This document shows, one piece after another, positions 1 to 64,000 of a stretch of DNA of 64,000 nt. Position numbers and translations under genes: made by a program. This stretch comes from Bacteroidales bacterium. GTDB lineage: Bacteria > Bacteroidota > Bacteroidia > Bacteroidales > UBA10428. The notes beneath the pieces were generated by a model. It was not told the origin of the DNA. It saw nothing but the letters and a program-made list of their open reading frames with translations, and searched no databases. Where the stretch lies: positions 1 through 64,000 of the forward strand of contig JAFGSZ010000068.1 in the NCBI GenBank assembly GCA_016934395.1, in the 5' to 3' direction. How positions within the stretch are numbered: position 1 is the first letter of the stretch; each line of letters opens with the position of its first letter.

Positions 1-1407
1 TTCAGTCAAGTCAGCTTTGCGAAGAATTGTACAAGGGCTGTTCCAGTTATTAATATTGTTGGAGTAGCAGTACATTGTAATTGTCGTACTCGAACCTGAT
101 GCGACTGGATATTCATCAGAGAATTCTGTCCACCATGCGGTAGAGAAGTCATTAGCACCTACCTGAGCTATACCCTGTACAAGAGTTAGCGGGCAAGTTG
201 TAGTTACTGTGCTTGTTGCACCAACATAAGAAATGAAAGCGGTCTGCGAACCTTCTGCAGCCGGAATCTTGCTAAACTCAAGAGCTTCGTTATCCATAAT
301 AGCCGTTGAAGCGTCAGAATATGTGGCAGTTACGACAATACCTGTAGGATCAAATATGATAGAGTCGCTGCTGAAGTAATAGTATTCGGTTATGTTTGGC
401 AAAGTAGTAACCTCCAGGCTTGAAACAGAGTTAGTTACTTCTAGCGTGTAAAAGGTTGATACAGCCGGGCCGTATGCGCCTTGTTTCGTTTTGCTATAAG
501 CCACAACAACTGTCTTTTCTCCGAGTGTAGTCATATCAGGAATAACGTTGAATGATAAATCTGCACTATCAACTTGCTCAGAAGATCCGTCAGCGTAAGT
601 AACAGTAACTATTGCTTCACCCCAAAAGTCTTCGTCTCCTAATTCAACAAAAGCAGGAGATCCTTCAACAATAATAGAAACCGGATTAACGTCTTCTACA
701 ACAGTAACTTTAGAAGGTAGGAGGTATGCCTTTTTCATCTCGAAATAGCTGCCATCGCAAACTAAGAAAGCCACGATATCGGCAGTGGCGGAAACCGGTT
801 GTTGATATGTTTGGACCAGCTCTACACCATTTAATCCAACGGCAGTGGCTGTTACAAATACATTACCGGTAGCAGAGTGATCAACTTCGAGATTAACATA
901 AGCACCTTGCATGGTAATGCGGAAATCGTTCCAAATATCGCCATTTTCGTCGGTGTCGGGATAGTTTTGGGAGATCATGTTTAAGTCAAAATCATCGTTA
1001 CCCCAGCCGTAAGCATCAGAACGGAGAACAAAGTATTCGGCATAATCGCCGGCATCACGATCCGCTACATTGACAACGACAAGATTCCAGTTATTCCAGT
1101 TGTTAACGCCGGTACCGTGGTTAATAAACTCCAAATGCAATAGTTTGTTTGCAGGAATGGTGAAATAATCAGAGAAGTAAGCCCACCAACCGGCACTGTT
1201 ATCTTCAGGTCCCACTATTGTTGTGTTGATGGTTAGGTAAGTAGTGTCCCCTGTATTAGGTTTCGCAGCTTCAATTGAGTCAATCCTGCGCTGCAGGTCA
1301 GAGGGTGCATCAATAGAATAAATATCCATCTTCTCGCACCCAACTAAGACAAATGCTGCCAAAACTGCTGCGTACAAAGCACATTTCATCAGTTTAATTG
1401 TTTTCAT
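1..1407 (-). CDS. Ig-like domain lipoprotein, 3' end truncated by window start; contains two related 'WW-x-x-FSD' domains
   Basis: Not in the ORF track (no stop inside the window). Reverse complement from 1407 reads MKTIKLMKCALYAAVLAAFVLVGCEKMDIYSIDAPSDLQRRIDSIEAAKPNTGDTTYLTINTTIVGPEDNSAGWWAYFSDYFTIPANKL..., open to base 1. Lipobox LVGC. Confidence 0.85.
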   Translation of the reverse strand, partial: MKTIKLMKCALYAAVLAAFVLVGCEKMDIYSIDAPSDLQRRIDSIEAAKPNTGDTTYLTINTTIVGPEDNSAGWWAYFSDYFTIPANKLLHLEFINHGTGVNNWNNWNLVVVNVADRDAGDYAEYFVLRSDAYGWGNDDFDLNMISQNYPDTDENGDIWNDFRITMQGAYVNLEVDHSATGNVFVTATAVGLNGVELVQTYQQPVSATADIVAFLVCDGSYFEMKKAYLLPSKVTVVEDVNPVSIIVEGSPAFVELGDEDFWGEAIVTVTYADGSSEQVDSADLSFNVIPDMTTLGEKTVVVAYSKTKQGAYGPAVSTFYTLEVTNSVSSLEVTTLPNITEYYYFSSDSIIFDPTGIVVTATYSDASTAIMDNEALEFSKIPAAEGSQTAFISYVGATSTVTTTCPLTLVQGIAQVGANDFSTAWWTEFSDEYPVASGSSTTITMYCYSNNINNWNSPCTILRKADLTE

Positions 1408-2040
1408 AAGCCATCCGTTTAGTTTGTTTTTATAAAATTAGTTTGATTGAATTCATTCTTTAGTATAGTTATATCTGGGTCGTTAGTCATGTTACCAATA
1501 CTCTGATTTAGTTTCTTGATATGGACAGTTGTTCTGTTTTCAACGTCATCTGACAGTTCATTTTTACTGCCTTTCACCATTTGCACGGATAAAATGATGT
1601 AATTACTTGTTCCATTACTTGCGATGGTTCGATTTGCAGCATTCAAATATGCCAAATCAACAGTTTTTATTTCCGTCGGTCCCTTTTTGGAATCGTTGCC
1701 GATCTGCGGATCATATTTGTTCCGCTCGACATACGATGCAATGTCGAGAAATACTCCTGGTAATAACTATAGCCAAATCTTTCTCATTGTAAAGTAGGAT
1801 TAATTAGTATTATAGTTTATGAATGAAATAAAATTCTAGTGGAGTTAGCTCGTTATATCAGGCATTGATGATATTTTGAACCAGTTAATTTTCGCTTTTG
1901 TCTCGATTCTGTTTTTCGAGAATTTGACGTTTTCCATAGTTTTAGTCGTTTTTAGTTCAAAATTGGTAATCAAAAGTTTTACTTTTTTGTACATAAAATA
2001 TTCTCCCTATCTCTTACTTTGATGTAAAAGTAATTTTAAC

Positions 2041-2125
2041 AATTTTTAACAAAGTGTACATATAGGTATTTTTGGTGGACAAATTTTAACATAGTATACA
2101 TATGGATATTTTTGGTGGACAAATT
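2041..2125. repeat. 40-bp tandem duplication
   Basis: aatttttaacaaagtgtacatataggtatttttggtggac followed directly by aaattttaacatagtatacatatggatatttttggtggac. Confidence 0.85.
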
Positions 2126-2209
2126 GATTAAAATGTAAAGATATCACCTAACCTATATTGTAGTTATACCCCTCTGAAATGTTAATATTTGGTCAAAAAG
2201 CAAAAGAAA

Positions 2210-2799
2210 ACCGGAAAGAAACACCTTATTACAAAAAGCGATGTTTGAAGCAGAACGAGAACAGGTAAAGGCTAAGCGCAGTAATGGTCTAAAGGCTGTA
2301 ATCGTTTGAAATTATGGTTTAATCAATAACTCTGAAAAACTGGTGATGTTATCTAAAAATCCGGAAACAGCTTTAGAGGTGAAAGTTTCGTTATCGATTC
2401 CAATTTTAAATTGAAGATGGTCAGCTTCAACAGTAAAATTAGCTAAATCAAAATTCGACCTGGTGACCTATGAAGTGTAAAAAGGAATTGAAGATTTTGA
2501 GCGAAGGGTAGTAGTATTGGTTGAGAAAATTTAATTTAATGAATTAACAAATCAATACTTCCCGAGAAACTGACATCGTGGCAAACAATGTGCGCCAAAT
2601 CGCACATCGAAAGATTAAAAATGGAGAAATAACCATTTCCGACTTAAACATATCTTTACAAGAATGGGAAAATGTAAAGCGAGAATATATTACATCCATT
2701 AAAGATTATTGGCTGGCCTGTTATTCCTTGCGCATTATTACACTTTACGATTTAAAAATGTGCAGAAAAATAACATATGAAAACCTGCTTGTAAATTAA
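2210..2799 (+). pseudogene. Decayed TolC-family outer-membrane efflux protein, C-terminal part
   Basis: Frame from 2241 reads MFEAEREQVKAKRSNGLKAVIV*NYGLINNSEKLVMLSKNPETALEVKVSLSIPILN*RWSASTVKLAKSKFDLVTYEV*KGIEDFERRVVVLVEK. After a +1 shift it continues into the 2578-2799 ORF ANNVRQIAHRKIKNGEITISDLNISLQEWENVKREYITSIKDYWLACYSLRIITLYDL, a typical TolC C-terminal pattern. In-frame stops at 2307, 2412 and 2478. Confidence 0.75.
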
Positions 2800-2953
2800 G
2801 GTTAGCAATTAGCTCAACCTACTGGCAATAATACATTTACTATTTGCCAATTACTCTCTGCTATCATCTAAATTACACATACGTCCACCTAAAAAACACA
2901 CATCATTCCTCCTTTTATAAACATTTATGCACCCCTTCTATCCGGCTTTTTGA

Positions 2954-2961
2954 TACTTTTG
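2954..2961 (+). promoter_or_regulatory. Candidate Bacteroidota -7 box (TACTTTTG) upstream of the arabinan genes
   Basis: Matches TAnnTTTG; about 200 nt upstream of the GH51 start. Confidence 0.45.
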
Positions 2962-2986
2962 TTTTAAACATTGATAAAATTGTTAT

Positions 2987-3070
2987 TGTTGAAAGGTGAA
3001 TTGTATAAAATGCCGGTAAGGTTACTGAGAATTCACACCGGTATTTTTTCCAAGACTATTCCTTTCAACA
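2987..3070 (+). promoter_or_regulatory. Predicted structured 5' leader: outer stem enclosing a terminator-like hairpin
   Basis: TGTTGAAAGG (2987-2996) pairs perfectly with CCTTTCAACA (3061-3070). Inner hairpin atgccggt (3010-3017)/accggtat (3037-3044) is followed by a T-tract. Confidence 0.55.
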
Positions 3071-3158
3071 TACCAGTTAAACATTTAAAATAACTAAACA
3101 TATAAAGTTAGAACTATCTCAAATCCAGATTTAAAAATCAACAAATAAAATTATCGTT

Positions 3159-4709
3159 ATGTACAAAGAAAGAATATTCACAGTGCTTTTAACAATCCTC
3201 CTATTTATAAGTAGTGGTGCGTTTTCTCAATCATCTACGGGTAAAATTGTAGTTAATGCCGATTTAGGAAAAAACACGATCAGTAAACATATCTATGGTC
3301 ATTTTTCCGAACATCTTGGGCATTGTATTTACGGTGGATACTGGGTGGGTGAAGATGCTGAGATCCCGAATACCAATGGTATTCGAAATGATGTTGTTGA
3401 AGCTCTCAAAAAAGTAAATATCCCGAACCTAAGATGGCCTGGGGGTTGTTTTGCCGATGAATATCATTGGAGGGACGGAATAGGCCCACGAGAGAACAGG
3501 CCTAAAATGATAAACACTCATTGGGGAGGAGTAACCGAAGATAACAGCTTTGGTACGCACGAATTTTTTGAACTATGCCGTCAGCTTAATACAGAGCCCG
3601 TAATTTGCGGAAATGTGGGTAGCGGCACAGTTGAAGAAATGTCGAAATGGGTGGAATACATCAATTCAGACAATGTAAGTCCTATGGCCGATTTGAGACG
3701 TGAAAACGGACAGGAAGAATCGTGGGGAGTTCAATATTGGGGAGTAGGTAACGAGAACTGGGGATGTGGTGGTAACATGACTCCGGAATTTTATGCAGAC
3801 CAGTATAAGCGATATGCCACATTTTGTAGAAACTATGGAGATAAAGAACTGCGAAAAATTGCCGGGGGAGCGAATGTAGACGATTATAACTGGACCGAAG
3901 TATGCATGAAAAAAATTCCACACCACATGATGTGGGGATTATCACTTCACCACTATACAACCAATTGGTGGGACAAGGGTCCTGCCACCGGCTTTAGTGA
4001 AGACAGGTATTTTGAAACGTTGGAACGTTGTATTAAAATTGAGGGAGTAATCGACAGGCACATGACCATTATGGATAAATATGACCCTGAAAAAAAAGTA
4101 GCGCTGGTAGTAGATGAATGGGGAGCATGGTACAATGTTGAACCTGGCACAAACCCCGGTTTTCTATTTCAGCAAAATACCCTGCGCGATGCATTTATTG
4201 CAGGAATTTCATTAAATTATTTTAATGAACGTTGTGATCGGATTAAAATGGCCAATATCGCCCAGACTGTAAATGTTTTGCAGGCTTTGATCTTTACCAG
4301 GGAAGATAAAATTGTGCTCACTCCTACGTATCACATTTTTGAGATGTACAAAGTGCACCAAAATGCCACTTTATTACCTACCCACTTAAAATGTGACAGC
4401 TATGAATATAAAAATAAAAAGATTGATCAACTTAGTGTTTCCTCCTCTGTCAGTGAAGACGGTACCGTTCATGTTTCAATAGTAAACGTGCATCCCAACA
4501 AAAGTTCGGAACTCACAATCGACCTGAGAGGGAAAAAAGTCTCAAAGGCTATGGCAAGGATACTAACTTCGGATGCGTTAGATGATCACAATACATTTGA
4601 AAATCCAAACACCATAAAACCAACTGAATTCTCAAATTTTAAACTAAAAAACAACATAATTACTGCCAATATGCCTGCAAAATCAGTAATTGTATTTGAC
4701 ATTAAATAG
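3159..4709 (+). CDS. Alpha-L-arabinofuranosidase, GH51 family, secreted
   Basis: 516 aa; signal peptide; [38 protein letters not shown] and [12 protein letters not shown] are GH51-like. Confidence 0.9.
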
Positions 4710-4714
4710 CAAAA

Positions 4715-5776
4715 ATGTTACAAATCAAACACATAAAACGATATACCAAACAACGTTGGTTCGCATTCCTTTTTATGATATTCGTATTTTTTTCCTGTAA
4801 TGCTCAAGAAGAGGATAAATACCTCAATATGGTAATTGTACACGATCCGGTAATGATTCTTCAGGATGATACCTATTACATGTTTCATACTGGCAAAGGA
4901 ATTTCAATATGGAGATCAACCAACATGCAAGACTGGGAAAAACTCACCCAGGTTTTTGATGAGGCCCCGAAATGGGCTGTTGAATCTGTACCCGATTTTA
5001 AAAATCATATATGGGCTCCTGATATTTTATATTATAATGATCGATACTACCTTTTTTATTCTGTTTCTTCCTTTGCTAAAAATACGTCCTGTATTGGCTT
5101 AGCAACTAATAAAACATTGGATCCGGACAGCCCTGAATACAAGTGGGAAGATCAGGGGAAAATAATACAATCAATACCTGGAAGAGATGAATGGAATGCC
5201 ATAGATCCAAATATTGCTTTTGACGGGAATAATACTCCCTGGATGTCTTTTGGATCTTTTTGGAACGGTATAAAACTGGTAAAGATGAGACAGGATCTTA
5301 CCGGAGTTGCTCAACCCGAAGAATGGTACACTCTTGCAAAACGTAAACGGGATTTTAGCATAGACATTCGTGAACCCGGCGATGGTGCTGTTGAAGCTCC
5401 CTTCATTTTTAAAAGAAAAGGATTTTATTATCTGTTTGTGTCATTCGATTATTGTTGCCGCGGACTGGAAAGCAATTACAAGATTGTGGTTGGCAGAGCA
5501 AAAAATATCGAAGGGCCTTATCTGGATAAAATGGGAAAACGGATGGATCAGGGTGGAGGATATGTTTTACTCAATGGAAATAAAAAATATAGTGGCGTTG
5601 GACATAACTCCATATATACTTTTAAAAAAACTGATTATTTAATTTATCATGCATATGATATAGATGAGAATGGAATACCAAAACTTATAATTAGTCCCGT
5701 ATCCTGGGATGAAAGTGAATGGCCGGTTGCGAAAATACCGGAGCATAACAGTTTAAAACGAATAAAAAACAATTAA
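4715..5776 (+). CDS. GH43-family arabinanase/arabinosidase, lipoprotein
   Basis: 353 aa; lipobox FFSC; VHDPVMILQDDTYYMFHTGKGISIWRS, IWAPDILYYNDRYYLFYS, AIDPNIAFDGNN, GAVEAPFIF. Confidence 0.88.
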   Translation: MLQIKHIKRYTKQRWFAFLFMIFVFFSCNAQEEDKYLNMVIVHDPVMILQDDTYYMFHTGKGISIWRSTNMQDWEKLTQVFDEAPKWAVESVPDFKNHIWAPDILYYNDRYYLFYSVSSFAKNTSCIGLATNKTLDPDSPEYKWEDQGKIIQSIPGRDEWNAIDPNIAFDGNNTPWMSFGSFWNGIKLVKMRQDLTGVAQPEEWYTLAKRKRDFSIDIREPGDGAVEAPFIFKRKGFYYLFVSFDYCCRGLESNYKIVVGRAKNIEGPYLDKMGKRMDQGGGYVLLNGNKKYSGVGHNSIYTFKKTDYLIYHAYDIDENGIPKLIISPVSWDESEWPVAKIPEHNSLKRIKNN

Positions 5777-5788
5777 TAATCGTAAACA

Positions 5789-7369
5789 ATGAAAGTAAAA
5801 AAAACTATAATACTGGCTTTTGCTTCAGTAATTGTTGCTAGTCTAAACATAAACGCACAAAATGCAAGGATAAAGATAGACACTGATCGTACGGTCGGGG
5901 AAATAAGTGAATTACTTTATGGAAACTTTGTGGAACATTTGGGACGATGTGTTTATGGAGGAATTTATGATCCGGGAAATCCACTATCAGATGAAAACGG
6001 GTTCAGGAAGGATGTTTTTGACGCAGTAAAAGATTTAAACGTAACCATAACAAGGTACCCGGGAGGTAACTTTGTTTCTAATTACCATTGGCTGGATGGT
6101 GTTGGTCCTGAAAGAATTCCCAGAATGGAACTGGCCTGGTCCCGTTTGGAAACCAATGAATTTGGCACCAATGAATTTATGAAGTATGCGAAAATGATGA
6201 ATACTGAACCCTATTTTGCTGTTAATCTGGGAACAGGAACCATTGAAGAAGCCAGGAACTGGGTAGAGTATTGCAATATTGAAGAAGGCCCTTATTATGC
6301 CGAATTACGGAAAAAACACGGATATCAAGAACCTTATAACATAAGATATTGGAGTTTGGGAAATGAAATGGATGGATTCTGGCAAATGGGACATTTAAAT
6401 GCCGAAGATTACAGTAAAAAGGCCAGGGAGGCAGCCAAACTTATGAAACTTACCTCCTCCGATATTAAGCTAATTGCGGCAGGTTCATCTAACTATCGCC
6501 CCGATGCCGATCCAAACGAATGGAATGCAACAATATTGGCAGAATTAAGAGATGTAGTGGATTACATTGCTTTACATATGTATGTTGGTAACCATGGTAA
6601 TGATTATTACAATTTTGTAGCCTCACCTCTGGAACTGGAAGCGCGAACTAAAATTGTTAAAGGGATGATTCTGCGTGAAATGGATAAAGCTGACCGGGGT
6701 GACCGCGATCCTATCTATATCGCATGGGATGAGTACAATATCTGGTACCGATGGCGTGCTGAAGAAACCATGACCGGAACAAGAGCTTTGGAAGAACGGT
6801 ATAACCTTGAAGATGCACTTGTAATTGCCGGTTTTTTAAATGCCTTTATCCGAAATGCTGATATCGTTAAAATGGCGAATATGGCTCAATTAGTGAATGT
6901 AATTGCTCCGATCTTTGCTGAAGAAGATGGAATGTTTAAACAAACCATATATTATCCGTTACAGCTATTTTCAAAATATATGTATGGCACATCACTGGAT
7001 GTTTTTGTTGACTGTGAAACATACGATACTGATGAATTTGAAGTGGGTTTGGCCGAACGTTCCACCAAACAAACCAATGTTCCTTATCTGGATGTATCAG
7101 CTGCTGTAAACAATGATGAAATAATTATTTGTGTTGTTAACAGGAATAAAGACGAAGCCATTAAAACCGATATCTTAAATCAGTCTGGCAACTTTGCCGG
7201 CTCCTTGCAGGTTTTTGAAGTAAACGGACCTGATATTAAATCGGAAAATAACTTCGGAAAAGAACTGGTTAAAACTGTTAAGAAAACGGATGCGAAAACA
7301 AAAGGATCAACTGTTACTTACAACTTTCCTCCACATTCATTCACAATGTTAAAAGGGAAAATTAAATAA
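5789..7369 (+). CDS. Alpha-L-arabinofuranosidase, GH51 family (second, divergent paralog)
   Basis: 526 aa; LLYGNFVEHLGRCVYGGIYDPGNP, TRYPGGNFVSNYHWLDGVGP, YWSLGNEMDG, IYIAWDEYNIWYR. Confidence 0.9.
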   Translation: MKVKKTIILAFASVIVASLNINAQNARIKIDTDRTVGEISELLYGNFVEHLGRCVYGGIYDPGNPLSDENGFRKDVFDAVKDLNVTITRYPGGNFVSNYHWLDGVGPERIPRMELAWSRLETNEFGTNEFMKYAKMMNTEPYFAVNLGTGTIEEARNWVEYCNIEEGPYYAELRKKHGYQEPYNIRYWSLGNEMDGFWQMGHLNAEDYSKKAREAAKLMKLTSSDIKLIAAGSSNYRPDADPNEWNATILAELRDVVDYIALHMYVGNHGNDYYNFVASPLELEARTKIVKGMILREMDKADRGDRDPIYIAWDEYNIWYRWRAEETMTGTRALEERYNLEDALVIAGFLNAFIRNADIVKMANMAQLVNVIAPIFAEEDGMFKQTIYYPLQLFSKYMYGTSLDVFVDCETYDTDEFEVGLAERSTKQTNVPYLDVSAAVNNDEIIICVVNRNKDEAIKTDILNQSGNFAGSLQVFEVNGPDIKSENNFGKELVKTVKKTDAKTKGSTVTYNFPPHSFTMLKGKIK

Positions 7370-7411
7370 ATTCGCTTTATAATAAGGTGAATAAGGGTGA
7401 TGTATTAATCG

Positions 7412-7692
7412 ATGAAGGGAAACAAAAATACAATCTATTGGATGGGAAACATAGTTGTTCTTTGTTCACTGATCGTAATATCCTGCGAAAAAGATGGCAT
7501 GGAAGATCCGGATAGAGATACAACAGGAAATGATCCCGAACCCTAAGATACATTTAATATCTATAATATATCCGATACTTACCCGCTTTTGTATGGGTTT
7601 GGCAACCACCAAAACCGGGGACCATATAACATGTATGACCCCTCAGTATTAAACGATGGTGAATATTTTTCGCATGCTATTTATGTGCTTTG
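7412..7692 (+). pseudogene. Decayed lipoprotein with GH43-like N-terminus
   Basis: MKGNKNTIYWMGNIVVLCSLIVISCEKDGMEDPDRDTTGNDPEP*DTFNIYNISDTYPLLYGFGNHQNRGPYNMYDPSVLNDGEYF...: lipobox, in-frame TAA, then YDPSVLNDGEYF, after which homology is lost. Confidence 0.6.
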
Positions 7693-7944
7693 AATTCAAT
7701 TCCCCTGCATTGCCCGGATCTTTCCGCACTCCATTTTTCAATAGGGGATTTGATATTGCCTGTAGGCAGCCAAGACCAAAAGATTCAGAACCCCCAATAT
7801 TAACAACACTTTATAATTATATGTGGAAAACTAAATTATATTTCACCGGGTACATCTATTATTTTTAGCTTCTGTTATAACAAAATGCCTTGATATTCGG
7901 TATAAAGGGTATTGCAAAAAGCAGCGTGAAAGGGCAAAAATAAT

Positions 7945-10900
7945 ATGAAGCGGTTTTTTATTCGGTTTTCAGTATTTCTGGTTGGTTTAATAGTGATCAG
8001 TTCATTTTTTCAGTTTGCTACAGAAAAAAGTATAGCTCGTCACGAGGCCACGTTAAGAAAAAAAATAGTTGATCCTCCCTTTATCGGTCCACCGTCGGCC
8101 TGGGTGGATTCCGTTTTTAATACCCTTTCCCTTTCCGATCAAATTGCCCAGTTCATGATGGTGGCGGCCTATTCCAACAGGGGACCGGAACATAAAGCTT
8201 ACATTTCGGGATTAATAAAAAAATACAAGATCGGCGGTCTTATCTTTTTCCAGGGATCGCCCTATAACCAGGCTTTGCTAACCAATAGCTTTCAACAGGT
8301 TTCTGAAGTTCCGTTAATGATTGCCATGGATGCGGAATGGGGACTGGCCATGCGCCTCGACAGCACCATAAATTATCCCAGGCAAATGATGCTGGGGGCC
8401 ATTCAGGATGAAAAACTAATTTATACTATGGGCGAACAGCTTGCAGAGCAAATGCGCCTGCTGGGCGTTCATATTAATTTTGCCCCCGTAGTGGATGTAA
8501 ACAACAATCCCGATAACCCGGTAATTGGCAGCCGCTCGTTTGGTGAGGAATACGCCAATGTGGCCCGCAAGGGATTATGGTATATGAAAGGTTTGCAGGA
8601 CCATAAAGTTATAGCCGTAGCCAAACATTTTCCCGGGCACGGGGATACCGATACCGATTCGCACCTGGCATTGCCGGTAATTTCGCATGAACGTTCGAGG
8701 CTGGACAGTGTGGAATTGTTTCCGTTTAAAGAATTAATATTGAGCGGGGTTTCGGGTGTAATGATTGCCCATTTAAATGTTCCGGCGCTGGATCCGGAAG
8801 AGAACCAACCTTCAACCTTATCGCCCTTGATTGTGGATTCGCTGCTGAAAAATGAAATGAAATTTAAAGGGCTTGTGTTTACCGACGCCATGAACATGGG
8901 TGGTGTTACCCGGTATTATAAACCCGGTGAGGCCAGTGTAAAAGCAGCGCTCGCCGGAAACGATATTCTGCTGATGCCCGATGATGTGGGAAAAGCTATT
9001 TCTTTAATTCAGAAAGAAGTGCGCCGCGGGAATATAAGCAAAGAAGAAATTGAAACCCGTTGTAAAAAAGTGCTGGCTGCCAAATACTGGCTTGAGCTGG
9101 ATAAAAATACTATGGTTCAAACAGACAGCCTGACTTATAAATTGAATGTACCCAAATACGAAATTCTGAATCGAAAACTTACAGAATCGGCTATTACCGT
9201 AATTGAAAGTAAAAATGAACTGATTCCCCTGCAACGACTCGATACATTAAAAATTGCAGCTGTTGCCATAGGGTCGGATAAACCCACGCTGTTTCAGGAA
9301 ACCCTGAATATGTACCTTGAATCGGATCTGTTTAGTATAAATAAATCGGCTGCACCGGAACAATTTACCGAACTGCTGAGCCAGCTTAAAGCGTATAACC
9401 TGGTAATTGTTGGTCTCCATAACACAGACATGAGGGCTTCCCGGAATTTTGGAATTACACCCTTGTCGGTTCAGTTTATCGACAGCCTGATTTTACAGAA
9501 CAAGGTGCTGCTTGATGTTTTTGCCAGTCCTTATGCCCTGGCCACATTCAGCAATCTGAAAAGTACCGAAGGTTTAATGGTTTCTTACGAAGATAATGAA
9601 AACAGCCAGAGCCTGTCAGCCCAGATTATATTCGGCGCTATCGGGGCTTCTGCCAGGCTTCCGGTAAGTATTGGCAATAGTTATCGCGCAGGGGAGGGCA
9701 TAAATACTTTTGGTGGCTTACGGTTAAAATATTCCATACCCGAAGAAGCTGGTTTTGACAGGAATATCCTGGATAAAATCGATTCTATTGCACAATACGC
9801 CATTGATCATCATGCTACTCCGGGTTGCCAGGTGTTGGTAGCCAGAGACGGCATTGTGGTATTTCAGAAGTCATACGGACAATTTACCTATTCAAAAAAG
9901 AGGCCCGAAGTTAAAAACACTGACATTTACGATCTGGCTTCGCTGACTAAAATTGCAGCCACCATGCCGGTAATTATGCACCTGGAAGAAGAGGGTGATC
10001 TGAAACTTAATGATAAATTATCGGAATATCTTCCGTATCTGGATACTACCAATAAAAAAGATATTTCCATTAAGGATATATTGCTGCACCAGGCAGGGCT
10101 TAAATCATGGATTCCCTTTTATGTTACCACACTGGAACCCTTGTATCCTTCACAGGATTACTCCCATTCACGATATTCTGCATCCTATCCGATTAAAATG
10201 GGAAGAGGATATTATGTAAACAAACATTTAAAATATAAAGACGGGTACTTTTCTGATACACCTTCAGAAGAGTATTCTGTTCAGGTGGCAGACCGTTTAT
10301 TTATGAATAAAAACCTGATCGATTCCATATACACCCAGATTGCCATTTCTGAAGTCAGCGACACACAGGAATACAAATACAGCGACCTCGGATTTTATCT
10401 CCTTCAGCAGGTTATTGAAAAATTAACCCGTACCAGCCTGAATAATTTTGTGGATTCCTTTTTATATAAACCCCTTGGCGCTTCCACACTGGGATATCTG
10501 CCGCTTCAACGATTTGATAAAACGCGCATTGCACCTACAGAAAACGACCTGGTATTCAGAAAACAAATAGTTCACGGATATGTGCACGATCCGGGAGCTG
10601 CCATGTTGGGCGGGGTTGCCGGACATGCAGGATTATTTTCCGATGCCAACGACCTGGCAAAACTCATGCAGATGTATCTGAACCGGGGTGAATATGGCGG
10701 ACAAAAATTTTATAAAGGTTCTACCATTAATTCATTCACAAAAAAGTGTCCAGAATGTAACAACGGTAACCGCAGGGGAATGGGCTTTGACAAACCGCAA
10801 CCCGATTCAACAAAGTCCGGCCCGACTATTTTTAATATTTCCCCGGAAAGCTACGGGCATACCGGTTTTACCGGAACCATGGCCTGGGTTGATCCTGAAG

Positions 10901-11025
10901 AAAATATCGTATATATATTCTTATCTAACCGGGTGTATCCCGATGCCGTGGAGAATACCCTTGTGGGATTAAATACACGCACTGCCATTCAGCAGGTAAT
11001 TTATGATGCATTAAAGCAGGATTAA
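7945..11025 (+). CDS. GH3 beta-N-acetylglucosaminidase (NagZ-like) fused to serine beta-lactamase-family hydrolase
   Basis: 1026 aa; KHFPGHGDTDTDSH (NagZ motif) in the N-terminal half; DLASLTKIA (SxxK), YSDLGF and HTGFTG in the C-terminal half. Confidence 0.92.
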   Translation: MKRFFIRFSVFLVGLIVISSFFQFATEKSIARHEATLRKKIVDPPFIGPPSAWVDSVFNTLSLSDQIAQFMMVAAYSNRGPEHKAYISGLIKKYKIGGLIFFQGSPYNQALLTNSFQQVSEVPLMIAMDAEWGLAMRLDSTINYPRQMMLGAIQDEKLIYTMGEQLAEQMRLLGVHINFAPVVDVNNNPDNPVIGSRSFGEEYANVARKGLWYMKGLQDHKVIAVAKHFPGHGDTDTDSHLALPVISHERSRLDSVELFPFKELILSGVSGVMIAHLNVPALDPEENQPSTLSPLIVDSLLKNEMKFKGLVFTDAMNMGGVTRYYKPGEASVKAALAGNDILLMPDDVGKAISLIQKEVRRGNISKEEIETRCKKVLAAKYWLELDKNTMVQTDSLTYKLNVPKYEILNRKLTESAITVIESKNELIPLQRLDTLKIAAVAIGSDKPTLFQETLNMYLESDLFSINKSAAPEQFTELLSQLKAYNLVIVGLHNTDMRASRNFGITPLSVQFIDSLILQNKVLLDVFASPYALATFSNLKSTEGLMVSYEDNENSQSLSAQIIFGAIGASARLPVSIGNSYRAGEGINTFGGLRLKYSIPEEAGFDRNILDKIDSIAQYAIDHHATPGCQVLVARDGIVVFQKSYGQFTYSKKRPEVKNTDIYDLASLTKIAATMPVIMHLEEEGDLKLNDKLSEYLPYLDTTNKKDISIKDILLHQAGLKSWIPFYVTTLEPLYPSQDYSHSRYSASYPIKMGRGYYVNKHLKYKDGYFSDTPSEEYSVQVADRLFMNKNLIDSIYTQIAISEVSDTQEYKYSDLGFYLLQQVIEKLTRTSLNNFVDSFLYKPLGASTLGYLPLQRFDKTRIAPTENDLVFRKQIVHGYVHDPGAAMLGGVAGHAGLFSDANDLAKLMQMYLNRGEYGGQKFYKGSTINSFTKKCPECNNGNRRGMGFDKPQPDSTKSGPTIFNISPESYGHTGFTGTMAWVDPEENIVYIFLSNRVYPDAVENTLVGLNTRTAIQQVIYDALKQD

Positions 11026-11047
11026 CCACCAGTGATTTACGATTACC

Positions 11048-11099
11048 GATTTTGGATTTACGAATTACAATTGATGATTTTGGATTTACGAATTACAAT
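11048..11099. repeat. 28-bp direct repeat (gattttggatttacgaattacaat)
   Basis: Two copies starting at 11048 and 11076. Confidence 0.8.
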
Positions 11100-11162
11100 A
11101 GCCGATTTACATTTTGGGATTTAAGATGATATACATACTAACCACCCCCACTACTTTCTGCC

Positions 11163-11218
11163 TACTTCTAACTCCCAACTTCTAATTTCTAACTTCTAAC
11201 TTCTAACTTCTAACTCCC
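11163..11218. repeat. 9-bp microsatellite-like tandem repeat (ttctaactt)n
   Basis: cttctaactcccaacttctaatttctaacttctaacttctaacttctaactccc. Confidence 0.85.
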
Positions 11219-11228
11219 TATCCACAGT

Positions 11229-13160
11229 CTACTGTTTCAAAAGTTTTGCCGTATGTAACATTTTTTTATCATCGAGTATGATAATATACAACCCTGCAGG
11301 AAAGTCCGAGATATCAAGCGTACAACGATATCCGCAGTGTTTAATGGTTTCAAGTATTCGTCCGTACTGGTCTACAAATAAAATGTTATAATTCTCATCT
11401 TTGTTATCAAAAAGCAGGGTAACCTCGTTTTGTGCAGGATTGGGAAAAAGCGTAAACACATTCCCGGAAAGAATATCAGAAACGTTTAATACCGATTCAA
11501 TTTCGGCAAGTATCCAGTGATGGGGATCGATGGTAATCTTTTGTATTGTTTCGGGGAAATAGATCTGGAATTCCTGGAAGTTGGTGTTTTGCCGGAGCCT
11601 GATGATGGTATCGGAATTTTGAAGCCGCAACTTATAATCGATTAATATATCGAATACCGGAGTTTTATCGGGGGCAGAACTGTGTTGCACCAGTCCGATA
11701 TACAGGCTGTCATTATTTTGTTTCCAGTTAATGTTTAATACCGGATACCCTTCACCAAAATACCACTGGTTAAAAAAGGCAGTAAAGTCCCTTGATATTT
11801 TCTGTTCTGCAAAATTTTTAAAATCCAGTCCGGAAGCATTACTTCCTGCAAAGTCTGATTGAAAATCCTGAAGCATGGAAAAAAACAGGGAATCATTGTC
11901 CACTTCCTGACGCAGCATATGTATAATGGCCGCGCCCTTTTTGTAGGTCAGCCTGTAGTCAAATACCCTGCTGTCGGACTGTGTTTCCTCTTCCGGTATA
12001 TATACACTTCCACCGGAACTTGATTTAATCAGATTAAAGGCCTGAAGGATCCACTGATCGGCATCCTGCTGCGATTTAAGATACTGATTGGCCAGGTATT
12101 CGCCATAACTTGCAAAACCCTCATTAATCCAGATATCCTGCCATGTACTGCAGGTTACATGATCGCCGAACCATTGGTGGGTTAGTTCGTGGGCTACCAG
12201 TATAAAATCAAAATTACCCAGGGTTGTCATGGTCTGATGTTCCATTCCTCCGCCAAGGGGAGTAATACAATGACCGTATTTTTCATTTCTGAAAGGGTAG
12301 GGGCCAAACAGGTTGCTGTACAGCTCAATCATTTGACCGGTTGCCATAATATTGCTCTGGTTTTGTTCCAGAAAGGCCGGATCATTATAAATATAGTTCT
12401 GGATCAGTATGGAATCAGTCGTATTGTCCGGTTTTGCATAAAAGCTGAAATCCATATAATCACACACTGTAAAAGAGATCAGGTAATAGGCAATAGGGTA
12501 GCGCGATTTCCATTCGTGGCGGACTTTCCCGTTACCCAGGTTCACTGTTTTGGTAAGCAGGCCGTTTGATCCGGCTTTCCTGTTTTCATCTGTGGTTAAA
12601 TATACATAAACAGAATCAGCTTTGTCGGTAAGCGACTGTTTACACGGAAACCAGTTTTTGGCAGAAAGCGGTTCGGATAATGTCCAGGTAACATTTTTGT
12701 CCCAGTTGGATACATATGAATTGCGAATCCCGGATATCCATTCTCCTTCAAGTCCATAACCCTTATAATAAATTGTGATGCCGGCCTGCTGATTTATTTC
12801 TAATGGATTTAAAAGAAAAACTTTTATTTCATCCTGAACATGAGTGAACGATGTAACAAATCCATCAACAACTATTGAATCGATGGAAAGATCGTTTACC
12901 AGATCAAAAACCAGTGTGTCTAAATCGTTTAAAAGTGATTCTATTTTTATGGTAACAGAACCGTTAAGATATATTGAAGTATCACTTACATCGAGGTTTA
13001 AGAAATAAAATTTTACATCGTAATTATCCATTACAGGATTGTAAGAAACATTTGTTTGAGAATTTATAAAACTCTCCGAACATTTAATAGTCTGAGTTTG
13101 TGCAAAGGATATAACAATCCATAAAAGCAATCCTGAAAATAAAATTCTCCTGTGCGGCAT
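11229..13160 (-). CDS. M1-family zinc metallopeptidase with T9SS type A sorting domain
   Basis: 643 aa; GGMEHQTMTTLG, HELTHQWFGDHVTCSTWQDIWINEGFASYGEY; C-terminus LFPNPAQNEVTLLF...GLYIIILDDKKMLHTAKLLKQ. Confidence 0.92.
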   Translation of the reverse strand: MPHRRILFSGLLLWIVISFAQTQTIKCSESFINSQTNVSYNPVMDNYDVKFYFLNLDVSDTSIYLNGSVTIKIESLLNDLDTLVFDLVNDLSIDSIVVDGFVTSFTHVQDEIKVFLLNPLEINQQAGITIYYKGYGLEGEWISGIRNSYVSNWDKNVTWTLSEPLSAKNWFPCKQSLTDKADSVYVYLTTDENRKAGSNGLLTKTVNLGNGKVRHEWKSRYPIAYYLISFTVCDYMDFSFYAKPDNTTDSILIQNYIYNDPAFLEQNQSNIMATGQMIELYSNLFGPYPFRNEKYGHCITPLGGGMEHQTMTTLGNFDFILVAHELTHQWFGDHVTCSTWQDIWINEGFASYGEYLANQYLKSQQDADQWILQAFNLIKSSSGGSVYIPEEETQSDSRVFDYRLTYKKGAAIIHMLRQEVDNDSLFFSMLQDFQSDFAGSNASGLDFKNFAEQKISRDFTAFFNQWYFGEGYPVLNINWKQNNDSLYIGLVQHSSAPDKTPVFDILIDYKLRLQNSDTIIRLRQNTNFQEFQIYFPETIQKITIDPHHWILAEIESVLNVSDILSGNVFTLFPNPAQNEVTLLFDNKDENYNILFVDQYGRILETIKHCGYRCTLDISDFPAGLYIIILDDKKMLHTAKLLKQ

Positions 13161-13196
13161 TGTTCAAGAAATAAAATATTATATATACCTGTCAGA

Positions 13197-13204
13197 CAAA
13201 AGTA
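13197..13204 (-). promoter_or_regulatory. Candidate -7 box (TACTTTTG on minus strand) for the M1 peptidase gene
   Basis: CAAAAGTA on the plus strand, 37 bp upstream of the start codon. Confidence 0.45.
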
Positions 13205-13360
13205 TTTTAAAAAGCCTGATCTGTAAAAGTAAATATAAAAGTTTGGTATTATAACAGACAAAATAAAATATTCTTATTGGCACCAATTGATTTGGACAAA
13301 AGTTAATCGATAATTCGCGGGAATTTTGTTTTAACCGGAAGGACATTGAATAAAAACTCA

Positions 13361-14185
13361 AAAAAAAATCCCGACGTTTCCGCCGGGATCAAAACACCTA
13401 AAACTAATTAAACCCTATCAAACAAAATTTACTTTTCTTCCAGACTTTTTATATTTTGTTATTACTTCAATTTCTTTATTAATTAAACGGATCAGCATGC
13501 ATTGGGTTCAAAATTTTTCAGTGATAAATATTACCCGTTTAAATGTTATTCCTCACCTGTTTTTTTTAAGATAAAAAAGATCCCGACGTTTACCGCCGGG
13601 AACCAAAACACCTAAAACTAATTAAACCCTATCAAACAAAATTTACTTTTCTTCCAGACTTTTATATTTACGTTATTACTTTAATTTCTTTAATGGTTAA
13701 ACGGATGAGATATTTACCGGGTTTAGAATTTAGCAGTGATACATCTTACCCTTTTAAATGTTATTCCTCACCTGCGTTTTTCATAATAAAAAAATCCCGA
13801 CGCCTCCGCCGGGATTAAAACACCTAAAACTAATTAAACCCTATCAAATGAAAAAATTTAAACCACTTCCCCGTAGTTGGTTATTTAATAAGTTATTAAT
13901 ACCGGATTAAAATTACAACATAAAGAAGTTGTTACCAATACTTTACAGGTGATATACATTATCATTAAAAATGATATTAATTACCGGAAAACCAAGGATA
14001 TCAATTTTACTTTTTACGCATAACCGCGAAATTTATATTACCCCTAAATGCGCATTATTGAAGTGTCAGGCGGTGGAAATCAATTATAAATTCTGATCCG
14101 TTTAATATAATAAGGATAATAAAAAAGAAAGCCCCGACAAAAGCCGGGGCTAAACACCTAAAACTAATTAAACCCTATCAAACGA
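13361..14185 (-). repeat. Array of four minus-strand units: conserved box TTTGATAGGGTTTAATTAGTTTTAGGTG + intrinsic terminator
   Basis: Hairpins at 13368-13389, 13579-13602, 13794-13815 and 14130-14151, each with a T-tract on the minus strand, and each preceded on that strand by the near-identical box (plus-strand acacctaaaactaattaaaccctatcaaa). Confidence 0.85.
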
Positions 14186-14506
14186 AAAAAAGTTTATAAA
14201 ACTTAAATTCTTTATGATATTTAAAAGTACGAATTAAATACTGAATTCCTATAGAAACAATGACATTTAACAATATTTTAATTAATTTTCAGGTTAAATA
14301 TCTTTATATATTTTTCAAATATTGGAAAAATAATTTAGTCTCCGGATGGATATATTAATTATTTATGAACAATTTTAAGTAAAAAGTATCGTAATTAAAC
14401 TGGCATTAATTTTTATTGTTTATTTAAATAATAAAAATGCAGAATTAAAGTTTGCAGTAAATTACTGTTATAAGAGATATAACAAATTAATATTCAGGCA
14501 ACTGAA

Positions 14507-17482
14507 ATGAAAAACCCTGGCATCTTTATAGATCTTATCTCCATATTCTACAGCGCTTTTGATGAAATTAAATTAAATCAAAAGACTTTGATGGAATATA
14601 TAAACTTAAATTTTGAAACTCAGCTTGATTTTGAAAATCTGAAACAAAGTATTGAAAAAAATAACAGTTACCGGCAAATTGGGAAGAACACAGATACTAT
14701 ACTTTCGGAAATAGAAGTGTATTGTAAAACACTCAATCTTTCAATTAGCGAGCGGGTATACAACTTTTTTTATATTATTGATTATCTTTTTATCAGCAGT
14801 AATTTAACCAATGAATTATATAGAGTACTTGAAACTCTGGGCAGCAGATTTTTTGTTGAACAGGATATATTTTCTCATGTTTTTGAATTTATAACAGCCA
14901 AAAATCCCGACGATCTTAACCGGAAGCCTTATCTGATAATTAAGTCCGCTTCAGAAAGTGATTCGGATCTTGAAGGCAGCTGGATAGAAGACAACATACC
15001 CCAGGAGGAAAAATTGACCAGGAATATTGAACTGGCGGGTTTTAACGGAACGATTGTTACTATGTATCTTCCGGCAACACGTAATTTTTACCTCAGAATT
15101 TTTAACACAAAAATTTCAATCCCAAAATTTGTGCAGCTTGAACCTGGTGGGTTGGTTTATATTGATAATAATAGTAATATACAATATCAATGGCTTAAAA
15201 AATATTATCTGAGAAACCAGAATATTTCCAGGATCAACATACTGGCCGAAAATGTATCTTATCAATACGCAAATTCTGATAAAGGAATTAAATCCTTCAG
15301 TTTTTTCGAAGAATCCGGTCAGCTTATTGGCATTATTGGTAAAGAAGGCGTTGGTAAATCCACATTGCTTGAATTATTTTCAGGAACTTTAAAATCAACA
15401 ACTGGAAATATATTTATTAATGGATATAATCTGGCAAGCAGCAGTTATCTGTTAAAAAATATAATTGGATACGTAAGCGAAAAAGACCTTTTGTTCGATG
15501 AACATACCGTATATGAGAACCTTTATTTATCCAGCAAGCTTTATTTAGGCAAGCTTTCAAAGGCTGAAAAACAACAACATATTCAAACAATTTTATATGA
15601 TCTTGATATTGCCGATATAAAAGAGGTGAAGGTGGGTAAGATTTCGGATAAAAACCTTCAACCTGGTCAGCGCCGTTTGGTAAATATCGCAGTGGAATTG
15701 TTGCGCAATCCTGAAATATTACTTATAGATAATGCAATTGAAGGATTAAATATGGCAGATGCTTCAAAAATTATCAGGGCATTATATCATTTAACCTTTA
15801 AAGGAAAATTAATAATAACCAGCATTAGCCAAACCAGTGAGGAAGCATTTAAATTATTCGATAAAATTTTTATAATTGACGACGGGGGATATCCTATATA
15901 TTATGGTAACACGGCTGAAGCGTTAGATTATTTTCAATCTAAAATTTTTCCGCAAAATTTGCGTAAACAGTCATCTCAAATTCCACAAAAAATTAATGCC
16001 GAGGAGATTATTGATGCCATAAATATAAAGAGCATTCAAACCGGGGATATCAATATTACGGAACGCAGAAAATCTCCTGAAGAATGGTATAAGGAGTATA
16101 ATAAAGTATCTTCAATTCCAAAAAAAACACCGCAACAACGTGTATTGCCCACAGGTATTTATCAACTGCCAAGTCTTGACAAACAATTTGCTGTATATAA
16201 TATCCGGAATTTTAAAACCAAGTATACTAATTACAAACGGCTTTTAATTACTTTTTCAGCAGGACCCATAATTGCATCAATAATTGCAGGGATTTGCAGG
16301 TTTCTGATGGGCACAGGTTACAGTTTTTCAGAAAATAGTAACCTGCCTTTATACATTTTCCTGTCAACCCTGGTAATGTTATTTTTCGGATTGTATGTTA
16401 GTGCAAACGAGATATGGAAAGAAAGGGACATATTACATAAAGAAGAATATCTTAATTACAGCAGGTTTAGTTATATCAATTCCAAGATTATTTTTTTGTT
16501 TTCAATTGCTGCCATTCATAGTTTATTATATACCCTTGCCGGAAATTTTGTGCTTGAGATCAAACAGACATTTTTTCAATTCTGGATTGCTAATTTTTCT
16601 ATTGAAGCTTTTGGAGTAATATTAGGTCTTGTATTTTCATCAACAGTGAGAAAAATTGAGACGATATTCAGTTTTTTTATTCCGTTAGTAATTGCCTTGA
16701 ATTTTTTATTGGGGGGCGGAGCAATTAAATTTTTTGAAAAGCCCGTGAAAAACAAATTTGATATTCCGGTTATCAGTGAGTTTATACCTTCTCGCTGGGC
16801 ATACGAAGCCCTGATGGTAGCTCAGTTTTCAAATAACCCATATGAAAAGCCGGTATTTGAAATCGATAATACGATCAGCAGGTCGAATTATTACTATGAA
16901 TATTTATTGCCTTTTATTAAAACGCATTTAAACTCCGGTGTTGAAAACATGAATAATCCCGATTCATTGAATTGGAATCTAAGTATAGTCCGTAACGGAA
17001 TAAAACAAATGTCAACCTATCCTGAAGTCTTTCAATTTGAATACCTTCAACGCCTGAATAATCAGGAGTTTTCGCTTGATATTGCCCGGGAGACCTCCGA
17101 TTATCTTACATACCTTGAACTGTTTTTTTATAATTTGCATCAGGATAAATTGTTGCATAAAGAAGAAGTATTAAGTCAGTATTCGGATCAAAAAAGGATG
17201 AAGGAAAACAATTACAACAAGTCAGTTGCCGAGTTGGTGCTGGCTAACCATATTACTGATCAGTTACAGCTTATTGATACCGTGCCGGTCCGGTTGTCCG
17301 ATCCCGTTTTTCAGGAACCGGTTTCAAATTATGGCAGAGCCAGGTTTTTTACCGGCACAAAAAAATTTAACGACCAGCTTATAGCTACATACTGGTTTAA
17401 TGTTTCAATTATTTGGTTATTCTCATTTCTGATTTATATATTTCTGTTATTTGACGTTTTTAAGAAATTTAGAATGAATTAA
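14507..17482 (+). CDS. ABCG-like ABC transporter (NBD + ABC2 membrane domain) with degenerate signature, Walker B and H-loop
   Basis: 991 aa; Walker A GKEGVGKS; NLQPGQRRL in place of SGGQ; ILLIDNAIEGL in place of DEPTSGL; SISQTSEEAF in place of xIHQPSS; C-terminal transmembrane segments. Confidence 0.85.
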   Translation: MKNPGIFIDLISIFYSAFDEIKLNQKTLMEYINLNFETQLDFENLKQSIEKNNSYRQIGKNTDTILSEIEVYCKTLNLSISERVYNFFYIIDYLFISSNLTNELYRVLETLGSRFFVEQDIFSHVFEFITAKNPDDLNRKPYLIIKSASESDSDLEGSWIEDNIPQEEKLTRNIELAGFNGTIVTMYLPATRNFYLRIFNTKISIPKFVQLEPGGLVYIDNNSNIQYQWLKKYYLRNQNISRINILAENVSYQYANSDKGIKSFSFFEESGQLIGIIGKEGVGKSTLLELFSGTLKSTTGNIFINGYNLASSSYLLKNIIGYVSEKDLLFDEHTVYENLYLSSKLYLGKLSKAEKQQHIQTILYDLDIADIKEVKVGKISDKNLQPGQRRLVNIAVELLRNPEILLIDNAIEGLNMADASKIIRALYHLTFKGKLIITSISQTSEEAFKLFDKIFIIDDGGYPIYYGNTAEALDYFQSKIFPQNLRKQSSQIPQKINAEEIIDAINIKSIQTGDINITERRKSPEEWYKEYNKVSSIPKKTPQQRVLPTGIYQLPSLDKQFAVYNIRNFKTKYTNYKRLLITFSAGPIIASIIAGICRFLMGTGYSFSENSNLPLYIFLSTLVMLFFGLYVSANEIWKERDILHKEEYLNYSRFSYINSKIIFLFSIAAIHSLLYTLAGNFVLEIKQTFFQFWIANFSIEAFGVILGLVFSSTVRKIETIFSFFIPLVIALNFLLGGGAIKFFEKPVKNKFDIPVISEFIPSRWAYEALMVAQFSNNPYEKPVFEIDNTISRSNYYYEYLLPFIKTHLNSGVENMNNPDSLNWNLSIVRNGIKQMSTYPEVFQFEYLQRLNNQEFSLDIARETSDYLTYLELFFYNLHQDKLLHKEEVLSQYSDQKRMKENNYNKSVAELVLANHITDQLQLIDTVPVRLSDPVFQEPVSNYGRARFFTGTKKFNDQLIATYWFNVSIIWLFSFLIYIFLLFDVFKKFRMN

Positions 17483-17654
17483 ATTAATTTTCAGGGAGAG
17501 CATTACCGGGACAGATTCCGGCTTACATGCAATTTAGCATAACACTATGGAATAATTATAGTTGTCTTATTCCATAAAACCTGAAAATGAAATGGCAGTT
17601 ATTTAATTTTTATTAATTTAGGGGCCATTAAAAAATAAATCTTCCAACTAAATC

Positions 17655-19511
17655 TTGTTTTATATGAAATTAAACTTTGTTGATGTTCTGATCATAATGA
17701 TTTATCTCACATCCACAGTTGTTATTGGGTTGGTGCTTAAAAAGAAGGCCCAGAGCGATAAATCAACATATTTATTAGGCGGAAATAAATTACCGTGGTA
17801 TTTACTTGGTTTATCTAATGCCTCCGGAATGTTTGATATTTCCGGTACCATGTGGTTAGTGACCCTGATGTTTGTATATGGATTAAAAAGTATTTGGATT
17901 CCGTGGTTATGGCCGGTATTTAACCAGGTTTTCTTAATGGTATACCTGTCGGCATGGTTGCGACGTTCAAATGTTACCACCGGGGCAGAATGGATTGGAA
18001 CACGATTTGGTTTTGGCAAGGGAGCAGCATTATCGCACAACATTGTTGTTGTTTTTGCTTTAATAAGCTGTCTTGGTTTCCTTGCATACGGATTTATTGG
18101 TTTGGGAAAATTTATGGAAATATTTATTCCATGGGAAGTTGTGTCTCCCTATATACCTTTTCATGTAAGCGCAGAATACGTTCCCCATCTTTATGGAATT
18201 GTATTCACACTGTTTGCTGTGTTTTATGCTGTGTTAGGAGGTATGGTAAGTATTGTATGGGCAGATGTGGTGCAGTACTTAATAATGACCATTTCATCTG
18301 TTGTAATTGGAATTATTGCAATGAAAGCACTGGCAGTACATCCCTTAAACGTTCCTGACGGATGGGCAAATCCATTTTTCGGAGCAAGGCTTAATCTCGA
18401 CTGGACCCATATAATACCGGAAGTAAAAGCTAAAATTGCTTCAGACGGATATTCTCTGTTTTCATTGTTCTTTGGTATGATGCTGTTTAAAGGAATATTA
18501 ATAAGTGTGGCAGGTCCCGCGCCAAATTATGATATGCAGAAAATTCTTGCTACCAAAAGTCCGAAAGAAGCTGCAAAAATGAGTGGATTTGTTTCCATAG
18601 TGCTGAATCCCGTCAGATATTTTATGATAGCAGGTTTTGGTGTACTGGCAGTATTATTTTATGATAAGCTTGATTTAATAGTAGCCGGAAATATTGATTT
18701 TGAACAGATTCTGCCTTCATCAATAAATGAATTTGCCCCTATTGGAATTTTGGGATTACTGCTTGCCGGTCTTTTGGCTGCCTTTAATTCTACGTTTGCC
18801 GGCACATTAAATGCTGCACAAGCATATGTAATCAATGATATATATTTAAAATACCTAAACCCGAAAGCTTCTAATAAGCAGGTATCAAATGCCAATTACA
18901 TTATCGGACTCATTGTTTTAATTATCAGTATTATATTCGGAATTTTCGCGAAGAATGTCAACAGTGTTTTACAATGGCTTGTTTCAGGGCTGTGGGGAGG
19001 CTATACGGTAGCCAATATTTTAAAATGGTACTGGTGGCGGTTTAACGGTCATGGCTATTTCTGGGGAATGCTGGCCGGAATTTTAACCGCTCTTATTGCA
19101 CCTAAAATATTACCTCCTATGTTCCCGAGTATACCCCAGGATATTATACTGTTGTATTTCTTCCCCTTATTCCTGATAGTTTCATTAGCCGGTAGTTTAA
19201 TTGGAACCTATGTAAAACCGCCCACGGATGAAAAAGTGCTTATGGCTTTTTACAGCAAAGTCAGACCCTGGGGATTCTGGAAACCGATTCATGAAAAAGT
19301 AGTTGCCCTAAATCCTGATTTTAAGAAGAATACCAATTTTAAAATGGATATGTTTAATGTTTTTATTGGTATTATTGGACAAACAGCAATTGTGGCATTG
19401 CCCATATTTCTTATTATTAAGAAATTCTCTTCAATGTCTGTTGCCATCGGAATTATTGTAATAACCATAATAATACTTAAGAAAACCTGGTGGGATAAAC
19501 TTGAAGATTAA
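17655..19511 (+). CDS. Sodium:solute symporter (SSS) family transporter
   Basis: 618 aa polytopic; LLGGNKLPWYLLGLSNASGMFDISGTMW, LLAGLLAAFNSTFAGTLNAAQAYVINDIY. Confidence 0.88.
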   Translation: MFYMKLNFVDVLIIMIYLTSTVVIGLVLKKKAQSDKSTYLLGGNKLPWYLLGLSNASGMFDISGTMWLVTLMFVYGLKSIWIPWLWPVFNQVFLMVYLSAWLRRSNVTTGAEWIGTRFGFGKGAALSHNIVVVFALISCLGFLAYGFIGLGKFMEIFIPWEVVSPYIPFHVSAEYVPHLYGIVFTLFAVFYAVLGGMVSIVWADVVQYLIMTISSVVIGIIAMKALAVHPLNVPDGWANPFFGARLNLDWTHIIPEVKAKIASDGYSLFSLFFGMMLFKGILISVAGPAPNYDMQKILATKSPKEAAKMSGFVSIVLNPVRYFMIAGFGVLAVLFYDKLDLIVAGNIDFEQILPSSINEFAPIGILGLLLAGLLAAFNSTFAGTLNAAQAYVINDIYLKYLNPKASNKQVSNANYIIGLIVLIISIIFGIFAKNVNSVLQWLVSGLWGGYTVANILKWYWWRFNGHGYFWGMLAGILTALIAPKILPPMFPSIPQDIILLYFFPLFLIVSLAGSLIGTYVKPPTDEKVLMAFYSKVRPWGFWKPIHEKVVALNPDFKKNTNFKMDMFNVFIGIIGQTAIVALPIFLIIKKFSSMSVAIGIIVITIIILKKTWWDKLED

Positions 19512-19520
19512 TATATTTAA

Positions 19521-19547
19521 AAGCCCGGGGTTAATATTCCGGGCTTT
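19521..19547 (+). terminator. Hairpin after the SSS gene
   Basis: aagcccggggttaatattccgggctt. Confidence 0.55.
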
Positions 19548-19614
19548 ACCCTTTTTAGGGTTACTAATGTATAAATAAAACAAATTGCCAGCTAAAACCT
19601 AAAAATCTGCATTC

Positions 19615-21318
19615 ATGAAAATTAAATCTTTAGTTTTAATTGTTTTTATCGGATCAGCTCTTCTTACAGGGTGCACGCCTAACGACCAGCATCAATTAAG
19701 TGATATGATAAAAATTAACCAGCTGGGATATTTTCCGGATGGCGTGAAAACATTTGTAGTGGTGGATACTGCTGCCATAAAATTTGAACTGATCAATACA
19801 AAAGGAAAAAAAGTGTTTGAAGGTAATCTTTCAGGGACTAAATTCTGGGAGCCTTCAGGAGAATATCTGCAAACAGGTGATTTTTCAGACTTTAAAGATA
19901 CCGGTACTTATATGGTAGTGGTTAAAAATCTGGGAAGTTCATATCCTTTTAAAATTGGCAGTGATATTTATAAGGAAGCGCTAAAGGCAAGCTTAAAGTC
20001 ATATTATTATATACGGGCTTCAATGGAAATATTGCCGGAGTATGGCGACATATACAGCAGACCGATGGCTCATCCCGATACGCAATGTTATTTTCATGAA
20101 ACAACAGGTTATCCAGCCGAAGATTTTATATCCTCTCCCGGAGGATGGTATGATGCCGGTGATTATAATAAATATATTGTTAACGGTGGAATTACCAATG
20201 CCACCATGCTGGATTTATATGAATTATACCCGGATGTGGTTACTGATAATTATACAAATATTCCGGAGAGCAATAACGGTATAAGCGATCTTCTTGATGA
20301 GGTGAAATATGAGCTGGATTGGTTTCTTACCATGCAGGATAAAGATGGTGGTGTGTTTTTTAAACTTACCACTAAAAACTTTGAGGGTTTTGTTAAACCT
20401 GTGGAAGCAGTTTCTCCCAGATTTATTATGAAAAAAGCAACAGCTTCTGCTCTGGGTTTTGCTGCCAATATGGCCCAGGCATCAAGAATTTATAAAAAAA
20501 TTGATCCTGAACTTGCCGGCAAATATTTGACGGCAGCTGAAAAAGCCTGGAAATGGGCAGTAACCAATGATAAAGTATATTACAGGAATCCTGAGGACGT
20601 GCATACCGGTGAATATGGAGATGATGAAATATTGGAAGAATTTTTCTGGACGGCAGCTGAACTGTATATTACCACCAATTCAGAAGAATACAAAAATTAT
20701 GTTCAGCAAAACTGGAAAAAATTTCAATTTTTTGAAGGCGACAGCTGGAGAAGGTATTTACAATGTTTAGCATATTATTCATTGTACACCAATGGATACG
20801 CAGCAGAATTTCCTGAAATTGAACCCTCCATAATTTCAGAAGCAGATAAACTGCTTGAAGAGAGTAAAGATTCTCCTTATGGAAATCATCAATTTGATTA
20901 TGAGTGGGCTTCAAACTGTGATGTTGTTAATCAGGCAATGATTTATTGTTATGCCTACCAGATATCGAAAGAAAAAAAATATTATGATGCAATTCTCGAA
21001 TCACTGGATTATATTTTTGGCAAAAACGCTACGGGATATTCATTTTTGACAGGATTTGGTGGAAAACCCTCTAAACACCCGCATAACAGGCTTATAGATA
21101 CTGATGAAATTGATGATCCTATTCCCGGATTCCTGGTTGGCGGTCCGAATTTTTATAAACATGATCTGGCAAAAGTAAATGAAGTAGGATTAGAGTATCC
21201 TGCAGAACCGGCGAAATGTTATATCGACCATGTGAACAGTTTTGCATCAAATGAAACCTGCATTAACTGGAATGCACCTTTAATATTCGTTTTAGGTTTT
21301 GTAGAAAAGAACAAATAA
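19615..21318 (+). CDS. GH9-family glycoside hydrolase (cellulase-like) with N-terminal Ig-like domain, lipoprotein
   Basis: 567 aa; lipobox LLTGC; INQLGYFPDG; GGWYDAGDYNKYIVNGG; HPHNR. Confidence 0.9.
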   Translation: MKIKSLVLIVFIGSALLTGCTPNDQHQLSDMIKINQLGYFPDGVKTFVVVDTAAIKFELINTKGKKVFEGNLSGTKFWEPSGEYLQTGDFSDFKDTGTYMVVVKNLGSSYPFKIGSDIYKEALKASLKSYYYIRASMEILPEYGDIYSRPMAHPDTQCYFHETTGYPAEDFISSPGGWYDAGDYNKYIVNGGITNATMLDLYELYPDVVTDNYTNIPESNNGISDLLDEVKYELDWFLTMQDKDGGVFFKLTTKNFEGFVKPVEAVSPRFIMKKATASALGFAANMAQASRIYKKIDPELAGKYLTAAEKAWKWAVTNDKVYYRNPEDVHTGEYGDDEILEEFFWTAAELYITTNSEEYKNYVQQNWKKFQFFEGDSWRRYLQCLAYYSLYTNGYAAEFPEIEPSIISEADKLLEESKDSPYGNHQFDYEWASNCDVVNQAMIYCYAYQISKEKKYYDAILESLDYIFGKNATGYSFLTGFGGKPSKHPHNRLIDTDEIDDPIPGFLVGGPNFYKHDLAKVNEVGLEYPAEPAKCYIDHVNSFASNETCINWNAPLIFVLGFVEKNK

Positions 21319-21342
21319 AAATCCAACTACTAACCCTCGAAA

Positions 21343-21375
21343 AAGTCTCATTTAACGCGCTGTTATCTGAGACTT
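21343..21375 (+). terminator. Intrinsic terminator after GH9
   Basis: aagtctca...tgagactt followed by a T-tract. Confidence 0.75.
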
Positions 21376-21463
21376 TTTTTTCTTTAATTCTATTCTCCCC
21401 AATATATTTTAATAAATACCATTTTCTTTTCAGGCATTGTCAAATTAATACAACGGAATACAC

Positions 21464-21471
21464 TACCTTTG
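21464..21471 (+). promoter_or_regulatory. Candidate -7 box (TACCTTTG) for typA
   Basis: TAnnTTTG match 18 bp upstream of the start codon. Confidence 0.5.
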
Positions 21472-21488
21472 CAGGCCGAAAAAATTGA

Positions 21489-23291
21489 ATGATGCAGGAT
21501 ATAAGAAATATTGCGATTATTGCCCATGTTGATCATGGAAAGACAACACTTGTGGATAAGATGCTGGTGATGGGGAAACTCTTTAAAGACCATGAAAAGC
21601 CCGGTGACCTGATTATGGACAGTAACGATCTGGAACGTGAACGGGGTATTACAATCCTGGCTAAGAATGTTTCTGTTGTTTATAAGAAAACAAAAATTAA
21701 TATTATTGATACCCCCGGTCATGCCGACTTTGGTGGTGAAGTGGAGCGTGTACTTAATATGGCCGATGGTGTATTATTACTTGTAGATGCATTTGAAGGT
21801 ACCATGCCCCAAACCCGTTTTGTACTGCAAAAAGCGATACAACTGGGATTAAAACCTATCGTAGTTATTAATAAAGTGGACAAGCCCAATTGCCGGCCGG
21901 AAGAGGTTCAGGAGCAGGTATTTGAACTGATGTATAATCTGGAAGCTTCGGAAGATCAACTCGATTTTCCTACAATATACGGTTCAGCAAAAGAAGGATG
22001 GATGTCGGACGATTGGAAAAAACCTACAACGGATATTTTACCGCTGCTTGAGGCCATTATTAAGCATATACCGCCGCCTAAAGTCCGCAAAGGTACCCCA
22101 CAATTGCTGATAACTTCGCTTGAATATTCTTCTTATGTGGGCAGGATTGCAGTGGGCAAGGTATACCGCGGGGAAATTACTTCCGGAATGCCGGTTACCC
22201 TTGTAAAACGAAATCAGAATTTGAAACGCACCAGGATTAAAGAATTGATGCTTTATGAAGGTTTGGGAAAAATAAAAGCAGATAAAATTAATTCCGGAGA
22301 AATTTGCGCTATTGTAGGCCTCGAAGACTTTGAAATAGGGGATACTGTGGCCGATTTTGATAATCCGGAAGCCCTTGATCCGATATCTATTGATGAACCT
22401 ACCATGAGTATGGTGTTTACTATAAATGATTCTCCGTTTTATGGTAAGGAAGGAAAATTTGTAACCTCAAGACATTTAAAAGACCGGCTTGACCGGGAAC
22501 TTGAGAAAAACCTGGCGTTGCGGGTAGAACCCACCGATTCGGCAGACGCTTTTAATGTGTTCGGAAGGGGTGTATTGCATCTTTCTATTTTAATTGAAAC
22601 CATGCGCCGCGAAGGATACGAATTACAGGTAGGACAGCCCAGGGTAATTATCAAAAATATAGGCGGTGAAAAATGCGAACCTATAGAAGAATTATCGATT
22701 GATCTTCCGGAGGAATATTCAGGAAAAGTAATCGAAATGGTTTCCAGAAGAAAGGGTGAATTACTGAATATGGAACGCAAGGGTGAGCGGTTGCATCTAG
22801 AGTTTTCCATACCTTCGAGGGGTATTATTGGCTTACGAAACAACATGCTAACTGCTACGGCGGGAGAAGCTGTACTTTCACACAGATTTAAATCATTTGA
22901 AGTGTATAAAGGAGATATCGAACGGAGGCAGAACGGATCGCTGATAGCCATGGAAACGGGTACCGCTTTTGCGTATGCACTGGATAAATTACAAGACAGG
23001 GGAAGCTATTTTATCGATCCGCAACAAGAAGTATATGCCGGCCAGGTAGTTGGAGAAAACACCCGCTCGGGTGACCTGGTAATTAATGTTACAAAATCTA
23101 AGAAGTTAACGAATATGCGTGCCTCCGGTGCAGATGACAAAGTTCGGCTGGCCCCTGCAATCAAATATTCCCTTGAAGAAGCCCTGGAATATATCCAGGA
23201 GGATGAATATGTGGAAGTAACCCCAAAATCCATCAGGCTGCGGAAAATTTACCTGGACGAAAACGAGCGAAAAAGAAGAAATAAAAAGTAA
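21489..23291 (+). CDS. typA: Translational GTPase TypA/BipA
   Basis: 600 aa; IAIIAHVDHGKTTLVDKML, RERGITILAKN, DTPGHADFGGEVER; full-length TypA pattern. Confidence 0.97.
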   Translation: MMQDIRNIAIIAHVDHGKTTLVDKMLVMGKLFKDHEKPGDLIMDSNDLERERGITILAKNVSVVYKKTKINIIDTPGHADFGGEVERVLNMADGVLLLVDAFEGTMPQTRFVLQKAIQLGLKPIVVINKVDKPNCRPEEVQEQVFELMYNLEASEDQLDFPTIYGSAKEGWMSDDWKKPTTDILPLLEAIIKHIPPPKVRKGTPQLLITSLEYSSYVGRIAVGKVYRGEITSGMPVTLVKRNQNLKRTRIKELMLYEGLGKIKADKINSGEICAIVGLEDFEIGDTVADFDNPEALDPISIDEPTMSMVFTINDSPFYGKEGKFVTSRHLKDRLDRELEKNLALRVEPTDSADAFNVFGRGVLHLSILIETMRREGYELQVGQPRVIIKNIGGEKCEPIEELSIDLPEEYSGKVIEMVSRRKGELLNMERKGERLHLEFSIPSRGIIGLRNNMLTATAGEAVLSHRFKSFEVYKGDIERRQNGSLIAMETGTAFAYALDKLQDRGSYFIDPQQEVYAGQVVGENTRSGDLVINVTKSKKLTNMRASGADDKVRLAPAIKYSLEEALEYIQEDEYVEVTPKSIRLRKIYLDENERKRRNKK

Positions 23292-23391
23292 TTACAGGTT
23301 CTTTTTTAATATCAGCATTCTTCTTGTTATTGCCAATAAATCGTTGTAAGAATTTTCTTGTTATGTTTTTGTAGTTCAGAAAGAAAATTAT

Positions 23392-23844
23392 TTATTGCAA
23401 TTCAAAAATATTTCCTGAAAAGATCTCAAAGAAAAATACTTTGTGAAATTTTGAATTGAAATTCCACTGATCAATTTTGTCAGGAATATTATATGAAGTA
23501 GATTTCTCAATAATTTCTGCGGTGATGATCAGCCACAATTCTTCTACCTTCTTTTTTCTGTATATGGGTAATTTTTCTTCTTTATTGTATATTGTTTTTT
23601 CAAGGTTTTCTTTGGTAAAAGGCACAGGCAAACTCTCATAGGGTCTATCTGAATGCAGGTAATTAAACGAATTGGGTTGTTTTAATCGGGTAAGCTCAAT
23701 GCCTATTGCGCTTCTTGAACTTCTTTTAAGAATAAAATCCGGAGATTCGGTTTTGATAAGTTTTCCTGAGGGAAACTGATCATACTTTTCAGCAAAGTAG
23801 TGCATGATTAAGTTTTCATCCTGGTATTTTTCATCAGCCGTCAT
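23392..23844 (-). CDS. Hypothetical protein
   Basis: 150 aa ORF without strong overlapping alternatives; no family recognised. Confidence 0.55.
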   Translation of the reverse strand: MTADEKYQDENLIMHYFAEKYDQFPSGKLIKTESPDFILKRSSRSAIGIELTRLKQPNSFNYLHSDRPYESLPVPFTKENLEKTIYNKEEKLPIYRKKKVEELWLIITAEIIEKSTSYNIPDKIDQWNFNSKFHKVFFFEIFSGNIFELQ

Positions 23845-23993
23845 TGTTTCCTGAAATTTTCAACAAAAAACCTGATAACAAATCAATCCCGGTATAAAGT
23901 TAATTGATAATTTTTATTGTATAAAAAGGAATATAAAATTATATTCCCTTTTCAGGAAATATAGAACAATACGAATAGTATGGATTAAACCGG

Positions 23994-25241
23994 TTATTTT
24001 TTACGTGGTTTGTGAAACGGTTTTTTATTCCGGGTTTTTGAAGAAGGTTTTCCTTTTCTGAAATGGTTAAATTTCTGGTCAGAACGCGCTTTAGGATCAT
24101 AAGCGGGTGCAGCGCCCAGATACTCCGGAACCTGGCCCTTTGGTACCGTTGAATCCAGAAGTTTTTCAATTTTTAAAAACTTGTACTGATCTTTATCGGT
24201 AATAAGGGTAATCGCTTCACCGTTAGACTCGGCTCTGGCGGTACGGCCAATCCGGTGAATATAATCTTCCCCGTCGTGAGGGACATCAAAGTTAACCACA
24301 AGCTCAATATCATCAATATCTATTCCCCGCGAGAGAATATCGGTGGCTACAAGGATATTCAATTTGCGGTTTTTAAAATCGGTCAGCACTTCCTCTCGGT
24401 TCTTCTGGTCGAGATCAGAATGGATATCCATAATGGCAAATCCCGATGTTTTAAGTTCCCTGCTTAATTGTTTGGCCGAAATTTTTGTGGAACAAAATAT
24501 AAGAACACTCTTTAGATTTTTATGTTGTAAAATATCTTTAATAAGCGGAATTTTCTGATTATCATAAACCACATAAGCCAGCTGGGCTATTTTTTCAGGG
24601 GGCTTAGAAAGCGAAATATTAATTTCGGCAGGATTTACAAGCATTTGTCTGGCCAACTCCCTGATTTTTTTTGGGAACGTTGCAGAAAAAAGCAGGCTTT
24701 GTCTTTTTTTAGGAAGGAAGGATAATATTTTAATAATATCATCATTAAATCCCATGTCGAGCATTCTGTCAGCCTCATCAAGAATAAAATATTTTAATCC
24801 CGCAAGGTTCATGTATCCCATATTTAAATGAGCAATTAACCTGCCGGGTGTGCATATGGCTACATCAATTCCGCTTGTTAACGCCTGTTTTTCCCGGGCA
24901 TAAAGCGAACCGTCACCTCCGCCATATACTGCAATTGAACTTACAGAAGTAAAATACGATAATCCTTCCATATGTTGGTTAATCTGTATCGCCAGCTCAC
25001 GGGTGGGTACCACAACCATAGCTTTAATCAGCTCTTCATGCGGGTCGGTTATAATCTTACTTAATACGGGCAGCAAAAAAGCCGCTGTTTTTCCGGTACC
25101 GGTTTGTGCCGAAACAATAATATCTTTTCCTTCTAAAATAATAGGAATGGTTTGCTCCTGTACAGGTGTCGGGTTTTCATAACCCATTGATTCAATTCCT
25201 TCAAGTACTCTTGAATCAAGTCCAAAATTCTTAAAACTCAC
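23994..25241 (-). CDS. DEAD-box ATP-dependent RNA helicase
   Basis: 415 aa; AQTGTGKTAAF, PTRELAIQ, ILDEADRMLDMGF, SATFP, HRIGRTARA; basic C-terminal tail. Confidence 0.96.
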   Translation of the reverse strand: MSFKNFGLDSRVLEGIESMGYENPTPVQEQTIPIILEGKDIIVSAQTGTGKTAAFLLPVLSKIITDPHEELIKAMVVVPTRELAIQINQHMEGLSYFTSVSSIAVYGGGDGSLYAREKQALTSGIDVAICTPGRLIAHLNMGYMNLAGLKYFILDEADRMLDMGFNDDIIKILSFLPKKRQSLLFSATFPKKIRELARQMLVNPAEINISLSKPPEKIAQLAYVVYDNQKIPLIKDILQHKNLKSVLIFCSTKISAKQLSRELKTSGFAIMDIHSDLDQKNREEVLTDFKNRKLNILVATDILSRGIDIDDIELVVNFDVPHDGEDYIHRIGRTARAESNGEAITLITDKDQYKFLKIEKLLDSTVPKGQVPEYLGAAPAYDPKARSDQKFNHFRKGKPSSKTRNKKPFHKPRKK

Positions 25242-25386
25242 TATATTTTCCTCAAACTAATTAATACTTTTTAATATATTACTTTACTGTAATTTTGATA
25301 TTGCAAAAGTAATAAATAATAATGAGTTAACAGGATTTTTAGTACAATGGTGTTTTGAAGATAGCAACAATTTAATTGATGTATGC

Positions 25387-25800
25387 CTATCGCTTCTTTA
25401 GTTCCATTATATTCTGTGGTTTTTCAAGGCTTTTAAATCCAAATTGTTTATAAAATTCGTGGGCATCATCAGTACCCAAACGCCAGGTTTTTATGCCATA
25501 AAAATCAGCAAAATCCAGAATATAACTAAACAGGTATGTTCCTAATCCTTTTTTTCTGTATGGTTCAATAATAAACACATCCAGAATCCAGGCAGTAACA
25601 GCGTAATCGGTAATCACCCGGGTAAATCCTATTTGTTCATGGTCTTTATAGAGTCCAAAACATACTGAATGATCAATAGATTTTACAACTTCATCGTATG
25701 TTCGCCCTTTTGCCCAATAAGACCGGTTACTTAAAAAATTGTGAATTAAGCCGATATCGAGATTCAGCTTATCAGTGGAAATGGTAAATTCTTCTTCCAT
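25387..25800 (-). CDS. GNAT-family N-acetyltransferase
   Basis: 137 aa; WILDVFIIEPYRKKGLGTYLF. Confidence 0.9.
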   Translation of the reverse strand: MEEEFTISTDKLNLDIGLIHNFLSNRSYWAKGRTYDEVVKSIDHSVCFGLYKDHEQIGFTRVITDYAVTAWILDVFIIEPYRKKGLGTYLFSYILDFADFYGIKTWRLGTDDAHEFYKQFGFKSLEKPQNIMELKKR

Positions 25801-26030
25801 GGCTGAGATTGAAGTGGATATAAATATGTGTTTTAAAGTTCTGACAATTATTCAAAGATAAAAACTATAAATAGTTTACCAAATTAATAGACTGTTCGTG
25901 TGCTTATGAAAAGATCAAAAATTAAAACAAAAACGGTTTTTTTGAAATTAATTTAACAGATCGGGAGTAAAAAAATAATTCTTTTTAGCCATAACTAAAA
26001 ATAATATTTCTGCTTTCGGCTGAATTTCTA

Positions 26031-26038
26031 TATTTTTG
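26031..26038 (+). promoter_or_regulatory. Candidate -7 box (TATTTTTG)
   Basis: TAnnTTTG match 18 bp upstream of the GT39-like start codon. Confidence 0.45.
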
Positions 26039-26056
26039 GCTCCAAACTAGCTTTTT

Positions 26057-27640
26057 ATGAATAATAAAAACCTTCCACAGGTATATACAATAATTGTAAT
26101 CGTTAGTATAATCTTACTTCTGCCAGCACTGTTAATAAATCTTGGTTTACTCAGACTCATAGATGATGAGGGAATACGTGCATTGGTAGCGCTGGAAATG
26201 AAGGTAAAAGGAGAATGGATTACGCCAACCTTATCAGGAGAATTATACTTTAAAAAACCACCTGTATTTAACTGGATCATCTTGCTCTTTTTTACCATTA
26301 CGGGTAAATTTTCGGAATTTTATTATCGTTTGCCAAACATTGTATTTCTGTTAATTTATACTTTTTCAATTTATTTTGTAATTCAAAAGAGATATTCGCG
26401 GCGTCTGGGATTTTTGGCCGGTATGCTTTTTCTTGTTAGCGCCAGGGTATTAATTTATGAATCGATATTTGCATTGATCGATGTAACCTATTCCTGGCTG
26501 ATCTTTCTAAGCATTATTTTCATTTATAATTATTATGAAAAACGACAATTTCTTAAACTCTTTTTAGTTTCATATACACTCACTGCCATAACAGTATTAA
26601 TGAAAGGTATACCTTCAATTGCCATTCAGGGAATAACGCTGTTAATTATTTTTATTGGCAATAATAATTTCAGGAAATTATTTTCCTGGAAACACTTAGT
26701 TGGTGCCTTGCCATTTTTCTTAATTGTTGGCGGGTATTATTATCTCTATTATTTAAGAAATACAGAAAGTTTTCCCCTGTTGTTGGGATCATTATTTAGT
26801 GAATCAGCAGACAAATCTGCACTGGGATTTAATTTTTCTGAAACCATAAAACAATTTTTTAATAATTCTGCCGAAGTGTTTTATAGCTTTTTACCAGGCA
26901 CCCTTATTGTTTTTTTCCTTTTTAAAAAGAAACCCTTAGAGCTAATAAAAAAGGATAGTTTTCTATTATACATATCACGTGTTTTTATTTTTAATATTCT
27001 TATTTTTTTATTTTCTCCTGTAGTATACATGAGATACTTTTTAATGTTAATGCCGCTGTTGTTTATCCTGTTTGTTTTTTATTATGAGCATCACAAACAA
27101 AACAATACGATACATGTAAGAATACTGGATTTTGTTTTTTTAATTATTTCTATTGCTATTGGAGCAGGAGTGCTTGTTTATCCGCTGATTAAACAGACGG
27201 GGTTTGTATCTTATGCATGGTTAAAGGCAATAATATTATTTGTGGCCATGGGAATAGTACTTGTTATTTTGATAAAACAAAAACAATACAGGCTGGAGTT
27301 GCTGATCATTATGTTGCTTTTTTTTCGGATAGGGTTTAATTTTTTTGTTATACCTTCACGTGTACATAACCATTGGGAAATAAGGGAAAGAGAAAATGCA
27401 ATAGCTTTGAGCGCAGCAACAAAAGATGAAAAAATGTATTTATATAATACCAGGATTAATTACAGTACCTTGTATTATTTAACAGCCGCCCGTATGGATA
27501 TTATTGAATGTACTGCTGAATTCGATCATCCCGGGTATTATATTGTATTTGATCCGGAAAATACATTCGCTGATCAAACAGTATATAAATTTCAAATTGC
27601 AGATCGTAAGAAAATAATGAGTGTAATTAAACTTGATTAA
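26057..27640 (+). CDS. Glycosyltransferase family 39 (ArnT/PMT-like) membrane protein
   Basis: 527 aa polytopic; DDEGIRALVALEMKVKGEWITPTLSGELYFKKPPVFNWII. Confidence 0.85.
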   Translation: MNNKNLPQVYTIIVIVSIILLLPALLINLGLLRLIDDEGIRALVALEMKVKGEWITPTLSGELYFKKPPVFNWIILLFFTITGKFSEFYYRLPNIVFLLIYTFSIYFVIQKRYSRRLGFLAGMLFLVSARVLIYESIFALIDVTYSWLIFLSIIFIYNYYEKRQFLKLFLVSYTLTAITVLMKGIPSIAIQGITLLIIFIGNNNFRKLFSWKHLVGALPFFLIVGGYYYLYYLRNTESFPLLLGSLFSESADKSALGFNFSETIKQFFNNSAEVFYSFLPGTLIVFFLFKKKPLELIKKDSFLLYISRVFIFNILIFLFSPVVYMRYFLMLMPLLFILFVFYYEHHKQNNTIHVRILDFVFLIISIAIGAGVLVYPLIKQTGFVSYAWLKAIILFVAMGIVLVILIKQKQYRLELLIIMLLFFRIGFNFFVIPSRVHNHWEIRERENAIALSAATKDEKMYLYNTRINYSTLYYLTAARMDIIECTAEFDHPGYYIVFDPENTFADQTVYKFQIADRKKIMSVIKLD

Positions 27641-27652
27641 CAAAATAGAATA

Positions 27653-28588
27653 ATGAAGTTATCGGTAGTAATTTGTGTATACAACGAAGAATTAAATATT
27701 AAACCCCTGGTTTCAGAATTGTTTAATTCTTTGCAGGGAATAGAATTTGAAATCATCTATGTAGACGATGGGTCAAGTGATAATACAGTAACTGAAATTA
27801 AATCAATTAACAGTAAAAACATTACGCTTATTGAACTGAAAAGAAATTTCGGTCAGAGCTCTGCATTGGCAGCAGGAATTGATATAGCCACCGGAGAATA
27901 TATTGCCACCATGGATGGAGATATGCAAAACGATCCGGCAGATCTTGCTGATATGTTAAAACTGGCCGAAGATGAAAACTGGGATATGGTAGCCGGAAAC
28001 CGTTCAAACCGTAAAGACGGATTTATCCTGAGAAAGTTTCCGAGTGCAATTGCAAACTGGATAATCCGGCGTTCAACAGGTTTGAAGATTAAGGATTTTG
28101 GATGCACCATCAGGATTTTTAAATCCGAAATTGCCAAGAACCTTGGCTTATATGGTGAAATGCACAGGTTTATCCCTGTTCTTGCCTATTTGCAGGGAGC
28201 ATCCATAACACAGGTAGATGTAAAACATCATCCCCGAACAAAAGGAAAATCAAAATACGGAATTAACCGGACTTTTAAAGTGTTGCCCGATCTTTTGCTT
28301 ACGTTGTTTTTTAAAAGATACATGCAGAAGCCGATGCAATTGTTTGGCGGAATGGGATTGTTACTGCTTTTTATTGGTGTTGCACTGAATTTCTACCTGT
28401 TAGTTTTAAAAATTCTTGGAAATGATATTTGGGGTAAACCCCTGCTTATTCTCGCGGTAATCACACTTTTGGGTGGCATACAATTAATAACTATTGGTAT
28501 TGTGGTCGAGATACAGATGCGAACCTATTATGAATCCCAGAATAAAAAACAATATTCCATCCGGCAAATTTCCAAAGGAGAAAAGTAA
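27653..28588 (+). CDS. Glycosyltransferase family 2 (polyprenyl-phosphate sugar synthase-like) with C-terminal TM pair
   Basis: 311 aa; VVICVYNEELNIKPL, YVDDGSSDNT, ATMDGDMQNDPADL. Confidence 0.92.
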   Translation: MKLSVVICVYNEELNIKPLVSELFNSLQGIEFEIIYVDDGSSDNTVTEIKSINSKNITLIELKRNFGQSSALAAGIDIATGEYIATMDGDMQNDPADLADMLKLAEDENWDMVAGNRSNRKDGFILRKFPSAIANWIIRRSTGLKIKDFGCTIRIFKSEIAKNLGLYGEMHRFIPVLAYLQGASITQVDVKHHPRTKGKSKYGINRTFKVLPDLLLTLFFKRYMQKPMQLFGGMGLLLLFIGVALNFYLLVLKILGNDIWGKPLLILAVITLLGGIQLITIGIVVEIQMRTYYESQNKKQYSIRQISKGEK

Positions 28589-28632
28589 ACGTTCATCAAA
28601 TCCGTATAAAAAAATACCAGCGCATACTGGCA

Positions 28633-28745
28633 TTATAATCGATTTACCCAAAAGTTTGTTTCTTTAATATAATTGGCGAACATACCCGGATTTTTAAAAA
28701 TGGAATATGCTTCTGTAATTTCATTAATTTTTCTTCTTTAGTAAA
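28633..28745 (-). pseudogene. Possible fragment of a J-domain-like gene
   Basis: Minus strand reads ...YPKIY*RRKINEITEAYSIFKNPGMFANYIKETNFWVNRL*; resembles the C-terminal half of a J-domain (KxxEIxEAYxxLxxP). Confidence 0.3.
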
Positions 28746-28858
28746 TCTTAGGATATAAAATTTTATTTATAAGATGACCTGAGTCTAATCGTCTAAAATC
28801 ATGATTTTAAACATATATTTTCGATTTTAATTTTTGAATCAGGTAAAAATTTATTCTT

Positions 28859-28866
28859 TACATTTG
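28859..28866 (+). promoter_or_regulatory. Candidate -7 box (TACATTTG) for the decarboxylase operon
   Basis: TAnnTTTG match, leaving about a 135-nt leader before 29010. Confidence 0.4.
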
Positions 28867-29009
28867 TTTAAGAAAAACAGGTTTTAATTTCCTGTTATTG
28901 TATCTATCGATATCTTGAATTTAACTTTCATACGGAATTTTTTTCACGAACCTGATTATTTCAATTTTAAGGAATAAAAAACAGATTGTTACAACTTTTA
29001 TACTGATTT

Positions 29010-30569
29010 ATGAACAGCCGGCAAAAAATTAAAGAATTAATAGAATTAAGGGAAAAAGCAAAACTGGGGGGAGGTCTGGAACGGATCGAATCACAGCATA
29101 ATAAAGGCAAACATACTGCGCGCGAACGAATCGATATTTTACTTGATGAAGGGAGTTTTGAAGAATATGATATGTTTGTAACACACCGATGTACTGATTT
29201 TGGTCTTGAAGAGCAAAAATTCCTGGCCGACGGGGTAGTCACCGGACATGGTACAATTGACGGGAGGGTGGTGTATGTTTTTGCCCAGGATTTTACAGTG
29301 TTTGGAGGCTCATTATCAGAAACCCATGCAAAAAAAATCTGTAAAATATTAGACCAGGCTATGAAGGTTGGCGCTCCGGTAATCGGTATTAACGACAGCG
29401 GAGGAGCGCGCATACAGGAAGGGGTAAACAGTCTGGCTGGATATGCCGAGATTTTTGAAAGAAACATACTGGCATCCGGAGTAATCCCTCAGATTTCTGC
29501 AATTTTCGGACCTTGTGCCGGAGGCGCTGTGTACAGCCCGGCCCTGACAGATTTTATAATAATGAATGATAAAACAAGCTATATGTTTGTTACAGGGCCT
29601 AAGGTTACCAAAACCGTTACCGGGGAAAAAATATCCATTGAAGATCTTGGGGGTCCGGAAGTACACGCTTCACGGTCAGGTGTTGCACATTTTGTATCTG
29701 AAGATGAAGAAGAAGGACTGTTGCTGATTCGGAAATTATTAAGCTATCTGCCGCAAAACAACCTGGAAGATCCACCTTTGACAGAGAATAATGATCCTAT
29801 AGACCGTATGGAAGATGACCTGAATGATGTTATTCCAGATGATCCGATTAAGCCATATGATGTAACCGATATTATTCACCTGATTGCCGATGAACATGAG
29901 TTTCTGGAAGTTCATCAGAAGTATGCCCGGAATATTGTTGTTGGTTTTGCTACATTCGGGGGTATGCCGGTAGGGATTGTTGCCAATCAGCCAAATTACC
30001 TTGCCGGTGTGCTCGATATTGAAGCCTCGCGAAAAGCAGCACGATTTGTAAGGTTTTGTGATGCCTTTAATATCCCTTTGGTTACGCTGGTGGATGTTCC
30101 CGGATTTTTACCGGGCAGTGCCCAGGAATATGGCGGTATTATCATTCATGGGGCCAAACTTTTATTTGCCTATGGCGAAGCTACTGTGCCAAAGATTACC
30201 ATTACCTTGCGGAAATCCTATGGTGGCGCTCACGACGTGATGAGTTCAAAACAACTCAGGGGAGATATCAATTACGCCTGGCCTGCGGCAGAAATTGCTG
30301 TGATGGGAACTAAAGGAGCTATTGAAATTCTGGAAGGAAAAAATATAAACAAAATTGATTCTTCCGAAGAAGCTCAAAAATATTTGGAAGAAAAAGAGGA
30401 AGAATACCGCCAAAAATTTGCCACCCCATATGAAGCGGCAAAATACGGATACATCGATGATGTTATTGAACCGCGTAATACCCGTTTCCGAATAATTCGC
30501 GCATTGCGCACCTTAGCCACGAAAAAGGAAACGATACCGGCTAAAAAACATTCAAATATTCCACTTTAA
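29010..30569 (+). CDS. mmdA: Acyl-CoA carboxylase beta / methylmalonyl-CoA decarboxylase alpha subunit
   Basis: 519 aa; [41 protein letters not shown]; carboxyltransferase family. Confidence 0.95.
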
Positions 30570-30581
30570 TAAATAAAAAAA

Positions 30582-30953
30582 ATGATTCCGGGATCCATAA
30601 CATTCGATGTAACAAAAATTTCAGGTAATGAAATTATGATTTCCATTGTGGGGTATGTTATTGTTTTTATTGCCCTGGTAGTATTGTATTTTGTGTTTTT
30701 TAACCTGCCCAAGGTTATTAAGTTTAATATCAGACGGAAGTTACTTAAACTGGGAAAAATCAAACAAATAGATAGTATACAGGAAGATATTAGCGGAGAA
30801 GTAAATGCGGCAATTAGTATGGCCCTTTATTTACATTTTAATGAATTGCACGACGAGGAGAGTCATATTATGACTATTAAACGGGTAGCGAGGACATATT
30901 CGCCATGGAGCTCTAAAATTTATTCTGTACGTAATTATTTTAACCGACCATAA
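30582..30953 (+). CDS. OadG-like small membrane subunit (delta)
   Basis: 123 aa; single N-terminal TM; position in a Na+ decarboxylase operon. Confidence 0.8.
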   Translation: MIPGSITFDVTKISGNEIMISIVGYVIVFIALVVLYFVFFNLPKVIKFNIRRKLLKLGKIKQIDSIQEDISGEVNAAISMALYLHFNELHDEESHIMTIKRVARTYSPWSSKIYSVRNYFNRP

Positions 30954-30968
30954 ACTGAAGATATACCC

Positions 30969-31388
30969 ATGCAGAAATTTAAGTTTACGATCCGAGGAAA
31001 CGATTATGATGTGGAAATTAAAAATTTCGAAGAAAATATTGCCATTATTGAGGTGAATGGAACATCGTATGAAGTAGAAATCCACAGGGAGATTAAAACA
31101 ACCAAAACACCAAAGCTGGTGCGTAATGTAATTTCGGGCAAAGAAGAAAAAATTGAAAAGAAAGATGGCGGCGCTTCCACCCCGGTTGTGGCCCCCTTAC
31201 CAGGTATTATTCTTTCGGTGAAAGTAAATATAGGTGATATTGTAAAAAAGGGGGACACGCTGCTCATAATGGAAGCCATGAAAATGGAGAATAATATTAT
31301 GGCTGAAAAAGAAGGGGTTGTAGAAAGCATTAAAGTAAAACCAGGAGATTCGGTATTACAGGGCGATGTTTTAATAGAAACGATTTAG
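30969..31388 (+). CDS. Biotin carboxyl carrier subunit
   Basis: 139 aa; MEAMKMENNIMAEKEG biotinylation motif. Confidence 0.93.
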   Translation: MQKFKFTIRGNDYDVEIKNFEENIAIIEVNGTSYEVEIHREIKTTKTPKLVRNVISGKEEKIEKKDGGASTPVVAPLPGIILSVKVNIGDIVKKGDTLLIMEAMKMENNIMAEKEGVVESIKVKPGDSVLQGDVLIETI

Positions 31389-31394
31389 CGTATT

Positions 31395-32741
31395 ATGAAA
31401 AAGTTTATAGTTGTTTTAGTAATTCTCTCAATTATTTCCCTGTTGCATAGCGCATTTATCGAACCCGAAAAAAAACAGGAGAAAACAGAAAAAGATTACA
31501 TTGAGAATATAAATACCTTACCTGCACACGAACATCTGAATAATAAAGCAGCATCGCTCATATTTCAGGGCCTTGAAAAGTTTTATGAATATACGGGATT
31601 TCGTAATGTTACACGCGGTCATGTAGTGATGATCTTGGTGGGATTGTTTTTTATTTTTCTGGCCATAAAATATAATTATGAACCATTGTTGCTAATACCT
31701 ATTGGCACCGGAATTATTATTGGCAATATTCCCTTTCTGCAAGGTGAAAATATTGATCTTCAGCTGGGGATTTACCAGTCGGGGAGCGTATTAAATTACC
31801 TGTATTTTGGGGTGTTAAAAGGAATTTATCCCCCGCTTATTTTTCTGGGTATCGGGGCCATGACAGATTTTTCGTCCCTGATCTCAAATCCCCGATTAAT
31901 GCTGTTGGGTGCAGCAGCTCAGATAGGAATTTTTCTTACTTTTTTAGGTGCGCTGGCATTGGGGTTTTACCCTTCGGAAGCCGGTGCAATTGGAATTATT
32001 GGTGGCGCTGACGGCCCCACTGCCATTTTTTTATCTTCAAAACTAGCCAACGGGATCAACATTTTACCCGATGGTACTACTGTAAAAAACCTTATCGGCC
32101 CGATTGCAATAGCTGCATATTCGTATATGGCGCTGGTTCCTGTAATTCAACCTCCAATAATGCGATTACTCACAACTAAAAAACAGCGGTTGATTAAAAT
32201 GAAACCTCCGCGGGCAGTTTCAAAACCGGAAAAAATAATGTTTCCGCTAATCGGTCTTATCCTCACTACATTTATTTCACCCAGTGCGCTTCCCTTGCTG
32301 GGCATGCTTTTTTTCGGTAACATTTTAAAAGAATCTACAGTAACCAACCGCCTGGCTGAAACCGCCCGTACATCGCTTATCGACATAGTTACTATTGTAC
32401 TGGGATTAACCGTGGGCGCTTCCACCCAGGCCGATGTGTTTCTGACCTCCGAATCCATATTGATTTTTCTTCTCGGGGCTATCTCCTTTATGCTTGCCAC
32501 GGCAGGCGGAGTAATTTTTGCACAGGTAATGAACCTGTTTCTTAAAACGGGAAGTAAGATTAATCCGCTTATTGGGGCAGCCGGTGTTTCTGCTGTTCCG
32601 GACAGCGCCAGGGTAGTGCAGAATATGGGATTAAAAGAAGACCCGTCAAATCATTTACTTATGCATGCCATGGCGCCCAATGTGGCCGGGGTAATTGGTT
32701 CGGCTGTAGCTGCCGGTATTTTGCTGAGTTTTTTGTTGTAA
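31395..32741 (+). CDS. Sodium ion-translocating decarboxylase beta subunit
   Basis: 448 aa; GGADGPTAIFLSSKLA, VSAVPDSARVVQNMG; OadB/MmdB-type. Confidence 0.95.
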   Translation: MKKFIVVLVILSIISLLHSAFIEPEKKQEKTEKDYIENINTLPAHEHLNNKAASLIFQGLEKFYEYTGFRNVTRGHVVMILVGLFFIFLAIKYNYEPLLLIPIGTGIIIGNIPFLQGENIDLQLGIYQSGSVLNYLYFGVLKGIYPPLIFLGIGAMTDFSSLISNPRLMLLGAAAQIGIFLTFLGALALGFYPSEAGAIGIIGGADGPTAIFLSSKLANGINILPDGTTVKNLIGPIAIAAYSYMALVPVIQPPIMRLLTTKKQRLIKMKPPRAVSKPEKIMFPLIGLILTTFISPSALPLLGMLFFGNILKESTVTNRLAETARTSLIDIVTIVLGLTVGASTQADVFLTSESILIFLLGAISFMLATAGGVIFAQVMNLFLKTGSKINPLIGAAGVSAVPDSARVVQNMGLKEDPSNHLLMHAMAPNVAGVIGSAVAAGILLSFLL

Positions 32742-32749
32742 TTAAAAAA

Positions 32750-32770
32750 AGCTGCCTTCATCAGGCAGCT
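32750..32770. terminator. Bidirectional intrinsic terminator
   Basis: agctgccttcatcaggcagct, with A-tract upstream and T-rich downstream, between convergent genes. Confidence 0.75.
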
Positions 32771-32796
32771 AATATTATTTTTACTATAGACAGGAT

Positions 32797-33489
32797 TTAT
32801 TCATCATCTTCATCCGGCGTGTAAAAATCATCGTATTCCGGAATATGATTGTCTGCCTCATAATAAAATATTTTAATACGAGCCGTATCTCTTAAAAAAT
32901 CAATCCGGCCAATCTCAATTCTTCTGATAGTAATGCCGGTCCTTTCTTCCAGATCTTTTAATAACTCCTCACGCTTATCGGGACGTATCAGATTAATTTT
33001 TTCATATAAGATGGTTTTACTCGATTCATGCTTTAACAGAAAAACCTTTTCTAACAGAAAAGTAATAAGTACAATTACGAGATTGGTAAAAACCAGTTCA
33101 GCATAACTTACCTTTTTATTTGCCAGGGCATTAATTACCGAGATACCGATAATAATGAACAGATAGGTCATTTCCTTAATCGGGATCGGATTAGTACGAT
33201 AACGAATGATCCCGAAAACGGCAAATAGTCCAAGGGCAAAGCCTAACTGCAGTTTTACATTATCCAGTAAAAAACATAATAAAAATACACTTGAACCAAT
33301 AAGGATATTCGTGAATAAATAATCCTTACGTTGTGTAACAGGATAATATAAGTACCTGACCAGAATAACCGTAACTAAGAGGTTAAAACTAAAACGGGTA
33401 ACCAGTTCTAAAAAATCTACCGAATCGATAAGATTTATTCCAAATATTTCGGGCGATTTAGCCGCGAGAGTAATTAAATTAAGCGTCAT
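32797..33489 (-). CDS. DUF4956 family membrane protein
   Basis: 230 aa; TM segments, GFALGLFAVFGIIRYRTNPIPIKEMTYLFIIIGISVINAL. Confidence 0.85.
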   Translation of the reverse strand: MTLNLITLAAKSPEIFGINLIDSVDFLELVTRFSFNLLVTVILVRYLYYPVTQRKDYLFTNILIGSSVFLLCFLLDNVKLQLGFALGLFAVFGIIRYRTNPIPIKEMTYLFIIIGISVINALANKKVSYAELVFTNLVIVLITFLLEKVFLLKHESSKTILYEKINLIRPDKREELLKDLEERTGITIRRIEIGRIDFLRDTARIKIFYYEADNHIPEYDDFYTPDEDDE

Positions 33490-34243
33490 TGATAATTTTA
33501 TTAATAGTTAATAACCTTGGCTTAAAGTTATTATATTTTAATTTGTTATCCAGAAGAATTCTTCCAATACAATATTTGCTCATGTTATTCGGAGCTATGC
33601 CATAGTCGTGTATAAATAATTTTTCAAGAACAGAATTTGCAAACGCTCCGTCGCGCTTAATTTCGGCGATGGCTAAATTAGATAAAGCAGCCTTATATCC
33701 GTTAAATTCGAAATTCAGATTATAATCCAGGGTAATGCGTTCTGTTAGAGCTTTGTTGACTAATGTAATTCGGTTAAATAAAGTCAGAATTTTTGGTTCA
33801 AGCTGGTCCGCAACCAGAGGAGTATTATCCTCAATAAATTTCTTTGAATCTATGCTTAAATTTAATTCTATCCCGTTTGTTTCGATACGATCTTTAATGG
33901 TGCGACCGTTTTTTGTTTTATATTTTATTTCAAGAAAACTGACCTGAGTGGAATCATATTCCCGGAACCGGACTTTATAACGGTTCATTTTTCCATTATG
34001 ATGGTCAAGATAAAGCTTATCCCGGAAAGTATCGAAATATAAAGATTTATAACTGAAATTTCGATATCCGTTTACTACCAGTATGTAATAATCCGAAATA
34101 ATCTTTTCCAGGATATCGGGCAGGAGTTTACTGCTGAATACAAATTTTGTATCTACCCTGTCCATCATCTTTACGCTATCCATTTTTTCCAGCGTAATGG
34201 GTTCAAATAAATCGGATATTTTATTAAAAGAATTCAATAGCAA
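33479..34243 (-). CDS. Polyphosphate polymerase (VTC) domain protein
   Basis: 254 aa; DRVDTKFVF, YFDT, RYKVRFREYDST, FLEIKYK; next to DUF4956. Confidence 0.88.
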   Translation of the reverse strand: MLLNSFNKISDLFEPITLEKMDSVKMMDRVDTKFVFSSKLLPDILEKIISDYYILVVNGYRNFSYKSLYFDTFRDKLYLDHHNGKMNRYKVRFREYDSTQVSFLEIKYKTKNGRTIKDRIETNGIELNLSIDSKKFIEDNTPLVADQLEPKILTLFNRITLVNKALTERITLDYNLNFEFNGYKAALSNLAIAEIKRDGAFANSVLEKLFIHDYGIAPNNMSKYCIGRILLDNKLKYNNFKPRLLTINKIINDA

Positions 34244-34248
34244 TAATT

Positions 34249-34653
34249 TTATGGAATGAATTCGTATTCGTATGTTTTTTTAGAAATCAGCGTATTTTTT
34301 GAATTATACACTTTTTTTGATGTTCGCAATTTTTCATCATAAGTATATACCACAGTTTCAACTATGTTTCCGTCTTTATCCAGATACACTTCTTTTATTT
34401 TGTCGTTATTGACATTGTAGGTATACTTTATATGTTTCTGGAACTTACCATCCTTATCATAATCCATTATTTCGATGGTATTACCAAGGGTATCGAATTT
34501 TTCATAAAGTTGTAGCACCTTTTTATTATCTGATAAATGGTTCCATGTTTTTTTTGAATAAACATCAAATTTCCTGATTTCTTTGGCAGATTGTGAAAAC
34601 GCAGAGCCTGATAACAGGAAACAAAAAATTAACAGAATAAATTTTATTTTCAT
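34249..34653 (-). CDS. Secreted protein with YD-like strand repeats, hypothetical
   Basis: 134 aa; signal peptide; repeated Y-x-x-D-x-x-G-N/K pattern. Confidence 0.7.
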   Translation of the reverse strand: MKIKFILLIFCFLLSGSAFSQSAKEIRKFDVYSKKTWNHLSDNKKVLQLYEKFDTLGNTIEIMDYDKDGKFQKHIKYTYNVNNDKIKEVYLDKDGNIVETVVYTYDEKLRTSKKVYNSKNTLISKKTYEYEFIP

Positions 34654-35390
34654 TACTTTATAATTACAATATCGTCTATAATAATATTTTCATAATTATT
34701 GTTAATGGTTACGGTTTTTTTAACCGGTATCAGTTGACGGACAGACGGATGATCCAGATTTTCTGACAACGCATAAATTGTATATGTTCCTTTTACAAGG
34801 TTATTAAACTGAAACGTGCCATCATAGCTTGTTCTTACATCATCGAAAAATACCGGATCGTTTCCGTAGATAATATATACTCTTTCATCGGGTCCGTAAT
34901 AGGTATCTAAAAGTGTGGTAAGTTCAAGATCATAATCCAGTACAAACACTTTACCTGTTATACTTGCAAAACCTTCATCATAATCACCGGTTTCAATAAC
35001 AATAAGGTCTTCAAGTTCAATTTCCTGATGATTTTTTGTGATATTCACGGTTTGTTTTACCGGTACTTTTATAATACTTTCACTATTGGTATCAATTGAA
35101 TATACAAAGATTGTATAAGTTCCTTGCTGTAAATATTCAAATTGAAAACTCCCATCATAGTTGGTTTTAAAGCGGTCATCGTAAATTTCCCCTTCACCGT
35201 AAACAATATAAACATCTTCTTCCGGCTTATAATATTCATTAATTACCGAAGTAAATGTGTTATTAAATGTTTTTGAATATACTTTTCCCTTTATTGTGGA
35301 GCTTCCCCCTTCACCTTCTTCCACAGAACAATTTACAAATAATGTTGCAAGAAAGAATATCCATAAAATAACCCTAAAGAGACCTGTCAT
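34653..35390 (-). CDS. Lipoprotein with two tandem carboxypeptidase-regulatory-like domains
   Basis: 245 aa; lipobox LFVNC; GKVYSKTFNNTF...YYKPEEDVYIVYG...YDGSFQFEYLQQGTYTIF repeated as GKVFVLDYDLEL...YYGPDERVYIIYG...YDGTFQFNNLVKGTYTIY. Confidence 0.8.
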   Translation of the reverse strand: MTGLFRVILWIFFLATLFVNCSVEEGEGGSSTIKGKVYSKTFNNTFTSVINEYYKPEEDVYIVYGEGEIYDDRFKTNYDGSFQFEYLQQGTYTIFVYSIDTNSESIIKVPVKQTVNITKNHQEIELEDLIVIETGDYDEGFASITGKVFVLDYDLELTTLLDTYYGPDERVYIIYGNDPVFFDDVRTSYDGTFQFNNLVKGTYTIYALSENLDHPSVRQLIPVKKTVTINNNYENIIIDDIVIIK

Positions 35391-35512
35391 AAAACTGAAA
35401 TTTAATTTGTGTTACTAAAAACGATAAAAATAAGCTTTTAATATTTATAATATAGCGGGTTTTAAGCGAAATGACATGTTGAGTCATTTTACTGTGAATA
35501 CGAATAAATTGT

Positions 35513-35520
35513 TACATTTG
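35513..35520 (+). promoter_or_regulatory. Candidate -7 box (TACATTTG) for rubredoxin
   Basis: TAnnTTTG match 27 bp upstream of the ATG at 35548. Confidence 0.55.
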
Positions 35521-35547
35521 CATTTTTGTATTTATAAACTTTCAATT

Positions 35548-35709
35548 ATGATTAAATACCAGTGTACAATATGTGGTTACATTTACGATCCGGCAGAAGG
35601 GGATCCGGATGGGGGTATTGATCCGGGAACCCCTTTTGAAGACATCCCTGATGACTGGATATGCCCGGTTTGCGGCGTATCAAAAGAAGATTTTGAACCG
35701 GTAGAATAA
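35548..35709 (+). CDS. Rubredoxin
   Basis: [53 protein letters not shown]; two CxxCG knuckles. Start moved from the ORF-track 35476 because the promoter lies between the two starts. Confidence 0.96.
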
Positions 35710-35721
35710 CAGAACATTCTT

Positions 35722-35748
35722 ACCTGAAATATATCCCTTACATCAGGT
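35722..35748 (+). terminator. Hairpin plus T-tract after rubredoxin
   Basis: acctga...tcaggttttttaattttt. Confidence 0.55.
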
Positions 35749-35751
35749 TTT

Positions 35752-37215
35752 TTAATTTTTTGGAATGTTTTGCAAAACATCCAGCAATAATTTCCAGAAT
35801 TTTTCTGTTGATTTAATATGTATTCTTTCGTCTGGTGAATGCGCTCCCTTAATGGTGGGGCCAAAAGAGATCATATCCAGATCGGGGTACTTTTCAAGAA
35901 ATAAGCCACATTCCAAACCTGCATGGATTGCTCTCACAGCCGGTTTTTCTTTAAATAAGCCTGTATAACTTTTTTCTGTTATCCTGAGGATTTCTGAGTC
36001 GGTATCGGGAGTCCAGCCAGGATAACCATCGGTGTGTTTTATTGCTGCTCCGGCAAGATTAAATACGCTTCTTACCTGATTGGCAATATTTATTTTGGAT
36101 GAATCTGCAGAGCTTCGCTGACTTGTTGTAATTTCTATTGTTGAAGGATCTATAAATTTAATGGAAGCCAGGTTGGTCGAAGTTTCAACCAGACCGGGTA
36201 TATCTTTGCTCATGGCAACAATTCCATGCGGACAGGCATACAAACCGTTCAGCAGTTTTTTAATAGATTTATTTGTCAGAACACTTTGTACGGGTTCTGC
36301 CACCGGCTCAATTAAAATTTTTAATCCGGGTTCATTTTGTTTATGTTCTGCTTCGATTATTGCTACTTGTTTGTGGAAAAGGTCGAGAAAAGCCTTGGCT
36401 GATTTTTCAACAACCACAACTACAGCCTTTGCTTCTCGCGGTATGGCGTTTCTAAGGTTACCCCCGGACATGGTATTTAAAAAATATTTTTCTTCCTGCC
36501 TTACAGACCAAAGTATCCGGTTTAATATTTTAATCGAATTACCGCGGAATCTATGAATATCATCTCCTGAATGACCACCTGACAAACCGGAAATGTTAAT
36601 TTCATACACCAGACCATTTGCAGGCGCTTTTTTTCTTTTACAAGGCAGGGTAATAAGCGTATCTATTCCCCCGGCTGATCCGATGAACAATTCGCCTTCA
36701 TCTTCAGAATCAAGATTGATTAAAATTTTACTTTTAAAAAAGCCTGGCTGTAAGTTAAATGCACCGGTTAAGCCGGTTTCTTCATCTACAGTAAATAAAC
36801 ATTCAATTGGACCGTGTTTAATGGTATTATCTGATAATAAAGCCAGCTGTGCGGCTATTCCAATCCCATTATCCGCACCCAGTGTTGTACCTTTGGCTTT
36901 AATCCATTCCCCTTCAATAAAAGGCTGAATAGGGTCAACTTCGAAATTAAAATCCAGATCACTGTTTTTTTCACACACCATATCAATGTGACTTTGCAAT
37001 AAAACAGGCCTGAGATTCTCATATTCCGGACTTGCCGGTTTGCTTATCAGAACATTCCCGATTTCATCTCTCTTCGTTTCAAGATTTAATTCTTTTCCAA
37101 ATTTCAACAGATAATTTCTGATTTTCTCTTCTTTTTTAGAAGGTCTCGGAATTTTACAGATTTCTTCAAAATATTTCCAGATAATTGTTGGTTCTAATTT
37201 CTGAAGTTGATTCAT
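35752..37215 (-). CDS. pepD: Aminoacyl-histidine dipeptidase (PepD, M20 family)
   Basis: 487 aa; LLQSHIDMVCEKN, GTTLGADNGIG, TVDEETGLTGA, SGGHSGDDI. Confidence 0.94.
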   Translation of the reverse strand: MNQLQKLEPTIIWKYFEEICKIPRPSKKEEKIRNYLLKFGKELNLETKRDEIGNVLISKPASPEYENLRPVLLQSHIDMVCEKNSDLDFNFEVDPIQPFIEGEWIKAKGTTLGADNGIGIAAQLALLSDNTIKHGPIECLFTVDEETGLTGAFNLQPGFFKSKILINLDSEDEGELFIGSAGGIDTLITLPCKRKKAPANGLVYEINISGLSGGHSGDDIHRFRGNSIKILNRILWSVRQEEKYFLNTMSGGNLRNAIPREAKAVVVVVEKSAKAFLDLFHKQVAIIEAEHKQNEPGLKILIEPVAEPVQSVLTNKSIKKLLNGLYACPHGIVAMSKDIPGLVETSTNLASIKFIDPSTIEITTSQRSSADSSKINIANQVRSVFNLAGAAIKHTDGYPGWTPDTDSEILRITEKSYTGLFKEKPAVRAIHAGLECGLFLEKYPDLDMISFGPTIKGAHSPDERIHIKSTEKFWKLLLDVLQNIPKN

Positions 37216-37499
37216 GTTTGAATAGTTAATTATATTTTTAAACCACTAAATTATGTATATTCAGTTTCAAAATAAAAATAATTCTGAATAAGATAAATTA
37301 AATCTTTTTATTTTAAGAGTAAAAGAGTTTTAAATAAAATACATAGCAGTTGTATTTCTATTTTAACTTTTAAAGTAATATATTTTTAAGGTGTTTTCAA
37401 TATAGGAATGTTGAAAGCTAATTTTTATTATGAAATATTATTTGCTACTTTCGCTTGCCTGAGCATAAAAGGAAAGCTTATGTATCCGTTCACACTATG

Positions 37500-39275
37500 C
37501 TGACATTCGACATTATACTTGTTTTTTTTGTCCTTATATTCATTCTTATTTCACTATATAGGGAAATTCTTGGCCCGGCCTTTACTTTTCTTATAGCCAT
37601 AATTATTCTTGGAATCTTCGGAATACTTACTCCAACAGAGATCATTCAGGGATTTGCCAATGAACAGGTTGCTGTGGTTATTATGCTGCTATTATTAGGA
37701 GATATTATCAGAAGAACTTCGGTTATAGAGAACGTATTCGACCGGTTGTTCCGCTATGCTAAAAGTTATAAGGGGTTTTTAACCCGAATGATGGTGATAG
37801 TATCTACTTTTTCTGCTTTTCTTAATAATACTCCGCTGGTTGCCATTATGATGCCCTATGTACATTCATGGTGTAAACGAAATGATTATTCACCGTCCAA
37901 ATTTTTAATTCCGCTTTCGTATGCTGCCATTCTGGGTGGTTCGGTAACATTAATAGGAACCTCAACAAACCTGATTGTTAATGGATTGTGGGTAGAACAG
38001 AATCTTTACCCTGGGGTTAAATCACTGCAGATTTTTGATTTTGCTGCTGTCGGTATTCCTATGGTTTTGTTCGGCACATTATATATTTTGTTTTTCGGAC
38101 ATAAAAAACTTCCGGATAAAGCCGATGCTCTGGATATGTTTAAAAACCAGTCGCGCGAATATTTTATTGAAGCAAAAGTTAAAAAAAATTCACGACTGAT
38201 CGGTAAAACTGTTGATGAAGCAGGATTAAGCAATGTAAAGGGATTAATCCTGGTGGAAATATTGCGAAGATCGTTTCGGATTTCACCCATGGCCCCCGAA
38301 ATAGTACTTGATCATGGCGATGTGCTTGTTTTTGCCGGTGAAACAGAGAATATTGCAGATTTGATAAACTCAGATTCCGGACTTTTAATCCCCGAGATGG
38401 GCATGCTTTCAAAAATTAAAAATGCCCAGGTAATCGAAGTAGTCGTATCGCAGAATTCACCATTAATTAACAAAACACTAAAAGAATTTAATTTCAGAAG
38501 CAGATACGATGCTGCGGTTCTGGCAATTCACAGGAATGGTGAAAAGATTGAAGAAAAGATCGGAAATGTAAATCTGCGGGCCGGCGATGTGTTGTTGCTT
38601 TATTCAGGTGAAGATTTTGCGAACAGGACGATGAACACCCAGGATTTTTATTTTATCTCAAAAATCAGGGATTTCAGAAAGCTGGAATGGTATAAAATTC
38701 TGCTGCTATTTGGCGGAACTGCTATGGCGATTTTGCTGTCTGCCTTTCACATTATTTCACTTTTTATGGGATTGCTGATTGTTATCGTTGCATCCCTGGC
38801 CCTTGATATTACCAAACCAAAAGAATTGCCAAAAAGTATTGATTATAACCTGGCGCTGATTATTGTAATGTCACTTGCATTGGGTACCGCCATGATCAAA
38901 TCGGGAGCTGCTCTGCTTATTGCAAACATCCTGATCACCATATTTATGCCCATGGGAAAAGTAGGTCTGTTGTTTGGCACTTATCTGATCACTACGTTTC
39001 TGGCTGCCTATATTACCAATAAAGCAGCTGTAGGTATTATTTTCCCTATTGCTATTTCTATTGCTCATAACCTTGATATTAACGCCATACCATTTGTATT
39101 GACAGTTTCTTATGCTGCCGCAGCCAATTTTATGACGCCTATCGGATATCAGACCAACCTGATGGTTTATGGGCCAGGCGGATATTCATTTAAAGATTTT
39201 TTTAAAATTGGATTTCCACTTACAATTATTTATATGATTACAACGGTAGCCATTTTATCACTCATATACTTTTAA
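37500..39275 (+). CDS. SLC13-family permease with RCK_C/TrkA-C domains
   Basis: ORF track 37455-39275; start at 37500 (MLTFDIILVFF) preferred. LNNTPLVAIMMPYV, GGSVTLIGTSTNLIVNG. Confidence 0.9.
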   Translation: MTFDIILVFFVLIFILISLYREILGPAFTFLIAIIILGIFGILTPTEIIQGFANEQVAVVIMLLLLGDIIRRTSVIENVFDRLFRYAKSYKGFLTRMMVIVSTFSAFLNNTPLVAIMMPYVHSWCKRNDYSPSKFLIPLSYAAILGGSVTLIGTSTNLIVNGLWVEQNLYPGVKSLQIFDFAAVGIPMVLFGTLYILFFGHKKLPDKADALDMFKNQSREYFIEAKVKKNSRLIGKTVDEAGLSNVKGLILVEILRRSFRISPMAPEIVLDHGDVLVFAGETENIADLINSDSGLLIPEMGMLSKIKNAQVIEVVVSQNSPLINKTLKEFNFRSRYDAAVLAIHRNGEKIEEKIGNVNLRAGDVLLLYSGEDFANRTMNTQDFYFISKIRDFRKLEWYKILLLFGGTAMAILLSAFHIISLFMGLLIVIVASLALDITKPKELPKSIDYNLALIIVMSLALGTAMIKSGAALLIANILITIFMPMGKVGLLFGTYLITTFLAAYITNKAAVGIIFPIAISIAHNLDINAIPFVLTVSYAAAANFMTPIGYQTNLMVYGPGGYSFKDFFKIGFPLTIIYMITTVAILSLIYF

Positions 39276-39278
39276 ATT

Positions 39279-40097
39279 TTGGATATTAATTTACATGAAC
39301 TCCTTTTTAATTCAATTTATGCTGCGCTTAGCGCAGGAGAGAAAATCATTGAAGTATATAACAGCAGTGATTTTGAGATACAGATGAAATCCGACAGGTC
39401 ACCGCTTACTCTTGCTGATATTCGTGCCCATCAGATTATAAAGGAAATTTTAAAAAAAACTAGACTCCCCTTATTGAGTGAAGAAGGGGCAGATATTCCA
39501 TATGATGAACGAAAGCTCTGGGAAACATTTTGGATTGTTGATCCTGTGGACGGGACCAAGGAATTTATAAAACGAAACGATGAATTTACGGTAAATATTG
39601 CCTTATTAATGAACCGTAAACCAAAGCTGGGTGTAATTTATGCCCCGGTACTTAAAGAATTGTATTTTACAGATCCGGTATCCGGCGCCTATAAAATTGG
39701 AAATATTGACTTGAAAGGTTTAGAAGATTTAAAAGATATTCAGGCTATAATAAATAATGCTGTTACATTACCTGTAGATAAACCTAAAGATAATTACTGT
39801 GTAGCGGTCAGCAGATCTCATCTTTCTTTTTTTACAAAACGGTTTATAAAAAAATTAAAAAGAGAACATCCCCGGTTAGAAATTATCTCAGCAGGAAGCA
39901 GTCTTAAGTTGTGCATGATTGCTGAAGGTGTGGCAGATATTTATCCGAGGTTCGGCCCTACCATGGAATGGGATATAGCTGCCGGACATGCACTGATTCT
40001 TGCAACCGGCGGTTCAATAAAGGAGATGAAAACCAATATCGAAATGGAATACAACAAACCAGAGTTGTTAAATCCCTGGTTTGTTGCAATTAAATAA
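39279..40097 (+). CDS. cysQ: 3'(2'),5'-bisphosphate nucleotidase CysQ-like
   Basis: 272 aa; SPLTLADIRAH, LLSEEGADIPY, WIVDPVDGTKEFIKRNDEFTVNIAL; TTG start. Confidence 0.92.
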   Translation: MDINLHELLFNSIYAALSAGEKIIEVYNSSDFEIQMKSDRSPLTLADIRAHQIIKEILKKTRLPLLSEEGADIPYDERKLWETFWIVDPVDGTKEFIKRNDEFTVNIALLMNRKPKLGVIYAPVLKELYFTDPVSGAYKIGNIDLKGLEDLKDIQAIINNAVTLPVDKPKDNYCVAVSRSHLSFFTKRFIKKLKREHPRLEIISAGSSLKLCMIAEGVADIYPRFGPTMEWDIAAGHALILATGGSIKEMKTNIEMEYNKPELLNPWFVAIK

Positions 40098-40139
40098 TGA
40101 TTTCTTACTAAGACAGTTTTTACGAATTATAGAAAACAT

Positions 40140-41225
40140 CTAATCTATAAGTTTTACACTGCCATATTTTGTGGTTATACTTACTTTTGATGTAGTTTTT
40201 TCATTATCACCCACAATGCCGTATACCTTCATTTCCGTATTTTCCTGAATGCGGTTAACCTTCCCGCTATCGGGAATATAAATTTTCGCATAATTGGCTT
40301 CGCCATTAATCTTATAGGATGCATTTTTATCGACTCCGATTTTATAATTCCCATACCGGTTTTCAATTTTTATTTCTTCAAATTCAGGCGGCATGTAACC
40401 TATTTTTACATCACTATATGCTGTTTCCATAATCAGTTTATCGGTAACTTCATCAAACTTAAAATTTGAATAAGCAGAGGTCGTTACAAAATTATTAAGT
40501 TTTCCGATCTGGTAAGTATCGTATTTAGATTCAGAAACAATAGAACTGCCAACATCTCCAAATACCTTTGAATATTTGCTTAGTACTACCAGCGCTTTGC
40601 TTTTTGTAATTTCAATCTTTGAATATTTCAAATTCAGTTTCAGCCATTTTCCTTCATCCACTGTTGCATTGGAATAGGCCAGGGTGATGGTTGATAACGG
40701 TTTTTCGCTCTTACTGTTGATTATATGCGCTTTCAGGTTACCATATTTTATCTCAATATTTGTTGTGGAAACTAATTCATTAATAAAAGCATTTCCATAT
40801 TTCACATAAAGATCTAACGGAACCGTTTTTGGCATGTTCACAGAATAATTAATTTCAATATTCTTATCATTCATACTATTGCCCCAATTAAATTTTTTAC
40901 TGAAGTTTTCATCAATTTCAGTAACTGCCTTGATAAGATTATCCTGTTCACTAAAATTTACAGAAATATATTCCAGGATTTTATCTGCCTTTTCTTTATT
41001 AGACGATTTTACAATAATTTTCACTTCAATGGAAATAGAGTTCTGATCCCAGTCTTTTATATCCACATTGCCAAACTGGTTTTGTATTTCAAGCCGGGTA
41101 TTGGCATTCACTGAATATTTTTCCGAATAGTGTTTAGTATAATCGGTTGATTGGGCTTTTATTACAAGCCATCCTGAACATAAAAGGATAAGCAAGCTTG
41201 TGCTGAAAATAATTTTTTGTTTCAT
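40140..41225 (-). CDS. DUF4097-like beta-helix protein, secreted
   Basis: 361 aa; signal peptide; repeated short strands (NVDIKDWDQN..., KYGNLKAHI, KYSKVFGDVG). Confidence 0.75.
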   Translation of the reverse strand: MKQKIIFSTSLLILLCSGWLVIKAQSTDYTKHYSEKYSVNANTRLEIQNQFGNVDIKDWDQNSISIEVKIIVKSSNKEKADKILEYISVNFSEQDNLIKAVTEIDENFSKKFNWGNSMNDKNIEINYSVNMPKTVPLDLYVKYGNAFINELVSTTNIEIKYGNLKAHIINSKSEKPLSTITLAYSNATVDEGKWLKLNLKYSKIEITKSKALVVLSKYSKVFGDVGSSIVSESKYDTYQIGKLNNFVTTSAYSNFKFDEVTDKLIMETAYSDVKIGYMPPEFEEIKIENRYGNYKIGVDKNASYKINGEANYAKIYIPDSGKVNRIQENTEMKVYGIVGDNEKTTSKVSITTKYGSVKLID

Positions 41226-41246
41226 GGTACAGAAATTATAGTATTA

Positions 41247-41768
41247 TTAACTGTTTCGAATAGTAATATTTAATAAATTATTGGTGATCTCCAATTTTAA
41301 CTGATATTGATTTATAAGAGCATCAATAATTCTTTCGTCGTTAGGATGAAATTTAAGATCGTTTTTTACCTGTTCAATAGATCCGTCCATTTCTTTGAGT
41401 TCATTCAATACACTTGTTGTTATCTTGCTTTTACCTGCAAGGGGGTGATTCTTTATAGTTAGAATATTTTTATTAATCATGTTGTTATAATATTGCTCAA
41501 CTTCTAGTAATTCGCTATTTTGAGAAGTGATATTCAGGCTTTCTCCGGTAGCATTATAATTGAAAATTGATATGGTTAATGCCCCGGCTAATACAGCAAA
41601 TATTAAAATTGCAGCAGCAATGTTGTCCAGGCGTTTATACCATATTACCGAACGAGTTCCTGCCTTTACTAAAAGTTTATTTCTAAATCGCCGCATATGG
41701 CCGGCTGATGGTTCATCAGTATCAAGCAACTTTCGATTCTCTCTTATTAATTCTTCAAGTGTCTTCAT
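41247..41768 (-). CDS. Putative anti-sigma factor / membrane protein
   Basis: 173 aa; single TM; next to ECF sigma. Confidence 0.65.
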   Translation of the reverse strand: MKTLEELIRENRKLLDTDEPSAGHMRRFRNKLLVKAGTRSVIWYKRLDNIAAAILIFAVLAGALTISIFNYNATGESLNITSQNSELLEVEQYYNNMINKNILTIKNHPLAGKSKITTSVLNELKEMDGSIEQVKNDLKFHPNDERIIDALINQYQLKLEITNNLLNITIRNS

Positions 41769-41772
41769 AATA

Positions 41773-42330
41773 TTATAAGTTCGTTTTCAAAAGTTCGTTG
41801 AGTTTTTGTTTTGCCCGGGTATACTGCGATCGTGAAGTAGAGCTGCTGATATTCAGTATTTCAGCAATTTCGTTATGGTCGAATCCTTCAAACAGATAAA
41901 GACTTAAAATTACCCTGTAGCCATCAGGCAACTGTTTTATCCCATTTTTAATCTGCGCTGCCATTTTCCGAATATCAGCATTATCTGTTTCGTAATCAGA
42001 AGACCTGTCGGGCATATCCTCATTAACCTCTTCAAAGACCGCTTTACGTTTTCTCAGGCTATCAATCGATTTATTGATTACAATTTTTTTAAGCCATGCG
42101 CCAAAACTTACCTCACCTTTGTAAGTATTTATATTTGAAAAAGCAGATAAAAACGAATCCTGCATTATTTCTTCAGCTTCCTGTGGGTTTTTCATTATTC
42201 GCAAACTTGTGTTATACATTGATTTATAGTATAACTTATACAATTTGAATTGCGATCTTGTGTTCCCTTCACTACATTCGTCAATCAGCTTTTGGTGAAT
42301 ATTCAAATATTTACCTTCTTTTTTTTTCAT
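41773..42330 (-). CDS. ECF-type RNA polymerase sigma factor
   Basis: 185 aa; EAEEIMQDSFLSAF, YRVILSLYLFEGFDHNEIAEILNISSSTSRSQYTRAKQKL. Confidence 0.94.
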   Translation of the reverse strand: MKKKEGKYLNIHQKLIDECSEGNTRSQFKLYKLYYKSMYNTSLRIMKNPQEAEEIMQDSFLSAFSNINTYKGEVSFGAWLKKIVINKSIDSLRKRKAVFEEVNEDMPDRSSDYETDNADIRKMAAQIKNGIKQLPDGYRVILSLYLFEGFDHNEIAEILNISSSTSRSQYTRAKQKLNELLKTNL

Positions 42331-42495
42331 TAATAGACGCAGATAAATTTCAGGTGCTGCATTATATGAAAATAAATTTATGGATTTTTAGGAGATAATC
42401 GCCGTTAAGATCAAATATTGATTAAAAAGGATAAAAATACCCGGAATAATATAATACGAAATACCTGAAATTACCGGGGAGTTTATAACTGTATA

Positions 42496-44550
42496 TTATT
42501 CTTTACTATCAATATGTATGCGGATTCCAGCCTTTATCCATCTTCCCGGCTGTATTTGACTTCCAACATCTATATAATCCAAATCTAAAATGTTGGAGCT
42601 TTCTATATACAGGGTATAATAATTCTTTTCCCAATAAATTCTTCCGTCAAATAAACAGAATGGCTGAAAAGAAATTTCCTTGTTATTCCAGGATACTATA
42701 TCGTAAATAATATAATTTCCGGTGCGTTCCTGAAAAGAAACCGACCAGTGTGCAAAAAGATCGGATATAATTCTGTGGGTAATTCCCACATCTATTTTTT
42801 GTTTTATATTATAGTATTTTGATACATTTTCTTCTGCCGATTTGTCTACATGAATAAATGTGTAATTTACATTAACATGTTGAAAGAAAGTGTTTTTCGG
42901 AGAATCTGATAACCGGTACGTTGAAGCAAATTCAAAACCTGTAGCACTGAATTTAGTAAGATTTACAGGACTGTATCTTCCGGTTTCGGGATACCATAAC
43001 CAGTCAATAATATTTTTGCCCTTGTTGTAATACACTGATGCCTGAATGTGTATTCGTTTTGAAAAATATTTTATTCCTGTTTCAACAGATTGTATATGAT
43101 CGGGTGCAAGGTTAATATTTCCTGAATTTTCGGGGCCCTGGTAAAATAAATCAGTAAATGTGGGTAAATGAACTGCCCGGTTATAACTCACAAAAAATTT
43201 CAGGTTTTGTTTTAGTGAATAGCTCATGTCAACTCCGGGAAAAATTTCGACACGTTCAGGATAATCGGTATTCCAGTTTAACATAACTCCTCCCGAAACA
43301 TAAAATTTTCCGTATGAAATATTATGTTCCAGAAAAAAGCTAAGGTTGTTTCTGGAATATTCTTTTGTATAATAGGCACTATCAGTTCCCGGTATTTTAA
43401 CAGGATCTAGCAATTCTTTTCCAAGATTGTTACTTATTATATTTTCCGAACGGATTTCGTAACCGGCAGAAGTGGTCCCTGCTCTTGAGGTTACCGATGC
43501 ATTCAGGGTATTCCCAAGAATGTTGGTCTGATGATAATTCTCGTAAAAGGAAGGATTGCTGCGAATTAATATAAAATGATCATGACGTTGTCTCCAGAAA
43601 ACATCCGCCTGTAGTTTTATTTTTCGGCCCGTTTTAAGTTTAACAGCCGCAAAAGTCAGATCGGTTTTTTCAAATTGTTCAGGAAACCTTGGAGAGTAGA
43701 ATCCGCTGGCCCCAAATGCTTTCTGGTTGTGACCGACAAATACTCCAAGATTGGTATTGCCTATGGAAGTTGAGTTTTGATAAAATATATTTTTAATGTC
43801 AAAATCCGTATTAGAAGTATATCCGTCTGATGAAGAACCTGAAAAAGAAAGAAAATTCTGTGTTGGGCCTTTAATGATTGAACCGTTAAAACTTAATTTC
43901 CGAAAACCAAAATCTCCAAAAGAAAGGGTAGAGGATACATTATTTAATGTGGATTTTTGAGTTACAATATTTATAGCTCCTGTAAATGCATTTGCACCAA
44001 AAACTCTAGCCCCCGGACCATTAAGCACTTCAATTCGTTCAATACTTTCAAGATCAAAAGGCACATCAAGACTAAGATGGCCGGTTTGAGGATCAGAAAT
44101 ATTTATACCGTTAAATAATACCAGGGTATGATCGAAAGAACCTCCCCGGATATTAATATCTGCCTGTACCCCGTAATTTCCCCGTTGACGGATATCAACA
44201 CCTGCAATTCCCTCAAGTATGTCGGGCAACGCCTGAACGGGCGAAGACTGAATCTCGTTTGATGAAACGAGCGTAACATGCCTGGCAATTTCGTTAAATA
44301 TTCCATCGGTTCGTTGTCCGATTATTACAACCTCTTCAATATCTTCATGCGAAATTAATAATGTATCGGATAATAAAACATCTGAATTGGCCCGGGCAGA
44401 TTTAGGGATTACAATTAAAATATATGAAAGTACCAGGGTACATATTTTTATACTTTTTCCAAGTGAATTAAATATACCGTAGTTTTTTCTAGTCCATTTT
44501 CTAAAAAAAACAAAATTCTCTCCTAAGTATTTCTTACTGTATTTCAGCAT
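42496..44550 (-). CDS. TonB-dependent receptor (BtuB-like)
   Basis: 684 aa; plug domain LPDILEGIAGVDIRQRGNYGVQADINIRGGSFDHTLVLFNGI. Confidence 0.92.
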   Translation of the reverse strand: MLKYSKKYLGENFVFFRKWTRKNYGIFNSLGKSIKICTLVLSYILIVIPKSARANSDVLLSDTLLISHEDIEEVVIIGQRTDGIFNEIARHVTLVSSNEIQSSPVQALPDILEGIAGVDIRQRGNYGVQADINIRGGSFDHTLVLFNGINISDPQTGHLSLDVPFDLESIERIEVLNGPGARVFGANAFTGAINIVTQKSTLNNVSSTLSFGDFGFRKLSFNGSIIKGPTQNFLSFSGSSSDGYTSNTDFDIKNIFYQNSTSIGNTNLGVFVGHNQKAFGASGFYSPRFPEQFEKTDLTFAAVKLKTGRKIKLQADVFWRQRHDHFILIRSNPSFYENYHQTNILGNTLNASVTSRAGTTSAGYEIRSENIISNNLGKELLDPVKIPGTDSAYYTKEYSRNNLSFFLEHNISYGKFYVSGGVMLNWNTDYPERVEIFPGVDMSYSLKQNLKFFVSYNRAVHLPTFTDLFYQGPENSGNINLAPDHIQSVETGIKYFSKRIHIQASVYYNKGKNIIDWLWYPETGRYSPVNLTKFSATGFEFASTYRLSDSPKNTFFQHVNVNYTFIHVDKSAEENVSKYYNIKQKIDVGITHRIISDLFAHWSVSFQERTGNYIIYDIVSWNNKEISFQPFCLFDGRIYWEKNYYTLYIESSNILDLDYIDVGSQIQPGRWIKAGIRIHIDSKE

Positions 44551-44719
44551 CTTGGTGAAAAATTAATTCGCGTAAAAATAAGAAAATGGATTAAAATAAA
44601 TAAACAAAAAAGTCGGAATATATTTTTATAGTAAATAAATTTCTATAGTAATTTAATATAACCCGCATGAAATAATGCACTTATCGGGCAGAAAAAATTT
44701 TATATTCTAAATAATTTAT

Positions 44720-44727
44720 TATTTTTG
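44720..44727 (+). promoter_or_regulatory. Candidate -7 box (TATTTTTG)
   Basis: TAnnTTTG match upstream of 44769. Confidence 0.4.
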
Positions 44728-44768
44728 TTACAAATCCGATATTATAATTAATTCTAAAAATTCGTATC

Positions 44769-44960
44769 ATGAAAAAACTTAGTTTTCTTTTCCTAGTTGT
44801 TGCATTGTTTTCATTCATAGCATTAAGTTCTTGCAAAAGCTCTACAAAGCCTGCTGAAGCTGAAGAAGTTGAAGAAGTAATGGAAGAAGTTACCGAAGAA
44901 CCTGTTGAAGCTGATACAGCTGTTGTTGTAGAAGAAGTTGTAGAAGAAGTTATGGAATGA
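44769..44960 (+). CDS. Small, highly acidic Glu/Val-rich lipoprotein
   Basis: 63 aa; lipobox LSSC; mature CKSSTKPAEAEEVEEVMEEVTEEPVEADTAVVVEEVVEEVME; own promoter and terminator. Confidence 0.8.
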   Translation: MKKLSFLFLVVALFSFIALSSCKSSTKPAEAEEVEEVMEEVTEEPVEADTAVVVEEVVEEVME

Positions 44961-44982
44961 TAAACAATTAGAAAAAAATATT

Positions 44983-45006
44983 AAAAGCAGGTATTAGCCT
45001 GCTTTT
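44983..45006 (+). terminator. Intrinsic terminator
   Basis: aaaagcaggtattagcctgctttttt. Confidence 0.8.
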
Positions 45007-45062
45007 TTTATTTTTAAAACTTTCAATATTAGTGTTTTCAGTGCTTCCGATTAAAATATGAA

Positions 45063-45929
45063 TTAGTATTTCGTATCTGTTAATTCGGAAATTCCCGGAA
45101 TTTTTATTGTTTGTATCATTCCAGTTTTAATATCCCCGCTTTCATAATTTAATTCAGATCCCCTGGCACTATGAGGGATTGAAAATATAACCAGCATTAC
45201 AAGCGCGGCAACTATAGTAAGATAAGGTCTCTTTTTGTTTGCATTGGCAAATACCGCAATAAACCAGAAAATAAATGCAATCAGCGTCTTATTATCAGTT
45301 AGGTCGAAACCGTTAGGAAACCCTGTCCAGAACTCCCCAAAGGCAAATTTTTGGACCACAGGCCCTAATATTAATCCGCCTGCAATTATAGATATCAGTG
45401 TTAATTTGGAAAACAGGATATATTTTTCATATTTAAACAGGGCCATAATCAGCGCCAGGTTCGACAACAACATGGCCAGGAAAATAAAAAATATATGTGG
45501 TATTAAAATATATGCCGGCACATCTCCCCTGAACCTGATAATTACAGGATCCTCATAACCTACAAGCTGCTCTTTACTATACGCGCTGAATTTAATATAG
45601 TATTGTAACTTGCCTGCAGGCGGCTGATGGGGAAGAAAAGCCACCAGGTTTTCACCCTCTCTTTTAAAAGTACCTGACTTCCATTCATCATTCAAAGGAT
45701 ACCTCTTCCAAATCAATTCGGCAGTATAAGTAGTATCTGGGATAAGCAACTCAATTTTACAGTCTGTTTCACCGCCATGGCTTCTGGGTAGCTCAAATTT
45801 ATAGTATGTTCCCTGTTTTAATTCAATTTGTCCGTTTTTTGGATAGCTCGGACCTGTTTTTCGTTGATAAATGGAAGACCCCAGAGTTATAACTATGGCA
45901 AAAAGCCAGAAGAGAATTTTTTTTAACAT
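45063..45929 (-). CDS. Hypothetical membrane protein
   Basis: ORF track 45063-45992; MLKKILFWLFAIVI start at 45929 avoids overlap with the M28 gene; several TM segments. Confidence 0.75.
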   Translation of the reverse strand: MLKKILFWLFAIVITLGSSIYQRKTGPSYPKNGQIELKQGTYYKFELPRSHGGETDCKIELLIPDTTYTAELIWKRYPLNDEWKSGTFKREGENLVAFLPHQPPAGKLQYYIKFSAYSKEQLVGYEDPVIIRFRGDVPAYILIPHIFFIFLAMLLSNLALIMALFKYEKYILFSKLTLISIIAGGLILGPVVQKFAFGEFWTGFPNGFDLTDNKTLIAFIFWFIAVFANANKKRPYLTIVAALVMLVIFSIPHSARGSELNYESGDIKTGMIQTIKIPGISELTDTKY

Positions 45930-45933
45930 AAAT

Positions 45934-47712
45934 CTAAAGTTGAATAAGTAAAACTTCTTTTTTTTCGTTTCTAATAACTTCCACAGCAACAATCTGGCCT
46001 TGCGATAATTTCGATAACCTGTACATATAATCGTTAATATTGTTCACCGACTGGCCATCCATGGCTACAATAATATCTCCGTTTTGCATTCCGCCCAGAT
46101 CTGCCGGTTTTCCTTTTGAAACAAAATCTACCCGCAATCCTTTTATATCTTCATTGGTGAAATCGGGCATAAATCCTAAAGTAACTTTAAACCTTCTGCC
46201 GGTATAACCTCCGGAGGGGCTTCCTGATTCCTGAAATGTAAGATTTTTTGGTGTATTAATAATAGTTCTCGCCAGATCATATACATAATCATCAATACTT
46301 TTCAATCCCTCATAATTAATTTTTTCAGCCACATCCCGGTGTGTATGATAATCGGTATGCGCGCCTGTGGAAAAGAAGAATACAGGTATGTTTTTACCAT
46401 AAAATGAAGCATGGTCAGAAGGGCCATATCCTGCTTTTGAAGATACAAGTTTAAATCCGTGATCTTTATTAATTTTATGAATTAGTGAATCCGATTCCAT
46501 GGATGTACCCACGCCTCCAATTTGTAAACCTTTGGCAGTATCCAGCCGGCCAATCATATCCAGGTTGATCATGGCAATTGCGTTTTTCAGACCAAGCAGG
46601 GGATGGTCAACAAAGTATTTTGAACCGTATAAGCCCATTTCTTCAGCGCCAAATGCAATAAACAGAACGTTTCTTTCAAGGCTGTCTTTGATCGATGCAA
46701 GTTTTTCTGCAATTTCAATCATCGACGATACCCCTGAAGCATTATCATCAGCGCCATGATGCACTGCAATAGTATCACCTGCACGGGTTGAAACATTCGG
46801 GCCTCCCATACCCAAATGATCATAATGGGCACCAATTATTAAATATTCGTCTTTATGTTTATTATTTGGCGCTTCAAGGAGTCCGACAACATTTTGAGTG
46901 GTTTGCTTCAATACTACTAAATCCACCTCGGCATATAATTGTATCGGGATTGCATATATAAAGGGTTTTTGAGTTTTCAGAATAGTGTTTTCAATACTAA
47001 TCACCGTATTTCCTGATAAAGCAAGAAGTGAGTCTGCAATTTTTCTGTTAATCTGAATCACAGGAATGTTTACACTACCTTCCTTTCTTTTTAAACCGGT
47101 TAACTCATCATGAAGATCAAATTTTTCACCGGAAACAAACAGCACGCCGGCAGCTCCCAGGTCGGCGGCAAGCATTGCTTTATCACGATCGTCCCCGGAG
47201 TTTTGAAAAGCATTTTCTTTTCCAATAAATTCGGGATATCCGCGCAAAATCATTACCCACTTGTTTTTTACATTCAGGTTTTCATAACTATTCCAAATAA
47301 AAGTATCTGTTTTAATAGAATAGCCATAACCCGCAAATTCGATATCTGAAAAATGTGTTCCGTTTCCGGAAAAAGGAAAAGGAGCAAAATCAGTATAAAG
47401 TTTGCCTTCAAAATTGTTAAATTTTAATGTATTGTTTTTGCCGGTATCAAGCTGAGAAATAAATTCGAACGACTGAAATCCATGATCACCCAATAGTCGT
47501 ATGCCTGAATTTACAAATTCTGATCGGATATAATCAGCGGCAAGCTGATCGCCATTTGTACCCGGAAAACGGCCACGTAACGAATCAGAAGACAGATAAT
47601 ATATATGATCAGACAGTTCATTAATAGTTATTTCAGGTTGTAGTTTTGTTTTTGTAATACACCCTGTTGCAATAACAATTGGCAATAAGAATAAAATAGA
47701 ATAATTTTTCAT
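45934..47712 (-). CDS. M28-family zinc peptidase with PA and PDZ domains
   Basis: 592 aa; IIGAHYDHLGMGG, HHGADDNASGVS, FGAEEMGLYGS; C-terminal PDZ MQNGDIIVAMDGQSVNNI. Confidence 0.93.
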   Translation of the reverse strand: MKNYSILFLLPIVIATGCITKTKLQPEITINELSDHIYYLSSDSLRGRFPGTNGDQLAADYIRSEFVNSGIRLLGDHGFQSFEFISQLDTGKNNTLKFNNFEGKLYTDFAPFPFSGNGTHFSDIEFAGYGYSIKTDTFIWNSYENLNVKNKWVMILRGYPEFIGKENAFQNSGDDRDKAMLAADLGAAGVLFVSGEKFDLHDELTGLKRKEGSVNIPVIQINRKIADSLLALSGNTVISIENTILKTQKPFIYAIPIQLYAEVDLVVLKQTTQNVVGLLEAPNNKHKDEYLIIGAHYDHLGMGGPNVSTRAGDTIAVHHGADDNASGVSSMIEIAEKLASIKDSLERNVLFIAFGAEEMGLYGSKYFVDHPLLGLKNAIAMINLDMIGRLDTAKGLQIGGVGTSMESDSLIHKINKDHGFKLVSSKAGYGPSDHASFYGKNIPVFFFSTGAHTDYHTHRDVAEKINYEGLKSIDDYVYDLARTIINTPKNLTFQESGSPSGGYTGRRFKVTLGFMPDFTNEDIKGLRVDFVSKGKPADLGGMQNGDIIVAMDGQSVNNINDYMYRLSKLSQGQIVAVEVIRNEKKEVLLIQL

Positions 47713-47839
47713 TAAATATAGACTGTTAAATTGTTGAGATATTTTTAACAGCCAAAAGTAAGAAATGTTTAGAAATACACTTTACAATTATTTTTTTTAA
47801 AATATTATAGTTTTTTATTTGTGAAATAATTAAAATAAT

Positions 47840-47882
47840 TACCTTTGACCATATGGTTAAATTAAATAGTTAAACTATATAA
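47840..47882 (+). promoter_or_regulatory. Candidate promoter plus palindromic operator of the TetR-led efflux operon
   Basis: TACCTTTG (47840-47847), then ACCATATGGT (47848-47857) and tagttaaacta. Confidence 0.5.
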
Positions 47883-47899
47883 TTAAATTTCACAGGTAG

Positions 47900-48514
47900 A
47901 TGTTAAATGAATTATCTGATAATACAGAGCATAAGATTCTGGAGGCAGCAAAAACCGTATTTATTAAAGAGGGAATGAAAGGGGCCAGGATGCAGGAAAT
48001 TGCAACTGAAGCGGGTATTAATAAATCGCTGCTGCATTATTATTTCAGAACCAAAGAAAAGCTGTTTGCCGCAGTTTTTCAGTTTGCATTTAAAGCTTTT
48101 ATACCAAAGATCGATGAAATTCTAGGACCGGGTCTGAGTCTTCATGAGCGTTTTAGCAGATTCGCTAATGCATATACGGAAATTCTGATTGATAATCCGT
48201 TTATTCCATTGTTTGTTTTACATGAAATAAACAGGCATCCCGAGATTATCTACAAGCTTGTACAACAGGTTGGTACAAAACCGAAATTATTAGAGGAAAT
48301 AATAACAGATGAAATTAAAAAAGGTGTTATTAAGCCGGTGGATCCAAAACAGGTTATTATTAATATGATATCACTTTGCGTTTTTCCCATAATTGCGAGG
48401 CCGATTATACTGCCGCTTATTTTTGAAGATGATCAAAAGAAATACAGAAAATTTCTGGAAGACCGGAAAACTGAAATCGCTGATTTTATATTCAATTCAA
48501 TAAAAGTGCAATAG
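47900..48514 (+). CDS. TetR/AcrR-family regulator
   Basis: 204 aa; KILEAAKTVFIKEGMKGARMQEIATEAGINKSLLHYYFRTKEKLF. Confidence 0.95.
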   Translation: MLNELSDNTEHKILEAAKTVFIKEGMKGARMQEIATEAGINKSLLHYYFRTKEKLFAAVFQFAFKAFIPKIDEILGPGLSLHERFSRFANAYTEILIDNPFIPLFVLHEINRHPEIIYKLVQQVGTKPKLLEEIITDEIKKGVIKPVDPKQVIINMISLCVFPIIARPIILPLIFEDDQKKYRKFLEDRKTEIADFIFNSIKVQ

Positions 48515-48516
48515 AT

Positions 48517-49785
48517 ATGAGAAGAATATGGATAATTTTAGTTTTGGTTTTTACTAACAGTATAATAAAAGCAGATGATTCTATTTCGATCCAGGATTGT
48601 TATGCATGGGTACAACAGAATTATCCTCTTACTGCTCAGAAAGAGTATAACATGGAAGCAGGAGATTTAAAAATCAGAAATATTCTGAATAACTGGTATC
48701 CCCAATTGAGCCTGAAAGGACAAGCAACCTATCAATCGGATGTAGTTAAAATAGCCATTGACCTCCCGTTTCCCGGAGTAAATTTTCCAACCCCGTCTCA
48801 CGATCAGTACAAATTATATTTTAATATAAACCAGTCGATTTACGATGGTGGTACAACCAAAGCCCTGAAATCTTTGGAAGAACAAAAAACACTGGCAGAT
48901 GTGCAACAGGTAGAGGTAAACCTGTACCAGTTAAAAAAGCAGATTAACCAGGTGTACTTCGGGATTTTACTTTTCGATAAAAATGTTCAAATTTTAGAAA
49001 TGACCCTTAAAGAACTGGAGCAACGACGGATTTCTGTTGAATCGGGCGTAAAAAATGGAGCCATACTTCCAACCAACCTCGATGTGCTGGATGCGGAAAT
49101 TCTTAAATTACAGCAACAACTGGATGAATTGACTATTAATCGTATCAGTTTTATCAATATATTATCCGAATTAACCGGGGTTAAAATTGATCCGCAGGCA
49201 GACCTGCGTATACCAGATGAAATTCTATATTCCAATGATTCACCCTATCGTCCGGAATACACCCTGTTTGATATACAAAAAAACATTCTTGATGCCGGTT
49301 ATACTGTTTCTAAAACCAGCCGGTTGCCGCGACTCTATGCTTTTGGGGAATTTGGTTACGGTAAACCCGGCTTAAATGTATTTAACGAGGAATTTGATAC
49401 CTATTATGTTGTGGGGGCAGGTTTAAGCTGGAACTTTTTAAACTGGGGAAAGATCCAACGCGAGTTTAAAATTAAAGAATTACAGAAAAAAGCAGTAGAT
49501 TCAAACCGGGAGAATTTCGATAAAAATCTGAATATTGCTCTTGAGTTTGAAGATGTTAAGATCAGTCAGTACCAAAAAGCAATTGAAAAAGACACAAAAA
49601 TTATCGAACTCCGCACCAGGATTCGGGAAAATGCAGCATCACGGTTATCAAACGGGGTGATTACTTCAACGGAATACCTTAGCGAACTGAATGCTGAATT
49701 ACAGGCAAAAATTCTGATGGAAGTTCATAAAATTTCATCATTACAGGCAAATTACAATTATCAACTTTTAAAAGGAGTACAATAA
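48517..49785 (+). CDS. TolC-family outer-membrane efflux protein
   Basis: 422 aa; signal peptide; coiled-coil rich. Confidence 0.92.
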   Translation: MRRIWIILVLVFTNSIIKADDSISIQDCYAWVQQNYPLTAQKEYNMEAGDLKIRNILNNWYPQLSLKGQATYQSDVVKIAIDLPFPGVNFPTPSHDQYKLYFNINQSIYDGGTTKALKSLEEQKTLADVQQVEVNLYQLKKQINQVYFGILLFDKNVQILEMTLKELEQRRISVESGVKNGAILPTNLDVLDAEILKLQQQLDELTINRISFINILSELTGVKIDPQADLRIPDEILYSNDSPYRPEYTLFDIQKNILDAGYTVSKTSRLPRLYAFGEFGYGKPGLNVFNEEFDTYYVVGAGLSWNFLNWGKIQREFKIKELQKKAVDSNRENFDKNLNIALEFEDVKISQYQKAIEKDTKIIELRTRIRENAASRLSNGVITSTEYLSELNAELQAKILMEVHKISSLQANYNYQLLKGVQ

Positions 49786-49786
49786 T

Positions 49787-50674
49787 ATGAAACGTTTTAT
49801 TCGGGTTATAGTACCATCAATTTTTGTTTTGATATCCTGTACGGGGAATAATAAAACCTCTGATGCCTATGGCAATTTTGAGGCAATTGAAGTACTTGTT
49901 TCTTCACAGGCGCAGGGTGAACTCACCAATTTTACGATTACTGAAGGTTCTGATATTAAACAGGGAGAACATGTTGGAAGTGTTGATACCGTAGATTTAA
50001 GTTTGAAGAAAGAGCAGCTTCTTGCGCAAATAAAGGTAGTATATGCCAAAAGCCGCAATGTTTTATCTCAAATTGATGTTCAGGAAAAGCAGAAACAAAT
50101 CTTGCAGAAAGAAAAGAACCGAATATTAAACCTTTTAAAAGATCAGGCGGCCACTGAACAACAAATGGATGATATTCTGGGAAAAATTGATCTTGCCGCG
50201 GCACAGATTACTTCAATAAAAACTCAAAATGCCTCGATATTGGGAGAAATTCAGGTACTGCAGGTTCAGGTTGCCCAGATTAATGAACAGATTTCCAAAT
50301 GTCGGATTACTAATCCCGTGAATGGTACAGTACTTGAAAAATTTGTTGAAGCCGGAGAGCTGGTAATGCCCGGAAAAGCTTTATACAAAGTAGCCAACCT
50401 TGAAAATATGGAGTTAAAGGTTTTTGTAAGCGGGGCACAGCTGCCGAAAATTAAAATCGGCGGGGAAGTGGATGTAATCATTGATAAAAACGAAAAAGAG
50501 AACCAGGTGTTGTCTGGCCGGATTTCATGGATATCATCCGAATTTGAATTTACCCCCAAAATTATACAAACAAAGGAAGAACGTGTAAATATGGTTTATC
50601 CTGTAAAAGTAAATGTTAAAAACGATGGTACAATAAAAATCGGAATGCCGGGAGAAATAAGGTTCCGGAATTAA
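49787..50674 (+). CDS. HlyD/YbhG-like membrane fusion protein, lipoprotein
   Basis: 295 aa; lipobox LISC; GTVLEKFVEAGELVMPGKALYKVANLENMELKVFV. Confidence 0.92.
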   Translation: MKRFIRVIVPSIFVLISCTGNNKTSDAYGNFEAIEVLVSSQAQGELTNFTITEGSDIKQGEHVGSVDTVDLSLKKEQLLAQIKVVYAKSRNVLSQIDVQEKQKQILQKEKNRILNLLKDQAATEQQMDDILGKIDLAAAQITSIKTQNASILGEIQVLQVQVAQINEQISKCRITNPVNGTVLEKFVEAGELVMPGKALYKVANLENMELKVFVSGAQLPKIKIGGEVDVIIDKNEKENQVLSGRISWISSEFEFTPKIIQTKEERVNMVYPVKVNVKNDGTIKIGMPGEIRFRN

Positions 50675-50705
50675 ACGTTTAATTCATTTTAATTCAAAAA
50701 CAGCT

Positions 50706-51404
50706 ATGAATATCCATTTTATTCTACATGAATCTTTTGAGGGGCCGGGATGTATACTTGACTGGGCCCGGCAGAAAAATTTTAATATCAGTTATACAAA
50801 GGTTTATGAAAATGAAGAATTTCCTGATCCTGAATCGCTGGATTGGTTAGTGATTATGGGAGGTACTGCAAATGCATTTGACCGGGCTAAATTTTTGTGG
50901 TTGCAGCCCGAAATAGTATTTATTAATAAATGTATTTCACAGGATAAAATTATTCTTGGTATTTGTCTTGGAGCCCAACTTCTTGCAACATCTATGGGAT
51001 CCAGGGTTTATCCCGGACAGCAGAAGGAAATCGGCTGGTTTCCCGTTGAATTTAAAGTTTCGGAAGATGAAGAATTAAATTTCTTACCCGCTAAACAAAC
51101 TGTATTTCACTGGCACGGCGATACTTTTGATATTCCTGAGGAGGCAGTTCATATTTTTTCATCTGAGCTTACTCCAAACCAGGGATTTATTTATCAGAAC
51201 CGGGTAGTGGCATTACAGTTTCACCTGGAGGTAAAACCGGAGGATGTACAATTAATGATGGCGGGTGCCGGACAAGAATTAACCATCGGGGAGTATGTAC
51301 AAACTAAAGAAGTCATTCTAAAAGAAGACCGATTTTATATTCAGAATCAAAAGTTTATGTTTCAATTGCTGGATTATTTATGGGTTAATCGATCAGTTTT
51401 TTAA
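50706..51404 (+). CDS. Class I glutamine amidotransferase (GMP synthase-like)
   Basis: 232 aa; LGICLGAQLLA nucleophile elbow; FHWHGDTF; ALQFHLEVKPE. Confidence 0.92.
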   Translation: MNIHFILHESFEGPGCILDWARQKNFNISYTKVYENEEFPDPESLDWLVIMGGTANAFDRAKFLWLQPEIVFINKCISQDKIILGICLGAQLLATSMGSRVYPGQQKEIGWFPVEFKVSEDEELNFLPAKQTVFHWHGDTFDIPEEAVHIFSSELTPNQGFIYQNRVVALQFHLEVKPEDVQLMMAGAGQELTIGEYVQTKEVILKEDRFYIQNQKFMFQLLDYLWVNRSVF

Positions 51405-51456
51405 TTCAGACAAAATAATTCCGGAATTAAGGAGTAAAAATTTATAAAAACTATAG

Positions 51457-52404
51457 GTGGTTACCGATTCAAATATCATCCGTATTAAAAATGTTTCCAG
51501 AAAATTTGGTAATGTTAAGGCTTTAAACCATATCAATTTAGCCATTGAAAAAGGGTTGCTATTCGGACTTATTGGCCCCGACGGTGCCGGAAAAACAACC
51601 TTGCTCCGTTTAATTACAACCTTGTTGCTGCCGGATGAAGGAAAAATAACTGTTGATGGATTTGATACGAACAAAGATTATAAGGAAATCAGAAAGTTTA
51701 TCGGTTATATGCCGGGCAGGTTTTCTCTGTACCAGGATTTATCAGTTGAAGAAAATCTGAATTTTTATGCCACTATTTTTAATGTTACTGTTAAAGAAAA
51801 TTATCATCTCATACGCGATGTATTTATATACCTTGAGCCCTTTAAAAAACGGCTGGCAAAAAATCTTTCAGGGGGCATGAAGCAGAAGCTTGCGCTTTCA
51901 TGTGCGCTTATTCATAATCCAAAAATCCTTATTCTGGATGAGCCGACTACAGGGGTAGATGCCGTTTCGAGAAAAGAGTTCTGGGAAAACCTTAAACAAC
52001 TTCAGAAACTTAATATGACCGTGTTGGTTTCAACTCCCTATATGGACGAGGCTTCGATGTGCGATAAAGTTGCCCTGATCCAGTCCGGAACTATTATGGA
52101 ATATAATACCCCGGCACAAATTGTTTCCGGTTATCAGAAACATCTTAAGGCTGTAAGGTCAGAAAATATGCATGCTTTGCTAACCGACCTCAGGGAATAT
52201 CCGGGTTGTGAAAGTGCCTATTTATTCGGTCAGTATGTACATTATACTTCAGAAGAAAAACAAACAGTACCCGACCAACTGACCAGTTTCCTGGTTCAAA
52301 AAGGTCACACGGAAATACAGGTTTTAGATATTGAACCCAATATAGAAGATTGTTTTATTGCAAGTTCGGCAGGTATACCGAACCATACAGAAAATATAAA
52401 ATGA
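51457..52404 (+). CDS. ABC transporter ATP-binding protein (YbhF N-half-like; non-canonical H-loop)
   Basis: 315 aa; GTG start; GPDGAGKTTLL, LSGGMKQKLALS, ILILDEPTTGVD, LVSTPYMDEA. Confidence 0.94.
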   Translation: MVTDSNIIRIKNVSRKFGNVKALNHINLAIEKGLLFGLIGPDGAGKTTLLRLITTLLLPDEGKITVDGFDTNKDYKEIRKFIGYMPGRFSLYQDLSVEENLNFYATIFNVTVKENYHLIRDVFIYLEPFKKRLAKNLSGGMKQKLALSCALIHNPKILILDEPTTGVDAVSRKEFWENLKQLQKLNMTVLVSTPYMDEASMCDKVALIQSGTIMEYNTPAQIVSGYQKHLKAVRSENMHALLTDLREYPGCESAYLFGQYVHYTSEEKQTVPDQLTSFLVQKGHTEIQVLDIEPNIEDCFIASSAGIPNHTENIK

Positions 52405-53141
52405 CTCGGGAACCCATTATAATAGTAAATAACCTGGTAAAAAAGTTTGGACACTTTGTTGCAAACGATCACCTTACATTTGAAGTGTTCAGGGGGGAAA
52501 TATTTGGTTTTCTTGGGGCAAACGGAGCGGGAAAAACCACAGCTATCCGTATATTATGCGGGTTGTCTTTTCCTACTTCCGGTGAAGTGAACATAGCCGG
52601 TTACGACATATACCGGCAACGCGATCTGATTAAAAAAAACATAGGGTACATGAGCCAGAAATTTTCGCTCTACGAAGATCTTACCGTAAAGGAAAATATT
52701 CATTTTTATGCCGGGATATACGGAATTGGTATTACTGAGATTAAAAAAAGAACACAACAGCTTCTGGAAGAGCTGGAGTTAAAAAATGTAGAGAACAAGC
52801 TTATTAAAGAACTTCCGCTGGGTTGGAGGCAAAAACTTGCCTTCTCTGTAGCCATTTTTCATAATCCGCGAATTGTATTTCTGGATGAACCTACAGGGGG
52901 CGTTGATCCGGTTACCAGACGCCGGTTTTGGGAACTTATTTATGGCGCTGCTGAAAAAGGAATTACCATATTTGTTACTACACACTATATGGACGAAGCG
53001 GAATACTGCCACCGGGTTTCCATTATGGATCAGGGCAGGATAGAGGCGCTGGATAAGCCAGATAAACTTAAAACCCGCTATAACGCAGGTAATATGGATG
53101 AAGTATTTTTACAAATAGCCAGAAAAACCAAAATAGGATGA
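52401..53141 (+). CDS. ABC transporter ATP-binding protein (YbhF C-half-like; non-canonical signature)
   Basis: ORF track 52350-53141; start at 52401 (MTREPIIIVNNLVKKFG). GANGAGKTTA, ELPLGWRQKLAFS, IVFLDEPTGGVD, FVTTHYMDEA. Confidence 0.94.
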   Translation: MTREPIIIVNNLVKKFGHFVANDHLTFEVFRGEIFGFLGANGAGKTTAIRILCGLSFPTSGEVNIAGYDIYRQRDLIKKNIGYMSQKFSLYEDLTVKENIHFYAGIYGIGITEIKKRTQQLLEELELKNVENKLIKELPLGWRQKLAFSVAIFHNPRIVFLDEPTGGVDPVTRRRFWELIYGAAEKGITIFVTTHYMDEAEYCHRVSIMDQGRIEALDKPDKLKTRYNAGNMDEVFLQIARKTKIG

Positions 53142-53815
53142 TAGTTGAAGATTTTAGCGGTGATATTGCCGTTGTTTTTGATATGGATGGTGTAATTGTC
53201 GATAATCATGATTTTCATTGCGAAGCATGGTTAAGATTTTGTGAAAACCATAATATTCCACAAACGCGTGAAGATTTTAATCAGCATTTTGGAGGAACAA
53301 ACCGTGAAGTGCTGAAGTTAATGTTTGGTGAGCAAATTTCTAACGACCGGATTAACCAACTGTCTGAGGAAAAGGAATCCATCTACAGGACATTATATAG
53401 TGATCATATAAAAACCGTTAAAGGCCTTGAGGAATTTTTAAAGACACTAAAATTGAATAATATTCCCTCAGCAATAGCTACATCGGCCCCGATAAAAAAT
53501 GTAGAATTTGTGCTTGAGCAAACCGGACTGGTTGAATATTTCAATACGATTATTCATGAAGGCCTGGTTTACAAAAGCAAACCCGATCCGGAAGTGTTTC
53601 TAAAGGCAGCCTTTGCCTTACATATGGAGCCATCCGATTGTATTGCCATTGAAGATTCCGTAAGAGGTATCCGGTCGGCAAAAAGTGCCGGTATGCGCGT
53701 TATAGCGCTTACTACCACCAATACTAGCGAAAAATTAACAGAAGCGGATCTGGTAATAAACAATTTTACCCAATTAAATATGGCTGTAATTAATCAGATA
53801 ATGGAAAGGGTATAG
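53138..53815 (+). CDS. HAD-superfamily hydrolase (beta-phosphoglucomutase-like)
   Basis: 225 aa; VFDMDGVIVDNHDFH, AIATSAP, KPDPEVFLKAA, AIEDSVRGIRSAKSAGM. Confidence 0.94.
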   Translation: MIVEDFSGDIAVVFDMDGVIVDNHDFHCEAWLRFCENHNIPQTREDFNQHFGGTNREVLKLMFGEQISNDRINQLSEEKESIYRTLYSDHIKTVKGLEEFLKTLKLNNIPSAIATSAPIKNVEFVLEQTGLVEYFNTIIHEGLVYKSKPDPEVFLKAAFALHMEPSDCIAIEDSVRGIRSAKSAGMRVIALTTTNTSEKLTEADLVINNFTQLNMAVINQIMERV

Positions 53816-53820
53816 AACGA

Positions 53821-54927
53821 ATGAAACGGTTTATAGGATTTGTAATAAAAGAATTTAACCATATCCTGCGGGACTACCGCACAATGATCATCCTGTTCGG
53901 CATCCCTGTTGCCCAGATCATTATTTTCGGATATGTGGTGAGAAACGAAATTCAGGATGTAAAAATTGCCATTCTTGATTTGTCAAAAGATGAAGTAACT
54001 CAGGAACTCACGAACAAAATTCTTTCTTCAAATTATTTTATTTTATATAAGAACCTTGAAAACAATAATGAAATTGAGGAAGTATTCAAAACCGGCAAAG
54101 TTAATGAGGTTATTATTTTCGAACCCGGATTTAGTCAAAACCTGGAAAAAGAAGGTACTGCGAATATACAATTGTTGGCTGATGCATCGGATCCGAATTT
54201 TGCCAACCTGGTAACCAATTATACAAACGGAATTATAAACAATTATGTAAGTGAGTTAAATAAGAATTCCGCGTCGCCATTTACAATCCTGCCGAATGTG
54301 CGTTTTTATTTCAACCCGGAACTAAAAAGCGCCTACATGTTTATTCCCGGAACTATCGCCTTGATCCTGATGCTGGTGTCGGCAATTATGACTTCCATAT
54401 CCATTGCCCGGGAAAAAGAACTGGGTACTATGGAAGTATTGCTCGTATCGCCCTTAAAACCCTTGCAGATTATCCTTGGAAAAGTTACGCCTTATGTTTT
54501 GTTATCATTTATAAATGCATTAGTAATCCTTGCCCTCGGAAATCTTGTGTTTCATATTCCCGTAAGGGGAAGTATGGCCCTGTTTATGATTATCAATTTG
54601 TTGTACATTGTGTTGGCCCTGTCTCTGGGTATATTAATCAGCACATTCAGTAATTCTCAGCAAACGGCCATGTTTGTTTCTATGTTTGCCCTTATGTTGC
54701 CAACAATGCTGCTATCAGGATTTATTTTTCCAATTGAGAATATGCCTAAAGTGTTGCAGGTGCTTAGCAATCTAATGCCAGCCCGATGGTTTCTGGCAAT
54801 TATTAAAAATATTATGATAAAGGGTACAGGGCTGCTGTATGTATGGAAAGAAACATTGATATTAATAGGATTTATTGTGTTTTTTATTGCCGTGAGTACC
54901 CGTAAATTTAAATACCGCTTGGAATAA
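53821..54927 (+). CDS. ABC-2 type permease
   Basis: 368 aa; YMFIPGTIALILMLVSAIMTSISIAREKELGTMEVLLVSPL. Confidence 0.94.
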   Translation: MKRFIGFVIKEFNHILRDYRTMIILFGIPVAQIIIFGYVVRNEIQDVKIAILDLSKDEVTQELTNKILSSNYFILYKNLENNNEIEEVFKTGKVNEVIIFEPGFSQNLEKEGTANIQLLADASDPNFANLVTNYTNGIINNYVSELNKNSASPFTILPNVRFYFNPELKSAYMFIPGTIALILMLVSAIMTSISIAREKELGTMEVLLVSPLKPLQIILGKVTPYVLLSFINALVILALGNLVFHIPVRGSMALFMIINLLYIVLALSLGILISTFSNSQQTAMFVSMFALMLPTMLLSGFIFPIENMPKVLQVLSNLMPARWFLAIIKNIMIKGTGLLYVWKETLILIGFIVFFIAVSTRKFKYRLE

Positions 54928-54935
54928 TATTAAAT

Positions 54936-56060
54936 ATGAGGACAATTTTATTAATCGTACAAAAGGAATTTCGACAGATTTTCAGGAACAAAACCATGTT
55001 GCCTGTGATTTTTATTGTCCCCATTGTGCAACTGGTACTGCTTGTTTATGCCGCCACCCTCGATATGAAAAATATCAACCTCTATATTATAGATAATGAT
55101 CTTTCCGGTGCATCAAGGGACCTTGTAAGCAAATTTGAAAGTTCACCCTTTTTCAGGATAACAGAAGAAGGTTTTTCTTTGAAAAATGCTGAATCAAAAC
55201 TTTTTAGCAATGATGCGGATGCAATACTTAATATACAAAGTGGATTTGAAAAAAGATTGTACCGTGAAAATAATTCCGAAGTGCTGCTTATTATAGATGC
55301 AGTAAACAGCCTTAAGGCAGGATTGTCAAATGTATATGGCACCTCGGTAATTCGCGATTTTAACCAGGAGTATATTAAGGATAAGGGTAAAAGCGTATTG
55401 ACAGTGATGAAAGCTCCAAAATCGATAGAAATTACCAGACAATTCTGGTATAACCAGGAATTAAATTTTAAATATTATATGGCTCCGGGTATTCTTGGCA
55501 TATTGGTAACAATGATTGGTATGTTTCTCACAGCAATAAATATTGTACGGGAAAAAGAAATGGGCACCATAGAACAAATTAATGTTACACCCATTGTAAA
55601 ATACCAGTTCTTAATTGGCAAATTGCTGCCTTTCTTGATTATTGCATTATTCGAACTGGGATTCGGTTTACTGCTGATTAAAATTCTTTATGGAGTTCCT
55701 ATGCTGGGGAGTATTCCCTTGTTATTTGCTTTTGTTGCCTCTTACCTGTTTGTTATAATAGGCTTTGGATTATTATTATCTACACTTGCCGATACGCAAC
55801 AGCAGGTAATGTTTCTTACGTTTTTTTTCATGATTGTATTTATTCTTATGAGTGGGATTTTTACTCCGGCAGAAAGTATGCCGGTATGGGCGCAGAAGGT
55901 TAATATTTTAAATCCGATGGCATATTTTCTCCGGGTTGTTAGGTTGGTATTGTTAAAAGGCTCAGGGATTATGGCCATTGCCAAAGATTGGATTTATATT
56001 ACCGTATATGGAGTTATTATACTTTCACTGGCCATTCTCCGTTATAGAAAAGTTAGTTAA
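54936..56060 (+). CDS. ABC-2 type permease
   Basis: 374 aa; YMAPGILGILVTMIGMFLTAINIVREKEMGTIEQINVTP. Confidence 0.94.
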   Translation: MRTILLIVQKEFRQIFRNKTMLPVIFIVPIVQLVLLVYAATLDMKNINLYIIDNDLSGASRDLVSKFESSPFFRITEEGFSLKNAESKLFSNDADAILNIQSGFEKRLYRENNSEVLLIIDAVNSLKAGLSNVYGTSVIRDFNQEYIKDKGKSVLTVMKAPKSIEITRQFWYNQELNFKYYMAPGILGILVTMIGMFLTAINIVREKEMGTIEQINVTPIVKYQFLIGKLLPFLIIALFELGFGLLLIKILYGVPMLGSIPLLFAFVASYLFVIIGFGLLLSTLADTQQQVMFLTFFFMIVFILMSGIFTPAESMPVWAQKVNILNPMAYFLRVVRLVLLKGSGIMAIAKDWIYITVYGVIILSLAILRYRKVS

Positions 56061-56091
56061 TGTTGTATCTTTCTGATTAAAAGTAATCGTA

Positions 56092-57393
56092 TTGAAAACA
56101 ATTTTATTGCTCCCGGTTTTACTTCTTTTATTTTTTTCTAATAATGTAAATGCCCAATCTGAAATACATTTCACTAAACAACAACACGATTTCGGAAAAG
56201 TAGCCAACCTCGATTACCCGCCGGCTTCATTCGAATTTTCAAATACGGGAAATGCTCCCCTTGCCATTCTTATGGTACATAAAAATCCAAATATCCGTGT
56301 AGGGTATGAAAATAAATTTTTTCAGCCGGGAGAAAAAGGAAGAATTCTTATTTTGCCTGATTTGAACAGTATCGGGCTCTTTACCGAACAAATTGAAATA
56401 ATTACCAATTCGAATAATTCTCCTGTGATTCTTACTATTACCGGAGAAGTAATATCAATCCAGGAATGTTTTCCCAATAAAACCAATATGGAAATCAGAA
56501 AGGTTGTGATTATTGATGAAGTAACCAAAGAACCGGTACCCAATGCGCAACTTGCTTTTACTTTTAATTATAATTTTTCTTTTAATGATAAAGCCGATAA
56601 AAAAGGCGAGTTGGTGCGGGAATTAAAAATCGGGAAATATGCTCTAGGAATTCAATCTCCCGGGTATGAGCCTAAAGACACCACCTTCTTTTTACGACGA
56701 TCTGTGCCCGTTTTATTTTTTGAACTTACCCCCTTAATTGCTCCGGTTGAGGAATATCTTGCCGAATCAATAATTGAGCAAAAAGATATTTTACCACCAT
56801 CCGGTTCAGATGAATTGTTGCCAATAAATAAATATGCAGCCAATAATATTGTATTATTGGTTGATGTATCCTTATCAATGAAACAGGACCAAAAGCTTGA
56901 ATTGTTAAAAGTAGCAGTTACGAATCTTGTTTTGGTGCTGCGATCAATAGATAATGTGGCATTAATTTCTTATGCTGATAAACCAACGATTTTGCTTCGG
57001 TCTGTGAACGGCACGGAAAAACAAAAAATTAATGAGGCAATAAAAAACCTTATCCCAAATGGGGTTACAAATGGTGTTAAAGGACTGGAGAGTGCATATC
57101 AACTGGCTGAAAAGAAGTTTGAACCTTCAGGAAACAATCAGATAATTTTGGCAACAGACGGGAAATTTTCAGGAGGCGGCCTTACGGATGAAGATTTTCA
57201 GAATATTCTTATTCAGTATGCTCGGCAGGGAATAAAACTTTCTGTTATTGGTTTCGGCGATGATGAAAAAGCTATTGGAAAAATGGAAGAAATGGCAAAA
57301 AGCGGGCAGGGGAAATACATACATATTTCGAATTCGGAAGACATTTCTAATGTACTTATTGAAGAAATAAAAGAAAATTCATTAATTAAATAA
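56092..57393 (+). CDS. VWA-domain protein with N-terminal DUF1573-like domain, secreted
   Basis: 433 aa; signal peptide; HDFGKVANLDYPPASFEFSNTGNAPLAIL; VDVSLSMKQDQKLELLK...ATDGKFSGGG; TTG start. Confidence 0.87.
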   Translation: MKTILLLPVLLLLFFSNNVNAQSEIHFTKQQHDFGKVANLDYPPASFEFSNTGNAPLAILMVHKNPNIRVGYENKFFQPGEKGRILILPDLNSIGLFTEQIEIITNSNNSPVILTITGEVISIQECFPNKTNMEIRKVVIIDEVTKEPVPNAQLAFTFNYNFSFNDKADKKGELVRELKIGKYALGIQSPGYEPKDTTFFLRRSVPVLFFELTPLIAPVEEYLAESIIEQKDILPPSGSDELLPINKYAANNIVLLVDVSLSMKQDQKLELLKVAVTNLVLVLRSIDNVALISYADKPTILLRSVNGTEKQKINEAIKNLIPNGVTNGVKGLESAYQLAEKKFEPSGNNQIILATDGKFSGGGLTDEDFQNILIQYARQGIKLSVIGFGDDEKAIGKMEEMAKSGQGKYIHISNSEDISNVLIEEIKENSLIK

Positions 57394-57472
57394 AAGAAAT
57401 AAAGGCAAAGCCTGCTAAAAGGTTTAAAAAAAAATTATTTTTGAATTTTCAAATTAAGTTTACAAAGCAACT

Positions 57473-57585
57473 TATTAGCACATCAAATAATTATCAAATT
57501 AGCACATCAAAACATTAGCACATCAAAAAATCAACATATTAACACATTAAATAATTAGCACATCAAATAATTAACACATCAAAAA
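57473..57585. repeat. Degenerate tandem repeat of (T)TAGCACATCAAA
   Basis: About seven units, running up to the ATG at 57587. Confidence 0.8.
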
Positions 57586-57586
57586 T

Positions 57587-57784
57587 ATGATTAGAGAAAG
57601 TGCACAGCGTTTAAAAGAAATGATTATTAAAGCAATAGACGATCATAAAATTACACGCGAGGAATATGATAAAATAATACACATTGCCACCGAAGACGGA
57701 GTAATTGATTCACATGAACGGGTACTGCTCGAACAATTACAGGATATGATCGAAAATAAAACGGTAAAGTTTGTGGCAAAATAA
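57587..57784 (+). CDS. Small hypothetical protein (TerB/EF-hand-like appearance)
   Basis: 65 aa; HKITREEYDKIIHIATEDGVIDSHERVLLEQLQDMI. Confidence 0.7.
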   Translation: MIRESAQRLKEMIIKAIDDHKITREEYDKIIHIATEDGVIDSHERVLLEQLQDMIENKTVKFVAK

Positions 57785-57799
57785 GTGAGGAGAAGTGCA

Positions 57800-58075
57800 C
57801 TAAAATGCCTAAAGTTTAAAGTGCCTTGAGTGCCTGAATTTGAAGTGGACTAAATTCAAGATTACACTTTAAGTACTTTATGAACTTTAAACACTTTGCC
57901 ACTCTCTGTAGTTGATTTTTTGGTATTGATGGTTTAAATCTGAAGACTTAAACCAGAATGGGACCAAAAATGCCTAAAGTTTAAAGTGCCTAGAGTGCCT
58001 GGATTCAAGATAATACAGTAACTTTAAGTACTTTATGAACTTTAGACACTTTGCCACTCATTTAAATCTTAAACT
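57800..58075. repeat. Two copies of an intergenic repeat (tgcctaaagtttaaagtgcc...actttaagtactttatgaactttaRacactttgccactc)
   Basis: Copies at about 57800-57904 and 57957-58060. Confidence 0.82.
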
Positions 58076-58103
58076 TATTATTCAAAGTTTTTCTTTATGA
58101 AAG

Positions 58104-58137
58104 TTTGTATTTTATTTACAAAGTGATAACTTTGTAA
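58104..58137 (+). promoter_or_regulatory. Candidate promoter/operator of the toxin-antitoxin pair
   Basis: TTTG (58104-58107), 19 nt, TAACTTTG (58127-58134); inside the inverted repeat TTACAAAGT-gata-ACTTTGTAA (58116-58137). Confidence 0.65.
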
Positions 58138-58157
58138 TTACATTAAATTAAAATGAC

Positions 58158-58403
58158 ATGAATATTTCTGTTGTAAAGATAGGCAATTCCAAAGGAATAA
58201 GACTAAGTAAAACCCTGATAGAGAAGTACAATATTAAAGATACTATCGAGTTGATTCTTGAGAAAGGTTATATTATTCTGAAACCAACGACAGAACCCAG
58301 AAAAGGATGGGAAAAATCATTTAGAAAGATGCATGAGAACGGAGATGATAAATCATTAATGTCTGATGTTTTTGAAGATGAAACTTTCGATGAATGGAAA
58401 TAA
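58158..58403 (+). CDS. AbrB/MazE-type antitoxin
   Basis: 81 aa; MNISVVKIGNSKGIRLSKTLIEKYNIKDTIELILEKGYIILKP. Confidence 0.93.
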   Translation: MNISVVKIGNSKGIRLSKTLIEKYNIKDTIELILEKGYIILKPTTEPRKGWEKSFRKMHENGDDKSLMSDVFEDETFDEWK

Positions 58404-58717
58404 AACAATACGACATAGTTCTCGTAAATCTTGACCCAACAATAGGCAGCGAGATTAAAAAAACACGTCCGTGTACTGTGATTTCACCCGATGAGATGAA
58501 CAAATATTTGAATACAATTGTCATTGCCCCTATGACAAGTCAGTCAAAAGCATATCCAACAAGAGTCAAAGTGAAACATGATAATAAAAGTGGTTGGATT
58601 GTTATAGATCAGATAAGAACAATAGATAAGCAGCGAATAATTAAAATTCTTGATAAACTGACTTACAAAGAGATTGAAAACATAAAGTTAATTATTAAAG
58701 AAACCTATGTTGATTGA
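58394..58717 (+). CDS. MazF/PemK-family endoribonuclease toxin
   Basis: 107 aa; YDIVLVNLDPTIGSEIKKTRPCTVIS, TIVIAPMTS; overlaps the antitoxin by 10 bp. Confidence 0.95.
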   Translation: MEIKQYDIVLVNLDPTIGSEIKKTRPCTVISPDEMNKYLNTIVIAPMTSQSKAYPTRVKVKHDNKSGWIVIDQIRTIDKQRIIKILDKLTYKEIENIKLIIKETYVD

Positions 58718-58729
58718 AATAATACGATG

Positions 58730-58878
58730 GGCATATTGAGTGCCTAAATTCAAGATTTGCTTAACTTTAAGTACTTTATGAACTTTAGGCGCTTTGCCAC
58801 TCGTTTAAGTCTTAAGCTTCTTTTTCGAAGTTTTCATACGAAGAAGACCTAAACCAGAATGGGAACTTTAAGTACTTT
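58730..58878. repeat. Third copy of the 57.8-58.1 kb intergenic repeat
   Basis: gagtgcctaaattcaagatttgcttaactttaagtactttatgaactttaggcgctttgccactcgtttaagtctt; also 'cctaaaccagaatggga' as at 57950. Confidence 0.8.
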
Positions 58879-58879
58879 C

Positions 58880-59494
58880 TTACTCCGCAATTAATTTATC
58901 CAGCAACCGGGTAGTTTTTTCACCGTCCCATTTTTTAGCCCCGGTTTCCCGAACTACTATTTCACCTTTACGGGAAATAATATAGGTTGTCGGAATCGTC
59001 TTTGAATAAAAAATTTGCGGCGGTTGCTGAAACGATGTATACAGCGGCATATCGTAACCCTGATCACGTAAAAATTTAAGCTGTACTTCAGGTTGTTCAA
59101 AACTTACAAAAATAAACCTTACCTTGTCTTTATAGCGGTTATATAAATTCTGAATTTCAGGCATCTCAGCCCGGCATGGCGGGCACCATGTGGCCCAGAA
59201 ATTCAGAAATATTACCTGTCCCTCAAAATTTTCAAGTAAGTATTTCGTGCCATCCAGTTTTGTAAGGGGCCATAAAAAATCTTCATTTCCCATTGTTTTC
59301 ATTTTTTCCGGAGCAACCACATGAGGTTGGTTCATGGTAAGTTTCGAAATCAATAATTTTAATTCTCTGCGGGCGGGAGGAATTAAAAGAATGATCACCA
59401 ATAATAAAAAAACAATATCTGAAATTTTTGATGATAGTGATTTTGACTTTTCTTTTTTCCAGAAATCTGAAATATACTTTTTAATTTTTTCCAT
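58880..59494 (-). CDS. TlpA-family thioredoxin-like protein, membrane anchored
   Basis: 204 aa; VIFLNFWATWCPPCRAEMPEIQ. Confidence 0.94.
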   Translation of the reverse strand: MEKIKKYISDFWKKEKSKSLSSKISDIVFLLLVIILLIPPARRELKLLISKLTMNQPHVVAPEKMKTMGNEDFLWPLTKLDGTKYLLENFEGQVIFLNFWATWCPPCRAEMPEIQNLYNRYKDKVRFIFVSFEQPEVQLKFLRDQGYDMPLYTSFQQPPQIFYSKTIPTTYIISRKGEIVVRETGAKKWDGEKTTRLLDKLIAE

Positions 59495-59497
59495 GTA

Positions 59498-60184
59498 TTA
59501 AATTTTTCTTAATTCAAATAAACCTTCATCGGTAGTATTGGCTTTAAGAACAAAATTAAAGCGGTTTAAGTTTAAACACAGGTCAAAATCTTCGGGCGGA
59601 CAATAAGAACTTTTCTCCGGGTCGAAAAATCGTTTTCCGCTGGTGTTCATGATTATATTTACCATTTGGTTAAAATCTGAAAGGTTGTTTTCCAGGCTGT
59701 TTTTAATATATTCCGCACAAAAGGTATCTTCTTCAGTCGGGTGATTGGCGCTGTATCCCATACATACCAGGGAAACCTGTTCCGGTTGTTTTGCTTTGAT
59801 ATAATTAATAACAGCTTCAACATTTACAAAACTGCCGGTAAGTATTTCATCTGCATTTGTGGCATTCACTATTCCCTGGGTTCCTGCGCTTGTGGTATGT
59901 ACAATCGTTTTTCCAAAAAAATTTACTCCCCTTACCTGAAAAGGGGAATTCCCAAAATCAAATCCTTTTGGCTTTTTATTTTCACGTTCACCGATAAGGA
60001 TATAGTCCGGATGAGCCTTTTTAAGCTGATGAGCGAGATTTATATCTCCAACCGGAACAATCCTTTCCGCACCCTGATCGGTTAAATAACAGGCCAGTGA
60101 GAAGGCCCTGAATACATCAATAACAACAGTCAGTCCGCGGGCCTGTTTTGCCCCGGAAACCAGATGCACTATTTCTATTTTCAT
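59498..60184 (-). CDS. comB: 2-phosphosulfolactate phosphatase (ComB family)
   Basis: 228 aa; VIDVFRAFSLACYL, GERENKKPKGFDFGNSP, VHTTSAGTQGI. Confidence 0.88.
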   Translation of the reverse strand: MKIEIVHLVSGAKQARGLTVVIDVFRAFSLACYLTDQGAERIVPVGDINLAHQLKKAHPDYILIGERENKKPKGFDFGNSPFQVRGVNFFGKTIVHTTSAGTQGIVNATNADEILTGSFVNVEAVINYIKAKQPEQVSLVCMGYSANHPTEEDTFCAEYIKNSLENNLSDFNQMVNIIMNTSGKRFFDPEKSSYCPPEDFDLCLNLNRFNFVLKANTTDEGLFELRKI

Positions 60185-60242
60185 TTTTTTATGGAATCAA
60201 ACGGCGGGATAATACAAATTAAAATCCAAACAGCAAAATTTC

Positions 60243-61190
60243 TTATTCATAATCCATGGTGATCTTTGAACCAAAAGTTCTGTCTTCAAGTTTTGTGGCC
60301 TCGGTAATAACACTTTTTCTGCCGCCGTTTTTAATAAAGTGCAATGCAGCATTTATTTTTGGTGCCATATTTCCTTCGCCAAACATACCCTGTTCAAGAT
60401 ATTTCACGGTATCGTTATAATCCAGAAATTCTGCAATTTGCTGGTTGGGCTTTTTATAATTCAGATAGATATAGGGAACATCCGTTAAAATATAAAACTC
60501 ATCTGCCCCAATGCCCGAAGCCAGCAGGGCAGAGGCATAATCCTTATCAATCACTGCTTCCACAGGCCGTAAGTTTTTCTTTTTATCGCGGTACACCGGA
60601 ATTCCACCGCCACCGCTTGCCACCACAATATTGCCTTCATTTACCAATCCCCGGATCACCTCAATATTTACAATTTCAACGGGCTTTGGAGAAGGTACTA
60701 CTCTCCTGAATTTCCCTTCCGATTTAATTTCTTCCTTAAAAACCCATTTTTTTTCTGCTGATAATTTATCGGCAACCTCCTTGGAACAAGCCCTGCCGAT
60801 ACGTTTGGTAGGAATTTTAAATGCAGGATCTTTTTTATCAACCAAAACCTGGGTAATCAGGCTTACTACATTTTTATTTATGCCGTGCTTGTTTAACACA
60901 TTTCGTAAAATACGCTCCACCATATATCCGATACCGCCCTGTGAATCCGCCACACAAATATCCAGGGGCATCTGGGGAATCTGGTACAGTTTTTCGCCGG
61001 CATCGTTGCGCAGCAGAATATTCCCAACCTGTGGCCCGTTGCCATGGGTAATCACCAGGTTGTAATTTTCTTTTAACAGGTACACCAGGTTCTCCAGGGT
61101 ATCGAAGGTGTTTTGCTCCTGTTCTTCAATGGTCCCTATCTGAAAATCCCTGAGCAGGGCATTGCCTCCAAGCGCTACAACAGCTAACAT
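60243..61190 (-). CDS. arcC: Carbamate kinase
   Basis: 315 aa; VVALGGNALL, LVITHGNGPQVGNILLR, VASGGGGIPVYRD, AVIDKDYASALLA. Confidence 0.95.
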   Translation of the reverse strand: MLAVVALGGNALLRDFQIGTIEEQEQNTFDTLENLVYLLKENYNLVITHGNGPQVGNILLRNDAGEKLYQIPQMPLDICVADSQGGIGYMVERILRNVLNKHGINKNVVSLITQVLVDKKDPAFKIPTKRIGRACSKEVADKLSAEKKWVFKEEIKSEGKFRRVVPSPKPVEIVNIEVIRGLVNEGNIVVASGGGGIPVYRDKKKNLRPVEAVIDKDYASALLASGIGADEFYILTDVPYIYLNYKKPNQQIAEFLDYNDTVKYLEQGMFGEGNMAPKINAALHFIKNGGRKSVITEATKLEDRTFGSKITMDYE

Positions 61191-61301
61191 AATTAAGGTA
61201 TAATGTAAAAAAATAAAATTAGAGAATAAAATCGTTGCTTATTCATGATAATTCTCAGGATATAATATAAATAAGGATACCACCCTACATTTAAAATTAT
61301 C

Positions 61302-61412
61302 TGTCATTCCGAAAGGAGATAGCCTGCCCGGCGTCAGACAGGGAATCTCCTGGTTTGTGAAGCAATTATCTGGAGATTTCTCACTTCGCTATACTTCGAA
61401 ATCGAAATGACA
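61302..61412. repeat. ~110-bp repeat element with imperfect terminal inverted repeats (TGTCATTYCGA)
   Basis: Starts tgtcattccga, ends tcgaaatgaca; contains ggagatttctcacttcgct. Confidence 0.8.
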
Positions 61413-61466
61413 ATATTAAAGCAGGAGATTTTTATCTTTGTTCCAACAATAATCGTTACAGATACC

Positions 61467-62552
61467 ATGAAAATAATATGCGCTTTTTTCTTTACCCCTT
61501 TATTTTTCTCAATTGCTGCTTTAGGCCAACAGGCAGCTTTAATTTCAGGCGAAGAAATTATACAACTGGCACAACCAGCATTAAACTGCATTCAGAAGGA
61601 GTACCCGAATAAACCGGGAAATGTATTAGGAAGCGATTTGGATGTATTGCCTCCCAGAGAAAAACATCCGGCATTTTATGGCTGTTTCGACTGGCATTCC
61701 TCCGTCCACGGACACTGGACGCTGATAAAGTTAATTAAGGAGTTTCCGGATATTCCGCAAAATATGGAAATCAGGGAAAAGCTTGCCACAAATATTTGCC
61801 CGTCAAACATCTCTGCAGAAATACAGTTTTTGGATGACACGAACAATAAAACTTTTGAACGCACATACGGCTGGGCCTGGTTGCTTAAACTGGCGGAGGA
61901 AATCTATACCTGGGAAGATTCCCTTGGATTAATACTGACAGGAAATATTAAACCACTGGCCGATACCATAGTAGCCAGATATATGGAATTTCTTCCAAAA
62001 CTGAATTATCCGATCAGGGTGGGAGAGCATACCAATACGGCATTCGGACTAAGCTTTGCCTGGGATTTTGCAGAAAAATTCGAATTGAAAGAATTCAAAA
62101 ATTTAATAGAATCCAAGGCCAGGAAATATTATTTACTTGATAAAAACTGCCCTTTATCCTGGGAGCCCGGTGGTTTTGATTTTCTTTCGCCCTGCCTGAT
62201 TGAAGCCGACCTGATGAGCAGGATCTTAAATCCTGAAGAGTTTAAACAATGGATGCAGGATTTTTTGCCGGGAATAATTTCAGATCCCGACTTTAATTTG
62301 GAGCCCGGAGTGGTTAGCGACAGAAGCGATGGCAAACTGGTTCATCTCGACGGGCTGAACCTGAGCCGTGCCTGGTGCCTGTATTTTATTGCCAATAAAC
62401 TTCCTGAAAAGAATGAGAGGATTTATAAATTGGCTGAACAACATTTACAAACTGCTCTTCCGCATGTAACCAGCGGAGCTTATGAAGGGGAGCACTGGCT
62501 GGCTTCTTTTGCCGTGTATGCCTTGTTTGCTGCTGAGAAAAAAAAGAAATAA
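61467..62552 (+). CDS. DUF2891-family protein, secreted
   Basis: ORF track 61407-62552; start at 61467 (MKIICAFFFTPLFFSIAALG) excludes repeat-derived sequence. HPAFYGCFDWHSSVHGHWTL. Confidence 0.88.
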   Translation: MKIICAFFFTPLFFSIAALGQQAALISGEEIIQLAQPALNCIQKEYPNKPGNVLGSDLDVLPPREKHPAFYGCFDWHSSVHGHWTLIKLIKEFPDIPQNMEIREKLATNICPSNISAEIQFLDDTNNKTFERTYGWAWLLKLAEEIYTWEDSLGLILTGNIKPLADTIVARYMEFLPKLNYPIRVGEHTNTAFGLSFAWDFAEKFELKEFKNLIESKARKYYLLDKNCPLSWEPGGFDFLSPCLIEADLMSRILNPEEFKQWMQDFLPGIISDPDFNLEPGVVSDRSDGKLVHLDGLNLSRAWCLYFIANKLPEKNERIYKLAEQHLQTALPHVTSGAYEGEHWLASFAVYALFAAEKKKK

Positions 62553-62569
62553 TGTTTAAGGCTTTTAGT

Positions 62570-62611
62570 TGGAGATTTCTCACTGCGCTTTACTCCGTTC
62601 GAAATGACAGG
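62570..62611. repeat. Partial second copy of the 61.3 kb repeat (right half)
   Basis: tggagatttctcactgcgctttactccgttcgaaatgacagg. Confidence 0.8.
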
Positions 62612-62670
62612 AAAGCAATGAAATATCATCATAAAGAAAATTTTAGCAAACTCTAAGTGATACATATGAT

Positions 62671-63867
62671 TTATCTCAAAAAATCCGCCGCCAGTTTAAA
62701 GGTCTTTTCAAAATTCAAGTCAACCAGCGTGGATTGATTTCCTTTAAAAACCGGAAAAAGTGTTTCATGTGAATAGACGTAGGGATAATCCAGGAGATTT
62801 ATTTTAATCAAAGGTTTTTTAAGCTTTCCGTTAAATGTATTGTTTATATGCTTATAGGGCATTACGTGATCATTTTTTAAGGCAATAACCTGCAGGCGTT
62901 CACGAGACTGACTAAAGACTTTTTCACGAATTTTTCGAAATCCTTTAGCCGACAGCATGGATTTGAATGCCGGACCGATTTTATCAGCAGCTAAGTTTTC
63001 TATAAAATTCCGGGATATTTTCCGCACCCATATTTTTTCATCAAGTAAAAAATTCCTGATTTTTTCAAAGGCTACCGTATCCATAATATATTTCGAGGCG
63101 GCATTTATCTTTTCCAGTACCGGTCCTCCGCAAAATAAAGTAACTTTTGAATTATCAAGCATGTTATCCGGATTGGCAATGAGCATTACCTGTGCCAGGT
63201 AGGCCCCGATAGAATATCCAAAAAAATCAATAACCGTGCCTTTTTCAAAATCAGGATGTGTTCCTGATTTAATGCCGGTAATCAATTTTAATACATCATA
63301 ATAACTCTGATATCCTGAATATATAAACCGCTCGGGAGAATTGCACAGGCGTTCGCTGAGTGCAGCATTTACAAAGCTTGAATTTTTTACTGTTGAATAC
63401 TGAATTTTTCGGTTTTCGGATAGTTTTGTCATTTCCCTGGGATTATGCCACAAAGCCGGCGAGCGGTTTACATGGAATGAAATGGGGAAGAGGATCACTG
63501 CTTTTCCCGTATGTTCAGCCAGGTATTGAGCCCAGCATAAATACTTGTCCCACGTGCGTTCATTTAATCCGTGAAGCAGAAGAATAGCGCCTTGTGACCT
63601 TATAACATTTATGTTTTTAAAAACAGAATAATTAAAACTATTGTTTTCCTGAATTTCCTCATCCGGAAACTGTGATAATGTTTTTGTTTCGTCTGTAGAT
63701 GAAATTTTAATTCCGGGTAACCAGCTATTTTTGGTGGCAGTAAATAAATAATTATTGATTTCGAGGTTTAATTCTTCAATCCGCATTCTGGGGTTATCAA
63801 TCTTAAATTTCTTTTTTAGAATATTGTAGTTTTCTGTATATAGCATATTGGTTGCTTTTTCAAACAA
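62671..63867 (-). CDS. Alpha/beta-hydrolase-like protein (DUF6051-like)
   Basis: 398 aa; AILLLHGLNERTWDKYLCWAQYLAEHTGKAVILFPISFH, DFFGYSIGAYLAQ (GYSIG elbow). Confidence 0.78.
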   Translation of the reverse strand: MFEKATNMLYTENYNILKKKFKIDNPRMRIEELNLEINNYLFTATKNSWLPGIKISSTDETKTLSQFPDEEIQENNSFNYSVFKNINVIRSQGAILLLHGLNERTWDKYLCWAQYLAEHTGKAVILFPISFHVNRSPALWHNPREMTKLSENRKIQYSTVKNSSFVNAALSERLCNSPERFIYSGYQSYYDVLKLITGIKSGTHPDFEKGTVIDFFGYSIGAYLAQVMLIANPDNMLDNSKVTLFCGGPVLEKINAASKYIMDTVAFEKIRNFLLDEKIWVRKISRNFIENLAADKIGPAFKSMLSAKGFRKIREKVFSQSRERLQVIALKNDHVMPYKHINNTFNGKLKKPLIKINLLDYPYVYSHETLFPVFKGNQSTLVDLNFEKTFKLAADFLR

Positions 63868-64000
63868 AGTAATACTTTATATACCGGTAAGATCAAATAA
63901 ATGGTACATGAGAAAAAGCATTGTGACAAACATAACACATATGGGGTGAAATTGACAATACAGGGGTGAACAGAATAGCCAATATAATTTTTATCGGGGA

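Follow-up and report, generated by a model that had tools for sequence, protein, structure and literature searches.

The box array and its surroundings

In the window (the whole 64,000-nucleotide stretch of Bacteroidales DNA that was analysed), four identical copies of a 31-nt box, TTTGATAGGGTTTAATTAGTTTTAGGTGTTT, were identified by exact matching on the minus strand (0 expected in shuffles), lying between a gene for an M1 peptidase with a type IX sorting tail and a divergent ABC transporter gene (Table 1). The box has no copy outside this array at up to 3 mismatches in the whole 4.5-Mb genome, and on its sense strand it contains stop codons in all three frames. Directly 3' of each copy is a GC stem followed by a T-run, and a terminator scan of positions 12900-14700 found exactly the four unit terminators, where 0.8 would be expected. 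The four minus-strand box-and-terminator units of the original prediction are thus borne out, and the G-U pair noted at the same place in all four stems is as it was described. Units 1 and 2, said to be duplicates over about 211 bp, are indeed 88% identical over 111 nt and 84% over a further 75 nt, with a spacing of 214-215 bp. The box is predicted only loosely to be single-stranded by folding; for units 1 and 4 the predicted fold partly pairs it with upstream sequence. Elsewhere in the window, positions 7945-11025 of the plus strand encode a fusion of a glycoside hydrolase 3 with a serine hydrolase domain of the beta-lactamase type.

Table 1. Features of the array and its flanking genes (window coordinates)
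Feature	Position	Strand	Evidence or remark
M1 peptidase with type IX sorting tail, conserved neighbour	11229..13160	-	Pfam PF01433, PF18962
Predicted transcript, unit 1, ~113 nt	13361..13473	-	Start inferred from operator spacing; fold
Intrinsic terminator stem-loop, unit 1	13367..13390	-	Terminator scan; family covariation; T-run to ~13361
Conserved box, unit 1	13392..13422	-	Exact match
Tandem operator, unit 1: GTGAGGAATAACAT (13556-13543) + GTAATATTTATCAC (13534-13521), spacing 22	13521..13556	-	16/20
Predicted transcript, unit 2, ~117 nt	13572..13688	-	Start inferred from operator spacing; fold
Intrinsic terminator stem-loop, unit 2	13581..13601	-	Terminator scan; family covariation
Conserved box, unit 2	13606..13636	-	Exact match
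Tandem operator, unit 2: GTGAGGAATAACAT + GTAAGATGTATCAC, spacing 22	13736..13771	-	15/20
Predicted transcript, unit 3, ~116 nt	13786..13901	-	Start inferred from operator spacing; fold
Intrinsic terminator stem-loop, unit 3	13793..13816	-	Terminator scan; family covariation
Conserved box, unit 3	13818..13848	-	Exact match
-7-like element TAATTTTA, unit 3, where relatives have TAAATTTG	13908..13915	-	Fixed spacing from operator 2
Tandem operator, unit 3: GTAATTAATATCAT + ATAATGTATATCAC, spacing 22	13949..13984	-	16/20
Intrinsic terminator stem-loop, unit 4	14130..14151	-	Terminator scan; family covariation
Conserved box, unit 4	14152..14182	-	Exact match
ABC transporter (ATPase + ABC-2 membrane), divergent, conserved neighbour	14507..17482	+	Pfam PF00005, PF01061

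Conservation and covariation in relatives

Scanning public genomes for exact matches led to two Bacteroidales MAGs. Using a covariance model built from four copies and then run on 23 genomes of the same family, the element was detected in 21, nine of which carry at least two tandem copies, the tandem pairs often lying 230-470 bp apart. When 393 genomes from across the order were searched with model R2, strong matches were seen only in the family of the window genome; matches at the 1e-4 level were set aside, since they look in part like a broader FopS-like class (L053, L054, L056, L064) and in part like chance. The core of the element is GATAGGGTTTA(A)TTAGTTTTAGGTG, with the variants GGGTG or AAGATG.

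Across the family the box is near-invariant, and the stems differ from copy to copy but covary strongly. Over 27 distinct copies, 96.7% of the cells of the 9-bp stem are paired, and for each of the nine pairs there are copies in which both partners have changed. Covariation scores 0.783, where shuffling gives 0.218 +/- 0.029 (0 of 500 shuffles) and sliding no more than 0.29; the relatedness of the copies and the fitting of the alignment to the structure are caveats here, but the effect is far beyond both controls. About 20 stem cells hold G-U or U-G and 8 are unpaired, which fits the minus strand. Among five species of one genus, AAGATAGGTTTTTGTCAGATAGGGTTTATTAGTTTTGGGTGTTGG and the stem are nearly identical, and drift is seen in the segment that begins at the promoter and stops about 15-20 nt short of the box. 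The argument for a minus-strand RNA made from the four stems is upheld by this strand-specific covariation in the family copies, and the element is supported as an RNA on that strand, where alone its G-U pairs make sense.

That the box is instead a protein-binding DNA site or a dispersed repeat, with hairpins that are ordinary terminators of something else, is very improbable. In favour of this, the box does not vary as DNA, and unit 2 and unit 1 arose by a recent duplication; against it, the copies within the genome are confined to the array locus, synteny is kept across genera, covariation in the stem includes G-U pairs that suit a single strand, and a promoter and operator precede most copies at a fixed geometry. 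No match to the exact box core was found among 2.9 million viral contigs. The mobile repeat that the original prediction had named as a possible refutation did not appear, given the conserved synteny and the lack of dispersed copies.

Operators, promoters and predicted transcripts

Upstream of 35 copies there are 45 GTGAT-N4-ATCAC palindromes, against 2.8 in shuffles. A tandem operator pair scoring at least 15/20 was found in 25 of the 35 copies and in 0.06% of shuffles; the two palindromes are spaced 22-23 bp apart and are followed at a fixed offset by TAAATTTG, which occupies the position of the Bacteroidota -7 element in the relatives' copies. The new observation here is that tandem operators stand at a fixed distance from the -7 element in most copies, including window units 1-3. 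Relatives and unit 3 thus have a putative promoter of their own for the sRNA, with operator and -7 at fixed spacing. The -7 position is fair in unit 3 and weak in units 1 and 2 (TTTAATTA and GTTTAACC), and operator-pair scoring found no tandem operators upstream of unit 4; it may therefore be that some of the copies are not expressed, or are regulated in another way. A generic sigma-70 promoter scan scored below shuffles and is uninformative for Bacteroidota.

From the fixed operator spacing, the predicted transcription start lies some 48-50 nt upstream of the modelled element, which would give RNAs of about 113-117 nt for units 1-3. The original estimate of about 55 nt or longer thus holds in its second part, the longer size.

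Across the family the tandem operator was counted 39 times, and the reversed pattern 0 times. At many of these sites (L095-L124) a -7-like element follows after about 33 bp, and together they are a candidate family-wide regulon. The genes behind them include those for a SiaC protein, for a TPR protein whose tail is read as a SpoIIE-type phosphatase, and for a conserved 68-aa protein; a receiver-domain (CheY-like) operon, read by eye, is likewise linked to the operator. The 68-aa protein, MLDVKYNIKSLISSIYECQKK...KYQFSY, has no Pfam match and lies directly behind the tandem operator at L096, L097, L102, L106, L115 and L118. The GTGAT-N4-ATCAC palindrome resembles a Crp site; palindromes of the GTGA-N6-TCAC type keep a constant distance to the promoter, as expected of a Crp/Fnr regulon, and the genome encodes six Crp/Fnr-type HTH proteins. 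These would be the candidates for the regulator of the array.

Neighbouring genes and the question of a leader

The same divergent ABC transporter gene adjoins the element in 15 genomes, and the element precedes the same M1 peptidase gene in 14, with M1 downstream on the same strand. At eight loci (L021, L023, L025, L026, L028, L029, L034, L037) the M1 gene begins 6-53 nt past the terminator. Read-through may be relevant at these loci, and a leader may be a side role in those genomes. As a general role, an attenuated 5' leader, in which the units would be regulated terminators before the M1 gene, is improbable, and this part of the original prediction is not supported. The element also occurs at loci that have no M1 peptidase gene, and at least seven copies (L005, L006, L020, L022, L024, L042, L044) are followed by a convergent gene, which leaves them nothing to lead, in place of the constant same-strand position upstream of a regulated gene that a leader should show; the element is thus not generally a leader, and its RNA stands alone. 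In the window itself the M1 gene starts 204 bp away and, as had been proposed for position 13197, has its own TAnnTTTG promoter candidate, TACTTTTG at ~13204-13197, 44 nt before the ATG. Four serial terminators would also be an odd architecture for a leader, and no conserved alternative pairing that competes with the terminator was seen.

The family of short terminator-ended sRNAs that was originally proposed is supported by the conservation, the strand-specific covariation, the operator and promoter architecture and the standalone loci. There is very probably a real, conserved and previously undescribed family of sRNA genes here.

Relationship to FopS and other known RNA families

At the Rfam cut-offs the window matches none of the families, and permissive settings gave terminator-level noise only, in agreement with the initial failure to name a known RNA family for the box. 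FopS was the RNA first suspected, and a pattern search together with Rfam showed which Bacteroidales elements are FopS. The FopS model, RF04319, was positive on Bacteroides-type loci and in Bacteroides ihuae; it has no match in the window at E<=10, and 0 of the 23 family genomes reach its gathering cut-off of 56 bits. Aligned with the FopS consensus, the box does no better than shuffles (P 0.2-0.6) and does not match the R1 seed, UUUUUCAUgGUAUUAGAUUUAAGGUUAA. The model scans and the consensus alignment exclude the window box as a FopS member.

The box family is nevertheless of the FopS kind by architecture, though not by membership. FopS, the nearest kind of RNA already described, is a family of paralogous sRNAs of Bacteroides thetaiotaomicron (Rfam RF04319), with a single-stranded 5' seed and a terminator, that acts at the start codon to repress SusC mRNAs (PMC11697453). 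Like FopS, the box family comprises multicopy paralogous sRNAs of Bacteroidales with a C-poor 5' box, a variable intrinsic terminator directly after it and a TAnnTTTG-type promoter; unlike FopS, it has a longer 5' segment, conserved tandem palindromic operators and copies in tandem at one locus, where those of FopS are dispersed.

More FopS-like elements were seen beside and apart from the box units. A second module, TTGGGTTTAGTTAGATTTAGGGTTAATT, accompanies box units, either upstream or in tandem, at L032 (1741-1800), L006 (4914-4961) and L041 (upstream of 1501). It is absent from the window copies; in L032 (module 1) and L006 (unit B) it is FopS R1-like (P 0.008-0.02). The window genome also contains a separate FopS-like sRNA candidate, L094 (G000:C38:11600-11668), made up of UUUUUUCAUAGGUUAAUAGUUAGGGUUAG and a terminator, which is FopS-like by consensus alignment (P 0.008-0.02) yet below the Rfam cut-off. 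Boxes of the C-poor GGTTTAGTTAGGTTTAGTT type that have a terminator and a TTTTTCATA-like leader, and that match no Rfam family, also occur in other Bacteroidales families (L053, L054 and L064 in f72; L056, two in tandem, in f16; L050 in f23; L048 in f38).

Two further Bacteroides sRNAs invite comparison. Like the box RNAs, rteR (RF04181) has a terminal hairpin, and it reached 20-21 bits in the permissive scan; this is far under its 72-bit cut-off, with E values of 2.5-4.3, the similarity is mainly terminator, and rteR comes from conjugative transposons. GibS (RF04182) is likewise intergenic, has a conserved 5' seed without structure and adjoins one of its targets (PMC7366714). It differs in its length of ~145 nt, its two internal hairpins and its two seeds, and the Rfam scan found no match to it in the window.

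Possible targets and protein partners

Complementarity to 35 SusC starts from the family was compared with 25-40 shuffles per query, in z scores that ignore relatedness among the starts. The box alone gave z -1.7 on SusC starts, against +0.9 and +0.3 on other starts; unit 4 with its 5' part gave -3.7 on SusC, unit 3 -2.3 and unit 1 extended -0.5, so that the box RNAs overall range from -0.5 to -3.7 on SusC and from +1 to -2.3 on other starts. The FopS-like RNAs L090 and L094 reach about -8 on SusC starts and -0.7 to -4.8 on other genes, the former partly because UUUUUUCAU pairs with AUGAAAAAA. Targeting of SusC by the box is, on this predicted pairing, only a lead. Long box-complementary sites elsewhere in the genome are not above chance (2, against 5 in the reversed control). 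A predicted pairing with the start of the adjacent ABC gene in the window (-18.5 kcal/mol) was discarded, the pairing codons not being visibly common to the ABC start of L005.

The sponge RNAs CsrB and RsmZ, which carry short protein-binding words repeated in several copies, offer a comparison for how such an RNA could work. The box units lack their GGA-loop hairpins, and CsrA is absent from Bacteroides (PMC12119571). A CsrB-like protein-titrating RNA, whose tandem UAGG(G)-rich boxes would sequester, or be carried by, an RbpB-type RRM_1 protein, is rather unlikely, though several observations suit it: UAGG or UUUAGGG is repeated in the box, the upstream module and the flanks, tandem copies raise dosage, long mRNA complementarity was not found in the genome, and the genome has three RRM_1 proteins. 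RbpB itself is reported to bind a GUAGGAUA probe (PMC12119571), and it binds FopS RNAs (PMC11697453). RRM proteins are common in Bacteroidota, however, so their presence does not discriminate, and in one genus the second UAGG varies (AAGAUG, AUGAUG; L029, L030, L042, L044) while AUAGGGUUU is kept. A broader proposal, in which the UAGGG-rich box RNAs form a tunable RRM-protein sponge (a counterpart of CsrA/CsrB) and the operators a new regulon with SiaC, phosphatase-type signalling proteins and the small conserved protein, is doubtful; if true, sponge and regulon together would be a previously undescribed signal-switched sRNA system of Bacteroidota.

Proposed mechanism and significance

The array probably consists of signal-switched genes for a trans-acting sRNA that works through pairing of the box. 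A regulator would bind the pair of GTGAT-N4-ATCAC palindromes, which lie two helical turns from each other and just upstream of a Bacteroidota-type promoter, and the four tandem gene copies would then yield an sRNA of ~110 nt ended by the intrinsic terminator. The C-poor box, GAUAGGGUUUAAUUAGUUUUAGGUG, would be its functional part, pairing, as FopS does, with C- and A-containing stretches where translation of the target mRNAs starts and so lowering that translation; the leading candidate targets would be SusC-type outer-membrane proteins, and the several copies may bring a benefit of dosage. The analysis shows the element, its strand, the conserved covarying stem, the geometry of operator and promoter and the standalone loci; the transcription start, the identity of the regulator, the base-pairing mode, the targets and the copy-number benefit are what we infer.

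To our knowledge, very few sRNA families of Bacteroidota are known outside the gut Bacteroides. The one described here is conserved across genera of an environmental family, and its unusually rigid promoter architecture points to one regulator. The box, the operator, the SusC candidates and the RRM proteins provide handles on the evolution of post-transcriptional control of outer-membrane transporters in Bacteroidota.
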